From assembly GCA_947493535.1 (NCBI GenBank), contig CANLRK010000008.1, positions 62,001-126,000 on the forward strand: 64,000 bases of DNA. Reading direction: 5' to 3'. Shown in pieces: positions 1 to 64,000 of the stretch. Origin of the DNA: an uncultured Flavobacteriaceae bacterium. Its GTDB lineage: Bacteria > Bacteroidota > Bacteroidia > Flavobacteriales > Flavobacteriaceae. The notes beneath the pieces are model-generated. The model searched no databases and was not told the DNA's origin. It worked only from the letters and a program-made list of their open reading frames with translations. Numbering within the stretch: the stretch's first letter is position 1; each line of letters begins with the position of its first letter. The translations under genes were made by a program, and so were the position numbers.

Positions 1-210
1 AATTCAGTTTTCAATAATAGTTTTGTTTCTTTTATAAATAATTATAGAATAAATTATGCTAAAAAATTATTAACTAATTCTAATTATAAAGAATATACCA
101 TTGAGGCTATTAGTGAAGAAGTTGGTTTTAATTCAAAATCTGCTTTTAATAGAGCATTTAAAAAAAATACTAGTATTACTCCTTCTGAGTACAGAAAAAG
201 AAACAATTAA
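1..210 (+). CDS. AraC-family regulator, C-terminal fragment (gene starts outside window)
   Basis: The frame is open from base 1 to a TAA at 208-210 and encodes the last 69 residues of an AraC/XylS DNA-binding domain. It holds the second helix-turn-helix, with the motif EAISEEVGFNSKSAFNRAFK and the family ending TPSEYRK. The same motif occurs nearly unchanged at the C terminus of the next gene, which starts 2 bases after this stop. The two are therefore tandem paralogues, probably co-transcribed. The N-terminal part lies outside the window; by analogy with the neighbour it may be membrane-embedded, but that is inference. Confidence 0.85.
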   Translation, partial: NSVFNNSFVSFINNYRINYAKKLLTNSNYKEYTIEAISEEVGFNSKSAFNRAFKKNTSITPSEYRKRNN

Positions 211-212
211 TT

Positions 213-1328
213 ATGACGACATTAGCCACCTTATTAGCTCCTTTAATTATTGCTTTACTGGTTGTGATTTTTATTGGGTTTTCTAAAATAAAAACCGACT
301 CCAATAAAGTATTAATGTGGTATTTTTTATTGTTTAGTTTTACATTGTTTTTTATGCTTATAGTTTCCTATTCTGTTAAGCATAACATACAAAATAAGCT
401 CATCAATTTATCGTCTTTATTATTTTATGTGGTTCTACTTGCAATACCTTCTACCTTTTATTTATATGTAACATCACTGTCTGATATTTCTGAAATAAAA
501 AATAAAACACCACACTATTATATTCCAACTGCTCTTTTAGTAATTAACTGTTTGGCTTTTGTTTATTTAAGTTATGGTAATGATACTAATTCATTTATCT
601 TCACTACTGCAGAAAATGTAATGAATTATACTAATTTTATTGCGCTGCTATTCATTTACCCACTATTAAATATATTCTATATATATAAATCTATAAGTAT
701 CTACCTTAAGCATAAAAAAGAAATAAACAATGTTTTCTCTTATAACGAGGGAATTAATCTAAAATGGATGCAACATTATATTATAGGATATGTATTTTTT
801 ATAATATGTGTGTATAGTATTCAACTTGATATCTTTTCTACAAATATCAAAATTCCTATTAGTATTTTTATGACCATATATCTTGCATATATTGGTTATA
901 AAGGAATAAATCAATTGAAAATCACATTTTCTGATAATGACAATCAAGAAGAAGAAAGTATCATAATTGAAAGTACAAATTCAACTAATAAAATTTTAAA
1001 ACAAGACATAATAGCTATTATGGAACAGGAATCTTTATATTTAAAAACAGATTTAACTATCCATCAACTATCAAAAAAAGTAAACTCAAATAGCAAGTCC
1101 GTATCTTATTTATTGAACAATGAGTTTAATAAAAACTTTGTCACATTTGTAAATGAATATAGAATTCAAAAAGCAAAGCTTTTATTAACCAATCCAGAGT
1201 TTAAAAATTATACTATAGAAGCTATTAGTCAGGAAGTTGGTTTCAATTCGAAATCTGCTTTTAATAGAGCTTTCAAACAAATAACTAAAGTCACACCTAG
1301 CCAATATAAATCAAAAAAAGACTCATAA
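213..1328 (+). CDS. Membrane-anchored AraC-family transcriptional regulator
   Basis: A 371-residue protein. Residues 1 to about 235 are hydrophobic with seven or so membrane segments. Residues about 265-366 form an AraC-type double helix-turn-helix ending in the motif EAISQEVGFNSKSAFNRAFK and TPSQYK. Bacteroidota have many such proteins, in which a membrane sensor is fused directly to a DNA-binding domain; ligands are generally unknown. The ATG lies 2 bases after the stop of the paralogous gene upstream, so the pair is a tandem duplication and probably an operon. A hairpin at 1331-1357 follows. The domain call is secure; the signal sensed and the target genes are unknown. Confidence 0.88.
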   Translation: MTTLATLLAPLIIALLVVIFIGFSKIKTDSNKVLMWYFLLFSFTLFFMLIVSYSVKHNIQNKLINLSSLLFYVVLLAIPSTFYLYVTSLSDISEIKNKTPHYYIPTALLVINCLAFVYLSYGNDTNSFIFTTAENVMNYTNFIALLFIYPLLNIFYIYKSISIYLKHKKEINNVFSYNEGINLKWMQHYIIGYVFFIICVYSIQLDIFSTNIKIPISIFMTIYLAYIGYKGINQLKITFSDNDNQEEESIIIESTNSTNKILKQDIIAIMEQESLYLKTDLTIHQLSKKVNSNSKSVSYLLNNEFNKNFVTFVNEYRIQKAKLLLTNPEFKNYTIEAISQEVGFNSKSAFNRAFKQITKVTPSQYKSKKDS

Positions 1329-1330
1329 AA

Positions 1331-1357
1331 AAAGCTGTTAACTAAGTTAACAGCTTT
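1331..1357. terminator. Bidirectional terminator hairpin
   Basis: A perfect 12-base-pair inverted repeat (AAAGCTGTTAAC, loop TAA, GTTAACAGCTTT) lies between the convergent AraC gene and the Cys/Lys-rich gene. On the minus strand it is followed by an unbroken T run, so it is strongest as a terminator for the leftward gene. Confidence 0.8.
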
Positions 1358-1382
1358 CATGTTTTATTTACTTAAAGGAAAA

Positions 1383-1775
1383 TTAAGCCTTTTTAGCACA
1401 TGCTTTCTTTTCTTTAGAGCATGATTTTTTAGATTTTGAACATGCCTTTACAGATTTACCTCCGTTTGCATCACTTGACTTTTCAGCACCTGATACAGTT
1501 TTTGAGCTACATGCTTTTTTCTCTTTAGCGCTACATTCTTTCTTAGACATAGAACATGCCTTAGCAGATTTACCCGCATGAGCTTCTACTGATTTCTCAG
1601 TACCAGCTACAGCCTTTGCTTTACTAGCACAACAAGCTTTTTTAGCTGTACATGCCTTTTTTGTTACAACTTCTGTTTTAGTTTCTTTAACGGTTACAGT
1701 TTCTGTTTTTTCTTGCGCATTAGAGAAGGCAACAAAAAATAAACCGAATACCATTGCTAACATTACTTTTTTCAT
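1383..1775 (-). CDS. Secreted Lys/Cys-rich repeat protein of unknown function
   Basis: A 130-residue protein with a clear signal peptide (MKKVMLAMVFGLFFVAFSNA, then Q). The mature part is almost entirely Lys, Ala, Ser, Thr, Glu and Cys and contains nine cysteines. It is built from about two degenerate copies of a unit with the pattern EKS-GKS-KAC-SKK-C-KEKKAC. No aromatic residue is visible after the signal peptide, so an ordinary globular fold is unlikely. The cysteine spacing would suit metal binding or disulphide cross-linking, but this is inference. I chose the ATG at 1775; an in-frame TTG at 1784 would add three residues. I recognise no named family. Confidence 0.75.
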   Translation of the reverse strand: MKKVMLAMVFGLFFVAFSNAQEKTETVTVKETKTEVVTKKACTAKKACCASKAKAVAGTEKSVEAHAGKSAKACSMSKKECSAKEKKACSSKTVSGAEKSSDANGGKSVKACSKSKKSCSKEKKACAKKA

Positions 1776-1862
1776 ATCTTTCAAATTTTGTGGTTATACT
1801 GATTTTGGGTAAATATATTACTTTTTACTCAAATCCAACTATATAAAAATGTTAATTATCTC

Positions 1863-3023
1863 CTAAATATTTTGTTTTTTCGCCTTTTTACTTCCCTCGT
1901 ACATTTCATATTTTACTAAACGAGACTCAAGCTTACCATTAAATAATTTTATTTTTCTTGAAGGACGTAAGCCTACTGATTTTAGTGCTTCTAGATTTGA
2001 CGTAATAAACCATGCATTGGTATTTGGATAACCATGCTTTAAGGTGTTTCCTATTTGGGCATAAAATTCTTTTACAGCTACCGGTAAACGCTCGCCATAA
2101 GGAGGATTAAACAAAATATGCAATTTTCCCTCTGTTTGTTTTTCTGTAGTAAAAAAATCTTCGTGATTAACTGAAATATAATCTGATAAATTAGCATTAG
2201 CAATATTATCCTTTGCTTTTTTTATAGCGGAAGGAGCTTTATCATAACAGTAAATATTATAATGAAATTCACGTATTTTATTCAAGCAAGATTCTTCTAT
2301 TTTGTTGTATAATTCTTCATCAAAATCAATCCATGTTTCAAAACCAAATTGCTTTCTATTAATATTTGCAGGAATATTACACGCTATCATTGCGGCTTCT
2401 ATAGCTAAAGTACCACTACCACACATAGGATCAAGTAAATCAGACTGACCATCCCAACCAGAAAGCAGCACCATACCAGCAGCCAACACTTCATTAATTG
2501 GAGCAATATTAGTTGAGGTTTTATATCCTCGTTTATGCAATGATTCTCCTGAGCTATCAAGGGATATTGTACATTCATTTCCTTGTACATGTACGTTAAT
2601 GCGTAAATCTGGAAAATCCAAATCTACATTAGGACGCTCCCCTACCGTATTTCTGAACTTATCTACAATCGCATCTTTGGTTTTATATGCGATAAATTGT
2701 GAGTGACTAAACAACTCAGAAAATATAGTAGCATTTATTGCTAATGAATTAGCTGCAGACATATATTTATGCCAAGGCATTTTATATACTTTATCATATA
2801 AATCTTGTTCATTGCGTACTCTGAAAGTTTTAATAGGCTTTAATATTTTAATAGCCGTACGCAAACATAAATTAGCCTTATACATAAACCCAGTATCACC
2901 TTCAAAACTTACATTTCTCGTGCCAATTTTCACATTAACTGCGCCTAAGTTTTTTAACTCCTTAGCTAATAACTCTTCAAAACCATATAAGGTTTTGGCA
3001 ACCATTTTAAAATTATCTCCCAT
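1863..3023 (-). CDS. THUMP-domain class I SAM-dependent RNA methyltransferase (RlmL/RlmK N-terminal type)
   Basis: A 386-residue enzyme. A THUMP RNA-binding domain occupies about residues 45-155. It is followed by a Rossmann methyltransferase with motif I DPMCGSGT (198-205) and the N6/N2 base-methyltransferase motif NPPYGER (306-312). This architecture matches the half of E. coli RlmKL that makes m2G in 23S rRNA, but with no second RlmK-like domain. The ATG at 3023 sits 6 bases after a TAnnTTTG box on the minus strand. It is divergent from the next methyltransferase. The exact base modified cannot be read from the sequence. Confidence 0.87.
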   Translation of the reverse strand: MGDNFKMVAKTLYGFEELLAKELKNLGAVNVKIGTRNVSFEGDTGFMYKANLCLRTAIKILKPIKTFRVRNEQDLYDKVYKMPWHKYMSAANSLAINATIFSELFSHSQFIAYKTKDAIVDKFRNTVGERPNVDLDFPDLRINVHVQGNECTISLDSSGESLHKRGYKTSTNIAPINEVLAAGMVLLSGWDGQSDLLDPMCGSGTLAIEAAMIACNIPANINRKQFGFETWIDFDEELYNKIEESCLNKIREFHYNIYCYDKAPSAIKKAKDNIANANLSDYISVNHEDFFTTEKQTEGKLHILFNPPYGERLPVAVKEFYAQIGNTLKHGYPNTNAWFITSNLEALKSVGLRPSRKIKLFNGKLESRLVKYEMYEGSKKAKKQNI

Positions 3024-3029
3024 AGCTTA

Positions 3030-3048
3030 CAAAAATACAGTATTTTTG
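3030..3048. promoter_or_regulatory. Back-to-back divergent TAnnTTTG promoter boxes in a palindrome
   Basis: The 19 bases CAAAAATACAGTATTTTTG form a perfect 9-bp inverted repeat around base 3039. Read leftward it supplies TATTTTTG 6 bases before the THUMP methyltransferase ATG. Read rightward it supplies TATTTTTG 44 bases before the next methyltransferase. Both fit the Bacteroidota -7 consensus TAnnTTTG. No good -33 TTG was found for either direction. Confidence 0.5.
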
Positions 3049-3092
3049 TTTTCTGCTTATATAAAAGATTAGTCTTTTACCATTATTATCTT

Positions 3093-3830
3093 ATGAACAA
3101 AACAACAACTACAAATAACTGGTTTGTTACTTGGTTTAATACCAAGTACTATCATTTACTCTATAAAGATAGAAACGAACAAGAAGCAGAAATGTTCATG
3201 ACACACTTAACCAACTTTTTAAATTTGCCAGAAAAAGCAACTATTCTTGACTTAGCTTGTGGAAAAGGACGTCATGCTAAATTTTTAAGCAGTTTAGATT
3301 ATAGGGTTACAGGAGTTGATTTATCAGAAAATAGTATTGCAGAAGCAAAAAAATATGAACATGAAAACTTAATGTTTAAAGTACATGATATGCGAAAAGC
3401 ATATCATGAGCAATTTGATGCTGTTTTTAATTTATTTACAAGCTTTGGTTATTTTGATGATGAAAATGATAACATAAAAACATTACAAGCCATTCAACAA
3501 AGTTTGAATGAAACTGGTTTTGGTGTTATAGATTTTATGAATGTTGATTATATAATAGACAATCTTGTCGCCCAAGAAACCAAAACCGTTGAGCATATAG
3601 ATTTTCATATAAAACGATATGTTAAAAACGGATACATTTATAAAGAAATTAGGTTTACTGATAACGATGAAGATTTTTTCTTTACGGAAAAAGTACAAGC
3701 CATTAGTTTAAATGATTTCGAGCGCTATTTAGAGCGAGCCAATTGTAATTTATTAGCTATTTTTGGTGATTATAAACTTAGTACTTTTCATAAATCAAGC
3801 TCAAAACGTTTAATTCTATTATTTAAATGA
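3093..3830 (+). CDS. Class I SAM-dependent methyltransferase
   Basis: A 245-residue soluble protein with the SAM-binding motif ILDLACGKGR at residues 51-60. An acidic motif II (VTGVDLSENSI) and the DAVFNLFTSFGYF strand follow, typical of the Methyltransf_25/11 fold. Substrate is not identifiable. Its stop overlaps the start of the ZIP transporter gene by four bases (ATGA), so the two are translationally coupled. A TAnnTTTG box at 3041-3048 probably drives this gene, the transporter and DUF4268. Confidence 0.82.
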   Translation: MNKTTTTNNWFVTWFNTKYYHLLYKDRNEQEAEMFMTHLTNFLNLPEKATILDLACGKGRHAKFLSSLDYRVTGVDLSENSIAEAKKYEHENLMFKVHDMRKAYHEQFDAVFNLFTSFGYFDDENDNIKTLQAIQQSLNETGFGVIDFMNVDYIIDNLVAQETKTVEHIDFHIKRYVKNGYIYKEIRFTDNDEDFFFTEKVQAISLNDFERYLERANCNLLAIFGDYKLSTFHKSSSKRLILLFK

Positions 3831-4504
3831 TTACCTATATATTACCCATACTTTCTGTAGTAATTGGCTTTTTGTTTGTGCTTATTTTTAAGCCTAAAAA
3901 GAAAAAAAACTTAAAATTACTACTTGCATTTAGTGGAGCTTTTTTACTGGGTATTACCATATTTGAAATGTTGCCAGAAATATTTCAACATAAAAACAAC
4001 ACCAAAAGTATTAGCTTATTTATTGTATTTGGTATTTTATTGCAAATATGTTTGGAGTTTTTTTCAAAAGGGGCTGAACACGGACATGTCCATATAGATA
4101 AAAACAATACTCAGTTTCCATGGATGTTATTTATCAGTTTAAGTTTACACTCTTTAATTGAAGGAACACCACTTAACCATCATGACAATATACTTTTAGG
4201 TATTGTTATTCATAAAATACCTGTAGTAATAATTCTAAGTACTTTTTTTATAAATTCTGCATTGAGTAAAATAGCTATTGCCCTATTTTTAAGTTTATTT
4301 GCTATTATGACTCCTTTAGGAACTTTTTTAATAGCAGAGTTCCCTAACCTTTCAGGTTATGCTACACATATAATGGCTATGGCTGTAGGTATATTTTTAC
4401 ATATATCAACCACTATTTTATTTGAAAGTAGCGAAGGACATAAATTTAATTTTGCTAAGCTTATTATAATTACCATCGGATTAATTTCTGCTTATTTTAT
4501 TTAA
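3827..4504 (+). CDS. ZIP-family divalent metal transporter
   Basis: A 225-residue membrane protein with about seven to eight hydrophobic helices. It carries the ZIP metal-site motif HSLIEG in the helix-IV position and HKIP in the helix-V position. A His-rich loop (EHGHVHID) precedes them, as in other ZIP proteins. ZIP proteins import zinc, iron or manganese into the cytoplasm. The start overlaps the preceding methyltransferase stop, and the next gene begins 2 bases after this stop. Which metal is carried cannot be told. Confidence 0.85.
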   Translation: MITYILPILSVVIGFLFVLIFKPKKKKNLKLLLAFSGAFLLGITIFEMLPEIFQHKNNTKSISLFIVFGILLQICLEFFSKGAEHGHVHIDKNNTQFPWMLFISLSLHSLIEGTPLNHHDNILLGIVIHKIPVVIILSTFFINSALSKIAIALFLSLFAIMTPLGTFLIAEFPNLSGYATHIMAMAVGIFLHISTTILFESSEGHKFNFAKLIIITIGLISAYFI

Positions 4505-4506
4505 AT

Positions 4507-4947
4507 ATGTTTAGCAAAGAAGAATCAAGAAAGTTACGCGAATTATTCTGGACTAGCTACGGAAAATCTTTTCCTAGAAAATGGTTACTATACAATACTA
4601 AAATTAAACATGTTGCTTTAAAATTTTATGCCGATCGTAAAACAGCACTTGTATGCATTGATATTGATCATGACGATGAATACGAGCGTTTAGTACAGTT
4701 TGAAAAATTTGAATCGTTAAAAACTATTTTAGAAACGGAATACATTCCAGATATCATTTTTGATGATAATTATTATTTGGAAAAATCAGGAAAAAATATC
4801 TGCCGAATTTATGTAAAACATCAAGATAAATTTAGCATACATAATAAAAACACTTGGCGATTAGCCTATGAGTTTTTTAATAAACATATGGATTTACTAG
4901 AAAGTTTCTTTTTAGAGTATAAAGATTTTATTAAAATAGAAGCATAA
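4507..4947 (+). CDS. DUF4268 family protein
   Basis: A 146-residue protein that starts MFSKEESRKLRELFWTSYGK, a beginning typical of the DUF4268 family. It has no signal peptide or membrane segment and is rich in charged and aromatic residues. The family's function is unknown; relatives are sometimes found joined to nuclease-like domains. It is last in the operon with the methyltransferase and ZIP transporter, and is followed by a strong terminator. Confidence 0.75.
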   Translation: MFSKEESRKLRELFWTSYGKSFPRKWLLYNTKIKHVALKFYADRKTALVCIDIDHDDEYERLVQFEKFESLKTILETEYIPDIIFDDNYYLEKSGKNICRIYVKHQDKFSIHNKNTWRLAYEFFNKHMDLLESFFLEYKDFIKIEA

Positions 4948-4978
4948 AAAAAGCCACTTAAATGAGTGGCTTTTTTTA
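4947..4978. terminator. Bidirectional terminator
   Basis: GCCACT (4953-4958) and AGTGGC (4965-4970) form a stem flanked by an A run on the left and a T run on the right. It can therefore end both DUF4268 (rightward) and ornithine aminotransferase (leftward). Confidence 0.85.
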
Positions 4979-4990
4979 ATTTTCCTAGTA

Positions 4991-6235
4991 TTATTTTTCA
5001 AACTCTTTTAAAGTAGTTGTAATAATAGTAACACATTCTAGCAATTGCTCTTTAGTCATAACTAAAGGTGGTGCAAAACGAATAATATTACCGTGTGTTG
5101 GCTTTGCTAATAAGCCGTTATCACGTAAACGCATACAAATATTCCATGCAGTATCACTATCTTCTGTATCATTAATAACTACAGCATTAAGTAATCCTTT
5201 TCCTCTTACTAGAGTAGCTACGGAACTTGTTTCTATAAATTTGTTCATTTCCGCTCTAAACAACTGCCCTAACGTTTCTGCTTTGTCTGCTAAGTTTTCT
5301 TCTTTAACAACCTCTAAAGCAGCTATAGCAACAGCTGCAGCAACCGGATTACCACCAAAAGTACTTCCGTGGTTACCAGGTTTAATTACATCCATAATTT
5401 CATTATTAGCTAAAACAGCAGATACTGGGTATGCTCCACCACTTAATGCTTTCCCTAATATTAAAATGTCAGGTTTTACGTTTTCATGGTCAACTGCTAA
5501 TAACTTTCCTGTACGTGCTATACCTGTTTGTACCTCATCAGCAATAAATAACACATTGTACTTTTCACATAAAGCCTTTGCTCTTGCTAAATACCCTTCA
5601 GAAGGCACATACACACCAGCCTCTCCTTGAATAGGTTCAGCCATAAATCCTGCAATGTTTTTATTACTTGCTAAAACTTCTTCTAAAGCAGTTAAATTAT
5701 CATACTCAATTTTAACAAAACCATTGGTAAACGGCCCAAAGTTTTTACGTGCTACAGGATCGTTAGAAAAAGAAATAATTGTAGTGGTTCTTCCGTGAAA
5801 ATTATTTTCACAAACAACTATTTCTGCCTCATTTTCTGAAAGTCCCTTTTTTTCATAAGCCCATTTTCTACATAACTTTAAAGCAGTTTCTACTGCTTCT
5901 GCACCGGTGTTCATAGGCAATAATTTATCAAACCCAAAAAGATCTGTAGCATACTTTTCATACTTCCCTAACATATCGTTATAAAATGCTCTTGAAGTTA
6001 AGGTTAACTGTTGTGCTTGAGTTACCATAGCATTTACTATTTTTGGATGACAATGCCCTTGGTTAACTGCTGAATACGCCGATAAAAAATCATAGTATTT
6101 TTTTCCTTCTACATCCCAAACATGTACTCCTTCCCCTTTGCTTAACACCACTGGTAACGGGTGGTAATTATGAGCTCCATACTTGTTTTCTAATTCAATT
6201 GCTTGTTGTGACGTTAATTGTTCTAAAACAGCCAT
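4991..6235 (-). CDS. rocD: Ornithine aminotransferase (ornithine-oxo-acid transaminase)
   Basis: A class III PLP aminotransferase of 414 residues. It converts ornithine plus 2-oxoglutarate to glutamate-semialdehyde and glutamate, linking arginine and proline metabolism. The motifs [36 protein letters not shown] and ILGKALSGG (with the PLP-binding Lys) are intact. I favour the ATG at 6235 ([11 protein letters not shown]); an in-frame ATG at 6259 adds eight residues. The gene is preceded by an unusually GC-rich leader (6260-6350). It is divergent from the lipoprotein gene and transcribed alone. Confidence 0.93.
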
Positions 6236-6261
6236 TTTTTCTAATTTTTTAAAATTCATAA

Positions 6262-6350
6262 AATAACCATTCCTGCTGCACCTTTATCCTTCCGATATAA
6301 ACCGAAAATTCAGCGTAGGAGAGAAATCATCCCTAGTAAGAACCGCAAAT
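6262..6350 (-). promoter_or_regulatory. Candidate structured 5' leader of rocD
   Basis: Directly upstream of rocD, about 85 bases are visibly richer in G and C than the flanking A/T-rich intergenic DNA. On the minus strand the segment contains TAGGGATGATTTCTCTCCTA, which can fold with a TAGG/CCTA stem. It also has GCTG and CAGC segments able to pair about 35 bases apart, and a purine-rich stretch just before the start. A box resembling the -7 consensus (CTAATTTG) lies just upstream, so this would be the 5' UTR. I could not match it to any riboswitch class I know. Confidence 0.35.
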
Positions 6351-6396
6351 TAGCAAATCTTAATCAATTTTTAAGATAATATCTGTCAGATTCTTT

Positions 6397-6404
6397 TATT
6401 TTTG
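6397..6404 (+). promoter_or_regulatory. TAnnTTTG promoter box for the DUF6452 gene
   Basis: TATTTTTG matches the Bacteroidota -7 consensus and lies 19 bases before the ATG of the lipoprotein gene. Confidence 0.5.
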
Positions 6405-6423
6405 TTTCATTCAAATTCTTTTT

Positions 6424-6942
6424 ATGAAAAAACTATTTCTTGTTTTTGCAATACTACTCTTTGGCCTTGGCTGTGAAAAAGACGACATCTGTACAGATAC
6501 TAATGCCACAACCGCTAAATTAATTATTCGTTTTTATGATATTGCTACACCAGAAACACCAAAAGCTGTGAATAAACTATTAGTGCAAGGAGTAGATAAT
6601 AATTATACCTACGGAACAGAAAGTACTCGAGACTCTATTGCTATTCCGTTACGCATCCTGGAAAACAATACTTCATACAAACTTATAAAAGACTTTGAAG
6701 TTAATGACAATGGCACGCCAGATGATACTTCTGATGATTTTGCTACAGGAAATGAAGATGTAGTTATAATTAACTACACTAACAATCAAGTATATGTTTC
6801 AAAAGCTTGTGGATTTAAAAATATTTTTACCAACACTAATTTTGGGTTTACTAACGACGGTGATAACTGGATTTTAAATACTACTATTGAAAACTCAACA
6901 ATTGAAAATCAAAACAATGCGCACGTACATATTTTTCATTAG
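6424..6942 (+). CDS. DUF6452 family lipoprotein
   Basis: A 172-residue protein with a lipoprotein signal (MKKLFLVFAILLFGLGC, predicted lipidated Cys17) followed by EKDDIC and a beta-rich domain. This looks like the Bacteroidota family DUF6452. It is probably anchored in the outer membrane facing the periplasm. Its 3' end overlaps the next gene by 26 bases. The next gene encodes a DUF6048 outer-membrane protein, and the two families commonly occur together, suggesting a shared but unknown envelope role. Confidence 0.8.
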   Translation: MKKLFLVFAILLFGLGCEKDDICTDTNATTAKLIIRFYDIATPETPKAVNKLLVQGVDNNYTYGTESTRDSIAIPLRILENNTSYKLIKDFEVNDNGTPDDTSDDFATGNEDVVIINYTNNQVYVSKACGFKNIFTNTNFGFTNDGDNWILNTTIENSTIENQNNAHVHIFH

Positions 6943-7606
6943 TCTATTCTTTTTTTATAGTACAAACTATGCTCAAGAAAAATCTAAAGCAGATAGTATA
7001 AAAAAACACCGTTACGGATTGCGCGTGGGTATTGACCTTTCAAAACTTGCTAAAACCGCTTTTATTAAAGATTATACAGGGTTTGAAGTTACTGCAGATT
7101 ACAAGTTTTCTAAACGTTATTATTTAGCTGGTACTCTTGGAAATGAAAATCGTACGTTTGATGAAACTCAAGTAAACTATACCACAAAAGGAAGCTATTT
7201 TACTGCAGGTGTGGAATATAATGCGTATGAAAATTGGCTAGACATGGAAAATGCCATATATGCAGGCTTACGCTATGGGGTTAGTTCATTTTCACACACT
7301 TTAAACAATTATAACGTTTTAAATGCCGATGTATATTGGAATGAAATTACTTTACAAGAAAACGTCCAGGAATTTGATACTAATACTGCGCATTGGCTTG
7401 AACTTATTGTAGGTATTAAAGCTGAAGTATTTAACAATTTATATTTAGGTGCACATGTACAATTAAAAAATATTATTGTAAATAATGAGCCTGATAGTTT
7501 TGCTAATTTATACGTGCCTGGTTTTGGAAGAACCTATCAAGACTCTACATGGGGCGTTGGTTTTGGATACACCATAAGTTACTTTATACCGTTTTATAAA
7601 AAATAA
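6917..7606 (+). CDS. DUF6048 family outer-membrane beta-barrel protein
   Basis: A 229-residue protein beginning with a signal peptide (MRTYIFFISLFFFYSTNYA). Alternating beta strands follow, and the protein ends in an aromatic-rich strand (GVGFGYTISYFIPFYKK), as expected for a small outer-membrane barrel. I chose the ATG at 6917; an in-frame start at 6887 would place ten charged residues before the signal peptide. It overlaps the DUF6452 lipoprotein gene by 26 bases and is probably translationally coupled to it. Function unknown. Confidence 0.78.
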   Translation: MRTYIFFISLFFFYSTNYAQEKSKADSIKKHRYGLRVGIDLSKLAKTAFIKDYTGFEVTADYKFSKRYYLAGTLGNENRTFDETQVNYTTKGSYFTAGVEYNAYENWLDMENAIYAGLRYGVSSFSHTLNNYNVLNADVYWNEITLQENVQEFDTNTAHWLELIVGIKAEVFNNLYLGAHVQLKNIIVNNEPDSFANLYVPGFGRTYQDSTWGVGFGYTISYFIPFYKK

Positions 7607-7654
7607 GATTTTACGTAACTTGTATATATTAATTTGTACAACTACAAAAAGTAT

Positions 7655-8515
7655 ATGCAAAAGTTGTTTTCTTCAGAGCAAATTAAAGCTTGGGATGCTT
7701 ACACAATACAACACGAACCAATAAGCTCATTAGCTCTAATGGAACGTGCATCAGGGGCTTTTGTACAATGGTTTATACAAAATTACAAACTTTCTACACC
7801 TATACATGTATTTTGTGGGCCTGGCAACAATGGTGGTGATGGTTTTGCTATTTGTAGAATTTTACAACAAAAAGGTTATAACGTAACCCCTTACTTAGTA
7901 GACTCTCAAAATAGATTAAGTCCCGATTGTCAAACAAATTATCAAAAACTAAATCTTGTTCAACATATACAAAATAGTCACATTATTAAAAACCTTAGTT
8001 TCACCAAGGATACTGTTGTAATTGATGCTTTATTTGGTTCAGGATTATCACGACCTATTAGCGGTATTTATCATGAACTAATAAACTATTTAAATACCAC
8101 AAATACTACAAAAATTGCTATTGATATTCCATCTGGAATGTTTTGTGACACAATACAAAATAAAGCTTGTACAGTTTTTAAAAGTGATTTTACAATCAGT
8201 TTTCAAACACCCAAAAGAGCTTTCTTTTTACCAGAAAATAAATACTATATAAAAGAATCTATCATTCTCGATATTGGATTGCATAATGACTATTACCAAG
8301 CAACTTCTACAAATTGGTTTCTTTGCAGTTCAAAATCTGATATATTACCTATTGCAAACAGAACACTTACCCAACTTCCAGAACTAGCTAATAGCACTGA
8401 AAAAGTAGCTTATTTGGTACAATTAGCTAAAGAGCAACAACAAACTATATGCTATAAAAAAGAAATGACTTGTTTGGTAACTCCAAAAGAAAAAATTTAT
8501 CTTATTGTTAAATAA
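7655..8515 (+). CDS. nnrE: NAD(P)H-hydrate epimerase (YjeF N-terminal domain) with decayed dehydratase tail
   Basis: Residues 1 to about 220 form a YjeF_N domain, which epimerises R-NAD(P)HX to the S form. CGPGNNGGDG (54-63), VIDALFGSG and AIDIPSGM are intact. Bacteroidota relatives are normally about 500 residues, with a C-terminal ADP/ATP-dependent dehydratase (NnrD). Here only about 60 residues follow. They read like fragments of NnrD: TLTQLPELANS resembles the 'LTPHPxE' region, and LVTPKEKIYLIVK resembles '..TPxGxIYxN'. The HKG/GS core and the GTGD active site are missing. The ATG at 7655 is preferred over a TTG at 7634. The epimerase probably works; the dehydratase cannot. Confidence 0.82.
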   Translation: MQKLFSSEQIKAWDAYTIQHEPISSLALMERASGAFVQWFIQNYKLSTPIHVFCGPGNNGGDGFAICRILQQKGYNVTPYLVDSQNRLSPDCQTNYQKLNLVQHIQNSHIIKNLSFTKDTVVIDALFGSGLSRPISGIYHELINYLNTTNTTKIAIDIPSGMFCDTIQNKACTVFKSDFTISFQTPKRAFFLPENKYYIKESIILDIGLHNDYYQATSTNWFLCSSKSDILPIANRTLTQLPELANSTEKVAYLVQLAKEQQQTICYKKEMTCLVTPKEKIYLIVK

Positions 8516-8542
8516 AAGTAAGTGTATATGTAAAACATGTCT

Positions 8543-8550
8543 TATTTTTG
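8543..8550 (+). promoter_or_regulatory. TAnnTTTG box immediately before smpB
   Basis: TATTTTTG ends 6 bases before the smpB ATG. If it is a real -7 element, transcription would begin at or next to the start codon, giving a leaderless mRNA. Confidence 0.45.
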
Positions 8551-8556
8551 TTAGCC

Positions 8557-9021
8557 ATGAAACAGCAAAAAATAAACATACAAAATAAAAAGGCTCGATT
8601 TGAATATGAAATTTTAGATACCTACGATGCTGGAATCATGTTAGTGGGTACTGAAATTAAATCGATACGTGAAGGGAAAGCCACAATTACAGAAAGCTTT
8701 TGTGAATTTAATGACAGAGGCGAACTTTTTGTTATCAATATGTATATTGATGAATACTCTCATGCTACCTATTTTAACCATAAAACCAGAAGAGAACGTA
8801 AATTATTACTGAACAAAAGAGAGCTTAAAAAATTGCATCGTGAAGTAAATAATAGTGGTTTAACTATTGTTCCTTTACGCTTGTTTTTAAACGATAAAGG
8901 CTTAGCTAAATTGCATATAGCTTTATGTAGAGGTAAAAAATTACATGATAAACGTAATACCATCAAGGATAGAGATAACAAAAGAGATCTTGATAGAATT
9001 AAGAAAAATTTTAGAGCATAA
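8557..9021 (+). CDS. smpB: SsrA (tmRNA)-binding protein SmpB
   Basis: A 154-residue protein essential for trans-translation: it delivers tmRNA to stalled ribosomes. Family motifs are present, including NKKARFEYEILDTYDAGI, GTEIKSIREGK, and the basic C-terminal tail KKLHDKRNTIKDRDNKRDLD needed for decoding-site entry. The ATG at 8557 is preferred over a TTG at 8548 that overlaps the likely promoter box. The gene stands alone and ends in a strong terminator. No tmRNA gene was seen in this window. Confidence 0.95.
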   Translation: MKQQKINIQNKKARFEYEILDTYDAGIMLVGTEIKSIREGKATITESFCEFNDRGELFVINMYIDEYSHATYFNHKTRRERKLLLNKRELKKLHREVNNSGLTIVPLRLFLNDKGLAKLHIALCRGKKLHDKRNTIKDRDNKRDLDRIKKNFRA

Positions 9022-9049
9022 AAAAACCACTCTGATGAGTGGTTTTTTT
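9021..9049. terminator. Bidirectional terminator between smpB and yajC
   Basis: CCACTC (9027-9032), loop TGAT, GAGTGG (9037-9042), with an A run before and a T run after. It serves the convergent smpB and yajC genes. Confidence 0.87.
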
Positions 9050-9067
9050 ATATTTAAAATAATGTGA

Positions 9068-9355
9068 TTATTTTTTCAGTTTCGTAGATAATTCAAGTGA
9101 TAGTGCAGAGCGTTCAAACTTTATCTTTCCTGCACCAGTTTCAATAACACAAGTGTTATCAGTATCATTTAGTTCTACAATTTTACCATGTATACCACTT
9201 TTTGTTATAACCTTATCTCCTTTTTTAATTTCTTTAGCAAAATTAGCTTCTTGCTTCTGACGTTTTATTTGTGGTCGTAAAAAGAAAAAATACAACACCA
9301 CAAACATTAAAATATAAGGCGAGAACTGACCTATTGTTCCTAAAATATTTTCCAT
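9068..9355 (-). CDS. yajC: Preprotein translocase subunit YajC
   Basis: A 95-residue protein with a single N-terminal membrane helix (about residues 12-30). The family motif FFLRPQIKRQKQ follows, then a small cytoplasmic domain with KKGDKVITKSGIHGKI. YajC associates with SecDF at the SecYEG translocon. The true start is the ATG at 9355. It begins 5 bases after the stop of the DUF1573 gene, so the two are co-transcribed, probably together with nusB. Confidence 0.93.
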   Translation of the reverse strand: MENILGTIGQFSPYILMFVVLYFFFLRPQIKRQKQEANFAKEIKKGDKVITKSGIHGKIVELNDTDNTCVIETGAGKIKFERSALSLELSTKLKK

Positions 9356-9360
9356 CAATA

Positions 9361-9840
9361 TTATTTTACTGCTGTAGCTGTACCTTCTGGAACTTCTACC
9401 ATTGCTTTAATTCTAACCATTTCCTTACCTTTTTCTGTATTAGCAGTAATGGTAACAGTTTGCTGTGTTAAATTCTTTTTACCTCTTGAGTTAAACTTCA
9501 CAGAAAATTTTCCTGATTCACCTGGAGCAATTGCTTCTCTTGGCCAATCGTTAGGAACTGTACATCCACAACTTCCTTTAATTCCAACAATTACCAATGG
9601 CTTTTCTCCTGTATTTTCAAAATTAAATGTTGTTTCAGCAGTATCTCCTTGTTGAAGGGTTCCGAAATCATGCTCGGTTTTATCAAAAGTCATTACTGGA
9701 AATTTGTTAGAATTTGCATCTCTTTCTGCGGCTACTGCAATATTTTCGGCGTTAATTTTTTCAGCTGCATTTTCTTGTTTACAAGAAACTAATGCTAATC
9801 CGCAAAATGCTGTAATTGCAAGTACTCTTAATTTTTTCAT
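9361..9840 (-). CDS. DUF1573 family lipoprotein
   Basis: A 159-residue protein with a lipoprotein signal (lipobox ...LALVSC, Cys20). It is followed by one DUF1573 immunoglobulin-like domain with the family motifs FDKTEHDFGTLQQGDT and GSCGCTVPNDWP. It is common in Bacteroidota envelopes and of unknown function. It sits between nusB and yajC with 5 bases to the latter, an arrangement typical of this phylum. Confidence 0.9.
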   Translation of the reverse strand: MKKLRVLAITAFCGLALVSCKQENAAEKINAENIAVAAERDANSNKFPVMTFDKTEHDFGTLQQGDTAETTFNFENTGEKPLVIVGIKGSCGCTVPNDWPREAIAPGESGKFSVKFNSRGKKNLTQQTVTITANTEKGKEMVRIKAMVEVPEGTATAVK

Positions 9841-9899
9841 GATATAATTCTATTTAAGGTTTCTTTTAAGTTTCGCTAAAGTAATTAAAATTATGTAGA

Positions 9900-10832
9900 T
9901 TATAATAAGCCTCTACCAACTTTTTGAAGCTTATCAGCTGCTTTAAAATCTTTTATCAAGCTATCTAATATTCCGTTAATAAAAGTACTACTCTTTTTAG
10001 TAGAATATTCTTTAGCTATTTCTAAATACTCATTAATAGTAACCTTTACAGGTATCGATGTAAATTTTAAAAATTCACATATTGCCATTTGCATTAAAAT
10101 TGAATCTGTAGAAGCAATTCTATCAGCATCCCATTTAGGTGTTTTAGCATCAATATAATCTAATAACTCTTCTTTGTTTAATACTGTTTTTGTTAAAAGC
10201 TCTTTTCCAAATTTCTGGTCGTCTTCATCTTTATACAGTTTTGTTAACTTTAAAGGAGATGCTAATTTTACTTTTTTTAACTCTTTTAAAATTATAGTAT
10301 TTACTAAAGGTAAATCATCTGTCCAACTAATACAGGTGTCTTCATAATATGAGTATAACTTATCATTAGGAGCTATTACCTTTTTGAATATATTTATAAG
10401 CAACGTTCTGTCTTTATCAAAAGAACTATCTTCTTTTAGGTAATCTTGATAAAAATTTGAAGTTAATATTTCTTCTAAAAATAATGTTGCATATTCATCG
10501 TCTAACTCCCAGTTATTTAAATTTTTCTCTTCAATTAACAAAGCTAATTCTTGACTTGAAGCTATATGGTTTAAAAAAACATTATTTTCTAACCTATTTA
10601 TATTTTGACGTTTATTTTCTGGCAAAAAACTTTTCTGAGAAGTCTTATTAAGTTTTCTTGCTTTTTGTAATAACACTACAAAGAGTTGATATTGTAATAG
10701 GTATAAATTATACATGCTTGAAGCACTATCGTTTAATTTTTTATACGCCAAATTTAAATCTTCATTTTTAGTAAGCTCCATTTCAAAAATGGTTTGCATT
10801 ACTTTGGTACGAATGTGTCTTCTGTTTAACAT
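9900..10832 (-). CDS. nusB: Transcription antitermination factor NusB
   Basis: A 310-residue protein. The C-terminal half (about 180-300) is a NusB helical domain with the DSILMQMAICEFL and STFINGILDSLIKDF motifs. The start MLNRRHIRTKVMQTIFEME is also family-typical. Bacteroidota NusB proteins are about twice the usual length because of an inserted helical region, as here. With NusA/E/G it forms the rRNA antitermination complex. It is first in a leftward operon with DUF1573 and yajC. A 13-bp hairpin (10856-10886) separates it from leucine dehydrogenase. Confidence 0.9.
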   Translation of the reverse strand: MLNRRHIRTKVMQTIFEMELTKNEDLNLAYKKLNDSASSMYNLYLLQYQLFVVLLQKARKLNKTSQKSFLPENKRQNINRLENNVFLNHIASSQELALLIEEKNLNNWELDDEYATLFLEEILTSNFYQDYLKEDSSFDKDRTLLINIFKKVIAPNDKLYSYYEDTCISWTDDLPLVNTIILKELKKVKLASPLKLTKLYKDEDDQKFGKELLTKTVLNKEELLDYIDAKTPKWDADRIASTDSILMQMAICEFLKFTSIPVKVTINEYLEIAKEYSTKKSSTFINGILDSLIKDFKAADKLQKVGRGLL

Positions 10833-10855
10833 GAATAAGAACTTTTATAGAGTAA

Positions 10856-10886
10856 CAAAGCGAAAGGATGTTGTCCTTTCGCTTTG
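10856..10886. terminator. Strong hairpin between leucine dehydrogenase and nusB
   Basis: A perfect 13-bp stem, CAAAGCGAAAGGA / TCCTTTCGCTTTG, with a 5-base loop. Neither side has a good T run, so it may be a weak terminator or an mRNA-stabilising element just upstream of nusB. Confidence 0.6.
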
Positions 10887-10915
10887 CAAAAATAAATTAT
10901 TTATTTAAAGAAAAA

Positions 10916-12019
10916 CTATTTCTGATTTTCTTTTTTTCTTTCGTCAATTCTATTTTTCGCAATTGCTAATGAAGCACTGTGTGTAGTAACCCCGTTAGTT
11001 GCAGCATTTTTAATGATTTCTAAGGTAGTATTGTAAATATTTTCTGTTTTACGCATTATTTCTGTTTTACCATAGCCTTCTAACTCTGCGTAAACATTAA
11101 TAATTCCTCCAGCATTTATTACAAAATCTGGCGCATAAACTATTCCTTTTTCTGCTAATATTTTACCGTGAACTTGCTCATCAGCCAATTGGTTGTTTGC
11201 TGCACCAGCAATAATATCAACGTTTAATTGGTTAATTGTCGTATCATTTACAGTAGCCCCTAGAGCACATGGCGCATAAATATCTGCATCTAATGTATAA
11301 ATGTTTTCTCCCGTATAAATTTCAGCACCGTACTTTGCTTTTACTTCTTCCAAACGTGCTTGATTAATATCGGTAATAATTACTTTAGCTCCTTCATTAG
11401 TTAAATGTTCAACCAATGATTCCCCTACGTGACCAATTCCTTGAACAATAACTTTTTTGTCTTCTAAAACATCAGATCCATACTTGTATTTAGCTGCTGC
11501 TTTCATTCCCATAAATACACCATAAGCTGTTATAGGCGAAGGGTTTCCTGCTCCTCCTCTACTTTCAGAAATACCTGTAACATAAGGTGTAACATCACGT
11601 ACTAAATCCATGTCAGATGTTTCCATTCCAATATCTTCGGCAGTAATATACTTCCCGCTTAATGAATGTACATACTCTCCGAATTTTTTCATTAATTCAG
11701 GCGTCTTTTGTGTTTTTGCGTCACCTATAATAACGGCTTTACCACCACCTAAATTTAATCCAGCAACTGCCGATTTAAAGGTCATACCTCTTGACAAACG
11801 CAATACATCATTAAGTGCTTCCCACTCATTGTCATATTGCCACATTCTAGTTCCTCCTAAAGCCGGACCTAAAACCGTATTATGAATTCCGATTATTGCT
11901 TTTAAACCAGTATCTTTGTCGTTGCAAAAAACAATTTGCTCATGATTATCAAAAGATAATTGTCCAAAAACAGGATCTACCTTAGGTAAATCTTTTGTAT
12001 TTATTAATTCTGATGTCAT
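10916..12019 (-). CDS. Leucine dehydrogenase (Glu/Leu/Phe/Val dehydrogenase family)
   Basis: A 367-residue NAD-dependent amino-acid dehydrogenase that interconverts branched-chain amino acids with 2-oxo acids and ammonia. The N-terminal substrate domain carries GPALGGTRMW, Lys82 and the catalytic Lys94 in LGGGKAVI. The C-terminal Rossmann domain contains VQGIGHVGESL and the NAADxxxNA-like NNQLAD segment. The short length and the GGTRMW motif favour leucine over glutamate dehydrogenase. A promoter box lies about 57 bases upstream. It is divergent from the ABC exporter gene. Confidence 0.9.
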   Translation of the reverse strand: MTSELINTKDLPKVDPVFGQLSFDNHEQIVFCNDKDTGLKAIIGIHNTVLGPALGGTRMWQYDNEWEALNDVLRLSRGMTFKSAVAGLNLGGGKAVIIGDAKTQKTPELMKKFGEYVHSLSGKYITAEDIGMETSDMDLVRDVTPYVTGISESRGGAGNPSPITAYGVFMGMKAAAKYKYGSDVLEDKKVIVQGIGHVGESLVEHLTNEGAKVIITDINQARLEEVKAKYGAEIYTGENIYTLDADIYAPCALGATVNDTTINQLNVDIIAGAANNQLADEQVHGKILAEKGIVYAPDFVINAGGIINVYAELEGYGKTEIMRKTENIYNTTLEIIKNAATNGVTTHSASLAIAKNRIDERKKENQK

Positions 12020-12076
12020 TATATATGTATATTGTTATTGTATAATTAAGATTATAAAACTCTCAATTTTAGAGTG

Positions 12077-12107
12077 CAAAAGTAATCGATAATTAAATTT
12101 TACGCAA
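12077..12107 (-). promoter_or_regulatory. Promoter of leucine dehydrogenase (TTG, 20 bases, TACTTTTG)
   Basis: On the minus strand TACTTTTG (12077-12084) fits TAnnTTTG. A TTG (12105-12107) lies 20 bases upstream in the -33 position. This is the best-formed promoter of this type seen in the window. Confidence 0.6.
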
Positions 12108-12161
12108 AAAATAAAGCTTATTTTGACGATTATTGAATCAAAAAAATGTGGTTATAACTAA

Positions 12162-13919
12162 ATGAAAGAACTTCAACATTTAAACTCTTACTTTTTAAGG
12201 TACAAATACCGCTTAATTATAGGTGTTATCATTACAATAATTTCAAAAGTTTTTATTGTTTTTACCCCAAGGTTTACCGGGAATGCAATAGAACTGATTG
12301 AAAACTATATTAGTAACAAAAATGCTTTACTTTCAGATTTTAAGCACGAAATGTTATACTATATTTTATTAATACTTGGCGTAAGTTTATTGGCCGCCTT
12401 TTTTACTTTTTTAATGCGACAAAAACTTATTGTTATGTCTCGCTTAATAGAGTTCGACCTTAAAAACAATGTATTTAAACAATATGAACGCTTGTCGCAA
12501 AACTTCTACAAACAAAACAGAACTGGCGATTTAATGAATCGTATTAGTGAAGACGTTAGTAGGGTACGTATGTATTTCGGGCCAGCAATTATGTATAGTA
12601 TCAACACCATAACCTTATTTGTTATTTTAATACCAATGATGGTTAATACCGCTCCAAAATTGGCTTTATATACACTATTACCCTTACCTATACTTTCAGT
12701 AGCAATATATAAATTAAGTAAAGAAATTCATTTACGAAGTACTATTGTTCAACAGTACCTATCTAAATTAACCATTTTTACTCAAGAAGCTTTTTCTGGT
12801 ATATCAGTTATTAAAGCATATGGAATTACCGATAAAACCATTAATAAATTTGAAAATTTAGCCCTAGAAAGTAAACAAAAAAACATGGACTTAGTAAAAG
12901 TTCAAGCTTGGTTTTTTCCGTTTATGATATTACTAATAGGGTTAAGTAATGTTTTGGTAATTTATATTGGTGGTATGCAATATATTAATGGTCACATAAA
13001 AAGTATTGGTACCTTAATTGAATTTTTATTATATGTAAATATGCTAACTTGGCCAGTTGCTACCGTTGGTTGGGTAACCTCAATAGTACAACAGGCAGAA
13101 GCTTCACAAAAAAGAATCAATGAGTTTTTAAAAATTACCCCAGAAATTAAAAATGAAAATGAGGATTTATATACGTTTGATACAGATATCGAATTTAAAA
13201 ATGTAAGTTTTACTTATCCTGATACTAACATTGAAGCATTAAAAAACCTTTCATTCAAAATTAATCAAGGAGAAACTATTGCAATAATAGGTCAAACAGG
13301 TTCAGGTAAATCAACCATATTAAATCTTATAACACGTTTGCATGATGCTAGCTCAGGAGAAATAATAATAGGCAATAAAACAATTAACAACCATAATCTA
13401 AACTTATTGCGTGAAAATATTGGGGTAGTTCCTCAAGATCCATTTTTATTTTCTGATACTATAGCTAATAATATCAAGTTTGGAAAATCTGATGCAACAA
13501 AGTCAGAAATAATTACTGCTGCTAAAAATGCTGCTGTACACAATAATATTATTCAGTTTAAAAACTCCTACGAAACTATTTTAGGAGAACGTGGTATTAC
13601 GCTTTCTGGAGGACAAAAACAACGCGTTTCTATTGCAAGAGCTATCATTAAAGAACCACAAATTTTATTATTTGATGATTGTCTATCAGCAGTTGACACC
13701 GAAACTGAAGAACTCATTTTAAATAATCTAAAATCAATTTCTAAACAAAAAACAACTATAATTGTTAGCCATAGAATTTCTTCTGCCAAAAATGCGAACA
13801 CTATCTTGGTACTTGAAGACGGACAAATTGTTCAAAAAGGCACTCATAATCAGCTAATAAGTACCGAGGGCTATTATAAAGATTTATACGAAAAACAATT
13901 ATCTGAAAAAGAAGCATAA
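12162..13919 (+). CDS. ABC exporter, fused permease and ATPase (MsbA/multidrug type)
   Basis: A 585-residue half-transporter. Six membrane helices lie in residues about 15-310, then a nucleotide-binding domain. It has Walker A GQTGSGKST (about 376), Q-loop VVPQDPFLFSDT, signature LSGGQKQR (about 480), Walker B ILLFD (about 500) and H-loop VSHR. The residue after Walker B, normally the catalytic Glu, is Asp (ILLFDDCLSAVD). This implies slow hydrolysis or pairing with a second subunit. The substrate is unknown; lipid or drug export is usual for the family. Confidence 0.9.
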   Translation: MKELQHLNSYFLRYKYRLIIGVIITIISKVFIVFTPRFTGNAIELIENYISNKNALLSDFKHEMLYYILLILGVSLLAAFFTFLMRQKLIVMSRLIEFDLKNNVFKQYERLSQNFYKQNRTGDLMNRISEDVSRVRMYFGPAIMYSINTITLFVILIPMMVNTAPKLALYTLLPLPILSVAIYKLSKEIHLRSTIVQQYLSKLTIFTQEAFSGISVIKAYGITDKTINKFENLALESKQKNMDLVKVQAWFFPFMILLIGLSNVLVIYIGGMQYINGHIKSIGTLIEFLLYVNMLTWPVATVGWVTSIVQQAEASQKRINEFLKITPEIKNENEDLYTFDTDIEFKNVSFTYPDTNIEALKNLSFKINQGETIAIIGQTGSGKSTILNLITRLHDASSGEIIIGNKTINNHNLNLLRENIGVVPQDPFLFSDTIANNIKFGKSDATKSEIITAAKNAAVHNNIIQFKNSYETILGERGITLSGGQKQRVSIARAIIKEPQILLFDDCLSAVDTETEELILNNLKSISKQKTTIIVSHRISSAKNANTILVLEDGQIVQKGTHNQLISTEGYYKDLYEKQLSEKEA

Positions 13920-13990
13920 AAAAAATTGGTTCTAAATATTTTTTTTATGATTTTTGGAAAGCAATAAACTAATATTATTACGAAAGAATT

Positions 13991-14368
13991 ATGAGCGACA
14001 AAGAATATTTAGAGAAAGAAGAAATTTTTTCAAAGGTATTAAGAGCAGGAAGAAGAACTTATTTTTTTGATGTAAGATCTACTAAAGCAGGAGATTATTA
14101 CCTTACTATTACAGAAAGTAAAAAGTTTACTAATGATGATGGATCTTTCCACTACAAAAAGCATAAAATATATTTATATAAAGAAGATTTTGAAGCTTTT
14201 ACTGATATCATGAATGAAATGACTGCTTACGTTATTAACGAAAAAGGTGAAGAAGTTATTTCTGAACGTCATCAAAAAAACTATAAAAAAGAATATGAAG
14301 CTCAAGAAGTAGTTACAGAAACTTCAAATAACGGAAGCTTTACCGATATCAGTTTTGACGATATTTAA
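13991..14368 (+). CDS. DUF3276 / PUR-alpha-like nucleic-acid-binding protein
   Basis: A 125-residue protein with the Bacteroidota PUR-domain sequence (IFSKVLRAGRRTYFFDVRST, GDYYLTITESKK, and FHYKKHKIYLYKEDFEAF). Whirly-like PUR repeats in other organisms bind single-stranded nucleic acid; the exact bacterial role is not established. It starts 71 bases after the ABC exporter and is followed by a strong terminator. Confidence 0.87.
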   Translation: MSDKEYLEKEEIFSKVLRAGRRTYFFDVRSTKAGDYYLTITESKKFTNDDGSFHYKKHKIYLYKEDFEAFTDIMNEMTAYVINEKGEEVISERHQKNYKKEYEAQEVVTETSNNGSFTDISFDDI

Positions 14369-14401
14369 AAAAACACAAACCAACCCTAAACCAAATAACT
14401 T

Positions 14402-14432
14402 GCCTAATCAACAAACTGATTAGGCTTTTTTT
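14402..14432 (+). terminator. Terminator after DUF3276
   Basis: GCCTAATCA (14402-14410), loop ACAAAC, TGATTAGGC (14417-14425), then seven T. The T run touches the stop codon of the convergent csaA gene. Confidence 0.87.
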
Positions 14433-14760
14433 ATGCCAAACGTAAGCCATTAGCTACCTTTTGTTCAGGGTTAACCAAAACTACATCGGCTCCATTTACT
14501 AACCCTAAAACCAAACACTCACTCATAAAGTTGGCTATTTGTTTTTTAGGAAAGTTTACTACTGCCAAAATTTGTTTCCCAAGTAGATCGCTTTTAGTAT
14601 ATAAGCGTGTAATTTGAGCTGAACTCTTCAATACACCTACCTCACCAAAATCAATTCGTAGTTTATAAGATGGATTTTTTGCTTCGTCAAAAGCAGTAAC
14701 CTCCATTATAGTACCTACTCGTATATCTATTTTTGTAAAATCGTCCCAACTAATCTCCAT
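14431..14760 (-). CDS. csaA: CsaA-type tRNA-binding domain protein
   Basis: A 109-residue stand-alone tRNA-binding OB fold. It starts ISWDDFTKIDIRVGTIMEV and contains KSSAQITRLY, the ILAVVNFPKKQIANFMSE core and GLVNGADVVLV. The domain is the same as in MetRS and PheRS beta. Bacillus CsaA was described as a secretion chaperone and dimerises. The gene is monocistronic and divergent from the thioredoxin-like gene. Confidence 0.9.
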   Translation of the reverse strand: MEISWDDFTKIDIRVGTIMEVTAFDEAKNPSYKLRIDFGEVGVLKSSAQITRLYTKSDLLGKQILAVVNFPKKQIANFMSECLVLGLVNGADVVLVNPEQKVANGLRLA

Positions 14761-14801
14761 AATTTACTGTATATTTAATGTCCTAAATTTACAACTAAAT
14801 T

Positions 14802-15362
14802 ATGGCTCGTACCCCTTCTAATATGCTCGCTTTAAATACCAAAGCTCCAGATTTTTCTTTACCAGATACTATTAGTGATAAAACCTATACACTTCAAGAG
14901 TTAAAAGGACACAAAGCTACCCTAATCATGTTCATTTGTAATCATTGTCCTTTTGTAATTCATGTAAATCCGCAACTGGTACAACTTGCTAATGAATACC
15001 AACAAAAGGGGATTAGTTTTATCGCTATTAGTAGTAATGATATTGAAAATTATCCACAAGACAGCCCCGATAAAATGAAGCTACACGCTAAAGAAAACAG
15101 CTACCCTTTTCCGTATTTGTATGATAAAACGCAAGACATAGCAAAAGCATATAAAGCTGCTTGTACTCCTGATTTTTACATTTTCAACCATGATTTGCAT
15201 CTTGTGTATCGTGGACAGCTAGATGATTCACGCCCAGGAAATGGTATTTTAATAACCGGAAACGATATTAGAAATGCTTTGGATAACATCTTAAATAACA
15301 CCCCTATTAGTAAACATCAAAAACCTAGTATTGGTTGTAATATTAAATGGAAAAACAATTAA
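14802..15362 (+). CDS. Thioredoxin-fold (AhpC/TSA-like) protein with CNHC motif
   Basis: A 186-residue cytoplasmic protein with a peroxiredoxin/TlpA-like fold. The start NTKAPDFSLPDTISDKTYTL is followed by the redox motif CNHCPFVIHVNPQL. This 'thioredoxin family' subtype is common in Bacteroidota. The CxxC suggests disulphide reduction or peroxide reduction, but the substrate is unknown. No signal peptide is visible. A terminator follows. Confidence 0.85.
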   Translation: MARTPSNMLALNTKAPDFSLPDTISDKTYTLQELKGHKATLIMFICNHCPFVIHVNPQLVQLANEYQQKGISFIAISSNDIENYPQDSPDKMKLHAKENSYPFPYLYDKTQDIAKAYKAACTPDFYIFNHDLHLVYRGQLDDSRPGNGILITGNDIRNALDNILNNTPISKHQKPSIGCNIKWKNN

Positions 15363-15364
15363 AC

Positions 15365-15390
15365 ACCTGACATATATCAGGTTTTAATTT
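15365..15390 (+). terminator. Terminator after the thioredoxin-like gene
   Basis: ACCTGA (15365-15370), loop CATATA, TCAGGT (15377-15382), followed by TTTAATTT. Confidence 0.7.
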
Positions 15391-15430
15391 ATACATAACC
15401 CATTAATTTGCACTTTAATAATTAAAAATC

Positions 15431-16681
15431 ATGAGTGCAAATCAGAACATCGAGTTAATGGCTCCTGCCGGAAACTTTGAATCATTACAAGCTGCTATAG
15501 ATAATGGAGCTGATTCCGTTTATTTTGGTGTAGAACAATTAAATATGCGTGCTAGAGCAAGTATGAATTTTGTATTGGACGATTTACCTGAAATATCAAA
15601 ACGCTGTTCCGCAAAAAATATACGTACATACCTTACCCTAAACACTATTATTTACGATCATGATTTATCAATAGTTAAAACACTAGTTAACAAAGCAAAA
15701 GAAGCTAATATTACTGCTATAATAGCTATGGATCAAGCGGTAATAGCTTATGCCAGAAGTGTAAATATGGAGGTTCATATTTCAACTCAAATTAACATTA
15801 CAAACATAGAAACAGCTAAATTTTACGCCTTGTTTGCAGATACTATTGTTTTGAGTAGAGAATTAAGTCTACGACAAATAAAAAAAATTGCAACACAAAT
15901 TTCACTTGAAGAAATTAAAGGTCCTTCAGGTAAACTTTTAGAAATTGAAATTTTTGGCCATGGTGCTTTATGCATGGCAGTTTCAGGAAAATGCTACATG
16001 AGTTTACATTCGCATAACTCATCTGCAAATCGCGGTGCATGCAAACAAAATTGTAGAAAAAAATATACTGTAGTTGATCAAGAAACAGGGTTTGAAATGG
16101 AACTGGATAATGAGTATATAATGTCACCAAAAGATTTATGTACTCTTGAGTTTTTAGATCAGGTAGTTGATGCAGGAATAAAAGTATTAAAAATTGAAGG
16201 GCGCGGTAGAGCTCCTGAATACGTTGCTAAAGTGATAAAAACTTATCGAGAAGCCCTTAATGCTATAGCAAACAATACTTTTACTACTGAAAAAGTTACC
16301 TTTTGGATGAACGAATTAAAAAAAGTATACAATCGTGGATTTTGGGATGGTTATTATCTTGGACAAAAATTAGGAGAATGGAGCGAAACATCAGGCTCAC
16401 ACGCTACACAGAAAAAAGTGTACTTAGGTAAAGGGGTACATTATTTCTCTAAAGCAAAAATTGGAGAATTTAAAATTGAAGCCTATGATATTAATGTCGG
16501 AGATACTATTTTGATTACAGGTCCAACAACAGGCTCTCAAGAAGTTGAAGTTAATGAGCTTTATATAAATGACACTAAAGGTATTACCGCTACAAAAGGA
16601 GATTTATGTACTATTAAACTTCCTTTCAGAATACGTACTAATGATAAATTATATAAAATAGTCAAAACTGAATTTGCATAA
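15431..16681 (+). CDS. trhP: Peptidase-U32 family protein, TrhP-like tRNA hydroxylation enzyme
   Basis: A 416-residue U32 protein. It has the N-terminal ELMAPAGNFESLQAAIDNGAD, the motif EIFGHGALCMAVSGKC (about residue 172) and further conserved cysteines (RGACKQNCRKKY), with MSPKDL and KIEGRGRAPEYV downstream. In E. coli the U32 proteins TrhP and RlhA are not proteases. They install prephenate-dependent hydroxyl groups on tRNA U34 and 23S rRNA C2501, and probably carry an Fe-S cluster. Its stop overlaps the start of a ferredoxin gene, and TrhO is encoded convergently next door. This makes ho5U34 synthesis the best guess, though an RlhA-like target is not excluded. Confidence 0.85.
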   Translation: MSANQNIELMAPAGNFESLQAAIDNGADSVYFGVEQLNMRARASMNFVLDDLPEISKRCSAKNIRTYLTLNTIIYDHDLSIVKTLVNKAKEANITAIIAMDQAVIAYARSVNMEVHISTQINITNIETAKFYALFADTIVLSRELSLRQIKKIATQISLEEIKGPSGKLLEIEIFGHGALCMAVSGKCYMSLHSHNSSANRGACKQNCRKKYTVVDQETGFEMELDNEYIMSPKDLCTLEFLDQVVDAGIKVLKIEGRGRAPEYVAKVIKTYREALNAIANNTFTTEKVTFWMNELKKVYNRGFWDGYYLGQKLGEWSETSGSHATQKKVYLGKGVHYFSKAKIGEFKIEAYDINVGDTILITGPTTGSQEVEVNELYINDTKGITATKGDLCTIKLPFRIRTNDKLYKIVKTEFA

Positions 16682-16911
16682 TGATAGTTATTACTTTACA
16701 GCGAGCTAAGTGTATTGGTTGCAATTATTGTGTTGAAATGGCTCCTGCTCAATTTCAAATGTCAAAAAAAGATGGTAAGACCGTATTATTACATGCGCAA
16801 GAAAAAAAAGGATTCCATACACTTAAGTCAAGTGATGAAATAATTTATGATGCAAATATGAAAGCCGCCAATGCTTGCCCCGTTAAAATTATTAGTGTAA
16901 AACAATTGTAA
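16681..16911 (+). CDS. Small ferredoxin (CxxCxxC...CP)
   Basis: A 76-residue ferredoxin with CIGCNYC near the N terminus and a fourth cysteine in ACPVKII near the C terminus, the arrangement of a single [4Fe-4S] or [3Fe-4S] cluster. Its ATG shares one base with the stop codon of the U32 gene, so translation is coupled. In E. coli the ferredoxin-like YfhL is required with the U32 protein RlhA for rRNA hydroxylation. An electron-donor or cluster-supply role for the neighbouring enzyme is therefore likely. Confidence 0.88.
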   Translation: MIVITLQRAKCIGCNYCVEMAPAQFQMSKKDGKTVLLHAQEKKGFHTLKSSDEIIYDANMKAANACPVKIISVKQL

Positions 16912-16913
16912 CA

Positions 16914-16950
16914 AAAAAGAGCTATAACCTTATGGTTATAACTCTTTTAG
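16914..16950. terminator. Bidirectional terminator between ferredoxin and trhO
   Basis: AAAAGAG-C-TATAACC, loop TTAT, GGTTATA-A-CTCTTTT; a long stem with one mismatch, A- and T-flanked on both strands. Confidence 0.8.
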
Positions 16951-16967
16951 ATTACGTTTAAGGCAAC

Positions 16968-17999
16968 TTACTTTTTATACTTTAAAGCTTCTGAACGTCC
17001 TTTCTTAAAAATTTTATTGCTGTTATGCTTTCCTTTTCGTAAAGCTTTTTGTTCTTCATAAGGTAATTTAATAACTTCTTTACAATCATTAGAACAACAT
17101 GTATGCATTTTTTCGGCACACGAATCGCATTGTATAAATAATAAATGGCAAGCCTCATTAGCACAATTTACATGTGTATCACAAAGCTCTCCGCATTGAT
17201 GGCAATTTGCAATAACATCATCTGTAATACGTTCGGCTCTTCTATGGTCAAACACAAAGTTTTTACCTATAAATTTATTTTCAACTCCTTCTTCTTTTAC
17301 TTGGCGTGTATACTCTATAATACCTCCTTCTAGTTGATACACATTTTTAAACCCTTTGTGTTTATAATAAGCACTTGCCTTTTCACATCGGATACCACCA
17401 GTACAATACATTAACAGGTTTTTATCTTCTTTATGCTCTTTTAAATCTTCTTCAATAATATCTAACGAATCTCTAAAAGTATCAACATCAGGTGTTACTG
17501 CTCCTTCAAAATGCCCTATTTCACTTTCATAATGATTACGCATATCAACACAAACCGTATTAGGGTTAGCTAACATAGCATTAAAATCTTTAGCATTTAA
17601 GTGTACTCCTTTATTGGTTACATCAAAAGTTGCATCATTCAATCCGTCGGCAACAATTTTATCACGTACTTTAATTTTCAGTTTCAAAAAAGACTTGTTG
17701 TACTGCTCCACCGCAACGTTTAATCTAATGTCTTTTAAAAAATCAATAGCATCAAGCTGTGCCTTTAGTGCTAAAAATTTGTCAGCAGGCACTGATATTT
17801 GAGCATTAATTCCTTCATAGGAAACATACGTTCTTCCTAACACTTCAAGAGCATCCCACTCTAAAAAAAGCTTATCTCTAAATAACTGAGGGTTATCAAT
17901 TTTATAATATTGATAAAAGGAAATGGTTAGCCTATCTTGTCCGGCTTCATCTATCAATTTTGCGCGTTCAGCAGCGCTTAACTTATTGTACAGTTGCAT
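16968..17999 (-). CDS. trhO: Oxygen-dependent tRNA uridine(34) hydroxylase TrhO (rhodanese family)
   Basis: A 343-residue YceA/TrhO protein. It has an N-terminal ferredoxin-like domain (YEGINAQISVP) and a rhodanese domain with VDMRNHYESEIGHFEGA and active-site loop MYCTGGIRCEKAS near residue 200. The Cys-rich C-terminal segment (CHQCGELCDTHVNC, CDSCAEK, CC, C) probably binds zinc. TrhO makes 5-hydroxyuridine at tRNA position 34 using O2. It is convergent with a TrhP-like gene, which would do the same chemistry without oxygen. A TAnnTTTG box lies upstream. Confidence 0.92.
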   Translation of the reverse strand: MQLYNKLSAAERAKLIDEAGQDRLTISFYQYYKIDNPQLFRDKLFLEWDALEVLGRTYVSYEGINAQISVPADKFLALKAQLDAIDFLKDIRLNVAVEQYNKSFLKLKIKVRDKIVADGLNDATFDVTNKGVHLNAKDFNAMLANPNTVCVDMRNHYESEIGHFEGAVTPDVDTFRDSLDIIEEDLKEHKEDKNLLMYCTGGIRCEKASAYYKHKGFKNVYQLEGGIIEYTRQVKEEGVENKFIGKNFVFDHRRAERITDDVIANCHQCGELCDTHVNCANEACHLLFIQCDSCAEKMHTCCSNDCKEVIKLPYEEQKALRKGKHNSNKIFKKGRSEALKYKK

Positions 18000-18035
18000 G
18001 CTATACTAATTTTTTAAGGTTACTAATTAAAGCTG

Positions 18036-18043
18036 CAAATATA
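18036..18043 (-). promoter_or_regulatory. TAnnTTTG promoter box of trhO
   Basis: TATATTTG on the minus strand, 36 bases before the trhO ATG. Confidence 0.45.
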
Positions 18044-18171
18044 TTGCTTTTTTAATACTCTTGTTATTTTATACATAAATAATAGTACTAAATACAATCT
18101 ATAATAACCCTTTTTAAAAAACATTAGCTATATTTAATTATGTAATAAGTGTTTATTTTCAAGTAATATTC

Positions 18172-19230
18172 ATGAAGAAAAAAAGAACCATAACCGGCTT
18201 ACCTCCGGGCTCTATTGTATTTACTGGAGATAAAAAAGTTGAAAAAACCCAACTTCACTACCTCAATTATAACTCTAAACATGCAGAAGAGCAAGAGTAT
18301 GACAACCATGAAACTATTATTTTTAAAAAACCTAATAATCATGTAGTAGATTGGTATGATATACGTGGCATGCACGATACAAATTTAATAGCTCATATAG
18401 GCAACTCTTTTAACATACACCCCTTAGTTTTGGAAGCCGTTGCTGATGTTAACCAACGTCCAAAATTTGAAGAGTATAATAATGGTAACTTTGTAGCCTT
18501 ACGGGCGTTACATTTTAATAAAACAACTCGCAAACTTATTTCAGAACAAGTTACCCTGTATTTCAGAAAAGGTTTGGTACTTACCTTTCAAGAACATGAA
18601 ACCGATTTATTTGCGGATGTACGTGAACGTATTACCACAGGTAGAAAAAAAATTAGAACTTCTGGAGCCGATTACTTAGCTTATGCCCTACTTGATGTAC
18701 TTGTTGATAATTATTTTGTAGTGTTAGATGCTATTGAAGAAACCATAGAAACACTTGAAGACAACCTAACTATCGGCTTACAGGAAACCGAAGTAAAAAC
18801 ACAAATTCATGAACTCAAAAAAGAGTTAGTACAGGTACGTAAATCGGTAGCCCCTTTACGTGAAGCTATAAGTCGTTTTTCTAAATCGGAAAGTAATTTA
18901 ATTGAAACTGAAACCCATGCGTTTATTAGAAATTTATACGACCATACCATACAAATAATGGACATGGTAGAATCTTACCGTGATATGCTAAATGGATTAC
19001 ATGATTTGTTTATAACCGAAGTAAGCTTTAAAATGAATAAGGTTATGCAATTGCTTACCATTGTATCTACCATATTTATTCCACTTACCTTTTTAGCCGG
19101 TATTTATGGCATGAATTTTACCAATATGCCCGAACTACATTGGAGGTATGGCTATTTTATCTTACTAGGTATTATGGCAATACTAGTAGTGATACTTATT
19201 ATGCTATTTAAACGAAAAAAATGGCTGTAA
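18172..19230 (+). CDS. corA: CorA magnesium/cobalt transporter
   Basis: A 352-residue CorA protein. It has a large cytoplasmic N-terminal domain with a long coiled-coil region (about 190-285), and two C-terminal membrane helices with the signature YGMNF between them and a basic tail (FKRKKWL). It forms pentameric channels for Mg2+ in the inner membrane. The gene is divergent from trhO with about 170 bases between them, and is followed by a terminator shared with the tRNA genes. Confidence 0.93.
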   Translation: MKKKRTITGLPPGSIVFTGDKKVEKTQLHYLNYNSKHAEEQEYDNHETIIFKKPNNHVVDWYDIRGMHDTNLIAHIGNSFNIHPLVLEAVADVNQRPKFEEYNNGNFVALRALHFNKTTRKLISEQVTLYFRKGLVLTFQEHETDLFADVRERITTGRKKIRTSGADYLAYALLDVLVDNYFVVLDAIEETIETLEDNLTIGLQETEVKTQIHELKKELVQVRKSVAPLREAISRFSKSESNLIETETHAFIRNLYDHTIQIMDMVESYRDMLNGLHDLFITEVSFKMNKVMQLLTIVSTIFIPLTFLAGIYGMNFTNMPELHWRYGYFILLGIMAILVVILIMLFKRKKWL

Positions 19231-19305
19231 TTTAATTGAACATGTTTTTACCAGAAACAAAAAAGCTCTATTATATAGCACAGCTCTTTAAATTCTGTAA
19301 CACAT

Positions 19306-19341
19306 AAAAAAAGCCTCAACTATAATTTAGTTAAGGCTTTA
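19306..19341. terminator. Terminator after tRNA-Leu copy 1 and corA
   Basis: AAGCCT-C-AACTA ... TAGTT-A-AGGCTT forms a long stem. On the minus strand it ends in a T run right after the tRNA 3' end; on the plus strand it follows corA. Confidence 0.78.
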
Positions 19342-19342
19342 G

Positions 19343-19426
19343 TACTGAAGGCGGGACTTGAACCCGCACGCTCCAAGGAGCATTGGATTTTAAGTCCAAC
19401 GTGTCTACCAATTCCACCACTTCAGC
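19343..19426 (-). tRNA. tRNA-Leu(UAA), copy 1
   Basis: An 84-base class II tRNA. The acceptor GCTGAAG pairs with CTTCAGT (G-U first pair) and the discriminator is A. The anticodon loop CTTAAAA gives anticodon UAA. The variable arm is long (TGCTCCTTGGAGCGT), as in leucine tRNAs. CCA is not encoded. It is identical to the second copy 101 bases away. Confidence 0.95.
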
Positions 19427-19489
19427 AAGTGTAGTAAAAACCGCTTGTTTTTACTTTGGTACTAATAAATCTGTAAAATAATGCGTTAA

Positions 19490-19526
19490 AAAAGTCCCTT
19501 CAACAGAAAAACTATTGAAGGGCTTA
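19490..19526 (-). terminator. Terminator after tRNA-Leu copy 2
   Basis: CTTCAA... read on the minus strand: AAGCCCTTCAA, 11-base loop, TTGAAGGG-A-CTT, then six T. Each tRNA-Leu copy therefore has its own terminator. Confidence 0.75.
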
Positions 19527-19527
19527 G

Positions 19528-19611
19528 TACTGAAGGCGGGACTTGAACCCGCACGCTCCAAGGAGCATTGGATTTTAAGTCCAACGTGTCTACCAATTCC
19601 ACCACTTCAGC
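19528..19611 (-). tRNA. tRNA-Leu(UAA), copy 2
   Basis: An 84-base tRNA identical over its whole length to the copy at 19343-19426: anticodon UAA, long variable arm, no encoded CCA. It lies 17 bases downstream of tRNA-Gly on the same strand, so the two are probably transcribed together. Confidence 0.95.
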
Positions 19612-19628
19612 ATTGGAATATTTTACAG

Positions 19629-19701
19629 AGCGAAAAACGAGGTTCGAACTCGCGACCTCCACCTTGGCAAGGTGGCGCTCTACCAGCTGAGCTATTTTCG
19701 C
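19629..19701 (-). tRNA. tRNA-Gly(GCC)
   Basis: A 73-base tRNA. The acceptor GCGAAAA pairs with TTTTCGC and the discriminator is U. The D arm has AGCTCAGCTGGTAGAGC, the anticodon loop TTGCCAA gives GCC, and the T arm has GTTCGAA. CCA is not encoded. Confidence 0.95.
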
Positions 19702-19826
19702 ATTATTTAAATGAACGTAATACTTTCGTATTGCGGGTGCAAATATAACACCTTTTTTAAAACTCCAAAGTCTTTTTTAATAAAAAAACACGGCTTTTTT
19801 TTAAGCTACTGAAAACCAATACTCCT

Positions 19827-19862
19827 AAAAAAAGCATTGCTAAATTAACAATGCTTTTTTTA
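19827..19862 (-). terminator. Terminator after the peptidylprolyl isomerase gene
   Basis: AAAAAAAGCATTG, 9-base loop, CAATGCTTTTTTT. The stem is flanked by A and T runs and lies 20 bases past the stop codon. Confidence 0.85.
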
Positions 19863-19882
19863 AAGTATTTATATTGGTAATA

Positions 19883-20815
19883 TTATTTTACGTTTACCAA
19901 CTCTACATCAAAAATTAGAGTTGCTCCTGGAGGTATTACGCCTCCTGCTCCACGTTCACCATAAGCTAAGTTTGACGGAATAACTAAACGAGCTTTATCA
20001 CCTACGTTTAATAATGAAATACCTTCATCCCATCCTGAAATTACTTGTCCTACTCCTAATTGAAAGTCGATTGGTTGCTTTCTTTTATACGAAGAATCAA
20101 ATACTGTCCCGTCAGAAAGTTGTCCTTTATAATGTACAGAAACCATTTTTCCTTTTTCAGCTTTTACTCCACTACCTTGTTGTAAAACTTTATAACGTAA
20201 TCCGCTAGCTGTTTTATCAAAACCAGCTGCTAATTTTTCTAACTCTGCTTCTGCAGCTGCCTTAGCCTCAGCTATTCTTTTTTCACGTGCACCTTCAAAA
20301 ACTCTAAAAGCTTCTACTGGGTTAAACGCTTCAGCATCTGCTCCAACTGCTATAATTTCTAATGTATCTAATTTATCTCCTTGGCTTACAGCATCAACCA
20401 CATCTTGTCCTTCTACTACATTTCCAAATACTGTGTGTTTACCATCTAACCATGCTGTTTCTACATGTGTAATATAAAACTGACTTCCGTTTGTGGCAGG
20501 TCCGGAATTTGCCATAGCCAATACTCCAGGTCCAGAATGCTTTAAGTCAGGGTGAAACTCATCATCAAATTTATATCCAGGATCTCCAGTTCCAGTTCCT
20601 AAAGGACAACCTCCTTGAATCATGAAATCAGAAATTACTCTATGAAAGTTTAATCCATCATAATACGGCGTTCCTTGAGGTTTTACTTTATTTTCTAGTT
20701 TTCCTTGTGCTAAGGCCACAAAGTTACCAACAGTTCCTGGTGTTTTTTTATACTCTAAGTTTACTAAAATTTCTCCTTTAGAAGTGTGAAATTTAGCATA
20801 CAAACCATCTTTCAT
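19883..20815 (-). CDS. Dual-domain peptidylprolyl isomerase (cyclophilin-FKBP fusion)
   Basis: A 310-residue protein joining two unrelated prolyl isomerases. Residues 1 to about 165 are a cyclophilin ([36 protein letters not shown]). An Ala/Glu-rich helix at about 165-200 acts as linker. Residues about 205-310 are an FKBP ([47 protein letters not shown]). Such dual-family immunophilins have been described from Flavobacterium. There is no signal peptide, so it is likely a cytoplasmic folding helper. Confidence 0.93.
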
Positions 20816-20845
20816 AATGCTATCTTTAAATTAATTTTCAAGCTG

Positions 20846-20853
20846 CAAAACTA
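20846..20853 (-). promoter_or_regulatory. TAnnTTTG promoter box of the isomerase gene
   Basis: TAGTTTTG on the minus strand, 30 bases before the ATG. Confidence 0.45.
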
Positions 20854-20936
20854 CATATTTTCTTTTAATTGTTATTTACTAGAAATCAGTTTATTAACAA
20901 TGCTCATTAAATTGATTTTATTACACTGATTTTTAG

Positions 20937-20944
20937 TAGCTTTG
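20937..20944 (+). promoter_or_regulatory. TAnnTTTG promoter box of the DUF1624 gene
   Basis: TAGCTTTG with a TTG at 20912-20914, 22 bases upstream. It places the transcript start near 20951, before the conserved N terminus of the membrane protein. Confidence 0.45.
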
Positions 20945-20964
20945 CTCGCAAATTAGATTACACT

Positions 20965-22098
20965 ATCGCAACAACAGAAAAAAATACTAGATTAGTATAT
21001 ATTGACGCACTGCGTTCCTTTGCCATTTTAATGATGTTACAAGGTCACTTTATAAGCGCATTATTAGCTGAGAAATTTAAAATAAATACCAATACCACTT
21101 ATAGTGTTTGGGAATACTTTAGAGGTATTACTGCACCTACTTTTTTTACTATTACCGGTTTTGTTTTTATGTTTTTACTTTTAAAACAAACCGCAACAGG
21201 CTGGCAGAATCCTCGAATAAAAAAAGGAATTGAACGCGGTATTAAACTTATTGTTTGGGGGTATATACTCCGATTAAGCTTTGGGCTGTTTTTTGGTTAT
21301 GCACATGAATCGTATTATTATACTGATGTTTTACATATTATTGGATTGTCTATACTTATTTTATGTGTTTTATACTTGAGCTTATATAAATACCGTAATT
21401 TGTTTAGTTATGTATTGCTAGGAATTACTATAATAAGTTTTTTGTTTGAACGCTATTATAATGCAATTGAACTTACTGTTTTACCTGTTAGTTTTGCTCA
21501 TTATTTTACCAAAGCCTATGGAGCAGTTTTTTCTTTATTTCCATGGTTTGGTTATGTTAGCATTGGTGCTTTTTTAGCAACCTTATTTTTAAAGTATAAA
21601 GATCAAAAATACTTTTATGATAAGTTACCCATATCTTTAGCTTTAACAGGATTAATGTTGTTATTTTTATCTAGCCCATTATTACTAAGTCTAGGAAGTA
21701 TTACGGGTGTTAAAATATTTACAGTTTCAGGTAATTACAACTACTTGTTTACTCGTTTAGGCGATGTTTTTATTTTATTTTCAATATTTGTCTACTTACG
21801 TAAACTACTCAACCACTCGGCATTTATCAAAATAGGAAAAGTAACCTTATCAATTTATATTCTTCATCATATAATACTATATGGTAGTTGGTTTCATACG
21901 GGTTTAACTCGTTGGTTTTACCATTCATTAAACTTTACTCAAGCAATACTTGGTGCAATTGCATTTATGGCGATAGTATGTTTTTTAGTATTACAATTCA
22001 GAGCACCTGTAAATAATGCCATTAACACCTTATTTAGAAAAATAGCTACAACTCCTGTAAAGCGTTTAGTTGCTAAATTAAGCTTTATCAAAAGATAG
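20965..22098 (+). CDS. DUF1624 / heparan-alpha-glucosaminide acetyltransferase-like membrane protein, non-standard start
   Basis: A multi-helix membrane protein (about 10 helices). The N-terminal sequence RLVYIDALRSFAILMMLQGH is characteristic of DUF1624/HGSNAT-like acyltransferases, including the proposed active-site His. The first ATG (21031) lies inside the first membrane helix and would remove the conserved RLVYIDALRSFAIL. The frame is open back to a stop at 20908 but contains no ATG, GTG or TTG there. I place the start at an ATC (20965), tentatively. It probably transfers acyl groups to cell-envelope sugars. PBP1A follows 55 bases later. Confidence 0.75.
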   Translation: MATTEKNTRLVYIDALRSFAILMMLQGHFISALLAEKFKINTNTTYSVWEYFRGITAPTFFTITGFVFMFLLLKQTATGWQNPRIKKGIERGIKLIVWGYILRLSFGLFFGYAHESYYYTDVLHIIGLSILILCVLYLSLYKYRNLFSYVLLGITIISFLFERYYNAIELTVLPVSFAHYFTKAYGAVFSLFPWFGYVSIGAFLATLFLKYKDQKYFYDKLPISLALTGLMLLFLSSPLLLSLGSITGVKIFTVSGNYNYLFTRLGDVFILFSIFVYLRKLLNHSAFIKIGKVTLSIYILHHIILYGSWFHTGLTRWFYHSLNFTQAILGAIAFMAIVCFLVLQFRAPVNNAINTLFRKIATTPVKRLVAKLSFIKR

Positions 22099-22153
22099 TT
22101 TTTGTATTTTATACTATTAATGTAACCATCACGTTAGTAAAACAAAAACACTC

Positions 22154-24403
22154 ATGTTAAAAAAAATAGCCACTTTCTTTCTACAAATAAGTGTACTTAT
22201 TGCATTAATAATAACTTTATTTATTACTGCAGTTAATTATGAGGTGTTTGGACGTATATACACAAGTGATGAGTTGCAAGAGTTTAGTAATGAAACAGCC
22301 TCAATCGTACTTTCTGATAACGGAACAGTAATAGGCAAATATTTTAATGAAAACCGTACCAATGTTACCTACAATCAGCTTCCAAAACATCTAATTAATG
22401 CTTTAATTGCTACTGAAGATTCACGTTACTTTGAGCACAGTGGTGTAGATGCACGAAGCATGTTTCGTGTGTTGTTTAAAACCATATTATTAAATAATAA
22501 GCGTTCCGGTGGAGGTAGCACTATCACTCAGCAACTTGCTAAAAACATGTATGGTAGGGCTAACTATGGGCCACTTACCATGGTAGTAAATAAAACTAAA
22601 GAAGCTATACAAGCCTATAGGATTGAGAAAACTTTTACTAAAGAAGAAATACTAACTTTATACTTAAACACAGTTTCTTTTGGCGAAAATATTTATGGAA
22701 TTGAAACAGCAGCCTTACGTTATTTTAATAAAGAAACAGCAAAACTAACTATAAATGAAGCCGCAGTACTTATCGGTATTTTAAAAGCAAACACCTATTA
22801 TAACCCACGTTTACACCCAAAAAACGCCTTAAATAGACGCAATACAGTTTTAGCGCAAATGCTCAAGCATAACTATATAAAGCAGCAAACTTTCGATTCG
22901 CTAAAAAGAAAGCCACTCAACCTCAACTATACTAATTTAGTAACCACAAATAAATCAGGCTATTTTTTAACGATAGTTAAAAGAAAAGCTACAGCAATTA
23001 TAGACAGTCTAAATAATGCCAATAACAGTAATTGGAATATTGAAAAAGATGGATTACAGATACATACAACACTTGATATCACACTTCAAAACTATGGCTT
23101 AAATGCTTTTAAAAAGCACTTAAGTAACATGCAACAACAATTTAGAAAACATTATGCTTTACCGCATAAAAAAAGAAGTCTACATGAATTTGTAAACAAC
23201 AAATTAAAAAAGCTAAATCGCTATGAAAATAAATTAGAACGGAGGCAACAACTAATTTTTAATTGGGAAGAAAATTATTCAGATTCTATTAGTATTGTTG
23301 ATAGTTTATCTTTAGAAGTAACCTTGTTACACGCAGGTATGCTAGCCATCAACCCTAACAATGGCGCTATCAAATCATGGATTGGAGGTATCAATTACAA
23401 CACCCATCCTTATGACCAGATACTAGCACAACGTCAATTAGCATCTACTTTTAAACCTTTATTATATACTGCCGCATTAGAAAATGGAAGAAAACCCTGT
23501 GAATATCTAAATAATGAAGAGCTTATAATTTCTGATTATAATAATTGGAGCCCTAAAAATGCTAATAAAAGTATAGGGGGGAAATATTCTATGGCTGGAG
23601 CTTTAATGAACTCTATGAATATTCCTAGCGTAAACTTGTTTCTAGAAACCGGTTATACACCTATAGATACGTTATGGAAAAAAATGCAATTTAGCTCACC
23701 TCTTGAAAACATCCCTTCTTTAGCATTAGGTACTGTAAATGCAAGTATTTATGAAGTTGCTCGTGCCTATACAGCTTATGCGAATAGCGGTGAGTTCTCT
23801 CAATTAAAATGTATTAATAAAATTACTACAGCTGAAGGGAAAGTACTTTATAAACAAGACGTAAATATCTCTGAAAAAATTTTGAGTGACCGGAGCACAC
23901 AACTAATTAATACTATATTACAAAAAGCAATTAATAATGGTACAGGAACTAGTTTAAGAAACACTTATAAAGTAAGTATACCTCTAGCAGGAAAAACTGG
24001 CACCTCACAAAATTATGCAGATGCATGGTTTGTTGCCTACAATCCTAATTTGGTTATGGTTAGTAGAGTTGGAGCAGCATCTCCAAAAATTCATTTTTCT
24101 AACGCTAATGGAGCTGGTAGTAAGCTAGCACTACCTTTAGTTGCTCTTAGCTTAAAAGAGATTGAAAACAATAAACTAATGCAACAAAAGTATGCTGCTG
24201 ATTTTCCTGAAATTCCTAACTATTTATTAAATGAGTTAGATTGTGAAGATTATAAAGAAAAAACAGGCTTAGACAACTTTTTTGATTTATTTAAAAAGAA
24301 AGAGACTAACTTTAAAAAAGCACAAAAAAAGACAAAACACAAACAAGAAAAAGAATCTTTTTTCAAAAAACTATTTAAACCTAAAAAGAAAAGCTCCGAG
24401 TAA
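22154..24403 (+). CDS. Class A penicillin-binding protein (PBP1A type)
   Basis: A 749-residue bifunctional peptidoglycan synthase with one N-terminal membrane helix. Its GT51 glycosyltransferase domain has the catalytic motif EDSRYFEHSGVD (about residue 89), GGSTITQQLAKNM, and LNTVSFGENIYGI. The transpeptidase domain has STFKP (about 433, catalytic Ser), SMN, and KTGTS (about 615). The C-terminal tail is very Lys-rich (KKKETNFKKAQKKTKHK), probably disordered and cytoplasm-unrelated because it follows the periplasmic domain. Its stop codon lies in the loop of the terminator hairpin. Confidence 0.93.
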   Translation: MLKKIATFFLQISVLIALIITLFITAVNYEVFGRIYTSDELQEFSNETASIVLSDNGTVIGKYFNENRTNVTYNQLPKHLINALIATEDSRYFEHSGVDARSMFRVLFKTILLNNKRSGGGSTITQQLAKNMYGRANYGPLTMVVNKTKEAIQAYRIEKTFTKEEILTLYLNTVSFGENIYGIETAALRYFNKETAKLTINEAAVLIGILKANTYYNPRLHPKNALNRRNTVLAQMLKHNYIKQQTFDSLKRKPLNLNYTNLVTTNKSGYFLTIVKRKATAIIDSLNNANNSNWNIEKDGLQIHTTLDITLQNYGLNAFKKHLSNMQQQFRKHYALPHKKRSLHEFVNNKLKKLNRYENKLERRQQLIFNWEENYSDSISIVDSLSLEVTLLHAGMLAINPNNGAIKSWIGGINYNTHPYDQILAQRQLASTFKPLLYTAALENGRKPCEYLNNEELIISDYNNWSPKNANKSIGGKYSMAGALMNSMNIPSVNLFLETGYTPIDTLWKKMQFSSPLENIPSLALGTVNASIYEVARAYTAYANSGEFSQLKCINKITTAEGKVLYKQDVNISEKILSDRSTQLINTILQKAINNGTGTSLRNTYKVSIPLAGKTGTSQNYADAWFVAYNPNLVMVSRVGAASPKIHFSNANGAGSKLALPLVALSLKEIENNKLMQQKYAADFPEIPNYLLNELDCEDYKEKTGLDNFFDLFKKKETNFKKAQKKTKHKQEKESFFKKLFKPKKKSSE

Positions 24404-24417
24404 ACTCGAAGCTTTTT
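24388..24417. terminator. Bidirectional terminator overlapping the PBP1A stop codon
   Basis: AAAGCT-C-CGAG, loop TAAA, CTCG-AAGCTTT. The loop contains the TAA stop of the PBP1A gene. It faces the convergent lipoamide dehydrogenase gene. Confidence 0.75.
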
Positions 24418-24442
24418 ATGATAACTATATTGTTGTTGTAAA

Positions 24443-25840
24443 TTACATATGTAATGCTTTATCATCTACAGCTAAACATGCTTCTTTAATAGCTTCTGTA
24501 AATGTTGGATGTGCATGTGACATACGCGATACATCTTCTGCAGAAGCCCTGTACTCCATAGCAACAACAGCCTCAGCAATCATATCTGCAGCTCTAGCTC
24601 CTACCATATGTACTCCTAATATTTCATCTGTAGTAGCATCTGCCAAAACTTTTACAAACCCATCTAAATCCATAGAAGCTCTACTTCTTCCTAAAGCACG
24701 CATTGGGAATGATCCAGCTTTATATGCCACTCCAGCTTCTTTTAATTGCTCTTCTGTTTTTCCTACAGCAGCAACTTCTGGCCATGTATACACAACACCT
24801 GGAATTAAATTGTAATTAATATGTGGTTTTTGTCCTGCTAGGGTTTCCGCTACAAATACACCTTCTTCTTCAGCTTTATGAGCTAACATAGCACCCTTAA
24901 CAACATCTCCAATAGCATAAATATTAGCAATGTTTGTTTGTAAATGCTCATTAGTTTCAACCATACCTCTTTCTGTAACTTTAACTCCGGCATTTTCTAA
25001 TCCTAACCCGTCTGTATACGGACGGCGACCTACAGAAACTAAACAATAATCTGCTTTTAACTCAACAGGGGTTCCTTTTTTATCTTCATAGTTAATAACC
25101 ACCTCATTACCTACAGTTGCTACGTTAGTAACTTTATGAGAAGTTAAAAACTTCATCTTTTGCTTTTTAAGTACTTTTTGTAATTCTTTAGAAACAGCTT
25201 TATCCATGGTAGGTACTATTCTATCCATATATTCAATTACCGTTACCTCAGCACCTAAACGTTTATATACTTGTCCAAGTTCTAAACCTATTACTCCACC
25301 TCCAATAACTACCAAGTGTTTCGGTACTTCTTTTAATTTTAAGGCTTCTGTTGAAGTAATTACTCGCTCTTTGTCTAATTTAATAAATGGGAATGAAGAT
25401 GGTTTAGATCCTGTAGCTATAATAGTATTTTTAGCTTCAATTTCTATGTTTTTTTCACCAGCTATTGTAATATGAGTTGCATCTTTAAAGGCTCCTACTC
25501 CATGGTAAACATCAATATTGTTTTTATCCATTAAAAAATTAATTCCATCACAAGTTTGCTTAACAACAGCATCTTTACGAGCAATCATCTTTTCAAGATT
25601 CATTTTAATTTCTCCTGAAAGTTCTATACCATGTGCCTCAAAATGCTTAACAGCATCGTCGTAATGATGTGAAGAATCTAACAATGCTTTTGAAGGAATA
25701 CAACCTACGTTTAAGCAAGTTCCTCCTAGTGTGTTGTATTTTTCTATTATTGCAGTTTTCATTCCTAGTTGGGCGCAACGAATTGCTGCTACATATCCTC
25801 CAGGACCAGAACCGATAACGGCTACATCATAAGTACTCAT
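24443..25840 (-). CDS. lpdA: Dihydrolipoyl dehydrogenase
   Basis: A 465-residue FAD-dependent disulphide oxidoreductase, the E3 subunit of 2-oxoacid dehydrogenase complexes and glycine cleavage. It has the FAD motif GSGPGG (residues 10-15), redox-active cysteines 42 and 47 in GGTCLNVGCIPSK, the NAD motif GGGVIGLELG and the C-terminal HAHPTFTEA with the catalytic His. It is transcribed alone, with a TAnnTTTG box 30 bases before the start. Confidence 0.95.
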   Translation of the reverse strand: MSTYDVAVIGSGPGGYVAAIRCAQLGMKTAIIEKYNTLGGTCLNVGCIPSKALLDSSHHYDDAVKHFEAHGIELSGEIKMNLEKMIARKDAVVKQTCDGINFLMDKNNIDVYHGVGAFKDATHITIAGEKNIEIEAKNTIIATGSKPSSFPFIKLDKERVITSTEALKLKEVPKHLVVIGGGVIGLELGQVYKRLGAEVTVIEYMDRIVPTMDKAVSKELQKVLKKQKMKFLTSHKVTNVATVGNEVVINYEDKKGTPVELKADYCLVSVGRRPYTDGLGLENAGVKVTERGMVETNEHLQTNIANIYAIGDVVKGAMLAHKAEEEGVFVAETLAGQKPHINYNLIPGVVYTWPEVAAVGKTEEQLKEAGVAYKAGSFPMRALGRSRASMDLDGFVKVLADATTDEILGVHMVGARAADMIAEAVVAMEYRASAEDVSRMSHAHPTFTEAIKEACLAVDDKALHM

Positions 25841-25870
25841 AAATTGTGTTTTTGTTTTTTAAAAGATACA

Positions 25871-25878
25871 CAAAAGTA
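25871..25878 (-). promoter_or_regulatory. TAnnTTTG promoter box of lpdA
   Basis: TACTTTTG on the minus strand, 30 bases before the lpdA ATG. Confidence 0.5.
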
Positions 25879-25891
25879 ACGAAGTTTTTAA

Positions 25892-26350
25892 TTATAACTG
25901 TATTGAAGTTGAATTTTTAATACTTGTAATTACAAAAGTACTTCTGGTACTTCCTATATGCTCTAATGTAGTTAGTTTGGTAACCATAAATTCACGATAA
26001 GCATCCATATCTTTAACCAAAATTTTTAATAAATAGTCATAATCACCTGTTATATTATAACACTCTAATACCTCATCAATTTTTCTAACTTGTGTTTCAA
26101 ACTGTGTTAAATAATCTTTAGAATGTTTTTCTAATTTAATTCTGCACAATACCATAAAACTTTTTTCAACTTTATTTTTATTTATTAAAGCAACATAATT
26201 GGTTATTATATTGTCACGCTCTAACTTTTTTATACGCTCATACACAGCAGTTACCGAAAGTCCTGTTTTATTAGCAATCTCTTTATTTGTTTGCTTGGCA
26301 TCTTTTTGTAATAAATGGATTATTTGTTTATCTATCGTATCTAAATTCAT
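25892..26350 (-). CDS. Lrp/AsnC-family transcriptional regulator
   Basis: A 152-residue protein. An N-terminal winged helix-turn-helix (TIDKQIIHLLQKDAKQTNKE, NKTGLSVTAVYERIKKLE) is followed by a C-terminal RAM effector-binding domain (ECYNITGDYDYLLKILV). These regulators respond to amino acids. It is divergent from the FMO/PLP-enzyme/OsmC operon with a 156-base gap containing two palindromes. A local regulator of sulfur amino-acid use is a reasonable inference: Lrp-type regulators such as MdeR and DecR control nearby methionine or cysteine lyase genes in other bacteria. Confidence 0.9.
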   Translation of the reverse strand: MNLDTIDKQIIHLLQKDAKQTNKEIANKTGLSVTAVYERIKKLERDNIITNYVALINKNKVEKSFMVLCRIKLEKHSKDYLTQFETQVRKIDEVLECYNITGDYDYLLKILVKDMDAYREFMVTKLTTLEHIGSTRSTFVITSIKNSTSIQL

Positions 26351-26425
26351 TTCATGAAAATTTTTCCTTAAACTTAAACAAATTCAGGTTTATAATGAAA
26401 AATAATCCAACTAATCTGAAAAATT

Positions 26426-26487
26426 TAGTTTTATAAACTACATATTGAAATTATTTAAAAATATTATACTACACTGTAGTAACTTTG
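26426..26487 (+). promoter_or_regulatory. Operator/promoter region of the sulfur operon: two palindromes and TAACTTTG box
   Basis: TAGTTT-TAT-AAACTA (26426-26440) and ACTACA-C-TGTAGT (26468-26480) are inverted repeats between the Lrp-type gene and its divergent operon. The second directly abuts TAACTTTG (26480-26487), a -7 consensus box 19 bases before the FMO-like ATG. Their position suits Lrp-family binding. Confidence 0.45.
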
Positions 26488-26506
26488 TAATTAGAACAAC
26501 AGTACA

Positions 26507-27547
26507 ATGAAAGACTTTATTATTATAGGTGCTGGACAAGCTGGCTTATCTATTGCCTATTATTTAAAAAAACAAAACGCTAATTATTTAATTGTCGATG
26601 CCAATTCAGAAACTGGTGCTCCATGGTTAAAACGATGGGATTCCTTAAAATTATTTACCCCTTCAGAGTTTAATAATTTACCTGGAATGAAATTTCCACA
26701 TCAAAAAGGACATTACGCCAACAAACATGAAGTAGCTGATTACTTAAAAGCATACGTAAAAAAGTTTGACATCCCTATAGAGTTTAACCAACGTATTGAC
26801 CATTTAAAAAAAGAAAATGGTGTTTTTACCTTAAAAAGTGACACAAAGGAATTCATTACAAAAAACGTAATTATAGCAACTGGACCATTTCATACTCCTT
26901 TTACTCCAAAATGTCACAAAAACATAAGTAGTGATGTTTTACAAATGCACAGTGAACATTATAAGAGCCCAAATCAACTACAAGATGGTGACACCTTAGT
27001 TGTTGGTGCGGGAGACTCTGGCGTTCAAATATTAGATGAAATATCTAACACCAATAGAAAAGTATATTTTTCTGGAAACACTAATATTAATGCCATCCCA
27101 CAAGAATTTTTAGGTAAAACACTATGGTGGTGGTTTAGTAAAATTGGCTTTTTATCCGCTAACAAATACACATGGATTGGAAAAAAACTAAGTAAAGGTG
27201 TGCAACCTGTTATTGGTACTGATGTTACCAAACTTTTTGCTAAACAAAATGTTACCTGCGTTGGAAGAACGCTAGGCGCTACTTCAAACACAATTGTATT
27301 TGAAAAGCAAAAAGTAAACACAATCAAAAATATTATTTGGGCTACTGGATTTAAACCAAACTTTACATGGATTAATGGTGTTGAACTTGACGAACAAGGT
27401 TACCCAAAAAACTACAGAGGAGTTAGTGACTTAGAAGGCTTGTATTTCATTGGACTTCCATGGCTATACACCAGAGGTTCTGCAACCTTAGGAGGAGTTA
27501 AAAAAGACGCAAAATATTTAAGTACATATATAGAACATAAAACATAA
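26507..27547 (+). CDS. FMO-like NAD(P)/FAD-dependent oxidoreductase (CzcO type)
   Basis: A 346-residue flavoprotein. It has an N-terminal FAD Rossmann motif (IIGAGQAGLSIAYYL), a second NADPH motif (VVGAGDSGVQI) and the ATGPFHTPF and IWATGFKPNF strands typical of flavin monooxygenase-like enzymes. These oxidise soft nucleophiles such as sulfur or nitrogen compounds. It is first in a three-gene operon with a trans-sulfuration PLP enzyme and OsmC, which suggests a sulfur-containing substrate. The substrate is not demonstrable from sequence. Confidence 0.82.
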   Translation: MKDFIIIGAGQAGLSIAYYLKKQNANYLIVDANSETGAPWLKRWDSLKLFTPSEFNNLPGMKFPHQKGHYANKHEVADYLKAYVKKFDIPIEFNQRIDHLKKENGVFTLKSDTKEFITKNVIIATGPFHTPFTPKCHKNISSDVLQMHSEHYKSPNQLQDGDTLVVGAGDSGVQILDEISNTNRKVYFSGNTNINAIPQEFLGKTLWWWFSKIGFLSANKYTWIGKKLSKGVQPVIGTDVTKLFAKQNVTCVGRTLGATSNTIVFEKQKVNTIKNIIWATGFKPNFTWINGVELDEQGYPKNYRGVSDLEGLYFIGLPWLYTRGSATLGGVKKDAKYLSTYIEHKT

Positions 27548-27590
27548 CATTTAATTACAAATTAATGAAGCTATAGGGCTTAGTAAAATT

Positions 27591-28883
27591 ATGAATAAGA
27601 GTTATCAAAACATCGAACACAAAAGACAAGATGGCTCGATTTGGTTTAATGATTTAAAACGCAAACGAGAAGCTGGTCCTAAACTACAAGCCAAAAGATA
27701 TGAGCAATTTGGTGATGAGACAAAATCTGTCCATTCAGGACAGTATGACGACCCACAAACTGGCGCATTAGGAACTCCTATTTTTCAGTGCTCAACTTTT
27801 TTTCTCAATAAAACTTCTTATGAAGCTATAGAAGAAGGACGTGGAAGAGATGAAATGATTTATACACGCTACGGAAACCCTTCTCAGTGGAGTGTACAAG
27901 AAAAATTATCAGCACTAGAAAACGCAGAAAGTTCTATTGTTTTTTCATCAGGAATGGCAGCTATATCTTCTACCTTATTAGCTTTTTTAGATAAAGGAAG
28001 CCACATAGTTTCATCACGTGATATCTATGGAGGCACATATAATTTTTTGTACGAAGATTTAGATCGTTATGGTATGTCGGTAACATTTACCTCACCAACT
28101 GATCTTACTGAAATTGAAGCCGCAATACAAGAAAATACTAAAATTTTATACTTTGAAGCGTTAACTAATCCGCTTTTAAAAATAGTTCCTATCGAAGGTT
28201 TAGTTACTCTAGGTAAAAAATACAACTTACGTGTTATTATAGACAATACTTTTTTAACCCCTTACAATGTTAAAATGTTAGATTTAGGGGTAGATTTAGT
28301 TGTAAACTCCGCTACCAAGTACTTAAATGGGCATTCTGATTTAATTGGAGGGACAGTGTCTGGCTCAAGAAAATTAGTAGATCGTATTTGGCCACAACTA
28401 TTAAAAAATGGCGGATCAATGGATCCGCACGCTTGTTTTCTTTTAGAACGAAGTTTAAAAACCTTTGCTTTACGAATGAAAACACATAATAGTAACGCTT
28501 TAAAACTAGCAAATTATTTAGAAAATCACCCAAAAATTAAACGAGTATACTATCCTGGTTTACCTTCTCATGAGCAACATAAATTAGCTGAGCAACAATT
28601 AAAAGGTAAAAATTCAGGCATGATTAGTTTTGAAATTGAAGGTGGTGATGCTAAAGCCCATGCGTTGCTAAACGAACTAAAACTTCCTAAAGAAGCAACA
28701 AGCTTAGGAGGTGTAGAAAGTTTAATTTCATTACCATACAATACCTCACAAGCCTCATTAACTAAAGAACAACAGAAAGCTATAGGAATTAACGATGGAT
28801 TAATTCGCTTATCGGTTGGAATAGAAGATATTGAAGATTTAATTACAGATTTTGAACAAGGTATAACAACTATTTTTAAATAA
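27591..28883 (+). CDS. Trans-sulfuration family PLP enzyme (cystathionine gamma-synthase/lyase-like)
   Basis: A 430-residue Cys/Met-metabolism PLP enzyme. It has YTRYGNPSQWSVQEKLSALE, SSGMAAISS, IDNTFLTPY, the PLP-binding Lys in NSATKYLNGHSD (about residue 243) and SLGGVESLISLP. About 40 extra N-terminal residues (RQDGSIWFNDLKRKREAG) precede the usual start. The position of the Cys diagnostic of methionine gamma-lyase is Gly here (DIYGGTYNF). Gamma-synthase, cystathionine gamma-lyase or O-acylhomoserine sulfhydrylase activity is therefore more likely. The FMO-like gene precedes and OsmC follows by 7 bases. Confidence 0.88.
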   Translation: MNKSYQNIEHKRQDGSIWFNDLKRKREAGPKLQAKRYEQFGDETKSVHSGQYDDPQTGALGTPIFQCSTFFLNKTSYEAIEEGRGRDEMIYTRYGNPSQWSVQEKLSALENAESSIVFSSGMAAISSTLLAFLDKGSHIVSSRDIYGGTYNFLYEDLDRYGMSVTFTSPTDLTEIEAAIQENTKILYFEALTNPLLKIVPIEGLVTLGKKYNLRVIIDNTFLTPYNVKMLDLGVDLVVNSATKYLNGHSDLIGGTVSGSRKLVDRIWPQLLKNGGSMDPHACFLLERSLKTFALRMKTHNSNALKLANYLENHPKIKRVYYPGLPSHEQHKLAEQQLKGKNSGMISFEIEGGDAKAHALLNELKLPKEATSLGGVESLISLPYNTSQASLTKEQQKAIGINDGLIRLSVGIEDIEDLITDFEQGITTIFK

Positions 28884-28890
28884 ATGCAGT

Positions 28891-29430
28891 ATGTTAAATA
28901 ATATAAACATAGCAGGCTTAAGTGAATTTGCTAACGAAGTAAAAGACAACAATAACGAAGCAAAAGCTAGTTATGGAGTTAAATTAAACTGGGAAAGTGG
29001 TACAAAAACCACCGTAACCACCAAAAACATGGTTTTAGGAAACCATAAGCTAATTAGAAACTTCAATTTTACAATTGATGAACCTACGCAAGTTTTAGGA
29101 GTTAATTGCGCACCTAATCCTGCCGAATACATGTTAGGTGGTATGGCCGGTTGTATGGCGGTAACATTCATGGCCGGAGCTACGGCAATGAATATAGAAA
29201 TAGATCAATTACAACTAGAGATAGATGGAGAGCTAGACCTAAAAGGCTTTCTTGGTATTGACGACACTCCGGCAGGATTTCCTGAATTAAAATTTATATT
29301 TCATGTAAAAGGAAATGGTACTCAAGAGCAATATAATAACTTATTAGAACGAGTTACAAAACACTCTCCTAACTTTAATACAATAAAAAACGAAGTAAAT
29401 ATTATTGGGGAGTTAGTAACAAATGATTAA
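28891..29430 (+). CDS. OsmC family protein
   Basis: A 179-residue OsmC/Ohr-type protein. The motif NCAPNPAEYMLGGMAGCMAV carries two cysteines, of which the one in AGC is the conserved reactive site. Members reduce organic hydroperoxides or bind thiols and sulfides. It starts 7 bases after the PLP enzyme stop, so it belongs to the same operon and may deal with reactive sulfur or peroxide products. A terminator follows immediately. Confidence 0.87.
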   Translation: MLNNINIAGLSEFANEVKDNNNEAKASYGVKLNWESGTKTTVTTKNMVLGNHKLIRNFNFTIDEPTQVLGVNCAPNPAEYMLGGMAGCMAVTFMAGATAMNIEIDQLQLEIDGELDLKGFLGIDDTPAGFPELKFIFHVKGNGTQEQYNNLLERVTKHSPNFNTIKNEVNIIGELVTND

Positions 29431-29466
29431 AAAAATAAAGCCAGAATTAACTCTGGCTTTATTTTT
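29431..29466. terminator. Bidirectional terminator after OsmC
   Basis: AATAAAGCCAGA (29434-29445), loop ATTAAC, TCTGGCTTTATT (29452-29463), flanked by A and T runs. A 12-bp perfect stem. Confidence 0.87.
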
Positions 29467-29471
29467 ATTTT

Positions 29472-29996
29472 TTACCCTCTAATTAGTTCTCCCTGATCAT
29501 TTACAGTTACCCTACGCAAAGAATTATTCTTTTTCATTATAACTTTATAATGCTTACGTTTTACTTCACCATTGCGTTGCACATACACAAATTTATCTTT
29601 AATCATTCGCCAATCAGGAAATTTTTCCGATAAGCTCATTCTTACTTTTTCAGGCAATTTTGCATTTTTATAACGTTCAACCACAGATAAAAGCTTTCCT
29701 TTTTCATTAAACGTAGCGGCTAAAGCGCCATCTTCAACTTCAAATAAAACTAAATAAGAATCTTGACCTTCAAATTTATCTTCCAAATCATACGAAATAA
29801 AAGAACTTTGCAATTGAAACACTCTACTGTCGGGGTTTTTGCTATCGGGATAATATACCGAAAACTCTTCTCCTGCTTTTTTTAATACTACTGCTGGTAA
29901 TTCCCCAGACTCATATAATTCATCAAATAATTTTTCTTGCGCTAAACTAGGAATTATCATCCCTAATACAAGCAAATACATACATACTGTTCTCAT
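29472..29996 (-). CDS. Secreted PepSY-like protein, copy 1
   Basis: A 174-residue periplasmic or exported protein. A signal peptide (MRTVCMYLLVLGMIIPSLA) is followed by an alpha/beta region with VVERYKNAKLPEKV, KFPDWRMIKDKFVYV and HYKVIMKKN, similar to PepSY-like repeats. It is a close paralogue of the next leftward gene (30236-30766), sharing VVLKKAGEEFS-YYPD and SFISYDL. Function unknown; PepSY-like proteins are often inhibitors or ligand binders. Confidence 0.75.
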   Translation of the reverse strand: MRTVCMYLLVLGMIIPSLAQEKLFDELYESGELPAVVLKKAGEEFSVYYPDSKNPDSRVFQLQSSFISYDLEDKFEGQDSYLVLFEVEDGALAATFNEKGKLLSVVERYKNAKLPEKVRMSLSEKFPDWRMIKDKFVYVQRNGEVKRKHYKVIMKKNNSLRRVTVNDQGELIRG

Positions 29997-30180
29997 AATA
30001 ATTGTTTTTTAATTGATAATGAATATTCGATAGCAATAGTACCGAATGTTATATGTAAGTATATTTTGAGGAACTTTTAATGCGCTTTAAAAGTAATTAA
30101 GGTGGTATGAAATTACTAAATATAACTGTTGCTATATGTTAATAAAAAGCCAATAAACTTTTGTTTAACATTTTTTAACA

Positions 30181-30212
30181 AGTAAAAGCTGTACAAAATT
30201 ATACAGCTTTTA
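30181..30212 (-). terminator. Terminator between the two PepSY-like genes
   Basis: AAAAGCTGTA, loop of six, TACAGCTTTT; an almost perfect 10-bp stem downstream of the copy-2 stop. The two paralogues are thus separate transcription units. Confidence 0.75.
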
Positions 30213-30235
30213 GATTGGTTTATAATTTTTTATTG

Positions 30236-30766
30236 TTAATACTTCCCTCTAATAATTTCTCCTTCTTGATTAACTACTACACGCTGAACTTTATTCCCTT
30301 TCCTTAAAATAACCTTATATTCTTTGCGCTTAATTTCTCCATCACGTTGCACAAACACATACTTATCTTTAACCATGGTCCACTCAGGAAATTTTTTAGC
30401 TAAACTTTTTTGAACCTTTGCTGGTAATCTTGCATTTTGATAGCGTTCTACTACGGATAATAATTTACCAGTGTCATCAAAAGTTGCGGCTAACATACCA
30501 TCTTCAACTTCTAAGATAAGTAAATACTCATCATGACCTTCAAAATCTTTTCCTAAATCGTACGAAATAAATTCACTTTCCAATTTTTGAACTCTACTAT
30601 CGGGATTGGAGTAATCAGGATAATATATAGAAAACTCTTCTCCCGCTTTTTTAAGCACTACTTCTGGCAACTTACCAGACTCATAAAATACTTCTGCTGA
30701 TTTTTCTTGCGACATTATAGGGAGTATAAAACCCATAATTAACAAATACATACATACATTCTTCAT
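30236..30766 (-). CDS. Secreted PepSY-like protein, copy 2
   Basis: A 176-residue protein with a signal peptide (MKNVCMYLLIMGFILPIMS) and the same domain as copy 1. Matching segments include SGKLPEVVLKKAGEEFSIYY, VVERYQNARLPAKV, KFPEWTMVKDKYVFVQRDGE and VVNQEGEIIRGKY. The two have no gaps of note, indicating a fairly recent tandem duplication. The 262 bases upstream (30767-31028) are AT-rich with no gene I can support. Confidence 0.75.
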   Translation of the reverse strand: MKNVCMYLLIMGFILPIMSQEKSAEVFYESGKLPEVVLKKAGEEFSIYYPDYSNPDSRVQKLESEFISYDLGKDFEGHDEYLLILEVEDGMLAATFDDTGKLLSVVERYQNARLPAKVQKSLAKKFPEWTMVKDKYVFVQRDGEIKRKEYKVILRKGNKVQRVVVNQEGEIIRGKY

Positions 30767-31028
30767 AACAAAACGGTTTAATTAATATAAAATATTGATA
30801 CACCTTCTATACGATGAAGATACTACTTTGGGGATTTCATTTTTTTAATATCTACTATATACAAAAGATTGCTTTTAGCCAATACAAAACAATCGATTAC
30901 AAAGTAAAATTGAGTTTAATAACTTTTTGAGGGTGTTATTATAAAACTACAAGGAAGAATAAATGGAGTACAAAGGTACAACTTAAAAAACGTTTAAACA
31001 ACTAAAAATCAAAAAATTAACTTTTAAT

Positions 31029-32153
31029 TCACTTTTTAAAACTTTGGTATAATTGCTCATACTTATTTACAATAGCATCTATATCAAATTTATCTGCTAC
31101 TTTTTTTGCATTAGTTTTAAACTCATTCAATACGGTATCATTTTCAAGTATTTCAATTGCTTTTTTAGCCATGGTACTCACATCACCAACATTAGCTAAA
31201 TATCCCGAAACCCCTTCTATATTTACTTCAGGAATTCCACCGGTATTACTAGAAATCACAGGCACACCAGACGCCATAGCTTCTAAAGCCGCTAAACCAA
31301 AACTTTCAGTTTCTGAGGGTAATAAAAATAAATCGGAAAAACAGAGTATTTTATTAACCTCATTGCTTTTTCCTAAAAATATAACTTTCTCTTCCAAACC
31401 TAAATCTATCGCTAATTGCTCTGTTGCTTCTCGTTCTGGTCCGTCGCCAACCATAATCAATTTTCCTGGCAGTTGCTGCTGAATTTTATAAAAAACTTTA
31501 ACTACATCATCTACGCGTTTCACTTTTCTAAAGTTACTTACATGAGTAATTATTCGTTCCGAAGCATTTGCTAATAAATGCCGCTGACATTCTTCTTGTT
31601 TTGCTTCTTCATATTTATTAATATCAATAAAATTAGGAATTACATCTATCTTTTTACTAATATCAAATAATCGCAACGTATCTTCTTTTAAACTTTGAGA
31701 CACCGATGTAACTGCATCAGAAGCATTAATACTAAAAGTAACAGCTGGCTTATAAAAAGGATGACTTCCTACCAAAGTAATATCGGTACCATGCAATGTT
31801 GTTACGAAAGGGATATCAATACCTTCCGAAGCTAACATTTGTTTAGCCATATACGCAGCATAAGCATGTGGAATGGCATAATGTACATGCAGCACTTCAA
31901 TTTTATGCAGCTTTACCATATCGACTAATTTACTTGATAAAGCTAACTCATAAGGCTGATAATGAAACAAAGGATATTTCGGAACACTTACTTCATGAAA
32001 ATGTACATGACTCCCTATTAAATCTAAACGTACAGGTTGTTTATATGTAATAAAATGAATTTCATGCCCTTTACGAGATAAGGCTATTCCTAATTCCGTT
32101 GCTACAACACCACTACCTCCATAAGTTGGATAACATACTATTCCTATTTTCAT
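31029..32153 (-). CDS. bshA: N-acetyl-alpha-D-glucosaminyl L-malate synthase BshA
   Basis: A 374-residue GT4 glycosyltransferase that joins UDP-GlcNAc and L-malate in the first step of bacillithiol synthesis. Diagnostic segments include the start IGIVCYPTYGGSGVVATELG, HVHYAIPHAYAAYMAKQ, TTLHGTDITLVG, HVSNFRKVKR, and the GT4 acceptor motif ESFGLAALEAMASGVPVI. It lies 11 bases downstream of the GH3/serine-hydrolase gene and is likely co-transcribed. bshB and bshC are not in this window. Confidence 0.93.
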   Translation of the reverse strand: MKIGIVCYPTYGGSGVVATELGIALSRKGHEIHFITYKQPVRLDLIGSHVHFHEVSVPKYPLFHYQPYELALSSKLVDMVKLHKIEVLHVHYAIPHAYAAYMAKQMLASEGIDIPFVTTLHGTDITLVGSHPFYKPAVTFSINASDAVTSVSQSLKEDTLRLFDISKKIDVIPNFIDINKYEEAKQEECQRHLLANASERIITHVSNFRKVKRVDDVVKVFYKIQQQLPGKLIMVGDGPEREATEQLAIDLGLEEKVIFLGKSNEVNKILCFSDLFLLPSETESFGLAALEAMASGVPVISSNTGGIPEVNIEGVSGYLANVGDVSTMAKKAIEILENDTVLNEFKTNAKKVADKFDIDAIVNKYEQLYQSFKK

Positions 32154-32164
32154 AAAGCTGGTTA

Positions 32165-35110
32165 TTATTTACTTACTGTACCTTGTGTTATTTTTAAAGT
32201 ATTAGCCTCGATACCTCCATAAATTAGTCCTTGTATTTTTGAACGAATGTCTTCCCTTACTAGCTTAAAGTTTGTAGCATCAGGATAAGTGCGGTTAGAC
32301 ATAAATACGTACACCAATTGGTTTTCAGGGTCTGCCCAAGTAAAAGTACCTGTAAATCCAGAATGCCCAAAGCTTGTCATTGGAACACAGTCGCAAGTTG
32401 GACCAACTTCACCTAATTGAGGTTTATCAAACCCCACTCCTCTTCGCACATCAATATGGCAATAATAACAAGTATTAAACTTGTCAATAGTCTCCTTTTT
32501 TAAATATTGCTTACCCGCATAATTTCCTCCTTGTAAATACAATTGCATAATTTTTGCCACATCTGTAGCTGTTGCAAAAACACCTGCGTGTCCTCCAACT
32601 CCATTTTGCATTGCTGCACCCATATCATGCACATAACCTTGTACTTTTTGATACCTATAATACGTATCTTCCTCCGTTGGCGCTACTTGATTTAATGAAT
32701 ATTTATTTAAAGGATTATAGGTTGCATATAAACCTAATGGATTGTAAAATCTATTCTGAATCAACTCATCTAGTTCCATTCTATAATGAGTTTCTAAATA
32801 TTTTTTTAACAAATAATAGGGCAAGTCACTATACTTATACTTCCAATGCTTTCGTAAATCAGTATCTTTAATAATCTGAAAAATAGAATCTTGATAACTT
32901 TTATGCATAAATAAATTTTCTGCTACTTTGTACGGAAAACTATCTGACTTTTTTGTTGCATAATACTCTGATGAGGGTTTATTCGTTAAACTATCTAAAG
33001 TTGCTTTATAAAAAGGAATCCATGCTTTTAATCGTGCATAATGTGACAACATTTGCTTAAGCGTGATATTTTTTTTGTTTGAGTTTGCTAATTCGGGAAT
33101 CATGGTTCCTAGCTTAGAATTTAAGGTTACTATACCTTTTTCTTCTAATTCCATCACTAGAGGTAAGGTTGCAATTATTTTTGTTAATGAAGCAACATCA
33201 TACAAGGTAGTATCGGTAACTTTTCTCTTTTTAGCATAGGTATGATAGCCATAGTTTTTATTGTATATAATTTTCCCGTTTTTAGCGATTAGTAGTTGTA
33301 CTCCTGGTGTCATTTTTTCAGCAATTGCATAATTTACAATTGAATCTATGGCTGTAAACTTTGAAGCATCAAAACCTTGATTTTCTGGAAAGTCATATCC
33401 TAAAATATTACTTCTCTTTAATTTAATCGAGGTATTTACTGGAAACGATTCATTTGAACTCACCGGTAAAACACCTTTTATAGGAATAGCTCCAAATAAG
33501 GCTTCAGCTGATTTTTCTTGAGCTATGTTACTATTTTGATACGATACTACTATACTTTCAAAATTAGTTGTTGTTTTTAAATCTAATAACGCATAAGGTC
33601 TTGTAAAAATGTTTACTACCACTTTATTGGTTCTTGCTATTTCATACAGCCATGTTATTTCTTTATCTTTTAATTTATATGATTTCCACGGATTATCATT
33701 AGATTTATGTACACCAATAATAACTAGGTTGTACGCACTGAGTTTTTTGATTAACTCATCTAAATGATTTGCTTTTACTTCCGTTACATTTGCAAATTTT
33801 TTCAATCTATTTAGATAAGGCAAATGGTCTGTTTCTCCAAATTTAACATAAGCGATATTAGTAGTTTCTAAATCACGTATAGGCAATACATCATCCTTAT
33901 TTTTAACCAAAGTAATTGCGTTTTCAATAAGCTTAGCATATAGTATGTCATTAGATTTAGTGTTTAAATCTTCATGTATATTTTCAAGAGCAACAGGAGT
34001 GTACTTATGCAAGCCTACTTTGTACTTAGCCATTAATATTTTTTTTACCGAATGCGCCAAACGCTCTTCAGTAATTTTATTTTTATCATAAGCACGTTTT
34101 ATTTTAGCTACTGCTTTAGGAATATTTTTTGAAATTAACAAAATATCATTTCCTGCTAAAAAAGCTGCTAAATCAACCTCTCCTGGTTCTTTATAATTTG
34201 ATGCTCCTTTCATATTTAAAGCATCTGTAAAAATTAAGCCTTTATATCCTAACCTTTCTTTTAATAAATCAGTAACAATTTCTTTTGATAACGATGATGG
34301 TTTGCCTGATTTCGTACCCATACTTGGTATATCTAAATGCGCCACCATAATACTCGCTATACCACTTTCTATTATTTTTTTAAAAGGATATAACTCTACA
34401 TTTTCAATACGTTCTGCACTAAAATCTATAGTGGGCAACGTTTTATGTGAATCTTGAGAAGTATCTCCATGCCCAGGAAAATGTTTTGCTGATCCTAATA
34501 CATTAGCTTTTGCCATACCTTTCATAAAGGCAATTCCTTTTTCTGCTACTGTATTTTTATCTTCACCAAAAGAACGATTACCAATAATTGGGTTATTAGG
34601 ATTTGTGTTAATATCGATATCTGGCGCAAAATTCATATGTACCCCAATACGTTTACAATGTTCTCCAATACGTTTTCCTGCTTCTTCAACTAACCTATTA
34701 TCTTTAATAGCGCCAAGTGTCATGTTCCATGGAAAAGCATAGGTAGAATCTAAACGCATACTCAACCCCCATTCTGCATCTTGAGTAATTAACAATTTTG
34801 TTTTAGATAAGGCTTGATATTCGTTAGTTAATTTTGCTTGTCTATAAGGCCCTCCTTTAGAAAACATTACCCCTCCAATATGATATTGTTTTATCAAGCT
34901 TTTAATTTTATCTGTATGCAATTTTTCCTTTCCAGACCATACATCAGCTATAAACAATTGTCCTATTTTTTCTTCTATAGTCATTGCATTATAAGTTGTT
35001 TCAACCCATAATTTTTGTGCTTCTTTATCAGTGGTTTCTAAAGGGTGCTTTTCTTGAGCTATAGTTATGTTGCTAATTAATAATAGTAACAATAATATTC
35101 TGTAATGCAT
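32165..35110 (-). CDS. GH3 N-acetylglucosaminidase fused to beta-lactamase-like serine hydrolase
   Basis: A 981-residue exported protein (signal peptide MHYRILLLLLLISNITIAQ). Residues about 30-380 are a GH3 domain with the NagZ signature KHFPGHGDTSQDSH (about 210) and the nucleophile region FTDALNMKGA (about 295). A GH3 C-terminal domain occupies about 395-560. Residues about 590-960 are a beta-lactamase/DD-peptidase fold with the SxxK motif ASLTK (about 637) and GHSGFTGT (about 913). The two active sites suggest trimming both glycan and peptide parts of muropeptides in the periplasm. The fusion is known in Bacteroidota. Confidence 0.9.
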   Translation of the reverse strand: MHYRILLLLLLISNITIAQEKHPLETTDKEAQKLWVETTYNAMTIEEKIGQLFIADVWSGKEKLHTDKIKSLIKQYHIGGVMFSKGGPYRQAKLTNEYQALSKTKLLITQDAEWGLSMRLDSTYAFPWNMTLGAIKDNRLVEEAGKRIGEHCKRIGVHMNFAPDIDINTNPNNPIIGNRSFGEDKNTVAEKGIAFMKGMAKANVLGSAKHFPGHGDTSQDSHKTLPTIDFSAERIENVELYPFKKIIESGIASIMVAHLDIPSMGTKSGKPSSLSKEIVTDLLKERLGYKGLIFTDALNMKGASNYKEPGEVDLAAFLAGNDILLISKNIPKAVAKIKRAYDKNKITEERLAHSVKKILMAKYKVGLHKYTPVALENIHEDLNTKSNDILYAKLIENAITLVKNKDDVLPIRDLETTNIAYVKFGETDHLPYLNRLKKFANVTEVKANHLDELIKKLSAYNLVIIGVHKSNDNPWKSYKLKDKEITWLYEIARTNKVVVNIFTRPYALLDLKTTTNFESIVVSYQNSNIAQEKSAEALFGAIPIKGVLPVSSNESFPVNTSIKLKRSNILGYDFPENQGFDASKFTAIDSIVNYAIAEKMTPGVQLLIAKNGKIIYNKNYGYHTYAKKRKVTDTTLYDVASLTKIIATLPLVMELEEKGIVTLNSKLGTMIPELANSNKKNITLKQMLSHYARLKAWIPFYKATLDSLTNKPSSEYYATKKSDSFPYKVAENLFMHKSYQDSIFQIIKDTDLRKHWKYKYSDLPYYLLKKYLETHYRMELDELIQNRFYNPLGLYATYNPLNKYSLNQVAPTEEDTYYRYQKVQGYVHDMGAAMQNGVGGHAGVFATATDVAKIMQLYLQGGNYAGKQYLKKETIDKFNTCYYCHIDVRRGVGFDKPQLGEVGPTCDCVPMTSFGHSGFTGTFTWADPENQLVYVFMSNRTYPDATNFKLVREDIRSKIQGLIYGGIEANTLKITQGTVSK

Positions 35111-35245
35111 GAAGTTTTGTTTTCTGATAATTACATAAAAAATCGTACCAAAATAAGCTTCTTGGTACTTAAAATTATTTTCGGAAAGATACCATAATTT
35201 GCTCTTAGATAAAAGAGTTTATTACTTGAATTCTATTTATATAAA

Positions 35246-35282
35246 CAAAGCCTATTCAATAATGAATAGGCTTTGCTTTTGT
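35246..35282 (-). terminator. Terminator after the surface-protein gene
   Basis: A perfect 13-bp stem, CAAAGCCTATTCA / TGAATAGGCTTTG, with loop ATAA and T-rich sequence on both sides. It lies between the surface-protein stop and the GH3 fusion start. Confidence 0.8.
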
Positions 35283-35357
35283 ATATTGATTTAGATCAAA
35301 ACAGCAACATTAAATCAATACGGTTATATATCGATATTTAATTTTCATTCTTTGCTA

Positions 35358-35963
35358 TTAATCTCTAAAGCCAATCAATATCCAACGTTGTAGCGCTCCG
35401 TCATACACCAACTCAGCCGTTCCTTGGCCAGACGTAGCTACATTATTTGCTAAGGTTATCATTCTATTTTGCGGCAATGAGTCTGTGCTTTCTGCTACTA
35501 AAGTTAAATTAGATGTACTCACATTAAACAGTACAATATGTCTTCCATCAGTTCCACCAGAAATTCCAGTTATTTTATAATTAGCTGTTCTACCTACCAA
35601 TCTAAAAACTACTCTATTAGCATTTATTGTATTAACGCCCATATCATAATCATGTAACTCTTCACCTGGAGGTCCATCTGGAACTAATACTGTTCCTACC
35701 AAGTAATACGCAGAACCTCCTCCTCCACCAGCTGTTGCACTTAATACATTACCTGTAAGTTGTAAGTTAGCTCCTACATATATATCGGTTAATACTCCAT
35801 CACCATTTGTACCTGATATTTTATTAGGCATACATGAGGTAGTATTACTCACACGCAGCGTTCCTTCTACGTCTAGAGTTTCTTGTGGAGTAGTTGTATT
35901 AATTCCTACTTGAGAGAACATAAATAATGGGGCGAAAACGAATAGATATATGATATTTTTCAT
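35358..35963 (-). CDS. Secreted flavobacterial surface protein ('GINTxTP' type)
   Basis: A 201-residue exported protein with signal peptide MKNIIYLFVFAPLFMFSQ. The pattern VGINTTTPQETLDVEGTLRV follows, which is very common at the start of Flavobacteriaceae surface, adhesin and tail-fibre-like proteins. A Gly-rich linker (AGGGGGSAYY) leads to a beta-rich C-terminal domain ending RWILIGFRD. There is no type IX secretion C-terminal domain I can recognise. Function unknown; adhesin-like or surface display is inferred from the start motif only. Confidence 0.75.
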   Translation of the reverse strand: MKNIIYLFVFAPLFMFSQVGINTTTPQETLDVEGTLRVSNTTSCMPNKISGTNGDGVLTDIYVGANLQLTGNVLSATAGGGGGSAYYLVGTVLVPDGPPGEELHDYDMGVNTINANRVVFRLVGRTANYKITGISGGTDGRHIVLFNVSTSNLTLVAESTDSLPQNRMITLANNVATSGQGTAELVYDGALQRWILIGFRD

Positions 35964-36101
35964 GATGTATACTTTTAAATGATTGTGAAACTTTCCTAAA
36001 AATTAAGCCATAGCACCTCTTGTCAAATGTGTTTATACACATGACTCATGGAATTGCAACAAGCAATTACACTTTGAAAACAGAGAAGCTATACTTCTAC
36101 A

Positions 36102-36332
36102 TTAACAATATTTATAAATTGTATGATATTTGCTAAACATCCTTAACTTAACAAGAGTCAGATTAACAGCTATTCTTTTTATAAAATCAGCCGTAAAAAA
36201 ATAACTTGTAAGGAGTTTTTTTACTACACGCATACCACGTGTTAGAAAATTTAAATTATCAGCTGGGAAGCCAATATATTTTAGTGAAGTTTTTTGAGGC
36301 AACAGTACGAAAGTAGAATAATCTCTTTTCAT
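36102..36332 (-). CDS. Possible small protein (uncertain)
   Basis: A 76-codon ATG-started frame in the intergenic gap. The product is basic with hydrophobic stretches (LKYIGFPADNLNFLTRGMRV, KKLLTSYFFTADFIKR) and a C-terminal Cys. No signal peptide and no family is recognisable. It lies between two leftward genes, with a terminator upstream of it. It could be a chance ORF, a short regulatory peptide or the relic of a longer gene. Confidence 0.25.
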   Translation of the reverse strand: MKRDYSTFVLLPQKTSLKYIGFPADNLNFLTRGMRVVKKLLTSYFFTADFIKRIAVNLTLVKLRMFSKYHTIYKYC

Positions 36333-36422
36333 AATTATAAGGGTTTAATGTTGCTTAGTGTGAAGATACAAGAAAAAAACATGTGACTATATTTTTTTCG
36401 ATACACAACCTATATACTCGTT

Positions 36423-36471
36423 AAAAAACAGGTACATCACTATAATTCGTGATGTAAAACACTTGTTTTTT
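36423..36471 (-). terminator. Terminator of the Fe-S/MCE/amidase cluster
   Basis: A long hairpin: AAAAAACAGGT ... ACTTGTTTTTT on the outside and ACATCAC ... GTGATGT on the inside. It ends in T runs on the minus strand and lies 35 bases past the stop at 36506. Confidence 0.75.
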
Positions 36472-36505
36472 GTAGTGAAACCTTAATTTTATGATGTAAA
36501 GCTAA

Positions 36506-36988
36506 TTAGAAGAATCTGGAATGCCATGACTCTTGTGCTGGCACTTCCCAGTTATTTTTATACTCTGCAATATTGGTAACTAAATTATTAAACACTGTTG
36601 TTTTTTTACCTATAGCGCCATTTTTTACCATAGTTTTAAATTCAAGCAACGATTTAAAATTCACATAATCCCCTTGCTTAAACGCTACATTCATCTTATC
36701 TAATAATTCTACCCCTAATTCTTGTTCTAATTCTTGTATAAATCGTACAGATGCATCAATAGAACAACCCGTTGCTGCTTGAGCATCTTGATTTACAGCC
36801 AAAATAATGAAACGTTCATATCTAAGCTCAAAACTTGCCTGAAGCCCTGTTCCATGCGCAGTCCAATTTTCTAAAAAATCATTGGTTTTTACTGAAATGA
36901 TATCTAATTCTTCTGGAGTAAAACGTCTGTTAGATTGATATATCCATACTCGTGAATGGTCTGGTAATTTATTAAAATCTACTAGCAT
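36506..36988 (-). CDS. Conserved Bacteroidota protein of unknown function
   Basis: A 160-residue soluble protein beginning MLVDFNKLPDHSRVWIYQSN. It contains the segments RFTPEELDII, NWTAHGTGLQASFE and QAATGCSIDASVRFIQELE, and ends AQESWHSRFF. Homologues are often labelled 'ABC transporter ATPase', but no Walker A, signature or Walker B motif is present, so that name is not supported. It starts 10 bases after the CCG-domain gene and is last in the leftward cluster. Confidence 0.8.
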   Translation of the reverse strand: MLVDFNKLPDHSRVWIYQSNRRFTPEELDIISVKTNDFLENWTAHGTGLQASFELRYERFIILAVNQDAQAATGCSIDASVRFIQELEQELGVELLDKMNVAFKQGDYVNFKSLLEFKTMVKNGAIGKKTTVFNNLVTNIAEYKNNWEVPAQESWHSRFF

Positions 36989-36998
36989 GGTATTTATA

Positions 36999-37784
36999 TT
37001 ATAACGATCTAGCTACTAATTCAGCTACATCTAACACTTCAATTTTTCCTTCTTGTTCTTTCGCTTTTACTCCATCAGTCATCATCGTATTACAAAACGG
37101 ACAACCAGTTGCTATAATTTCAGCAGAAGTTTCCATAGCGTCTTCAGTACGTAGCACATTAATGTCTTTATCTCCTTTTTCAGGTTCTTTAAACATTTGT
37201 GCTCCACCAGCTCCGCAACATAATGAGTTTAGTTTGCTACGCTTCATTTCAACTAAATCTACTTTCATCTCATTCATTAAAGCTCTTGGTGCATCAAAAA
37301 CACTATTGGCTCTTCCTAAATAACATGGGTCGTGAAAAGTAACTCTTTTTCCTTTATACTCGCCACCACTTAGGCTTATTTTACCTGCTTTTAATAATTG
37401 CTGTAAAAACTCAGTATGATGGTAAACCTCATAAGTACCTCCTAATTCAGGGTATTCATTTTTTATAGTATTGTATGAGTGCGGGCAACAAGTAACTATT
37501 TTTTTAACCTCATAAGCGTTTAATACCTCTATATTAGTTATGGCTTGCATTTGAAATAAAAACTCATTTCCTGCTCGTTTTGCTGCATCACCACTTGAAC
37601 TTTCTTCTGTTCCCAAAACCGCAAAATTTACATTGGCTTTATTTAGGATTTTCACAAAAGCTCGTGATATTTTTTTTGCTCTATCATCAAAACTACCTGC
37701 AGAACCAACCCAAAATAAAATATCAGGGGTTTTATCTTCTGCCATCATTTCTGCCATTGTAGGCACTTTTAATGCTTCACTCAT
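36999..37784 (-). CDS. CCG-domain Fe-S binding protein (HdrB/GlpC-like)
   Basis: A 261-residue soluble protein with two cysteine-rich CCG-type motifs: CCPHSYNT (first) and LNSLCCGAGGAQMF (second). HDPCYLGR and CPFCNTMM follow. Such domains bind non-cubane [4Fe-4S] clusters in heterodisulphide-reductase subunit B, GlpC and lactate-oxidation proteins. The gene directly upstream encodes a membrane protein with two [4Fe-4S] motifs. Together they look like one quinone-linked oxidoreductase split across two genes. Confidence 0.88.
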   Translation of the reverse strand: MSEALKVPTMAEMMAEDKTPDILFWVGSAGSFDDRAKKISRAFVKILNKANVNFAVLGTEESSSGDAAKRAGNEFLFQMQAITNIEVLNAYEVKKIVTCCPHSYNTIKNEYPELGGTYEVYHHTEFLQQLLKAGKISLSGGEYKGKRVTFHDPCYLGRANSVFDAPRALMNEMKVDLVEMKRSKLNSLCCGAGGAQMFKEPEKGDKDINVLRTEDAMETSAEIIATGCPFCNTMMTDGVKAKEQEGKIEVLDVAELVARSL

Positions 37785-37843
37785 ATTATTTGCTTTTGAT
37801 TGTTAGCTTACTATTTTTATTCTTTTTTACTTTTATAAACACC

Positions 37844-39145
37844 CTACTCGTCAACCCATTTCATTCGGTCCATTTGATTGTATGGCCATGGTGCTCCGTT
37901 ATTTTCTACATTTTGCATCATGTTATTTAGCTCCGCTGGTGCAGCACTTTCCTCCATTACCAAATAACGACGCATTTCCATAATGATACCTAAAGGATCT
38001 ATATTTACTGGGCAAGTTTCCACACAAGCATTACAACTAGTACATGCCCAAACTTCTTCTTTAGAAATCCAATCAAATAAATTTTTTCCGTCATCTTTAA
38101 ACTCACCGTTATTAGCATCTATATTTTTCCCTACTTCCTCTAAACGATCACGAGTATCCATCATAATTTTTCTAGGTGATAATTTTTTTCCAGTTAGGTT
38201 TGCTGGGCATTCGCTTGTACAACGTCCACACTCAGTACAGGTATAAGCATTTAACAAGTTTACCCAATTTAAATCGGTAACATCTTTAGCTCCAAATGTT
38301 GCTATCTCTTCTTCTGCCCCCTCTTCTGGCATTGCATACGGATCTGCACTCGGATCCATCATCATTTTTACTTCTTTAGTAACATTTGCATCATTAGTAA
38401 ACTGCCCTTTTGGTTTTAAATTAGCATAAAATGTATTAGGGAAAGCTAATAAAATATGTAAATGCTTAGAATAGTATAAATAATTTAAAAAGATTAAAAT
38501 TCCTACTATATGCAACCACCATGCTGAACGTTCTATAATATGAAGTGTACTGGTTTCCATACTTGAAAACAGTGGTGTTATATATTGACTAATAACATTA
38601 CCATTATTCATGGCTTGAAATTCAACATCTGTAGCATTCATTATTAAAAACAGCGTCATCAAAATCATTTCGAAATATAAAATCATATTTCCATCAGATT
38701 TTGGCCAACCTTTCATTTCATCTTTCCAAAAACGTTTTATTTTTATTACGTTTCTTCTAACCCAAAAGATAATTACGGCTACTAATACCAAAAATGCTAA
38801 CACCTCAAAGTTCCCAATCAAAAAACCATAAAAAGCGCCCATACCTGAAAAGGCACGGTGTGTGCCAAAAATACCATCTATAATAATTTCTAATACTTCT
38901 ATGTTTATCAGTATAAAACCAACATAAACAATAATGTGTAAGATTCCAGATACTGGACGACGAACCATTTTACCTTGACCTAAAGCTATCTTAGCCATAT
39001 TCTTCCATCGTTCAGGCTTATTATCAGTTCTATCAATATCTTTTCCTAATTTAATGTTTCGGATAAGTGTTTTTATGTTTTTAGCAAAAAACCATATACC
39101 CGCAGCAAGTAGTGCTACAAATAAAATATTGTCAATGTATTGCAT
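37844..39145 (-). CDS. Membrane 4Fe-4S oxidoreductase (NarI-like helices plus two ferredoxin clusters)
   Basis: A 433-residue protein. About six membrane helices occupy the first 260 residues. A cytoplasmic domain then carries CTECGRCTSECPANLTGK and CTSCNACVETCPVNIDPLG, two [4Fe-4S] motifs. This resembles HdrE/HdrD halves or the EtfD/FadF membrane proteins that pass electrons from electron-transfer flavoprotein to menaquinone. The CCG domain normally fused at the C terminus is encoded by the next gene, 59 bases downstream. Confidence 0.87.
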   Translation of the reverse strand: MQYIDNILFVALLAAGIWFFAKNIKTLIRNIKLGKDIDRTDNKPERWKNMAKIALGQGKMVRRPVSGILHIIVYVGFILINIEVLEIIIDGIFGTHRAFSGMGAFYGFLIGNFEVLAFLVLVAVIIFWVRRNVIKIKRFWKDEMKGWPKSDGNMILYFEMILMTLFLIMNATDVEFQAMNNGNVISQYITPLFSSMETSTLHIIERSAWWLHIVGILIFLNYLYYSKHLHILLAFPNTFYANLKPKGQFTNDANVTKEVKMMMDPSADPYAMPEEGAEEEIATFGAKDVTDLNWVNLLNAYTCTECGRCTSECPANLTGKKLSPRKIMMDTRDRLEEVGKNIDANNGEFKDDGKNLFDWISKEEVWACTSCNACVETCPVNIDPLGIIMEMRRYLVMEESAAPAELNNMMQNVENNGAPWPYNQMDRMKWVDE

Positions 39146-39179
39146 AGTTAGTTTTTGTATTTAAATACTAAATTAGTTT

Positions 39180-40115
39180 TTATTGTGCTGTTTCTGGTTG
39201 TTGATACGGTATTTCTTTTTTTGATAAAATTCTGAAATAACGCTTAGGATGTAACTTTATATCTTGTAATAATTCTTCTAACTCTTTTGAAGCAGACTCG
39301 AAGTTTTCATATAATTTTTCATCCTTCATTAATTTACCCATAGTCCCTTTTCCTTGTTCTATACCTAACAACACCTTGTTTAGATTGGTTAAGGTAGCAT
39401 CTAAATTAGCTACTGTTTTACCAATGTTAGCTTGCTCAAGTGAGTCGCCTAGTTTTTTAAATGAAGTTGCAGTTTGTGAAAAATTAGCAAGCATCGTATT
39501 TAACTTACTTGTATCATTTTTAAGCATACCGTTTAATGTGTATGATAAATTTTTAAACGATTTCATTGTTGAGTTTAATTCTGCTATAGCATTTTTCAAT
39601 CCTTTTTCTGAATCATCATCAACTAAACCATTTAGGTTTACTAATAAGGTATCGGCTTTTTTTAGGGTTTCATCAAGTCCACTACTTAAACCCGAGAAAT
39701 TACTTGAGAGGCTTTTTACTAAACCTTCTTCTACTTCTGATTTTAAGAAGGCTTCATTTTCTGCATATTCAGCATCGTGAGCAGGGATAATTGTTATGGC
39801 GTTCCCACCCATTATACCTAACTCATACATTCTTATAGTACTATTCTTTGAAAACTTAAATCGATTATCTACTGAAAAGGCTACTCGAGTTTTTCCCGTT
39901 TCAAAATCATACGTAATTTTCTCTACTTTCCCTACTCTATTTCCTTTTATAGTAACCGGAGCTGATGGTGTTAAGGCATTGTAATCAAATTCCGTATAAA
40001 ATGTATTGTCGGTACTAAATAAATCTTTTCCTTTTAAGTAACTAAAACCAAATATGAACAATGCTATAGAGCATAACACTAAAATGGCTGTTTTAATTTC
40101 TTTTGAAATTTTCAA
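39180..40115 (-). CDS. MlaD/MCE-family lipid-transport protein
   Basis: A 311-residue protein with one N-terminal membrane helix (TAILVLCSIALFIFGFSYL). An MCE domain at about residues 37-115 contains the typical VTIKGNRVGKVEKITYDFE. A long helical region and a LEELLQDIKLHPKRYF tail follow. MCE proteins form hexameric rings that shuttle phospholipids between inner and outer membranes. No MlaE or MlaF partner is next to it. Confidence 0.9.
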   Translation of the reverse strand: MKISKEIKTAILVLCSIALFIFGFSYLKGKDLFSTDNTFYTEFDYNALTPSAPVTIKGNRVGKVEKITYDFETGKTRVAFSVDNRFKFSKNSTIRMYELGIMGGNAITIIPAHDAEYAENEAFLKSEVEEGLVKSLSSNFSGLSSGLDETLKKADTLLVNLNGLVDDDSEKGLKNAIAELNSTMKSFKNLSYTLNGMLKNDTSKLNTMLANFSQTATSFKKLGDSLEQANIGKTVANLDATLTNLNKVLLGIEQGKGTMGKLMKDEKLYENFESASKELEELLQDIKLHPKRYFRILSKKEIPYQQPETAQ

Positions 40116-40229
40116 AGTATTGATTGTATTGATTAGCTAACAAAAGTAAAAATTATTTACATATAATCACTCTAAATACTCATGAGTTTCCCATGTTTTG
40201 CATAACAAAAAACTATATGATTTATCGGC

Positions 40230-41315
40230 TTATTTTTTAAGAATTTCAGCTAATGGTGTTTTTACTCCGTTTTTATAAGCCACTATAAAACAAGAGGCAT
40301 ACCCTTTATCCACCGCTTCATTTTTTATTTTCTTAACAACTTCATAGTCGTTCGTATTCCCACTAAAGTACTTATATAGTTTTCCTTGTTTACTTTTTGA
40401 CAATTCTCCCAAGCCCTTAAAATTATATGATTTTAAGGGTAAATTTTTAGAGCTAGCAGCTAATTGCACTTTAAATACAACCCCTTCATAAACTTCGGAA
40501 CTAGAATTGTTTTCTGCAAACATTTCAGTTTCTGTATTTTTAAAAAAATTGTCTTTATATTCTACTATGGACTTTACAATTGCACTAGAAACTTCAGATT
40601 GTCCTTTAGTAGAGTTTAAATAAGCTCCTTCGTTTTTATTAGTAATAAAGCCCGTTTCTATTAACACACTTGGCATAACTGTTTGGTGTAGTACAATAAA
40701 ACCTGCTTGCTTTACCCCTCTGTTTTTACGCTTTAATGAATTTGTGAATTTTTCTTGAATATAGCTTGCTAACAAAAGACTTTGGTCTAAGTACTCTTCT
40801 TGCATTAGGGTTAACCCAATTAAAGATTCTGGTGAATTAGGATCGTAACCTGCATACTTTTCTTGGTAATTGTCTTCTAATAATATTACTTCATTTTCAG
40901 ATTTAGCCACATCTAAATTCGTTTTGTTTCTATGTACTCCTAACACATACGTTTCAGAACCATGGGCTTGTGTATGGTGTGCGTTACAATGTACCGACAC
41001 AAACAAATCAGCTTTAGCTTCGTTGGCTATTTTACCACGTTTAAATAAATCTACAAACACATCTGTTTTACGGGTATAGATAACTTTAATGTCAGGATTC
41101 TTTTCTAATTCCTTTCCTACTTTCAATACAATATTAAGAGCTATATCCTTTTCTTTATAGCCATTTTTAGAATATTTCCCAGGGTCTTTCCCTCCGTGTC
41201 CAGCATCTAAAACCACTACAAATTTTTCTTTTTCTACACCAGTTATATCTTGTTTTATAAATGATGATAAAAACACCACTACTACCACTAATAAAACCCT
41301 AGTTATTTTACTCAT
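40230..41315 (-). CDS. N-acetylmuramoyl-L-alanine amidase with SPOR-like C terminus
   Basis: A 361-residue exported protein. The amidase_3 domain has all Zn and catalytic motifs: VLDAGHGGKDPG, GYKEKDIALNI, SVHCNAHH and VLIETGFITN. The C-terminal approximately 90 residues (VVFKVQLAASSKNLPLKSYN onward) look like a SPOR peptidoglycan-binding domain. It cleaves the amide bond between MurNAc and the stem peptide during cell separation. It heads the leftward cluster and is divergent from lptD. Confidence 0.92.
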   Translation of the reverse strand: MSKITRVLLVVVVVFLSSFIKQDITGVEKEKFVVVLDAGHGGKDPGKYSKNGYKEKDIALNIVLKVGKELEKNPDIKVIYTRKTDVFVDLFKRGKIANEAKADLFVSVHCNAHHTQAHGSETYVLGVHRNKTNLDVAKSENEVILLEDNYQEKYAGYDPNSPESLIGLTLMQEEYLDQSLLLASYIQEKFTNSLKRKNRGVKQAGFIVLHQTVMPSVLIETGFITNKNEGAYLNSTKGQSEVSSAIVKSIVEYKDNFFKNTETEMFAENNSSSEVYEGVVFKVQLAASSKNLPLKSYNFKGLGELSKSKQGKLYKYFSGNTNDYEVVKKIKNEAVDKGYASCFIVAYKNGVKTPLAEILKK

Positions 41316-41390
41316 CTCTCGCTTCTTTGTTTATGCTATTATGTGTATTAAAATTTTCAAAAAAATAAAATCTACACAAAAAATATATTG

Positions 41391-41398
41391 TATGTTTG
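41391..41398 (+). promoter_or_regulatory. TAnnTTTG box overlapping the TTG start of lptD
   Basis: TATGTTTG matches the -7 consensus, and its last three bases are the TTG at which the longest lptD frame begins. Either the start lies downstream (TTG 41444 or GTG 41447) or the box is fortuitous. Confidence 0.35.
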
Positions 41399-44161
41399 AC
41401 ACTCCAAAAACTAAGCCATACTTTTACAAAAATAGAATTTACATTGGTGCATTCAAATAGCTTACATATACTTTTAATAACATTTTTAGTGTTGTTTATT
41501 AACAATACAGCCATTGCCCAAGAGTTTCCTGCTAAAAACAATACAATTGTTTCTGATAGCCTCCCAAGTAATACATCTGTTAGAGCTATGCCTAAATCAG
41601 ATGAATTTGATAAACTTTCTGATGAAGTTGTTGATACAATTAAACCTAAAGATTCTGTTAAAATAAAAGAAACGCTTACTGATATTGTAAAATACAAAGC
41701 CAGTGATTACATAAAAATTAATCGCCGTAAAAAACTTATGTATTTATACAATAATGCCGAAGTTACTTACGGCGACATTAACATTAAATCAGGGAAAATA
41801 ATTATCAATTATGGTAAAAATGAGGTGTATGCCTACGGAATAAAAGATTCTACCAACTATACCCAAGCCCCTGTTTTTACTCAAGGTCAAAATGTAGTAG
41901 AGCCGGATTCCATACGATACAACTTCAAATCTGAAAAAGCACTTATTTTCAATTCACGTACTGAACAAACAGGAATGAATTTAAAAGCTGAAGTTACCAA
42001 AAAGGAAAATGACTCTGTATACTATGTAAAAAACTTGATCCTTACCACTTCTAAAAACCTTGAAGACCCTGAATATCATATAAAAGTTAGAAAAGCCAAG
42101 CTTGTTCCTAAAAAGAAAATTGTTAGTGGATTAGCGAACATGTTTATATATGGTGTTCCAACTCCTTTAGGTATTCCTTTTGCATACTTTCCATTAACAG
42201 AAGATAGAGCCTCTGGATTTATCATCCCTACGTTTGGTGAAAACAATCAACGAGGGTATTTTATACAAAATGGAGGGTATTACTTTGCAGTTAGCGATTA
42301 TTTTGACTTAACTGTTTTAGGAGATTTTTATAGTAACGGAAGTTTCGGTTATAATTTAAGTAGTAACTATAAAGTAAATTATAGATTTAGCGGTCAGTTT
42401 AGCTATAGAAATGAAAATTTAATTACAAGTGAACGTGGTTTTCCTGATTATAGCAAAACTAAAATTTACAACCTGAGATGGTCGCATAGCCAAGATGCAA
42501 AATCAAACCCAAACTCACGTTTCTCTGCCTCGGTAAACTTAGGAAGTAGTAATTACTACACCCAATCTAACAACCAGTATAATGCAAACAATAATTTAAT
42601 AAACACCCTAAGTTCCTCTATTTCATACAACAAAACTTTTCAAGGTAAATACGGAGGAAATATTTCAGCTACTGCTACACACTCACAAAACACCAATACA
42701 CAACAAATAAATATGTCGTTACCTAATTTACAAGGTAGTTTAAATCGTATTTATCCGTTTGAACCAAAAGTAGGAAGTAAAAAAGGGATTATTCAAAATA
42801 TTAATTTACAATATTCTTTTGCTGCCGAAAACAGAATACTAACTTCTGATGATGCATTCTTTAAAAAAGAAATGTTTGATGATGCTAAACTGGGTGTTAG
42901 ACATAGCATACCTATAAACACAAATTTTAAGGTGTTTAAATACTTTAGTTTATCTGCAGGAGCACAATATAATGAAGTATGGAACTTTGAAAAGGTAAAT
43001 AAACAATATGATGAAATTAATCAAGAAATAATCACAACTACCGATAATGGTTTTACTAGTTATCGCACTTATAATTTTAACACTAGTTTAGGTACAACTC
43101 TATACGGAATGTACAATTTTGATAAAAAAGAATTAGACAAGAAGATTAAAGCTATCCGTCATGTTATTCGTCCTAGCATTAGTTATAATATCAATCCTTC
43201 ATTTGATCATTATTACGAAAGTTATAAAAGAAATGTCATTACTGCTAGCGGTACCACTATTGAAGATGTAGAGTATAGTCCGTATGAAAATTCTATTTAT
43301 GGTTCACCCAACAAAACATTTTCAAGTGCCATTGGTTTAGGTATTGGGAACTCTATTGAAGCAAAAGTGCGTGATAAAGTTACTGACTCCACTGAAGTTA
43401 CTTATCGTAAAATCAACATTTTAAATAACCTTAACATTTCATCTTCTTATAATATTGCTGGAGATTCTTTAAAAATAAGTCCCGTAAGTATTTCAGGGGG
43501 TACTCAACTAGCTAAAAACAAGTTGAATGTTAACTTTAACATGTCTTTAGACCCATATGCGTTAAACAATAACAATACACGTATAGATAAATTTAATATT
43601 GATAATGGTGGTAGCTTATTTAGGCTTACCAACGCCAACCTAACCTTAAACTATAGCTTTTCAAGTAAAGATTTTGAAAAAGGTAAAGGTACTTCTGAAA
43701 AAGATAGAAATGATACTACTTTTAACGACACAGAAGACTTATTAGGCGATACAGACGATTTACGACGATCAAGCTTTGATAATAATGAAAATGATAAACC
43801 TCAAGACGTAAAACTATATAATTACCGTATACCTTGGAGTTTACGTTTAGCCTACTCTGTTGCTTATAACAATTTTGCACGTCAAAATGAAATTTCGCGT
43901 AATTCGCTAATGTTTTCAGGAGATGTAGAATTATCTCCGCGTTGGAAAGTTGGAGTATCATCGGGGTATGATATCAAACAGCAAGGTTTTACTCATACCA
44001 ATTTACGCTTTGAACGCGACTTATTAAGTTGGAAAATGAATTTTAACTGGGTGCCGTTTAGTGTAAACAAATCGTGGTTTTTCTTCATTGGAATAAAATC
44101 CGGAGTATTAAGTGACATTAAATGGGATAAACAACGTCAACGCGACAAACTCATAAATTAA
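41396..44161 (+). CDS. lptD: LPS-assembly outer-membrane protein LptD-like
   Basis: A large (up to 921-residue) outer-membrane protein. A signal-peptide segment (ILLITFLVLFINNTAIAQ) is followed by a periplasmic OstA-like jellyroll (YLYNNAEVTYGDINIKSGKI). A long beta-barrel follows, with GIPFAYFPLTEDRASGFIIP, a well-known LptD motif, and SLRLAYSVAYNNF near the C terminus. It inserts LPS into the outer leaflet. The frame has no ATG near the 5' end; starts are TTG 41396, TTG 41444 or GTG 41447. ridA follows 5 bases later. Confidence 0.87.
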   Translation: MTLQKLSHTFTKIEFTLVHSNSLHILLITFLVLFINNTAIAQEFPAKNNTIVSDSLPSNTSVRAMPKSDEFDKLSDEVVDTIKPKDSVKIKETLTDIVKYKASDYIKINRRKKLMYLYNNAEVTYGDINIKSGKIIINYGKNEVYAYGIKDSTNYTQAPVFTQGQNVVEPDSIRYNFKSEKALIFNSRTEQTGMNLKAEVTKKENDSVYYVKNLILTTSKNLEDPEYHIKVRKAKLVPKKKIVSGLANMFIYGVPTPLGIPFAYFPLTEDRASGFIIPTFGENNQRGYFIQNGGYYFAVSDYFDLTVLGDFYSNGSFGYNLSSNYKVNYRFSGQFSYRNENLITSERGFPDYSKTKIYNLRWSHSQDAKSNPNSRFSASVNLGSSNYYTQSNNQYNANNNLINTLSSSISYNKTFQGKYGGNISATATHSQNTNTQQINMSLPNLQGSLNRIYPFEPKVGSKKGIIQNINLQYSFAAENRILTSDDAFFKKEMFDDAKLGVRHSIPINTNFKVFKYFSLSAGAQYNEVWNFEKVNKQYDEINQEIITTTDNGFTSYRTYNFNTSLGTTLYGMYNFDKKELDKKIKAIRHVIRPSISYNINPSFDHYYESYKRNVITASGTTIEDVEYSPYENSIYGSPNKTFSSAIGLGIGNSIEAKVRDKVTDSTEVTYRKINILNNLNISSSYNIAGDSLKISPVSISGGTQLAKNKLNVNFNMSLDPYALNNNNTRIDKFNIDNGGSLFRLTNANLTLNYSFSSKDFEKGKGTSEKDRNDTTFNDTEDLLGDTDDLRRSSFDNNENDKPQDVKLYNYRIPWSLRLAYSVAYNNFARQNEISRNSLMFSGDVELSPRWKVGVSSGYDIKQQGFTHTNLRFERDLLSWKMNFNWVPFSVNKSWFFFIGIKSGVLSDIKWDKQRQRDKLIN

Positions 44162-44166
44162 TTGTT

Positions 44167-44553
44167 ATGACAAAAAGAATTATTACAACAACAGATGCAC
44201 CTGCTCCAATAGGTCCTTACAACCAAGCTGTATTAGTAAATGAAAATACCTTGTACACTTCTGGGCAAATTGCCTTAGATCCTAAAACAATGCAATTGGT
44301 GTTAGGTACAATAGAATCTGAAACTAAACAAGTAATGGAAAATATGAAGGCAGTGTTATTAGCCGCAGAAATGAATTTTGAAAACGTAGTAAAAACTTCA
44401 ATATTCATTTCAGATATGAATAACTTTACTTTAATTAATAACGTTTATAGCAGTTATTTTAATGAAGCTACTGCACCTGCAAGAGAAACCGTTGAAGTTG
44501 CTTGTTTACCTAAAAATGTAAATGTAGAAATTTCAATGATTGCAATTAAATAA
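44167..44553 (+). CDS. ridA: RidA family enamine/imine deaminase
   Basis: A 128-residue YjgF/RidA protein. It has TDAPAPIGPYNQAV, LYTSGQIALDP, KTSIFISDMNNF, and ARETVEVACLPKNVNVEI with the substrate-binding Arg. It hydrolyses reactive 2-aminoacrylate and related enamines released by PLP enzymes. It sits immediately behind lptD and ends at a palindromic terminator. Confidence 0.95.
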   Translation: MTKRIITTTDAPAPIGPYNQAVLVNENTLYTSGQIALDPKTMQLVLGTIESETKQVMENMKAVLLAAEMNFENVVKTSIFISDMNNFTLINNVYSSYFNEATAPARETVEVACLPKNVNVEISMIAIK

Positions 44554-44576
44554 CTGCAATATATATTCTTTACCAT

Positions 44577-44610
44577 AAAAAAGGCGAACTTAATTAAGTT
44601 CGCCTTTTCT
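44577..44610. terminator. Bidirectional terminator between ridA and the sugar kinase
   Basis: AAAAGGCGAACTTAATTAAGTTCGCCTTTT (two halves of a perfect palindrome), A-rich before and T-rich after, shared by two convergent genes. Confidence 0.85.
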
Positions 44611-44616
44611 TATTAC

Positions 44617-45462
44617 CTAACTAATATGATAGGTTACTAAGTTATCAATTGGTTTTTGAATAAAATTTCCTGAATTTAATCGAAATGACTTTAATGCGTG
44701 TCGTAACTCTTCTTGTAAGAAATACGAAATACTTCCTACAAAATGTATTGGCAAATCATATACCTTATCGTATTGTGTAATTTGATTTTCTATAAAATCA
44801 GAAAACCCATTTTTTATAATCTCAGAACAATACGGCTCATTTTTATGGGTTACTAAAAACGACGCAAAAGAAGCCAAATATGAATTAGGACTTCCTTTTT
44901 TATATAAATTTAACTTTACATCATCAGGATATAAATTGTATTCCTTTTGGAACTTATCATGAAGCTTTTTAGGCATCTTCCTATAAAAGAAATCACGCAA
45001 TAGAATTCTACCAAAATAATTTCCTGAAGCATCATCCATAAGTATATAACCTAAAGAAGGTACTTTTGACAAAAGAACTTCTTTACCGTCAAAATAAGAG
45101 CAATTACTTCCTGTACCTAAAATACATACTATACCTTCCTTCTTTTCAGAAACTGCATACGCAGCTGCATAAATATCTTCTTTAATTGAAACTGTCGCAG
45201 CTGTAAAAATTTCCTGTAACACTTCATACAAAACATTTTTAGGTCTTTCTGTTCCACATCCTGCTCCGTAAAAAAACACATGACTAACTTCATTAACATG
45301 TTTCATTACTTCAGTATTCGAGGTAATGGTTTTATACAAGTCAGTATCAGAAAAAACCGTTGGGTTTAATCCTTTAGTAGTATTTTTAAGCAGCACCTCT
45401 TTAGTAGTACTTATCAACACCCAATCTGTTTTTGTTGAACCGCTATCAGCAATTAAAATCAT
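44617..45462 (-). CDS. BadF/BadG-type ATPase, probable N-acetylglucosamine kinase
   Basis: A 281-residue ASKHA-fold kinase. It has the phosphate-1 motif ILIADSGSTKTDWVLI at the N terminus, FFYGAGCGTERP, GTGSNCSYFDG, and SLGYILMDDASGNYFGR. The family includes eukaryotic-like GlcNAc kinases. It is the last gene of a leftward operon containing pfkA and gapA, in keeping with amino-sugar entry into glycolysis. The substrate is inferred. Confidence 0.85.
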   Translation of the reverse strand: MILIADSGSTKTDWVLISTTKEVLLKNTTKGLNPTVFSDTDLYKTITSNTEVMKHVNEVSHVFFYGAGCGTERPKNVLYEVLQEIFTAATVSIKEDIYAAAYAVSEKKEGIVCILGTGSNCSYFDGKEVLLSKVPSLGYILMDDASGNYFGRILLRDFFYRKMPKKLHDKFQKEYNLYPDDVKLNLYKKGSPNSYLASFASFLVTHKNEPYCSEIIKNGFSDFIENQITQYDKVYDLPIHFVGSISYFLQEELRHALKSFRLNSGNFIQKPIDNLVTYHIS

Positions 45463-45479
45463 ATACGCTTATAACAAGG

Positions 45480-46962
<1,483 letters not shown>

Positions 46963-46967
46963 ATTTA

Positions 46968-47954
46968 TTATATTGATAATATATCTGATATTCGTAACAA
47001 CTCTTTATTTATAGTGTTTTTACACTTCATTATTTCTATAATAGGGGTTGCTACTATTTCATTACTTCGTATACCGACCATTACATCTTTTTTTCCATCT
47101 AATAATAGTTCTACTGCTTTTACTCCTAACCTACTTGCCAATACTCTATCAAAACACGAAGGCCTACCTCCACGTTGCAAGTGTCCTAAAACTGTAACTC
47201 TAGGTGAATAATCTTCAAGATTTTCTTTTACATATGCAGCCAATTCAAACACATTTTTCCCTGTTTTATCTCCTTCTGCTACTACTACTATACTTGAAGT
47301 TTTTCTGTTTTTTTTGCTTCTACGCAAGCTCTCTAACAACTTTTCTAAAGGTTGATCTTCTTCAGGTATTAGAATTTCCTCCGCACCAGCACCTACACCA
47401 GAGTTTAAGGCTATAAAACCGGCATCTCTCCCCATTACTTCAATAAAAAATAAACGGTTATGTGAACTTGCTGTATCACGAATTTTATCTATTGCTTCTA
47501 CCACTGTATTTAATGCGGTATCATACCCAATTGTAAACTGTGTGCCATATATATCATTATCGATAGTTCCAGGTATTCCTATAACCGGTATATCAAACTC
47601 ATTACTAAATAAAGCTCCTCCTGTAAAAGTACCATCTCCGCCTATTAAAATCAACGCGTCTACCTCTTCCGACTTCAAACTTTCATAAGCTTTTTTACGT
47701 CCTTCAACTGTTCGAAATTCTTCTGAACGTGCCGATTTTAATATCGTCCCCCCTTTATTAATAATATTTTTAACACTACGAGAAGTTAGCTCAATAAAAT
47801 CATTTTCTATAATTCCATCATATCCTCTATAATATCCTAAACTCTGTATTTTATAATACGCACAAGCTCTAACAACAGCGCGTATAGCTGCATTCATACC
47901 TGGCGCATCACCACCTGAAGTCATTACTCCAATCTTCTGTATAGAATTACCCAT
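46968..47954 (-). CDS. pfkA: 6-phosphofructokinase
   Basis: A 328-residue ATP-type phosphofructokinase. It has VMTSGGDAPGMNAAIRAVV (ATP site), GGDGTFTGG, PGTIDNDIYGTQ with the catalytic Asp region, MGRDAGFIAL, and LGHLQRGGRPSCFDR. It phosphorylates fructose-6-phosphate. It is first in a leftward operon with a small exported protein, gapA and a sugar kinase. The ATG at 47954 is preferred over a TTG at 47957. Confidence 0.95.
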   Translation of the reverse strand: MGNSIQKIGVMTSGGDAPGMNAAIRAVVRACAYYKIQSLGYYRGYDGIIENDFIELTSRSVKNIINKGGTILKSARSEEFRTVEGRKKAYESLKSEEVDALILIGGDGTFTGGALFSNEFDIPVIGIPGTIDNDIYGTQFTIGYDTALNTVVEAIDKIRDTASSHNRLFFIEVMGRDAGFIALNSGVGAGAEEILIPEEDQPLEKLLESLRRSKKNRKTSSIVVVAEGDKTGKNVFELAAYVKENLEDYSPRVTVLGHLQRGGRPSCFDRVLASRLGVKAVELLLDGKKDVMVGIRSNEIVATPIIEIMKCKNTINKELLRISDILSI

Positions 47955-48062
47955 CAATTTTACTCAAAATATATGTTAAGAAATAAAAGAATTAAAAATA
48001 CAGAACATTTTTCTATTTTGATTATTTTTAACCAAAATATTAACAATCTAGCCCATAAACTT

Positions 48063-49790
48063 ATGCAATTAGCACCCATTGATTATGCAATTATTATTGG
48101 TTTTTTTATACTCTCGCTCGTTATCGGGTTTATTGTAGCCAAACAATCTGGTAAAAATAGTGAGTCATTTTTTTTATCGGGCAGAAATATGCCATGGTGG
48201 TTGTTAGGATTTTCGATGGTAGCCACTACATTTGCTGCAGACACACCAGGATTAGTTACTCAATTAGTTAGACAAAATGGTGTTTCAGGTAACTGGGTTT
48301 GGTGGGCTATGCTATTAACAGGTATGTTAACTGTTTTCTTTTATGCTAAACTTTGGCGAAAATCAGGAATCACAACCGATTTAGAGTTTTATGAATTGCG
48401 TTATAAAGGAAAATCGGCTAGTTTTTTAAGAGGGTTTAGAGCTATTTATCTTGGTGTGATTTTTAATATTATTACAATGGCTGGGGTATGTTTAGCTGGA
48501 GCAAAAATTGCAAACATATTGTTAGGAATATCTCAAGAAGAAACACTAATTTACTCTTCGATAATAGTTGTAATATATTCTTCTTTAGGAGGCCTAAAAG
48601 GTGTGCTTATAACAGATTTCATTCAATTTATAATTGCAATGATAGGTTCTGTTTGGGCTACAATTTACATTGTAAACTTACCTGAAATTGGTGGGCTAAG
48701 CAACTTATTAACTCACCATACTGTTAGTGAAAAACTAAATATTTTACCTGATTTCAGCAACACTGAAGCTTTAATTACCCTAGTAATAATACCTTTTGCT
48801 GTACAATGGTGGAGCACGTGGTACCCTGGGGCTGAACCCGGAGGAGGTGGTTATATTGCACAACGTATGCTAGCGGCAAAAAATGAAAAACACGCCACTT
48901 GGGCAACCTTGTTTTTTAATTTTGCTCATTACGCTTTACGTCCTTGGCCATGGATTATTGTAGGATTAGCTTCTTTAGTAGTTTTTCCTTCTTTAGAAAG
49001 TATTAATAACACTTTCCCTGGCCTTAGTACTGAAATGCAAGGGCATGATGTAGCCTATGCAGCCATGATGACTTACCTACCCGCTGGATTAATCGGTATT
49101 GTTCTTACTTCATTAATTGCTGCTTTTATGAGTACAATTTCAACTCAATTAAACTGGGGAAGCTCTTATATAGTAAATGATTTTTATGCACGCTTTATAA
49201 ATCAAGAAGCTAGTGAAAAACAAAAGGTTTTTATTGGTAGAATTTCCACAATAATTTTAATGCTTTGCGCAGCTTTATTTTCTTTTTACCTGCAATCTGC
49301 CCATGACGTATTTAACCTACTACTACAAATAGGTGCTGGAACAGGACTGTTATTCATTTTACGATGGTTTTGGAACAGAGTAAACCCATATAGTGAAATT
49401 GCCGCTATGGTTATTTCCTTTTTAATTGCCCTTGTGTTTTTTATTAACAGTAAACTTAATTCTCCAATATTTGAAATTGCTGGACACTGGCAATTAGTAA
49501 TCGGAGTAATTGTAACTACCATTGGATGGATTAGTGTTACCTTACTAACAAAACCTACAGATACAACAACACTAGCTAAATTTGAACAGTTAATTTACGG
49601 TAACGAAAGTAAATTTTACAATATTGGATATAAAATATTAGCTTTCTTTTTAGGAGTTATAGGAACTTATAGCTTTTTATTTGCTACAGGTTATTTTATT
49701 TACGGAAAAACAACTTTAGCAATTGTATTAACTACTGTAACTATACTTTGTAGCATACTTTTAATTAAAAATTGGAAAAAAATAAGTTAA
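48063..49790 (+). CDS. Sodium:solute symporter family transporter
   Basis: A 575-residue SSS-family membrane protein with about 14-15 helices. It has ESFFLSGRNMPWWLLGFSMV, SSLGGLKGVLITDFIQF (a Na+-site region), and LIAAFMSTISTQLNWGSSYI. It uses the sodium gradient to import a small solute, often a sugar in this subgroup. I chose the ATG at 48063 (MQLAPIDYAII); the frame extends upstream without a convincing start. It is divergent from pfkA, which could hint at sugar uptake. Confidence 0.88.
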   Translation: MQLAPIDYAIIIGFFILSLVIGFIVAKQSGKNSESFFLSGRNMPWWLLGFSMVATTFAADTPGLVTQLVRQNGVSGNWVWWAMLLTGMLTVFFYAKLWRKSGITTDLEFYELRYKGKSASFLRGFRAIYLGVIFNIITMAGVCLAGAKIANILLGISQEETLIYSSIIVVIYSSLGGLKGVLITDFIQFIIAMIGSVWATIYIVNLPEIGGLSNLLTHHTVSEKLNILPDFSNTEALITLVIIPFAVQWWSTWYPGAEPGGGGYIAQRMLAAKNEKHATWATLFFNFAHYALRPWPWIIVGLASLVVFPSLESINNTFPGLSTEMQGHDVAYAAMMTYLPAGLIGIVLTSLIAAFMSTISTQLNWGSSYIVNDFYARFINQEASEKQKVFIGRISTIILMLCAALFSFYLQSAHDVFNLLLQIGAGTGLLFILRWFWNRVNPYSEIAAMVISFLIALVFFINSKLNSPIFEIAGHWQLVIGVIVTTIGWISVTLLTKPTDTTTLAKFEQLIYGNESKFYNIGYKILAFFLGVIGTYSFLFATGYFIYGKTTLAIVLTTVTILCSILLIKNWKKIS

Positions 49791-49792
49791 AG

Positions 49793-50356
49793 ATGAGTAC
49801 TGATTATAATCTAACCTCCTCTGACGAACTTACCACGCTCATAACAAATAAAAACATTTTTACATGGAGTGCTTTAACCAATTATATCAAACAATTACCT
49901 TACGGAAGAAATAAAAATAGAACAGACCTAAGCTTAGTAATAATAGAAAATAAAGGAAGTTGTAGTTCTAAACATGCGCTTTTAAAACAAATTGCTGATT
50001 TAAATAACATACCAAACGTTAGCTTAATACTTGGTATATATAAAATGAACTCGTTTAACACTCCGAAGATAAAGAGCACACTTATTAAAAACTTCTTAGA
50101 TTATATACCAGAGGCACATTGTTACTTGAAAATAGGTGATGAAAGGGTTGATTTTACTACAATTACTTCAAGTTTTTTAAATATTAAGAAAGACGTTATT
50201 CAAGAAGAAGAAATTACTCCCAATCAAGTTTCAACTTATAAAGTTAGCTATCATAAACAGTTTTTAAAGCAATGGTTAAGTAAAAAGCATATAAACTTTA
50301 GCTTTGATGAATTGTGGGAAATTAGAGAACAATGCATACATAACCTATCTAAATAA
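49793..50356 (+). CDS. Uncharacterised protein with possible transglutaminase-like triad
   Basis: A 187-residue soluble protein whose ATG is 2 bases after the symporter stop, so the genes are coupled. The segment NKGSCSSKHALLKQIAD (Cys57), then EAHCYLKI (His109), then RVDFT (Asp120), has the order and local pattern of a Cys-His-Asp triad in transglutaminase-like proteins. The segment PYGRNKNRTDL is also notable. No signal peptide is visible. I recognise it as a conserved Bacteroidota hypothetical; enzymatic function is inference. Confidence 0.7.
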   Translation: MSTDYNLTSSDELTTLITNKNIFTWSALTNYIKQLPYGRNKNRTDLSLVIIENKGSCSSKHALLKQIADLNNIPNVSLILGIYKMNSFNTPKIKSTLIKNFLDYIPEAHCYLKIGDERVDFTTITSSFLNIKKDVIQEEEITPNQVSTYKVSYHKQFLKQWLSKKHINFSFDELWEIREQCIHNLSK

Positions 50357-50362
50357 GAAACT

Positions 50363-53300
50363 TCAATTTCTTGAACGCTCTCGAATAAAGCTAGAAGGAT
50401 CTTCCTCTTCTTCTTTTTCTTTTTCTTCAGCTACTTTACGTTTGCCCTTAAATATCTTATTAATTAATTCTTCAAAACTATCAAAATCTACTTTATAAGA
50501 CACTCCCACTCCTTGTGTATACCCAATTTCATTAGCTAGTTCAGTAGCAATCAAATCGTTTTCTCGGTTGAATATTTTAGCTCTTAGTGTTCCATCAGCA
50601 TTTAATAAAAATTCAACTTGCACATCTCCTGCTACTACTGTTTTACTCACTCCTCCAACAGGAATACCTACCTTACCATTAATTAATATTTTATCAGAAA
50701 TTTGAGTAGAAACTGTAAACCCAAAACGATCTTCAATACGTTGCTCTTCTAGCGGATTATTTTCACCCTGCTCGTAATTCAATCCTATTTTAAACTTATC
50801 ATCAGCTTTTGAGAGCATATTATTTACTAAGGTAGTTGCACGCTCTACTAAGTTTCCAGTTACAGCACTTTGTCCGTAAGAATACGCTCCTGTAAATTGT
50901 CCTGATGTTACAAGTGATAAAGCTTGCTTATCTCTAAATTCTTTATCATCTAATTTATACAACAACTCTGATTTAGCTACAGAACTAGTTTTTGGAAATT
51001 CTATATCAAAGTTCACATCTGGTTGCATTAAACCACCATTTAAGTTAATTACCACATCAACTGGTATTTTTCTGTTAATTGAAGGGTTGTCTAACAAAAT
51101 TGCAGGGTTAGCTGTTGTACTATACACAGCATCCATATTTAAACGTGCTTTAAAAGGGTTACCATCCCAGTTTATTGTTCCTCCTGGTTTTACTTTAAAT
51201 CTTTTCTCTATAAACCCTCCTTGTAAAAAATTGTTTCCATACACAAAATTGTACGTACCTTCGCTAACCATAAAATCACCATACATATTAAACTTATCAT
51301 TGGTGTTTATTTCAATACGCATCAATCCTGCACCACGCCCTTTTAACACACTCCCTGCTTCTTGATCTAGTACTATTTCAATTTCTGCGTCTGGGGTTAC
51401 ATTCAAATCAAACTCTAACTCTAAACCACTAATATTTTCTGGTAAATTTGCATCTACTTCAGTTAAGCTTAATTTATCATACTTTGAAACTGTTTTTATG
51501 AAAGAATTATCTCCAACGGCTTCTGCGTCACTTATAGGTATCTTAAAAACTGTACCTTCTTTGGTTGTAGCATCTACCCTAACTAACAATTCACTTGTTG
51601 GACCAGTTAACGTAGCTTCACCAGCTATAAAAGCTTTTCCGTAGTATAATGAGTTCTCCTCTTGCTTTTTGTCCAGAACTAAAAGATTATCTGTTGAAAT
51701 ACGTAAGCCCATTTCCCAGTTACTAAAATATTCATGAGCCACAAAACCACTTAAACGTCCTGAAGTATAGTACTTAGTATCTAAAACAGCTATGTTATCA
51801 CATATAAAACGTTTATTATCTAGTACTATTTTAGCTTTATTTTCAAAGTCAAAATCGATATCTAAATACGGTATCTTCAGCCCTGCTTCATTTAATGATA
51901 GCATCCCATTAAAACTAGGGTTATCATAATCACCAAACAAATTAGCTTTTCCTGACACTAAACCTCTAATATTAGAAATTACATCTTCTCCTAAAGAATT
52001 AAAAAATGAAACATTAAACTCTTCAAAAGCTACTTGTAAATCCAATTGTGGTTGTTGAGGTGAAAAATCAATTGCTCCGTTAGCTAAAAATGATTTTACA
52101 TTTTCATTTACAATACTAGAGTTAATACTGTATTTACTAAAAGACTCATTCCCTTCAACATTCAGTTTAAATAGCCCTAAATTTTGTTCATTAATATTAA
52201 AGTTAGATATAGCAATTGCTGCTGTAGGCTTATAAACTCCTTTTGTTTGATTTAAACTTACCTTACCATTAGCAATACCTTTGAACGAAAAATTTGTAAC
52301 ATCAGGGAGTAATTTGGCTAAGTTAGCGTCTTTAATTTCCAGATTTACTTCTTTTTCTGTTTTTCCATGAGCTTGTCCTGAAAGTTTTAAAAACTCCTCA
52401 CCATGACTAACAACAAAGCTTTTTAGTAAAATATCTTTAAACTTTTTATCAAAAACTATTTTGGAATCTTTATCGTTTTTTTCATTAATAAACCAATCAT
52501 AATCATTAATGTTTATATCTGATTTTTTAAACCCTATAACCGATTTATTTTCTTTATTTATTGTATGATATAGGTTTAAGTTGTAATAATCTTTTTTTAG
52601 CTTCCCCCCTTTAAATTCTGTTCTAAAAAACAACGTGTCGCTAATCGTTTTATTTATTAAATTAAACTCAGATACATCATAGTAATCTGTAGTAACATCT
52701 TGAATATTTATATAGGCATTAAATAATGGGTTTGAATTATCTATTTGAATATTTACATTTTCGAAAATATTATTCTGATAACTTATTTTTGAAGATTTTA
52801 CATTTAAATTAAAATCCTCAACCTTACTCGATACCCTTCCTTTAAAAATAGCCTTCTCATCTATTACAATATCAGGGTAAAATATTTGAGTTAACTTATT
52901 TTCAATTTTTATATTAAAATCGAAAAATTGATTGGGAGCCACCTTTATAGGACTGTAATTAGTGTAAACACTTCCTAAATCATTTTGAGCTAAAGCAAGT
53001 AAATCTTGATATCTAAATTTTCCTACAATTTTTCCTTTAATAACTTCTGGCGAGTTAATTTCAATAGTTCTTACATTTTCCTCGTCAAAGGATGATGATA
53101 TTTTAAAATCTTTAAAATAGAAATCATCATACTGATTTTTATAATAGGTGTTTTTAAATAATATTTCTCCATTAGCATCATTCAAACTGGAGGCTTTCAT
53201 TTTCATTTCTATATCTCCTCTGAAAATGGACAAACTATCTCTTTTTACCAAATTCATCTTATTGAAATCGGCAAAAGCTATTGAAGCTTTAAAATCATAC

Positions 53301-54769
53301 TCATTAGTTTTTGATGCCATATTTACCAAGCCATCAAAATCTAATTGCAAACTTTCATCTTCTACTTTGAGTTTACCGTTAAATATTTTTTCGTGTATTT
53401 CACCAAAAACATCTAAGTTTTGATAATTGTAATTATTTAACTCTATAGCATCTACCTTACCCTTTACCAAGGTGTTTAAATTTTCTAATGTAAAACCTCT
53501 TCCGTCAACACTTACATTAAATGTAGTATTTCCTATACTACTATCATCAACTAATTTTCCTAAATTAAATTTTCTAAACGACGTTACACCTGTGTATTTA
53601 GCATTGTCAATATTTTCAATATCAGCTAAAAATAAATCGGCAGTAATTTCTCCTATTGATGTAGCAATATTGACATCTGCATCTATATTTTTACTAGTTA
53701 TAACAGTTTCTCCATTTACCGAAAACACTCCTAAATTTCTAAAACTTGAAGGAATATTTTTTCCTAATAAACGCGGTAACATCTTCTTTAAATCAGTATA
53801 TGTTGACTGTAACTCATCAAACTTACCTATCAATTTAAAACTGTCTGTTTGTTTTGATAATATATTTTTAAAATTAACATCACCGTTAATACGAGTATTA
53901 TTTAATGTTTCTAATTTTAAATCTGGTAAATGTAAATCGTTTAACGTACCACTAAGTGTAGTTGAAAAAGTAGCTATGTCCGACCCAAACTCATTATAAA
54001 AATGATTTAAATCTGCATAAGAAATTGTTGAATTCTTAAAGCCCGCAGTTAGTTTAACTTTATTGTTAAAGTCAGAAAAATCAGAACGTTTATAATCAAA
54101 AACTATATTCCCTTTTAAATGAGATTGTTGCGTAAGTAATTGTACATTATCAAAACGCATTTGTGTAAGCGAATACTTAAAGTTAGTTTTTAAATCATCA
54201 ATTAACAGTCCTCTATGATCTTGCATACTACTCGATGTAAGATTGACAGCTACATTTGGACCTTTGATACTAAAATCTTCCCCAACCATATACAGTTTAG
54301 TAAAGTCAATTATTTTAGGAGTAGCTATGTTCTCGTCAATAAACCTAAACCTGCTATTCTCGATTACTACTTCTTTAGCAGTCATCAAAAAACTTGATGG
54401 TTCTAATTTGGGTAAGGAATCTTTGCTATCAAAACTCGCTACAAACACATCTAAATTTGTGTCAACCTCACCTTTGTAAGTTTTTAAAACAAAGTCGAGT
54501 TTATCTATTTCAATAGCATCAAACAACAAATCACCTTCCTTTAACTCTTTAAAATCTATAATAGAGGTATTTAATGCTCCAACAAATGCAAGTGTATCCT
54601 GGTGATGATCTTTAATTAAAATTTCTTGTAATGACACATCACCCCAAAAGGTAATTCCTACCTTACCAACAGTTATACTTGTATTATACTCTTTATTAAT
54701 GGCATTTGTTACCTTTTTTCCTAGTTGTGTTTGAACAAAAGGTAAAGAAAGTAGTAATAGCAGCAACAA
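50363..54769 (-). CDS. tamB: TamB-like translocation/assembly module protein
   Basis: A giant (1468-residue) envelope protein. One N-terminal membrane anchor is followed by a very long series of beta-rich AsmA/TamB repeats, then a C-terminal TamB domain with GRGAGLMRIEINTNDKFNMY, FMVSEGTYNFVYGN and KVGIPVGG near the end. TamB-like bridges carry phospholipids, or help barrel assembly, between membranes. The listed start (TTG 54769) begins inside the hydrophobic anchor. The frame is open further upstream and encodes a typical basic leader, KPIKKLRKILFR, but without ATG, GTG or TTG. The true start is probably near 54826-54835. Confidence 0.87.
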   Translation of the reverse strand: MLLLLLLSLPFVQTQLGKKVTNAINKEYNTSITVGKVGITFWGDVSLQEILIKDHHQDTLAFVGALNTSIIDFKELKEGDLLFDAIEIDKLDFVLKTYKGEVDTNLDVFVASFDSKDSLPKLEPSSFLMTAKEVVIENSRFRFIDENIATPKIIDFTKLYMVGEDFSIKGPNVAVNLTSSSMQDHRGLLIDDLKTNFKYSLTQMRFDNVQLLTQQSHLKGNIVFDYKRSDFSDFNNKVKLTAGFKNSTISYADLNHFYNEFGSDIATFSTTLSGTLNDLHLPDLKLETLNNTRINGDVNFKNILSKQTDSFKLIGKFDELQSTYTDLKKMLPRLLGKNIPSSFRNLGVFSVNGETVITSKNIDADVNIATSIGEITADLFLADIENIDNAKYTGVTSFRKFNLGKLVDDSSIGNTTFNVSVDGRGFTLENLNTLVKGKVDAIELNNYNYQNLDVFGEIHEKIFNGKLKVEDESLQLDFDGLVNMASKTNEYDFKASIAFADFNKMNLVKRDSLSIFRGDIEMKMKASSLNDANGEILFKNTYYKNQYDDFYFKDFKISSSFDEENVRTIEINSPEVIKGKIVGKFRYQDLLALAQNDLGSVYTNYSPIKVAPNQFFDFNIKIENKLTQIFYPDIVIDEKAIFKGRVSSKVEDFNLNVKSSKISYQNNIFENVNIQIDNSNPLFNAYINIQDVTTDYYDVSEFNLINKTISDTLFFRTEFKGGKLKKDYYNLNLYHTINKENKSVIGFKKSDININDYDWFINEKNDKDSKIVFDKKFKDILLKSFVVSHGEEFLKLSGQAHGKTEKEVNLEIKDANLAKLLPDVTNFSFKGIANGKVSLNQTKGVYKPTAAIAISNFNINEQNLGLFKLNVEGNESFSKYSINSSIVNENVKSFLANGAIDFSPQQPQLDLQVAFEEFNVSFFNSLGEDVISNIRGLVSGKANLFGDYDNPSFNGMLSLNEAGLKIPYLDIDFDFENKAKIVLDNKRFICDNIAVLDTKYYTSGRLSGFVAHEYFSNWEMGLRISTDNLLVLDKKQEENSLYYGKAFIAGEATLTGPTSELLVRVDATTKEGTVFKIPISDAEAVGDNSFIKTVSKYDKLSLTEVDANLPENISGLELEFDLNVTPDAEIEIVLDQEAGSVLKGRGAGLMRIEINTNDKFNMYGDFMVSEGTYNFVYGNNFLQGGFIEKRFKVKPGGTINWDGNPFKARLNMDAVYSTTANPAILLDNPSINRKIPVDVVINLNGGLMQPDVNFDIEFPKTSSVAKSELLYKLDDKEFRDKQALSLVTSGQFTGAYSYGQSAVTGNLVERATTLVNNMLSKADDKFKIGLNYEQGENNPLEEQRIEDRFGFTVSTQISDKILINGKVGIPVGGVSKTVVAGDVQVEFLLNADGTLRAKIFNRENDLIATELANEIGYTQGVGVSYKVDFDSFEELINKIFKGKRKVAEEKEKEEEEDPSSFIRERSRN

Positions 54770-54821
54770 AAACAGTAATAACAGAATAATAATTATTCTA
54801 AATAGTATTTTCCTTAGTTTT

Positions 54822-54848
54822 TTGATAGGTTTTATTGTTTTAACTTTG
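54822..54848 (+). promoter_or_regulatory. tsaD promoter (TTG, 16 bases, TAACTTTG)
   Basis: TAACTTTG (54841-54848) fits the -7 consensus, with TTG at 54822-54824 upstream. It lies over the 5' end of the divergent tamB frame. Confidence 0.5.
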
Positions 54849-54881
54849 CTAACTAATTTACAAATTCTGTGCCTTACTTAT

Positions 54882-55904
54882 ATGAACTCAAAAGACATTT
54901 ATATACTTGCCATTGAATCCTCTTGTGATGATACAAGTGCTGCTATACTTTGTAACGACAAAGTACTTAGTAATGTTGTGGCAAATCAAGAAATACACAC
55001 ACAATATGGCGGTGTTGTTCCTGAATTAGCTTCACGTGCACATCAGCAAAATATTGTTCCTGTAGTTCATCAAGCTTTGGCTAAAGCAAATATCGATAAA
55101 AAACAGTTAAATGCCATAGCTTTTACACAAGGACCTGGACTAATGGGATCATTATTGGTAGGAACCTCATTTGCAAAGGCTTTTGCTCAAAGTTTAGACA
55201 TACCTTTACTTGCTATAAATCATATGCAAGCTCATATTTTAGCACATTTTATTGATGATGACGATCAAAAAAAGCCAAGTTTTCCTTTTCTAGCTATGAC
55301 AATTTCTGGCGGGCATACGCAAATAGTTAAAGTTTCTAGCTACTTTGATATGGAAGTAATTGGTGAAACTATGGACGATGCTATTGGTGAAGCTTTTGAT
55401 AAAAGTGCAAAAATACTTGGATTACCTTATCCTGGAGGGCCGCTTATTGACAAATATGCCGCTTTAGGAAACCCAAAGGCTTTTCAATTTCCCAAACCAA
55501 AAGCTCCCGAATTAAATTTTAGTTTTAGTGGCTTAAAAACTGCGGTACTATATTTTATTCAAAAAAACCTTCAAGAGAACCCTAATTTTATTCAAGAACA
55601 CCTTAATGATATATGTGCTTCATTACAATACACTATAGTTGGTATTGTAATTGATAAGTTAAAAAAAGCTAGCAAAAACACAGGCATAAAACATATTGCT
55701 ATTGGTGGTGGGGTTTCTGCTAATTCAGGAATACGAAAAGCATTAATAGATGGTGAACAAAAATTTGGTTGGAAAACTTACATTCCAAAATTTGAATACA
55801 CCACGGATAATGCAGCAATGATTGGAATTGTAGGATATTTAAAGTATCTTGAAAAAGATTTCTCTAATGAAAAAACTACTGCAAATGCGCGATTTAAATT
55901 ATAG
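54882..55904 (+). CDS. tsaD: tRNA N6-threonylcarbamoyladenosine transferase TsaD
   Basis: A 340-residue ASKHA-fold enzyme that transfers the threonylcarbamoyl group to tRNA A37. It has LAIESSCDDTSAAIL, the metal-binding HMQAHILAHF, SGGHTQIV, DDAIGEAFDKSAKILGLPYP, and IGGGVSANSGIR. The ATG at 54882 gives the usual N terminus; the frame extends upstream only through the promoter. It is divergent from tamB and overlaps the parvulin gene by 20 bases. Confidence 0.95.
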   Translation: MNSKDIYILAIESSCDDTSAAILCNDKVLSNVVANQEIHTQYGGVVPELASRAHQQNIVPVVHQALAKANIDKKQLNAIAFTQGPGLMGSLLVGTSFAKAFAQSLDIPLLAINHMQAHILAHFIDDDDQKKPSFPFLAMTISGGHTQIVKVSSYFDMEVIGETMDDAIGEAFDKSAKILGLPYPGGPLIDKYAALGNPKAFQFPKPKAPELNFSFSGLKTAVLYFIQKNLQENPNFIQEHLNDICASLQYTIVGIVIDKLKKASKNTGIKHIAIGGGVSANSGIRKALIDGEQKFGWKTYIPKFEYTTDNAAMIGIVGYLKYLEKDFSNEKTTANARFKL

Positions 55905-56520
55905 GCTTTTTATAACACTTCTTCTTTTTACTTTTTATAGTTATGCTCAAGAAGCAAAAAACGTTAAAAAAGATTTAGAACAAGTTGTTGATATGGCTAG
56001 TGCCAGAGCATTTATAACTACTCACACAAAATTAAAGTCAAAAATTTACACCTATAATCAAGAAAAACACACCAATAAACTCTCAAAAGAATTATTTAAA
56101 CTCAATGAAGGTGATGTTTTTCATGTAGAACAAAAAAACAGTAACGCTATTTACAAAGTAGTATCTGTTATACCAACAAAGCATTATAGAGCAAGCTATA
56201 TTTATTTAAACGGCAAAAAATTAAGTCCTAAAAAAGTAAACCAATTACGAGAGGACTTAAAAGACAAACTTCAAAACGGAAGTGAATTTAAAGATTTAGC
56301 AGGAAAGTATTCCATGGATAGAAATGCTGCTCGCGGAGGTGATTTAGGGTGGTTTGAAGATGAAAGTGTTTTTCCTGAATTTATAGAAGCTCTTAACAAT
56401 CATTCTGTAAACGATGTTTTTACTTTAGATATGGTAGAGAAAAACCGATTCTACCTCATAAAAAAAACTGCTAACCCTAAAGACATAAAACTACTTACTG
56501 TTTTAAAAGTAACCTTGTAG
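55885..56520 (+). CDS. Parvulin-type (PpiC) peptidylprolyl isomerase, exported
   Basis: A 211-residue exported protein. The signal peptide RLFITLLLFTFYSYAQ is followed by a short helical region and a rotamase domain with ASYIYLNGK, GSEFKDLAGKYSMDRNAARG, GDLGWFEDESVFPEFIEALN. It assists folding of periplasmic and outer-membrane proteins. The ATG at 55885 is chosen; ATG 55867 is also possible. The 5' end overlaps tsaD. Confidence 0.85.
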   Translation: MRDLNYRLFITLLLFTFYSYAQEAKNVKKDLEQVVDMASARAFITTHTKLKSKIYTYNQEKHTNKLSKELFKLNEGDVFHVEQKNSNAIYKVVSVIPTKHYRASYIYLNGKKLSPKKVNQLREDLKDKLQNGSEFKDLAGKYSMDRNAARGGDLGWFEDESVFPEFIEALNNHSVNDVFTLDMVEKNRFYLIKKTANPKDIKLLTVLKVTL

Positions 56521-56541
56521 TTTTTCAACAAAAATACTATC

Positions 56542-57246
56542 ATGCAACTATTTTACAGTCCTGATATTAAACCCAATAATACACAGTATAGTTTTTCAAA
56601 AGAAGAAAGCAAGCATATTATACGTGTTTTGCGTAAAAAGGAAAACGATGTACTAAACATTACCGATGGTAAAGGACACTTGTACGAAGTGACAATTAGT
56701 ATTGCAGATCAGAAAAATTGTATTGTTAACATTAATAACGTAAAAAAAGTAGACGCTCAAAATTACAAATTACATATAGCCATTGCGCCTACCAAAATGA
56801 ACGATCGTATAGAATGGTTTCTTGAAAAAGCTACAGAAATAGGAATACATGAAATAACTCCAATTATTTGTGATAACTCAGAGCGAAAAGTAATAAAAAA
56901 GGAGCGCTTAGAGAAAATTATTCACAGCGCCATGAAACAATCATTGCAAATGTACTTACCAATACTTAATGATAGTACTTCCTTTAAAGAGTTCATGCTG
57001 CAAAAGTTATCAGGACAACTATTTATAGCCCATTGTGAAGAAAGTAATAAAAAAACACTTCAAGAAAGTATTAATAAAGCTACAGAATACACCATATTAA
57101 TTGGCCCTGAAGGAGATTTTTCAACAAAAGAAATCAAGAATGCCATAAGTAATGGTTATATGCCTGTAAGTTTGGGCAACACAAGGCTTCGTACAGAAAC
57201 CGCAGGTATAGTAGCTTGCCACACAGTTGCTTTACACAACAATTAA
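56542..57246 (+). CDS. rsmE: 16S rRNA (uracil1498-N3)-methyltransferase
   Basis: A 234-residue SPOUT-class methyltransferase. It has an N-terminal PUA-like domain (SFSKEESKHIIRVLRKKEND), then APTKMNDRIEWFLEKATEIG and the knot motif ILIGPEGDFSTKEI with LGNTRLRTETAG. It methylates U1498 of 16S rRNA. It lies 21 bases after the parvulin gene and 4 bases before the DUF4159 ATG, as part of the rightward run from tsaD. Confidence 0.95.
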   Translation: MQLFYSPDIKPNNTQYSFSKEESKHIIRVLRKKENDVLNITDGKGHLYEVTISIADQKNCIVNINNVKKVDAQNYKLHIAIAPTKMNDRIEWFLEKATEIGIHEITPIICDNSERKVIKKERLEKIIHSAMKQSLQMYLPILNDSTSFKEFMLQKLSGQLFIAHCEESNKKTLQESINKATEYTILIGPEGDFSTKEIKNAISNGYMPVSLGNTRLRTETAGIVACHTVALHNN

Positions 57247-57250
57247 CAAG

Positions 57251-57895
57251 ATGAAAACACTAGCTATAATTTTATTTTTAATACCCAGCTCCTTTTCACT
57301 ATTTAGTCAAGAAATTGCTGTACTAAAATACAATGGCGGAGGTGATTGGTACTCCAACCCTACAGCATTAACAAATCTTATTAAATATTCCAATGCCAAT
57401 ATAAACACCACAATATCTGCTACATATAAAACCGTAGAGGTTGGAAGTGTAGAACTATTTCAATACCCTTTTGTTCATATGACAGGGCACGGAAATGTAT
57501 ACTTTTCTGAAAATGAGGCTGAAAATTTACGAAACTACCTCATTTCAGGTGGTTTTTTACATATTGATGATAATTATGGTTTAGATATTTACATCAGAAG
57601 AGAACTTAAGAAGGTATTTCCTAATCAAGAACTTATTGAATTACCCATTTCTCACCCAATTTTTAATACTGCTTTTGTATTTAAAGATGGCTTACCTAAA
57701 ATCCACGAACATGATGGTAAACGACCACAAGCCTTTGGCTATTTTCATAACGGAAGACTTATATGCTTGTATACATCTGAAGCTGATTTAGGAGATGGCT
57801 GGGAAAATACTGAGGTCCATAATGACCCTGAGGAAGTTAGAATAAAAGCATTAAAAATGGGTGCTAACATAATAAAATACGCATTTAACAATTAA
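57251..57895 (+). CDS. DUF4159 family exported protein
   Basis: A 214-residue protein with signal peptide MKTLAIILFLIPSSFSLFSQ. A DUF4159 domain follows, with YNGGGDWYSNPTALTNLIKY, PFVHMTGHGNVYFSENEAEN, GGFLHIDDNYGLD and GDGWENTEVHNDPEEVR. The fold is similar to class I glutamine amidotransferase-like proteins. Function unknown. The ATG at 57251 is 4 bases after the rsmE stop. Confidence 0.88.
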   Translation: MKTLAIILFLIPSSFSLFSQEIAVLKYNGGGDWYSNPTALTNLIKYSNANINTTISATYKTVEVGSVELFQYPFVHMTGHGNVYFSENEAENLRNYLISGGFLHIDDNYGLDIYIRRELKKVFPNQELIELPISHPIFNTAFVFKDGLPKIHEHDGKRPQAFGYFHNGRLICLYTSEADLGDGWENTEVHNDPEEVRIKALKMGANIIKYAFNN

Positions 57896-57897
57896 CA

Positions 57898-58407
57898 GTG
57901 GAACAACTAACTCACTACAATTCAAAATTTACACAAAAAACGTTTCCTATAACCGTTTTATGTGAAAATGTAACCAACGCTCCTAACATAGGTTCATTAT
58001 TTAGAGTATGTGATGCTTTTGGTGTTGAAAAACTAGTTTTTTCTGGAAAACACCTACCTATACCTTCTAGGAAAATGCAAAAAACATCTCGCGCAACTGA
58101 AAAGTATGTATCTTTTGAAATTATAGAAAATATAAGCACTTATATAAATGCTATTAAAAATACGCATCATATTATAGCGTTAGAAATAACCCACACCAGC
58201 AAAAGTATCCAAAAATACTCTTTACAAACTAACAAACCTATTGCATTAATTATAGGAGATGAAAATTTTGGGGTTTCTGAAACTCTTTTAAAACTTACAA
58301 ACGAAGCTGTACATATTGACATGTTCGGAAAAAACTCAAGCATGAATGTAGTGCAAGCAACTAATATTGCTTTATATGAAATTACCAAGCAAATAGGTTT
58401 AAAATAA
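57898..58407 (+). CDS. TrmH-family (SpoU) RNA 2'-O-methyltransferase
   Basis: A 169-residue SPOUT methyltransferase. It has LCENVTNAPNIGSLFRVCDAF, LIIGDENFGVSETLLKL and the C-terminal knot MFGKNSSMNVVQATNIALYE. It methylates ribose 2'-OH groups of tRNA or rRNA; the exact site is not clear. It starts with GTG at 57898, 2 bases after the DUF4159 stop. Confidence 0.9.
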   Translation: MEQLTHYNSKFTQKTFPITVLCENVTNAPNIGSLFRVCDAFGVEKLVFSGKHLPIPSRKMQKTSRATEKYVSFEIIENISTYINAIKNTHHIIALEITHTSKSIQKYSLQTNKPIALIIGDENFGVSETLLKLTNEAVHIDMFGKNSSMNVVQATNIALYEITKQIGLK

Positions 58408-58446
58408 ATTACTACTTTTAAAAAATTGAAATAAACTTTATCTATT

Positions 58447-59544
58447 TTGAATTCAAAAACAACAAAAAATATTAGTAATGGAATATTAAGAGCTGTAGCA
58501 ATAATTGTTGGCATATGCCTATTACTTCTTTTTTTATTTAAAATAAGTTCCGTTCTTATCTACATTGCCATTTCAGGAGTAATTTCATTAATTGGACGTC
58601 CTGTAATTATATTTTTACGTAGGAAGTTAAAATTAAAAAACACGTTTGCAGTACTTATTACAATGCTACTTTTGTTAAGCATGCTCATTGGTACAGGTGC
58701 TATGTTTATCCCATTAGTAAAAAGCCAAGGAGAAAACCTAGCCTTATTGAATTACGAGGAAATGGAGCGTAATTTTAATTATCTAATAAACGAAATAAAC
58801 ATCTACTTGAGCTCTCATAATATTGATTTATTTAAAACGCTTCAGGACTCCGATATTTTATCAAGACTAAACATTAGTGCTATACCAGATTTATTAAATA
58901 CCGTGGTGAGCATGTTAGGAAGCTTAAGCATTGGGTTATTTTCAGTACTTTTTATTTCATTTTTCTTTTTAAAAGACAGCAAACTACTAGAAGAAGGTAT
59001 GCTTGTTTTTGTTCCAGACCAAAAAGAAGGACGTTTAAAAAAATCCTTCGAAAAAATAAAAAATCTACTATCGAGGTATTTTATCGGTTTAGTATTTCAA
59101 ATTACAATACTATTCATACTATATACTATTACCTTGTTAATTTTTGGAATTAAAAATGCTGTTGTCATAGCATTTTTATGTGCCTTGCTAAATCTGATCC
59201 CTTATGTTGGTCCTTTAATTGGTGGCGTGATTATGTTTACATTATCTATGACTAGTAATTTAGGATTAGATTTTCAATCGGTTATTTTACCTAAAACTAT
59301 TTACGTTATGATTGGCTACATGATTGCTCAATTAGTTGATAATTTTATAAGTCAACCACTAATTTTTTCAAACAGTGTTAAGTCACATCCTCTTGAAATA
59401 TTTTTAATAATAGTTATAGGAGGCTTACTATTTGGAGTTGTTGGAATGATTGTAGCAGTACCTAGTTATACAGCAATAAAAGTTATAGCCAAAGAGTTTT
59501 TATCTGACTATAAAATTGTTACAAGCATCACAAAAAACTTATAG
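58447..59544 (+). CDS. AI-2E family (TqsA/YdiK-like) transporter
   Basis: A 365-residue membrane protein with about eight helices. It has the family features SGVISLIGRPVIIFL, LFISFFFLKDSK, and NLIPYVGPLIGGV near the centre and LVDNFISQPLIFSNSVKSHP toward the C terminus. The family exports or conducts small molecules, with AI-2 or Na+/H+ proposed in different bacteria. It starts with TTG at 58447; no ATG is available nearby. Confidence 0.88.
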   Translation: MNSKTTKNISNGILRAVAIIVGICLLLLFLFKISSVLIYIAISGVISLIGRPVIIFLRRKLKLKNTFAVLITMLLLLSMLIGTGAMFIPLVKSQGENLALLNYEEMERNFNYLINEINIYLSSHNIDLFKTLQDSDILSRLNISAIPDLLNTVVSMLGSLSIGLFSVLFISFFFLKDSKLLEEGMLVFVPDQKEGRLKKSFEKIKNLLSRYFIGLVFQITILFILYTITLLIFGIKNAVVIAFLCALLNLIPYVGPLIGGVIMFTLSMTSNLGLDFQSVILPKTIYVMIGYMIAQLVDNFISQPLIFSNSVKSHPLEIFLIIVIGGLLFGVVGMIVAVPSYTAIKVIAKEFLSDYKIVTSITKNL

Positions 59545-59571
59545 ATATCATATTCGCAAAAACATAAACTT

Positions 59572-59579
59572 TAACTTTG
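59572..59579 (+). promoter_or_regulatory. TAnnTTTG box coinciding with a TTG start
   Basis: TAACTTTG matches the -7 consensus, but its last three bases are the TTG start of the methyltransferase gene. Box and start codon cannot both be used for one mRNA. Confidence 0.3.
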
Positions 59580-60755
59580 AATAAATCTATACTAAATACT
59601 GACAACCAATACTTTATAAAAAAAAATATAGACACTGACATTTCGTCACTACTACTAAAAAAGCTAAATTTTTCTAACACTACACAACAAGAAATCGTAG
59701 AGCAAATAGAAGCTAAAAAGAGGTGTAAAAAAAAGCTACCCACATGGTTTAATACCGAAGGAATATACTATCCAAACAAACTAAATATTGAACAAACATC
59801 ATCTGAACCAACCGCTCAATACAAAGCCAATTTAGTGAGTGGAAAATCACTCATTGATCTTACCGGTGGATTTGGTGTAGATTCTTTTTATTTCTCAAAA
59901 AAAGTTGCCCAAGTTACTCACTGCGAAATAAACAATAAGCTGTCGGAAATTGCGCAACACAACTTTCAAAAGTTAAATTGTAACAACTGTACTACAGCAC
60001 CAATTGACGGTTTACAGCACCTTAGCAACACAGCTGTAAAATTTGATTGGATTTATATTGACCCTTCTAGAAGAAATGACATGAAAGGAAAAGTTTTCTT
60101 ACTAAAGGACTGCCTACCCAATGTACCCGAAAACTTAATGCTACTTTTTGAAAAAAGTAACAACATATTAATTAAAACTTCTCCATTATTAGATATCACA
60201 AACGGATTACGTGAATTACAATTTGTATCCGAAGTACATGTTATAGCTTTAAATAATGAAGTTAAAGAATTATTATTCGTTTTAAAGAAAGACTTTTTAG
60301 GGATACCTAAAACAAAAACTGTCAATATAAAAAAGAACACTACAGAATCCTTTGAGTTTACCCACGGTAAGCCCATTGAAATTAAATATAGTTTACCTCA
60401 AAAGTATTTGTTTGAACCAAATGGAGCTATATTAAAATCTGGTGGATTTTTTGAGGTAGCAAAACAATTTAATATAAGTAAGCTTCACCAGCATTCTCAT
60501 TTATATACATCATTAACAAAGCCCCCTCAATTTCCAGGAAGAAGTTTTAAGATACATGAAATACTACCCTACCATAAAAAAAACTTAAAAAAACGATTTA
60601 AAAACCAGCAAGTAAATGTAACCACCAGAAATTTCCCAAAAACAGTAGCTAACATTAGAACAGAATTACAATTAAAAGACGGTGGAGATACTTACTTTTT
60701 CTTTACAACAGATATAAATTTTAACAAAATTTTACTAATCTGTACCAAAGCATAA
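59577..60755 (+). CDS. THUMP-like class I SAM-dependent methyltransferase
   Basis: A 392-residue protein. It has an N-terminal helical region (NTDNQYFIKKNIDTDISSLL, ...YYPNKLNIEQTSSEPTAQYK), a Rossmann core with LIDLTGGFGVDSFYFSKKV and DWIYIDPSRRNDMKG, and a C-terminal THUMP-like domain. The DPSRR motif suggests an RNA base methyltransferase. It starts with TTG at 59577, which matches the usual N terminus of the family. Confidence 0.85.
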   Translation: MNKSILNTDNQYFIKKNIDTDISSLLLKKLNFSNTTQQEIVEQIEAKKRCKKKLPTWFNTEGIYYPNKLNIEQTSSEPTAQYKANLVSGKSLIDLTGGFGVDSFYFSKKVAQVTHCEINNKLSEIAQHNFQKLNCNNCTTAPIDGLQHLSNTAVKFDWIYIDPSRRNDMKGKVFLLKDCLPNVPENLMLLFEKSNNILIKTSPLLDITNGLRELQFVSEVHVIALNNEVKELLFVLKKDFLGIPKTKTVNIKKNTTESFEFTHGKPIEIKYSLPQKYLFEPNGAILKSGGFFEVAKQFNISKLHQHSHLYTSLTKPPQFPGRSFKIHEILPYHKKNLKKRFKNQQVNVTTRNFPKTVANIRTELQLKDGGDTYFFFTTDINFNKILLICTKA

Positions 60756-60769
60756 CATTAATAAATAAG

Positions 60770-60777
60770 TAATTTTG
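60770..60777 (+). promoter_or_regulatory. TAnnTTTG promoter box of the Crp/Fnr gene
   Basis: TAATTTTG, 37 bases before the ATG at 60815. Confidence 0.45.
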
Positions 60778-60814
60778 CCGCATAAAATATTCCTAAACAC
60801 AAAACACAACTAAA

Positions 60815-61405
60815 ATGGAATCATTATACAATTTTATTAATGAAACAGCTCAACTCTCTAAAGAATCATTTAACTTAATTACCCCTTTTTTAACTGAAAT
60901 AAATTGTAAACCAAATACAATTTTATGCAAAGCTGGGGACGAGGCTAGATATCTATATTTCATAAAATCTGGCATTATAAGAGCATCTGTAACCAGTAAA
61001 AAAGGAAAAGTATTTACCCGTGAGTTATATTGTAAAAATCAAATTTGTGGACCTTATTCAGATATTATTCAAAATGGAATTTCATCTTACACTTTTGAAA
61101 CCTTAACCGATTGTGAGATAATACGTTCAGAACATAAAGAAACAAGAAAAATTCACCATGACATTCCTGAATACATGCATTTTAAAATTAAAATGTTAGA
61201 GTATGCATATACCAAAATGGAAAGAACTATAATAAATCTAGGTACTAAGGACGCTAAGGAACGTTACCTGCATTTATTAAAGCGTATTGAAAACATTGAA
61301 AGCCTTATTCCACAATACCAGATAGCATCTTATTTAGGCATTACTCCTATTCAGTTAAGCAGAATTAGAAAAAACCTAAAAGAAACCAACTTGCAGCCCG
61401 CATAA
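60815..61405 (+). CDS. Crp/Fnr-family transcriptional regulator
   Basis: A 196-residue protein. A cyclic-nucleotide-binding-like beta domain (CKAGDEARYLYFIKSGIIRA, GPYSDIIQNGISSYTFETL) is followed by a C-terminal helix-turn-helix (YQIASYLGITPIQLSRIRK). There is no cysteine pattern for an Fnr-type Fe-S cluster. Ligand and targets are unknown. It ends in a terminator shared with ettA. Confidence 0.88.
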   Translation: MESLYNFINETAQLSKESFNLITPFLTEINCKPNTILCKAGDEARYLYFIKSGIIRASVTSKKGKVFTRELYCKNQICGPYSDIIQNGISSYTFETLTDCEIIRSEHKETRKIHHDIPEYMHFKIKMLEYAYTKMERTIINLGTKDAKERYLHLLKRIENIESLIPQYQIASYLGITPIQLSRIRKNLKETNLQPA

Positions 61406-61407
61406 CC

Positions 61408-61440
61408 AAAAAAGGCAGTATCTACATAATACTGCCTTTT
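61408..61440. terminator. Bidirectional terminator between the Crp/Fnr gene and ettA
   Basis: AAAAGGCAGTA ... TACTGCCTTTT, an 11-bp stem flanked by A and T runs between convergent genes. Confidence 0.85.
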
Positions 61441-61462
61441 AAATTTTTGTAATAATTAAATT

Positions 61463-63154
61463 TTAGCGTATTAGCTTTTTATACTTAATTCTTTTAGGCA
61501 TTAAATCGCCACCTAATCTTTTCTTTTTATTTTCTTCATACTCACTAAAAGTTCCTTCAAAGAAATACACTTGAGAATCACCTTCAAAAGCTAAAATATG
61601 TGTACACACCCTATCTAAAAACCATCTGTCATGGGAAATAATTACAGCACAACCTGCAAAATTTTCTAAACCTTCCTCTAAAGCTCGTAAGGTATTTACA
61701 TCTAAATCGTTTGTAGGCTCATCTAACAATAGTACATTCCCTTCTTCCTTTAACGTCATTGCTAAATGTAAACGATTACGTTCTCCTCCTGACAAAGTAG
61801 ATACTTTTTTATTCTGTTCACTTCCAGCAAAATTAAATCTACTCAGATACGCACGAGAGTTTACTTGCTTTCCTCCCATCATTACTAACTCTTGTCCGTC
61901 AGAAAAATTCTCCCAAATTGATTTGTCTCTATCAATATCCTTATGCGATTGATCAACATAAGCAATCTGAGCTGTTTCCCCTACTTCAAAGCTTCCTGTA
62001 TCTGGAGTTTCTTCTCCCATAATCATTCGGAAAATTGTAGTCTTTCCCGCACCATTCGGCCCTATAATTCCTACAATACCCGCTTGTGGTAAATTGAATT
62101 CTAAATTTTCATACAATAATTTATCTCCAAAAGCTTTCGATACTCCTTTAGCCTCAATTACATTAGTCCCTAAACGAGGGCCATTCGGAATAAAAATCTC
62201 TAATTTTTCTTCCATCTGTTTTTGATCTTGACTCATTAATTTATCATAATTTGATAAACGAGCTTTTGATTTTGCATGACGTCCTTTTGGTGCCATACGC
62301 ACCCACTCTAACTCTCGTTCTAATGTTTTTTGACGCTTAGAAGCTGCTTTACTTTCTTGCGCTAAACGCTTAGATTTTTGATCTAACCATGTAGAATAAT
62401 TTCCTTTCCAAGGAATTCCTTCCCCTCTATCTAACTCTAATATCCACCCCGCTACATTATCTAAAAAATAGCGGTCGTGTGTAACTGCTATTACTGTTCC
62501 TTTATATTGTGCTAAATGATGCTCTAACCAATGTACAGATTCTGCATCTAAATGGTTGGTAGGCTCATCTAGTAATAACACATCTGGCTCTTGTAACAAC
62601 AGCCTACATAATGCAACTCTACGACGCTCTCCTCCTGACAATACAGATATTGGTGTGTCTGGCGCTGGAGTTCTTAAAGCATCCATAGCTATTTCAAGTT
62701 TAGTATCCAATTCCCATGCGCCCGAGGCATCAATTTTATCTTGAAGCTCAGCTTGTTTAGCCATCAGTTTCTCCATTTTATCAGGATCGGAATACACTTC
62801 CTCAAGACCAAACATGTCGTTAATCTTATTGTACTCATCAAGTATTGCTACTGTTTCTGCAACACCTTCTTTAACTATATCTAAAACCGTTTTTGATTCG
62901 TCTAACTGAGGTTCTTGCTCTAGATAACCAACAGAATAATCTTTTGAAAAAACCACATCACCATGGTAATCTTTCTCTACTCCTGCTATAATTTTCAATA
63001 AAGTAGATTTACCTGAGCCATTCAAACCTAAAATACCTATTTTAGCTCCGTAAAAAAAGCTTAAATAAATATCTTTTAACACTTGTTTTCCCGTACTTTG
63101 ATAGGTTTTTGAAACCTTATTCATGGAAAAAATTATCTTTTTATCTTCTGACAT
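61463..63154 (-). CDS. ettA: Energy-dependent translational throttle protein EttA (ABC-F)
   Basis: A 563-residue ABC-F protein with two ATP-binding domains and no membrane part. The first has GLNGSGKST, LSGGERRRVALC and LLLDEPTNHLD. The second has GPNGAGKTT, LSGGERNRLHLA and LLLDEPTNDLD. Between them is the Arg/Lys-rich P-site tRNA-interacting linker (RMAPKGRHAKSKARL). It binds the ribosomal E site and gates elongation according to ADP/ATP. It is preceded by a 64-base hairpin region and the MarR gene. Confidence 0.94.
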   Translation of the reverse strand: MSEDKKIIFSMNKVSKTYQSTGKQVLKDIYLSFFYGAKIGILGLNGSGKSTLLKIIAGVEKDYHGDVVFSKDYSVGYLEQEPQLDESKTVLDIVKEGVAETVAILDEYNKINDMFGLEEVYSDPDKMEKLMAKQAELQDKIDASGAWELDTKLEIAMDALRTPAPDTPISVLSGGERRRVALCRLLLQEPDVLLLDEPTNHLDAESVHWLEHHLAQYKGTVIAVTHDRYFLDNVAGWILELDRGEGIPWKGNYSTWLDQKSKRLAQESKAASKRQKTLERELEWVRMAPKGRHAKSKARLSNYDKLMSQDQKQMEEKLEIFIPNGPRLGTNVIEAKGVSKAFGDKLLYENLEFNLPQAGIVGIIGPNGAGKTTIFRMIMGEETPDTGSFEVGETAQIAYVDQSHKDIDRDKSIWENFSDGQELVMMGGKQVNSRAYLSRFNFAGSEQNKKVSTLSGGERNRLHLAMTLKEEGNVLLLDEPTNDLDVNTLRALEEGLENFAGCAVIISHDRWFLDRVCTHILAFEGDSQVYFFEGTFSEYEENKKKRLGGDLMPKRIKYKKLIR

Positions 63155-63239
63155 ACTTATATTTTTAAGGTGTAAATATCGTGATTATTTAACTATTTAG
63201 TAAGAATACTTTTGAATAAGTAATTGTTTTTTTTGCATA

Positions 63240-63303
63240 AAAAACCCAGAGCAGAAAAAATGCTTTTTGGGGATGCAAATTATCTGTAAGTTCTCTGGGT
63301 TCA
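63240..63303 (-). promoter_or_regulatory. Long hairpin with T tract upstream of ettA
   Basis: On the minus strand AACCCAGAG pairs with CTCTGGGTT. Inside lie a 6-base bulge (AACTTA), a partial stem (CAGA with TCTG, TGC with GCA) and a loop containing CCCC. It is immediately followed by TTTTTT. It could be the terminator of the MarR gene or a leader attenuator of ettA, which starts 85 bases downstream. Confidence 0.55.
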
Positions 63304-63402
63304 ATTAACTATGCATCAAAAATACTATTTTTTTGCAATTACACAATCTTAGTTATAAATAATTAACTGCACAATAAAACATTAATTATCAAACACATAT
63401 AA

Positions 63403-63840
63403 TCATCTTATTTTATCTAACAAATCACTTAAAGTTTTTGCTTCTTTTTCTGTTAAATTATTCAAAAAACTAATTTTATCTGTATTATCAATATGTTCTA
63501 GCAACGCTAGTCCTTTCCTATTAATTTCCACATATACTACTCGTCTATCATCAACACTTCTATTTCTTTCAATTAACTTTTTTTCAACTAACTTATCTAA
63601 TAATCTAGTAACATTTGGCGCACGCTCAATCATACGTTCTTTAACCAATTGTACTTTTATTTCTTTTTTAGCACCACGTAGTATTCGTAAAATATTATAC
63701 TGCTGAGGAGATATTCCGTAAGGTTTAAAAAAAATAACCTCCTTAGCATGCAACCAATTTGCCGTGTATTTAATATTAATCAAAGCTTTTATTTTTTCAG
63801 AAGAAAAGCTAGATATTATATCTTTTGAAATATCTCCCAT
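63403..63840 (-). CDS. MarR-family transcriptional regulator
   Basis: A 145-residue winged-helix protein. It has ISPQQYNILRILRGAKKEIK, VKERMIERAPNVTRLLDKLV and KKLIERNRSVDDRRVVYVEI with the wing DDRR. MarR proteins usually repress a nearby gene and respond to phenolics or oxidants. Here the upstream neighbour, 28 bases away on the same strand, is an FMN reductase. The two are probably co-transcribed and functionally linked. Confidence 0.92.
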   Translation of the reverse strand: MGDISKDIISSFSSEKIKALINIKYTANWLHAKEVIFFKPYGISPQQYNILRILRGAKKEIKVQLVKERMIERAPNVTRLLDKLVEKKLIERNRSVDDRRVVYVEINRKGLALLEHIDNTDKISFLNNLTEKEAKTLSDLLDKIR

Positions 63841-63868
63841 TCTATTTGCATTAGTAATTATAATCGCT

Positions 63869-64000
63869 TTACTTTAAGTGGTTCTCAAATTGCTTAACCG
63901 CCTGATTAATTTGCAACTCTAAATCTGCATTAACCACTCTACCTTCATTAAAATTGTCATTAAATTTAGGAAAAGTAAAACTTGTTATAATATTTCCTCC
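63869..64000 (-). CDS. NADPH-dependent FMN reductase-like flavoprotein, C-terminal fragment
   Basis: The frame is open at the window edge and encodes the last 43 residues of a protein with GGNIITSFTFPKFNDNF and EGRVVNADLELQINQAV. This resembles the C terminus of flavodoxin-fold NADPH-dependent FMN reductases of Flavobacteriaceae. The 5' part is outside the window, so FMN-binding motifs cannot be checked. It precedes marR in the same direction, a common regulator-enzyme pairing. Confidence 0.6.
   Translation of the reverse strand, partial: GGNIITSFTFPKFNDNFNEGRVVNADLELQINQAVKQFENHLK

Follow-up and report, generated by a model that had tools for sequence, protein, structure and literature searches.

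A small conserved RNA element is found 5' of rocD genes across the family Flavobacteriaceae, and is predicted to fold into an H-type pseudoknot. Given its strong conservation and its constant position, this RNA very probably acts in cis as a pseudoknot that controls the production of RocD protein. The best overall explanation, to which we assign a probability of roughly 0.5, is that the element serves as a ligand-gated, riboswitch-type regulator of rocD translation. The locus came to attention through a first-pass annotation of the window (the whole 64,000-nucleotide stretch of DNA that was analyzed), which had proposed an unrecognized riboswitch or attenuator, responsive to arginine, ornithine or proline, in a foldable, G+C-rich leader. 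There is good support for the idea of an unrecognized cis-regulatory leader RNA: it is conserved throughout the family, its crossing helices covary, its distance to the start codon is fixed, it is associated almost exclusively with rocD, and it has no Rfam match.

At the window locus, the segment does lie between a promoter-like box and rocD, with both on the minus strand (Table 1). The box is presumably of the -7-like Bacteroidota type, a call that assumes the consensus TAnnTTTG, and the rocD transcript would start approximately 4-8 nt 3' of it, at about 6338-6342. The leader is also richer in G+C than its AT-rich flanks, as had been stated (38.8% at 6260-6339, versus 24% at 6180-6259 and 17-24% at 6340-6439), although it is notable only against these flanks, with nearby coding DNA at 34-44%. 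The limits originally given, 6262-6350, enclose a real leader but are corrected to about 6333-6269. Complementary segments are present as described; however, the window leader folded alone is no better than shuffled sequences on either the minus strand (z = -0.11) or the plus strand (z = -0.37). A single-sequence fold thus does not rise above chance, and the element is visible only through comparison. A DNA search of its own genome with the leader (E ≤ 0.001) returned only the locus itself, and a search of positions 5900-6700 for tRNAs and tmRNAs returned none.

The start of rocD in the window is probably the ATG at 6235 (6235-6233; MAVLEQ), eight codons inside the longest rocD ORF, and not the in-frame upstream ATG at 6259, because the spacing to the element is then 33 nt, as in relatives. 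A divergent gene at 6424-6942 on the plus strand encodes a DUF6452 protein and has its own TATTTTTG box near 6398-6405.

Table 1. Features of the rocD leader region in the window, with predicted pairings
Feature	Position	Strand	Remarks
Element in window	6333-6269 (about)	minus	RNA just 5' of rocD
-7-like box TAATTTG, putative promoter of rocD	6346..6352	minus	Bacteroidota type; from sequence
rocD, ornithine--oxo-acid transaminase	4991..6259	minus	TIGR01885, 671 bits (cut-off 378)
Invariant core GGATGATTTCTCTCC	6318..6332	minus	G1 = 6332 to C15 = 6318; 215/298 family genomes
Core roles: P1 arms G1-A3 / U13-C15; P2 5' strand A6-C12	6318..6332	minus	
Helix P1	6317..6333	minus	Pairs 6333-6317 (G.U in window), 6332-6318, 6331-6319, 6330-6320
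P2 3' strand G-N-AGGAAU	6269..6276	minus	Base 6275 bulged
P2 pairs	6327-6269, 6326-6270, 6325-6271, 6324-6272, 6323-6273, 6322-6274, 6321-6276	minus	
P3, type A extra hairpin UUUUCGG / UCGGAAG	6289..6308	minus	Pairs 6308-6289 to 6302-6295
Loop L3, long type A form	6277..6317	minus	Conserved ACGCUG...GGAUAAAGGU around P3
AU-rich spacer, 33 nt	6236..6268	minus	P2 to probable rocD ATG

The element consists of a core, GGAUGAUUUCUCUCC on the minus strand, followed downstream by AGnAGGAAU. Helix P1 is predicted to comprise pairs G1-C15, G2-C14 and 3-13, plus a pair just outside these (-1/+1) in type A leaders, and in the window form P1 has 4 bp and P2 has 7 bp. The 5' strand of P2 begins within the P1 loop, so the two predicted helices cross and together form an H-type pseudoknot, with an L1 of 2 nt (UG) and an L3 of 2-4 nt upward. 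These loop lengths appear geometrically ordinary for such a pseudoknot. Among 253 distinct leaders, 136 are of type A, including that of the window, and have the conserved ACGCUG...GGAUAAAGGU loop with hairpin P3; the other 117 are of type B. In most type B leaders L3 is 2-4 nt, and many of them have the total length of the minimal copies, 26-30 nt; some type B leaders hold unrelated hairpins in L3. Calculated helix energies are marginal, with medians of -1.1 (type B) and -4.4 (type A) kcal/mol for P1 and near 0 kcal/mol for P2, which suits a gated fold that is completed by a bound partner. Parsimony on the rocD tree (242 of 253 leaders) gives 16 B-to-A and 14 A-to-B changes, and it seems that the P3 module was often gained and lost, that leaders were exchanged, or that the protein tree is noisy.

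The exact 15-mer GGATGATTTCTYTCC is carried by 215 of the 298 Flavobacteriaceae genomes, almost without exception as a single copy, versus 3 of 298 for the reversed 15-mer used as a control (counted from its rows). When 59 relatives were searched at the DNA level, the window leader matched at 70-83% identity in many genera, and the block GGATGATTTCT(C/T)TCC, then AGGAAT, was found 5' of rocD in 19 rocD-holding loci, one of which (L021) has the minimal form of the block. A scan for the core plus AGGAAT was conducted with one genome per species (84,980 species). Among the first 119 matches listed, 115 are directly upstream of rocD, an arrangement shared with metabolite-binding riboswitches, in which a conserved cis-RNA leads a metabolic gene. 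The four matches listed that are not upstream of rocD (L243, L249, L292 and L314) are taken as chance, as are seven further matches away from rocD (L131-L134, L137, L138 and L153); L185 is a rocD locus that was excluded by a distance filter and is not a non-rocD match. Carriers among the matches listed include Tenacibaculum, Polaribacter, Winogradskyella, Kordia algicida, Aquimarina, Lacinutrix, Lutibacter, Arenibacter, Robiginitalea, Gramella and some Flavobacterium, within a family of marine and soil bacteria. One contig filed as a Rhizobium metagenome-assembled genome (L262) has a flavobacterial-type rocD with the leader, and is probably mis-binned.

Protein searches anchored on rocD were run in genomes mostly picked for lacking the exact 15-mer, and found relaxed forms. 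Of 79 anchored loci, 22 match all 13 fixed positions (0 mismatches outside 3/13) and the rest have at least 3 mismatches, which we read as absence of the element. This exact-or-absent split indicates that the core is all-or-none at rocD loci, and that its invariance is not produced by the search pattern.

The only finds outside Flavobacteriaceae were in two small sister families within its order. The strict pattern occurs in 6 of 247 genomes sampled across the phylum, all of them Flavobacteriaceae, and a relaxed pattern occurs in 14 of 196 genomes sampled across the order. Beyond the family, the relaxed pattern is upstream of rocD only in G036 and G051 (family f2) and G038 (f4); the match in G682, from the order sample, is not at rocD. 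A covariance model matched 5 of 295 genomes in the class sample. Three of these matches are outside the family (L214-L216), fall within coding regions or on the strand opposite them, and are taken as chance, L216 being judged through its near identity to L215.

The leader had been called unrecognized, and a search of Rfam 15 bears this out, with no match to it at gathering cut-offs. In the whole window only 3 tRNAs reach these cut-offs; positions 6200-6480 yield three hits of 9-14 bits at E ≤ 10, far below cut-offs, and six relatives yield one 26-bit snoRNA hit at E ≤ 1 (cut-off 100). No description was found in Rfam 15 or in the literature searched, which omitted most subscription papers, and it is within these bounds that the element is undescribed; a 2017 study that reportedly listed 224 candidate RNAs is outside them. 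The main text of PMC9723704 has neither 'rocD' nor 'ornithine', passages of PMC2864571 have neither term, and passages of PMC9788692 concern something different from the rocD leader element. The searches otherwise returned general papers on riboswitches, pseudoknots and transcriptomes.

The first-pass annotation had staked its proposal beforehand on conservation and covariation among relatives, and both are found, with P1 and P2 each covarying. Covariation was scored with a purpose-written script that is R-scape-like but is not R-scape, against 1000 nulls in which column changes were scattered over the rocD tree. Eleven of the 253 leaders with fewer than 100 readable RocD residues (among them L073, the U-A leader) were left out of the tree and one further leader without a parsed P2 strand was left out of the core set, leaving 241; two long-loop type A leaders were left out of the P3 test, leaving 128. 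The summed scores of P1 and of P2 are each reached by 0 of 1000 nulls. The type A hairpin P3 also covaries (0 of 1000 nulls, 128 leaders), whereas sliding its partner by 1-2 bases gives background or weak scores (41-598 of 1000). Percent-paired alone is not significant (65 of 1000 for P2, 72 of 1000 for type A P1).

Among 561 core column pairs, P2 pair 12/-2 ranks first (E 0.003) and is followed by the P1 closing pair -1/+1 (E 0.02), although this pooled value partly reflects the mixture of type A and type B and is not clean (type A is marginal, E 0.07; type B has none, E 15). The P1 pair 3/13 appears as A-U, G.U, G-C or U-A, and is standard in all 22 protein-anchored leaders. Because five of the seven P2 pairs are invariant and A6-U changes in one leader, support for P2 rests on one covarying pair. 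This covariation is confined to type A, and position 12 is invariant in type B. In 20 of the 31 leaders with U12, base -2 is also U, so that pairing is recovered only if the register moves by one base, to the A at -1. In 43 type B leaders, 99.8% of the P1/P2 cells pair, versus 35-72% with the partner slid; this alignment omits 12 of 55 leaders, which had an L3 of more than 10 nt or a repeated sequence. For type A (70 leaders) the figure is 93%; 8 pairs are changed on both sides, whereas shuffles give 3.2 and sliding the partner gives 1-3. All 31 type A leaders with U12 have G at -4 before AGGAAU, and those with C12 mostly have A, C or U; position 12 might make a tertiary contact with -4 and -2, beyond P2.

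A -7-like box is upstream of 216 of the 253 leaders, and in 136 of these its end is separated from the core by 10-12 nt. The spacer between P2 and the rocD ATG measures 28-36 nt in 211 of 252 loci, although its sequence is otherwise unconstrained. For seven of eight apparently shorter spacers, including that of the window, another in-frame ATG is available at 31-34 nt, and most of the longer ones (n = 33) hold inserted hairpins. Such tight spacing with hairpins absorbed points to translation initiation, which is probably the level at which the element acts, and the pattern is that expected if distance is measured from the initiating ribosome. No terminator hairpin with a U run was evident on reading the spacers. 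Between P2 and the rocD ATG, 15 type A leaders share another recurrent segment, about 75 nt long, which has three hairpins, one of them CTCG(N5)CGAG (carriers include L009, L014, L015, L037, L040, L044, L182, L223, L275 and L336). When 10 carrier genomes were searched for this segment, 9 gave matches, for the most part at rocD alone; two had short fragments elsewhere.

Comparison of sequences thus indicates conservation at the RNA level, both crossing helices, the association with rocD and a fixed effective distance to the ATG of about 30 nt. Bacteroidota hardly use Shine-Dalgarno pairing. In the mechanism that we propose, rocD mRNA would open with a small H-type pseudoknot, in which loop bases of the 3-4 bp hairpin P1 would pair with the downstream AGnAGGAAU to form P2. 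Binding of a signal would stabilize or loosen this marginal fold, the likeliest signal being a small molecule from the arginine-ornithine-proline pathway, and closing of the pseudoknot beside the initiating 30S subunit would turn rocD translation up or down. A ligand from this pathway is the best single guess, with about an even chance of being right, and is drawn from the enzyme alone. Genes 3' of rocD (85 loci) yielded no clue to a ligand, and in 62 of the 85 loci no same-strand ORF of at least 100 amino acids begins within 150 nt after rocD. More tentatively, and with the odds somewhat against it, the element might be a new natural riboswitch class with a minimum of 26-30 nt, in which ornithine or a closely related metabolite is sensed through closure of the pseudoknot, and which steers Shine-Dalgarno-independent initiation purely through its fixed distance to the start codon. 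A passage of PMC9723704 is consistent with scant Shine-Dalgarno use in Bacteroidota.

The bound partner could instead be a protein, either RocD itself in an autogenous loop or a dedicated RNA-binding protein, that blocks or permits initiation at the pseudoknot. Invariant exposed bases, marginal stability, the near-exact distance to the ATG, and a nearly strict association with one gene, normally in single copy, all fit such control, and the last also fits RocD autoregulation. However, it is common for a RocD orthologue to lack the RNA (57 of 79 anchored loci, from genomes selected mainly because the exact 15-mer is missing), and we know of no RNA-binding feature of RocD. We regard protein control as unlikely. 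It is improbable that the pseudoknot senses nothing, and is a constitutive element that recruits 30S subunits or S1 in a standby role or guards the mRNA 5' end. Its predicted place a few nucleotides from the transcript start and the fixed effective ATG distance accord with such a role, as does the 5' pseudoknot of Escherichia coli tisB, which is required for S1 and 30S binding (PMC7708055). But a general enhancer would be expected before many genes, whereas nearly all matches precede rocD; the 13 invariant bases exceed the needs of a generic structure; and the tisB standby site is about 100 nt from a sequestered ribosome binding site, whereas the spacer here is about 30 nt and AU-rich.

A peptide attenuator, as one form of the original proposal, is disfavored, and there is very little chance that the NTG within the core opens a mini-ORF (MISLPR* in many type A leaders) through which an amino acid is sensed during translation. 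In 253 leaders base 3 is never C, the bases A, G and T giving ATG, GTG and TTG, and a 6-codon ORF is present in 101 of 136 type A leaders; however, the other 35 do not have it, mostly with TGC replacing the stop, and base 3 covaries with base 13. Codon 4 varies in its amino acid (L, F, P or H) while wobble bases are frozen, without synonymous drift. The frame is not kept, because L3 in type B is mostly 3 or 4 nt and the ORFs end at many lengths. Neither a conserved leader peptide nor a conserved frame with regulatory codons was found. A DNA operator, that is, a transcription-factor site just 3' of the promoter, is the least credible reading, as the GGA N9 TCC inverted repeat, the paired 3/13 changes that could reflect a dimer site and the fairly constant distance to the -7 box are outweighed by G/T at 3/13 (an RNA wobble) in 15 of 22 anchored leaders, by covariation of the crossing pair 12/-2 and of P3 across loops of varying length, and by a tight start-codon spacing that absorbs hairpins and is irrelevant to an operator.

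Where the RNA is absent, a regulatory protein may take its place. A divergent Lrp/AsnC gene is beside rocD in seven loci without the RNA (L079, L080, L081, L083, L086, L088 and L090), versus none of the 22 anchored RNA carriers. All seven are from one genus, g146, which appears to be Flavobacterium, and other members of this genus do carry the RNA. The intergenic regions of these loci contain a TTGACTT...AAGTCAA-like inverted repeat. Judged by its position, the Lrp/AsnC regulator likely controls rocD too, and is likely a replacement for the RNA, seen in this one lineage; it differs in being a protein, with a divergent gene and a repeat, that occurs where the RNA is absent.

As a family-wide, very small and sharply defined orphan cis-RNA tied to one enzyme, the rocD element leads to a short list of candidate ligands. 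The spacing rule with absorbed hairpins provides a concrete handle on how leader RNAs could gate initiation in Bacteroidota. To our knowledge, few RNA sensors have been described for the arginine/ornithine pathway, and the element would add a natural one if it senses ornithine or arginine.

The preQ1-I (RF00522) and SAM-II (SAM-II long loops, RF01726) riboswitches are small H-type pseudoknots in 5' leaders, with a short P1, conserved loop bases and a position close 5' of the start codon; their L3 is variable and can hold an extra hairpin. The rocD element resembles them as a small leader pseudoknot of the same topology, with crossing helices P1 and P2 that covary, a short P1, a variable L3 and a location near the start codon. 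The likeness is one of working and not of membership, and neither family model gave a hit at E ≤ 10 in the window stretch. The rocD element also differs in its conserved letters and in that its downstream gene is rocD only.

Passages of PMC9723704, which maps leaders in Flavobacterium psychrophilum, describe Flavobacteriaceae-wide 5' elements without Rfam hits, and the rocD element is like these in its 5' location, family-wide distribution and absence of Rfam hits. In E. coli, the pseudoknot near the 5' end of tisB mRNA, which encodes one toxin, acts on translation initiation (PMC7708055). The rocD element is similar in having a predicted pseudoknot near the mRNA 5' end that probably works at the level of initiation, with an ATG spacing compatible with standby, but is unlike tisB in its 30-nt AU-rich spacer and its family-wide sequence invariance.
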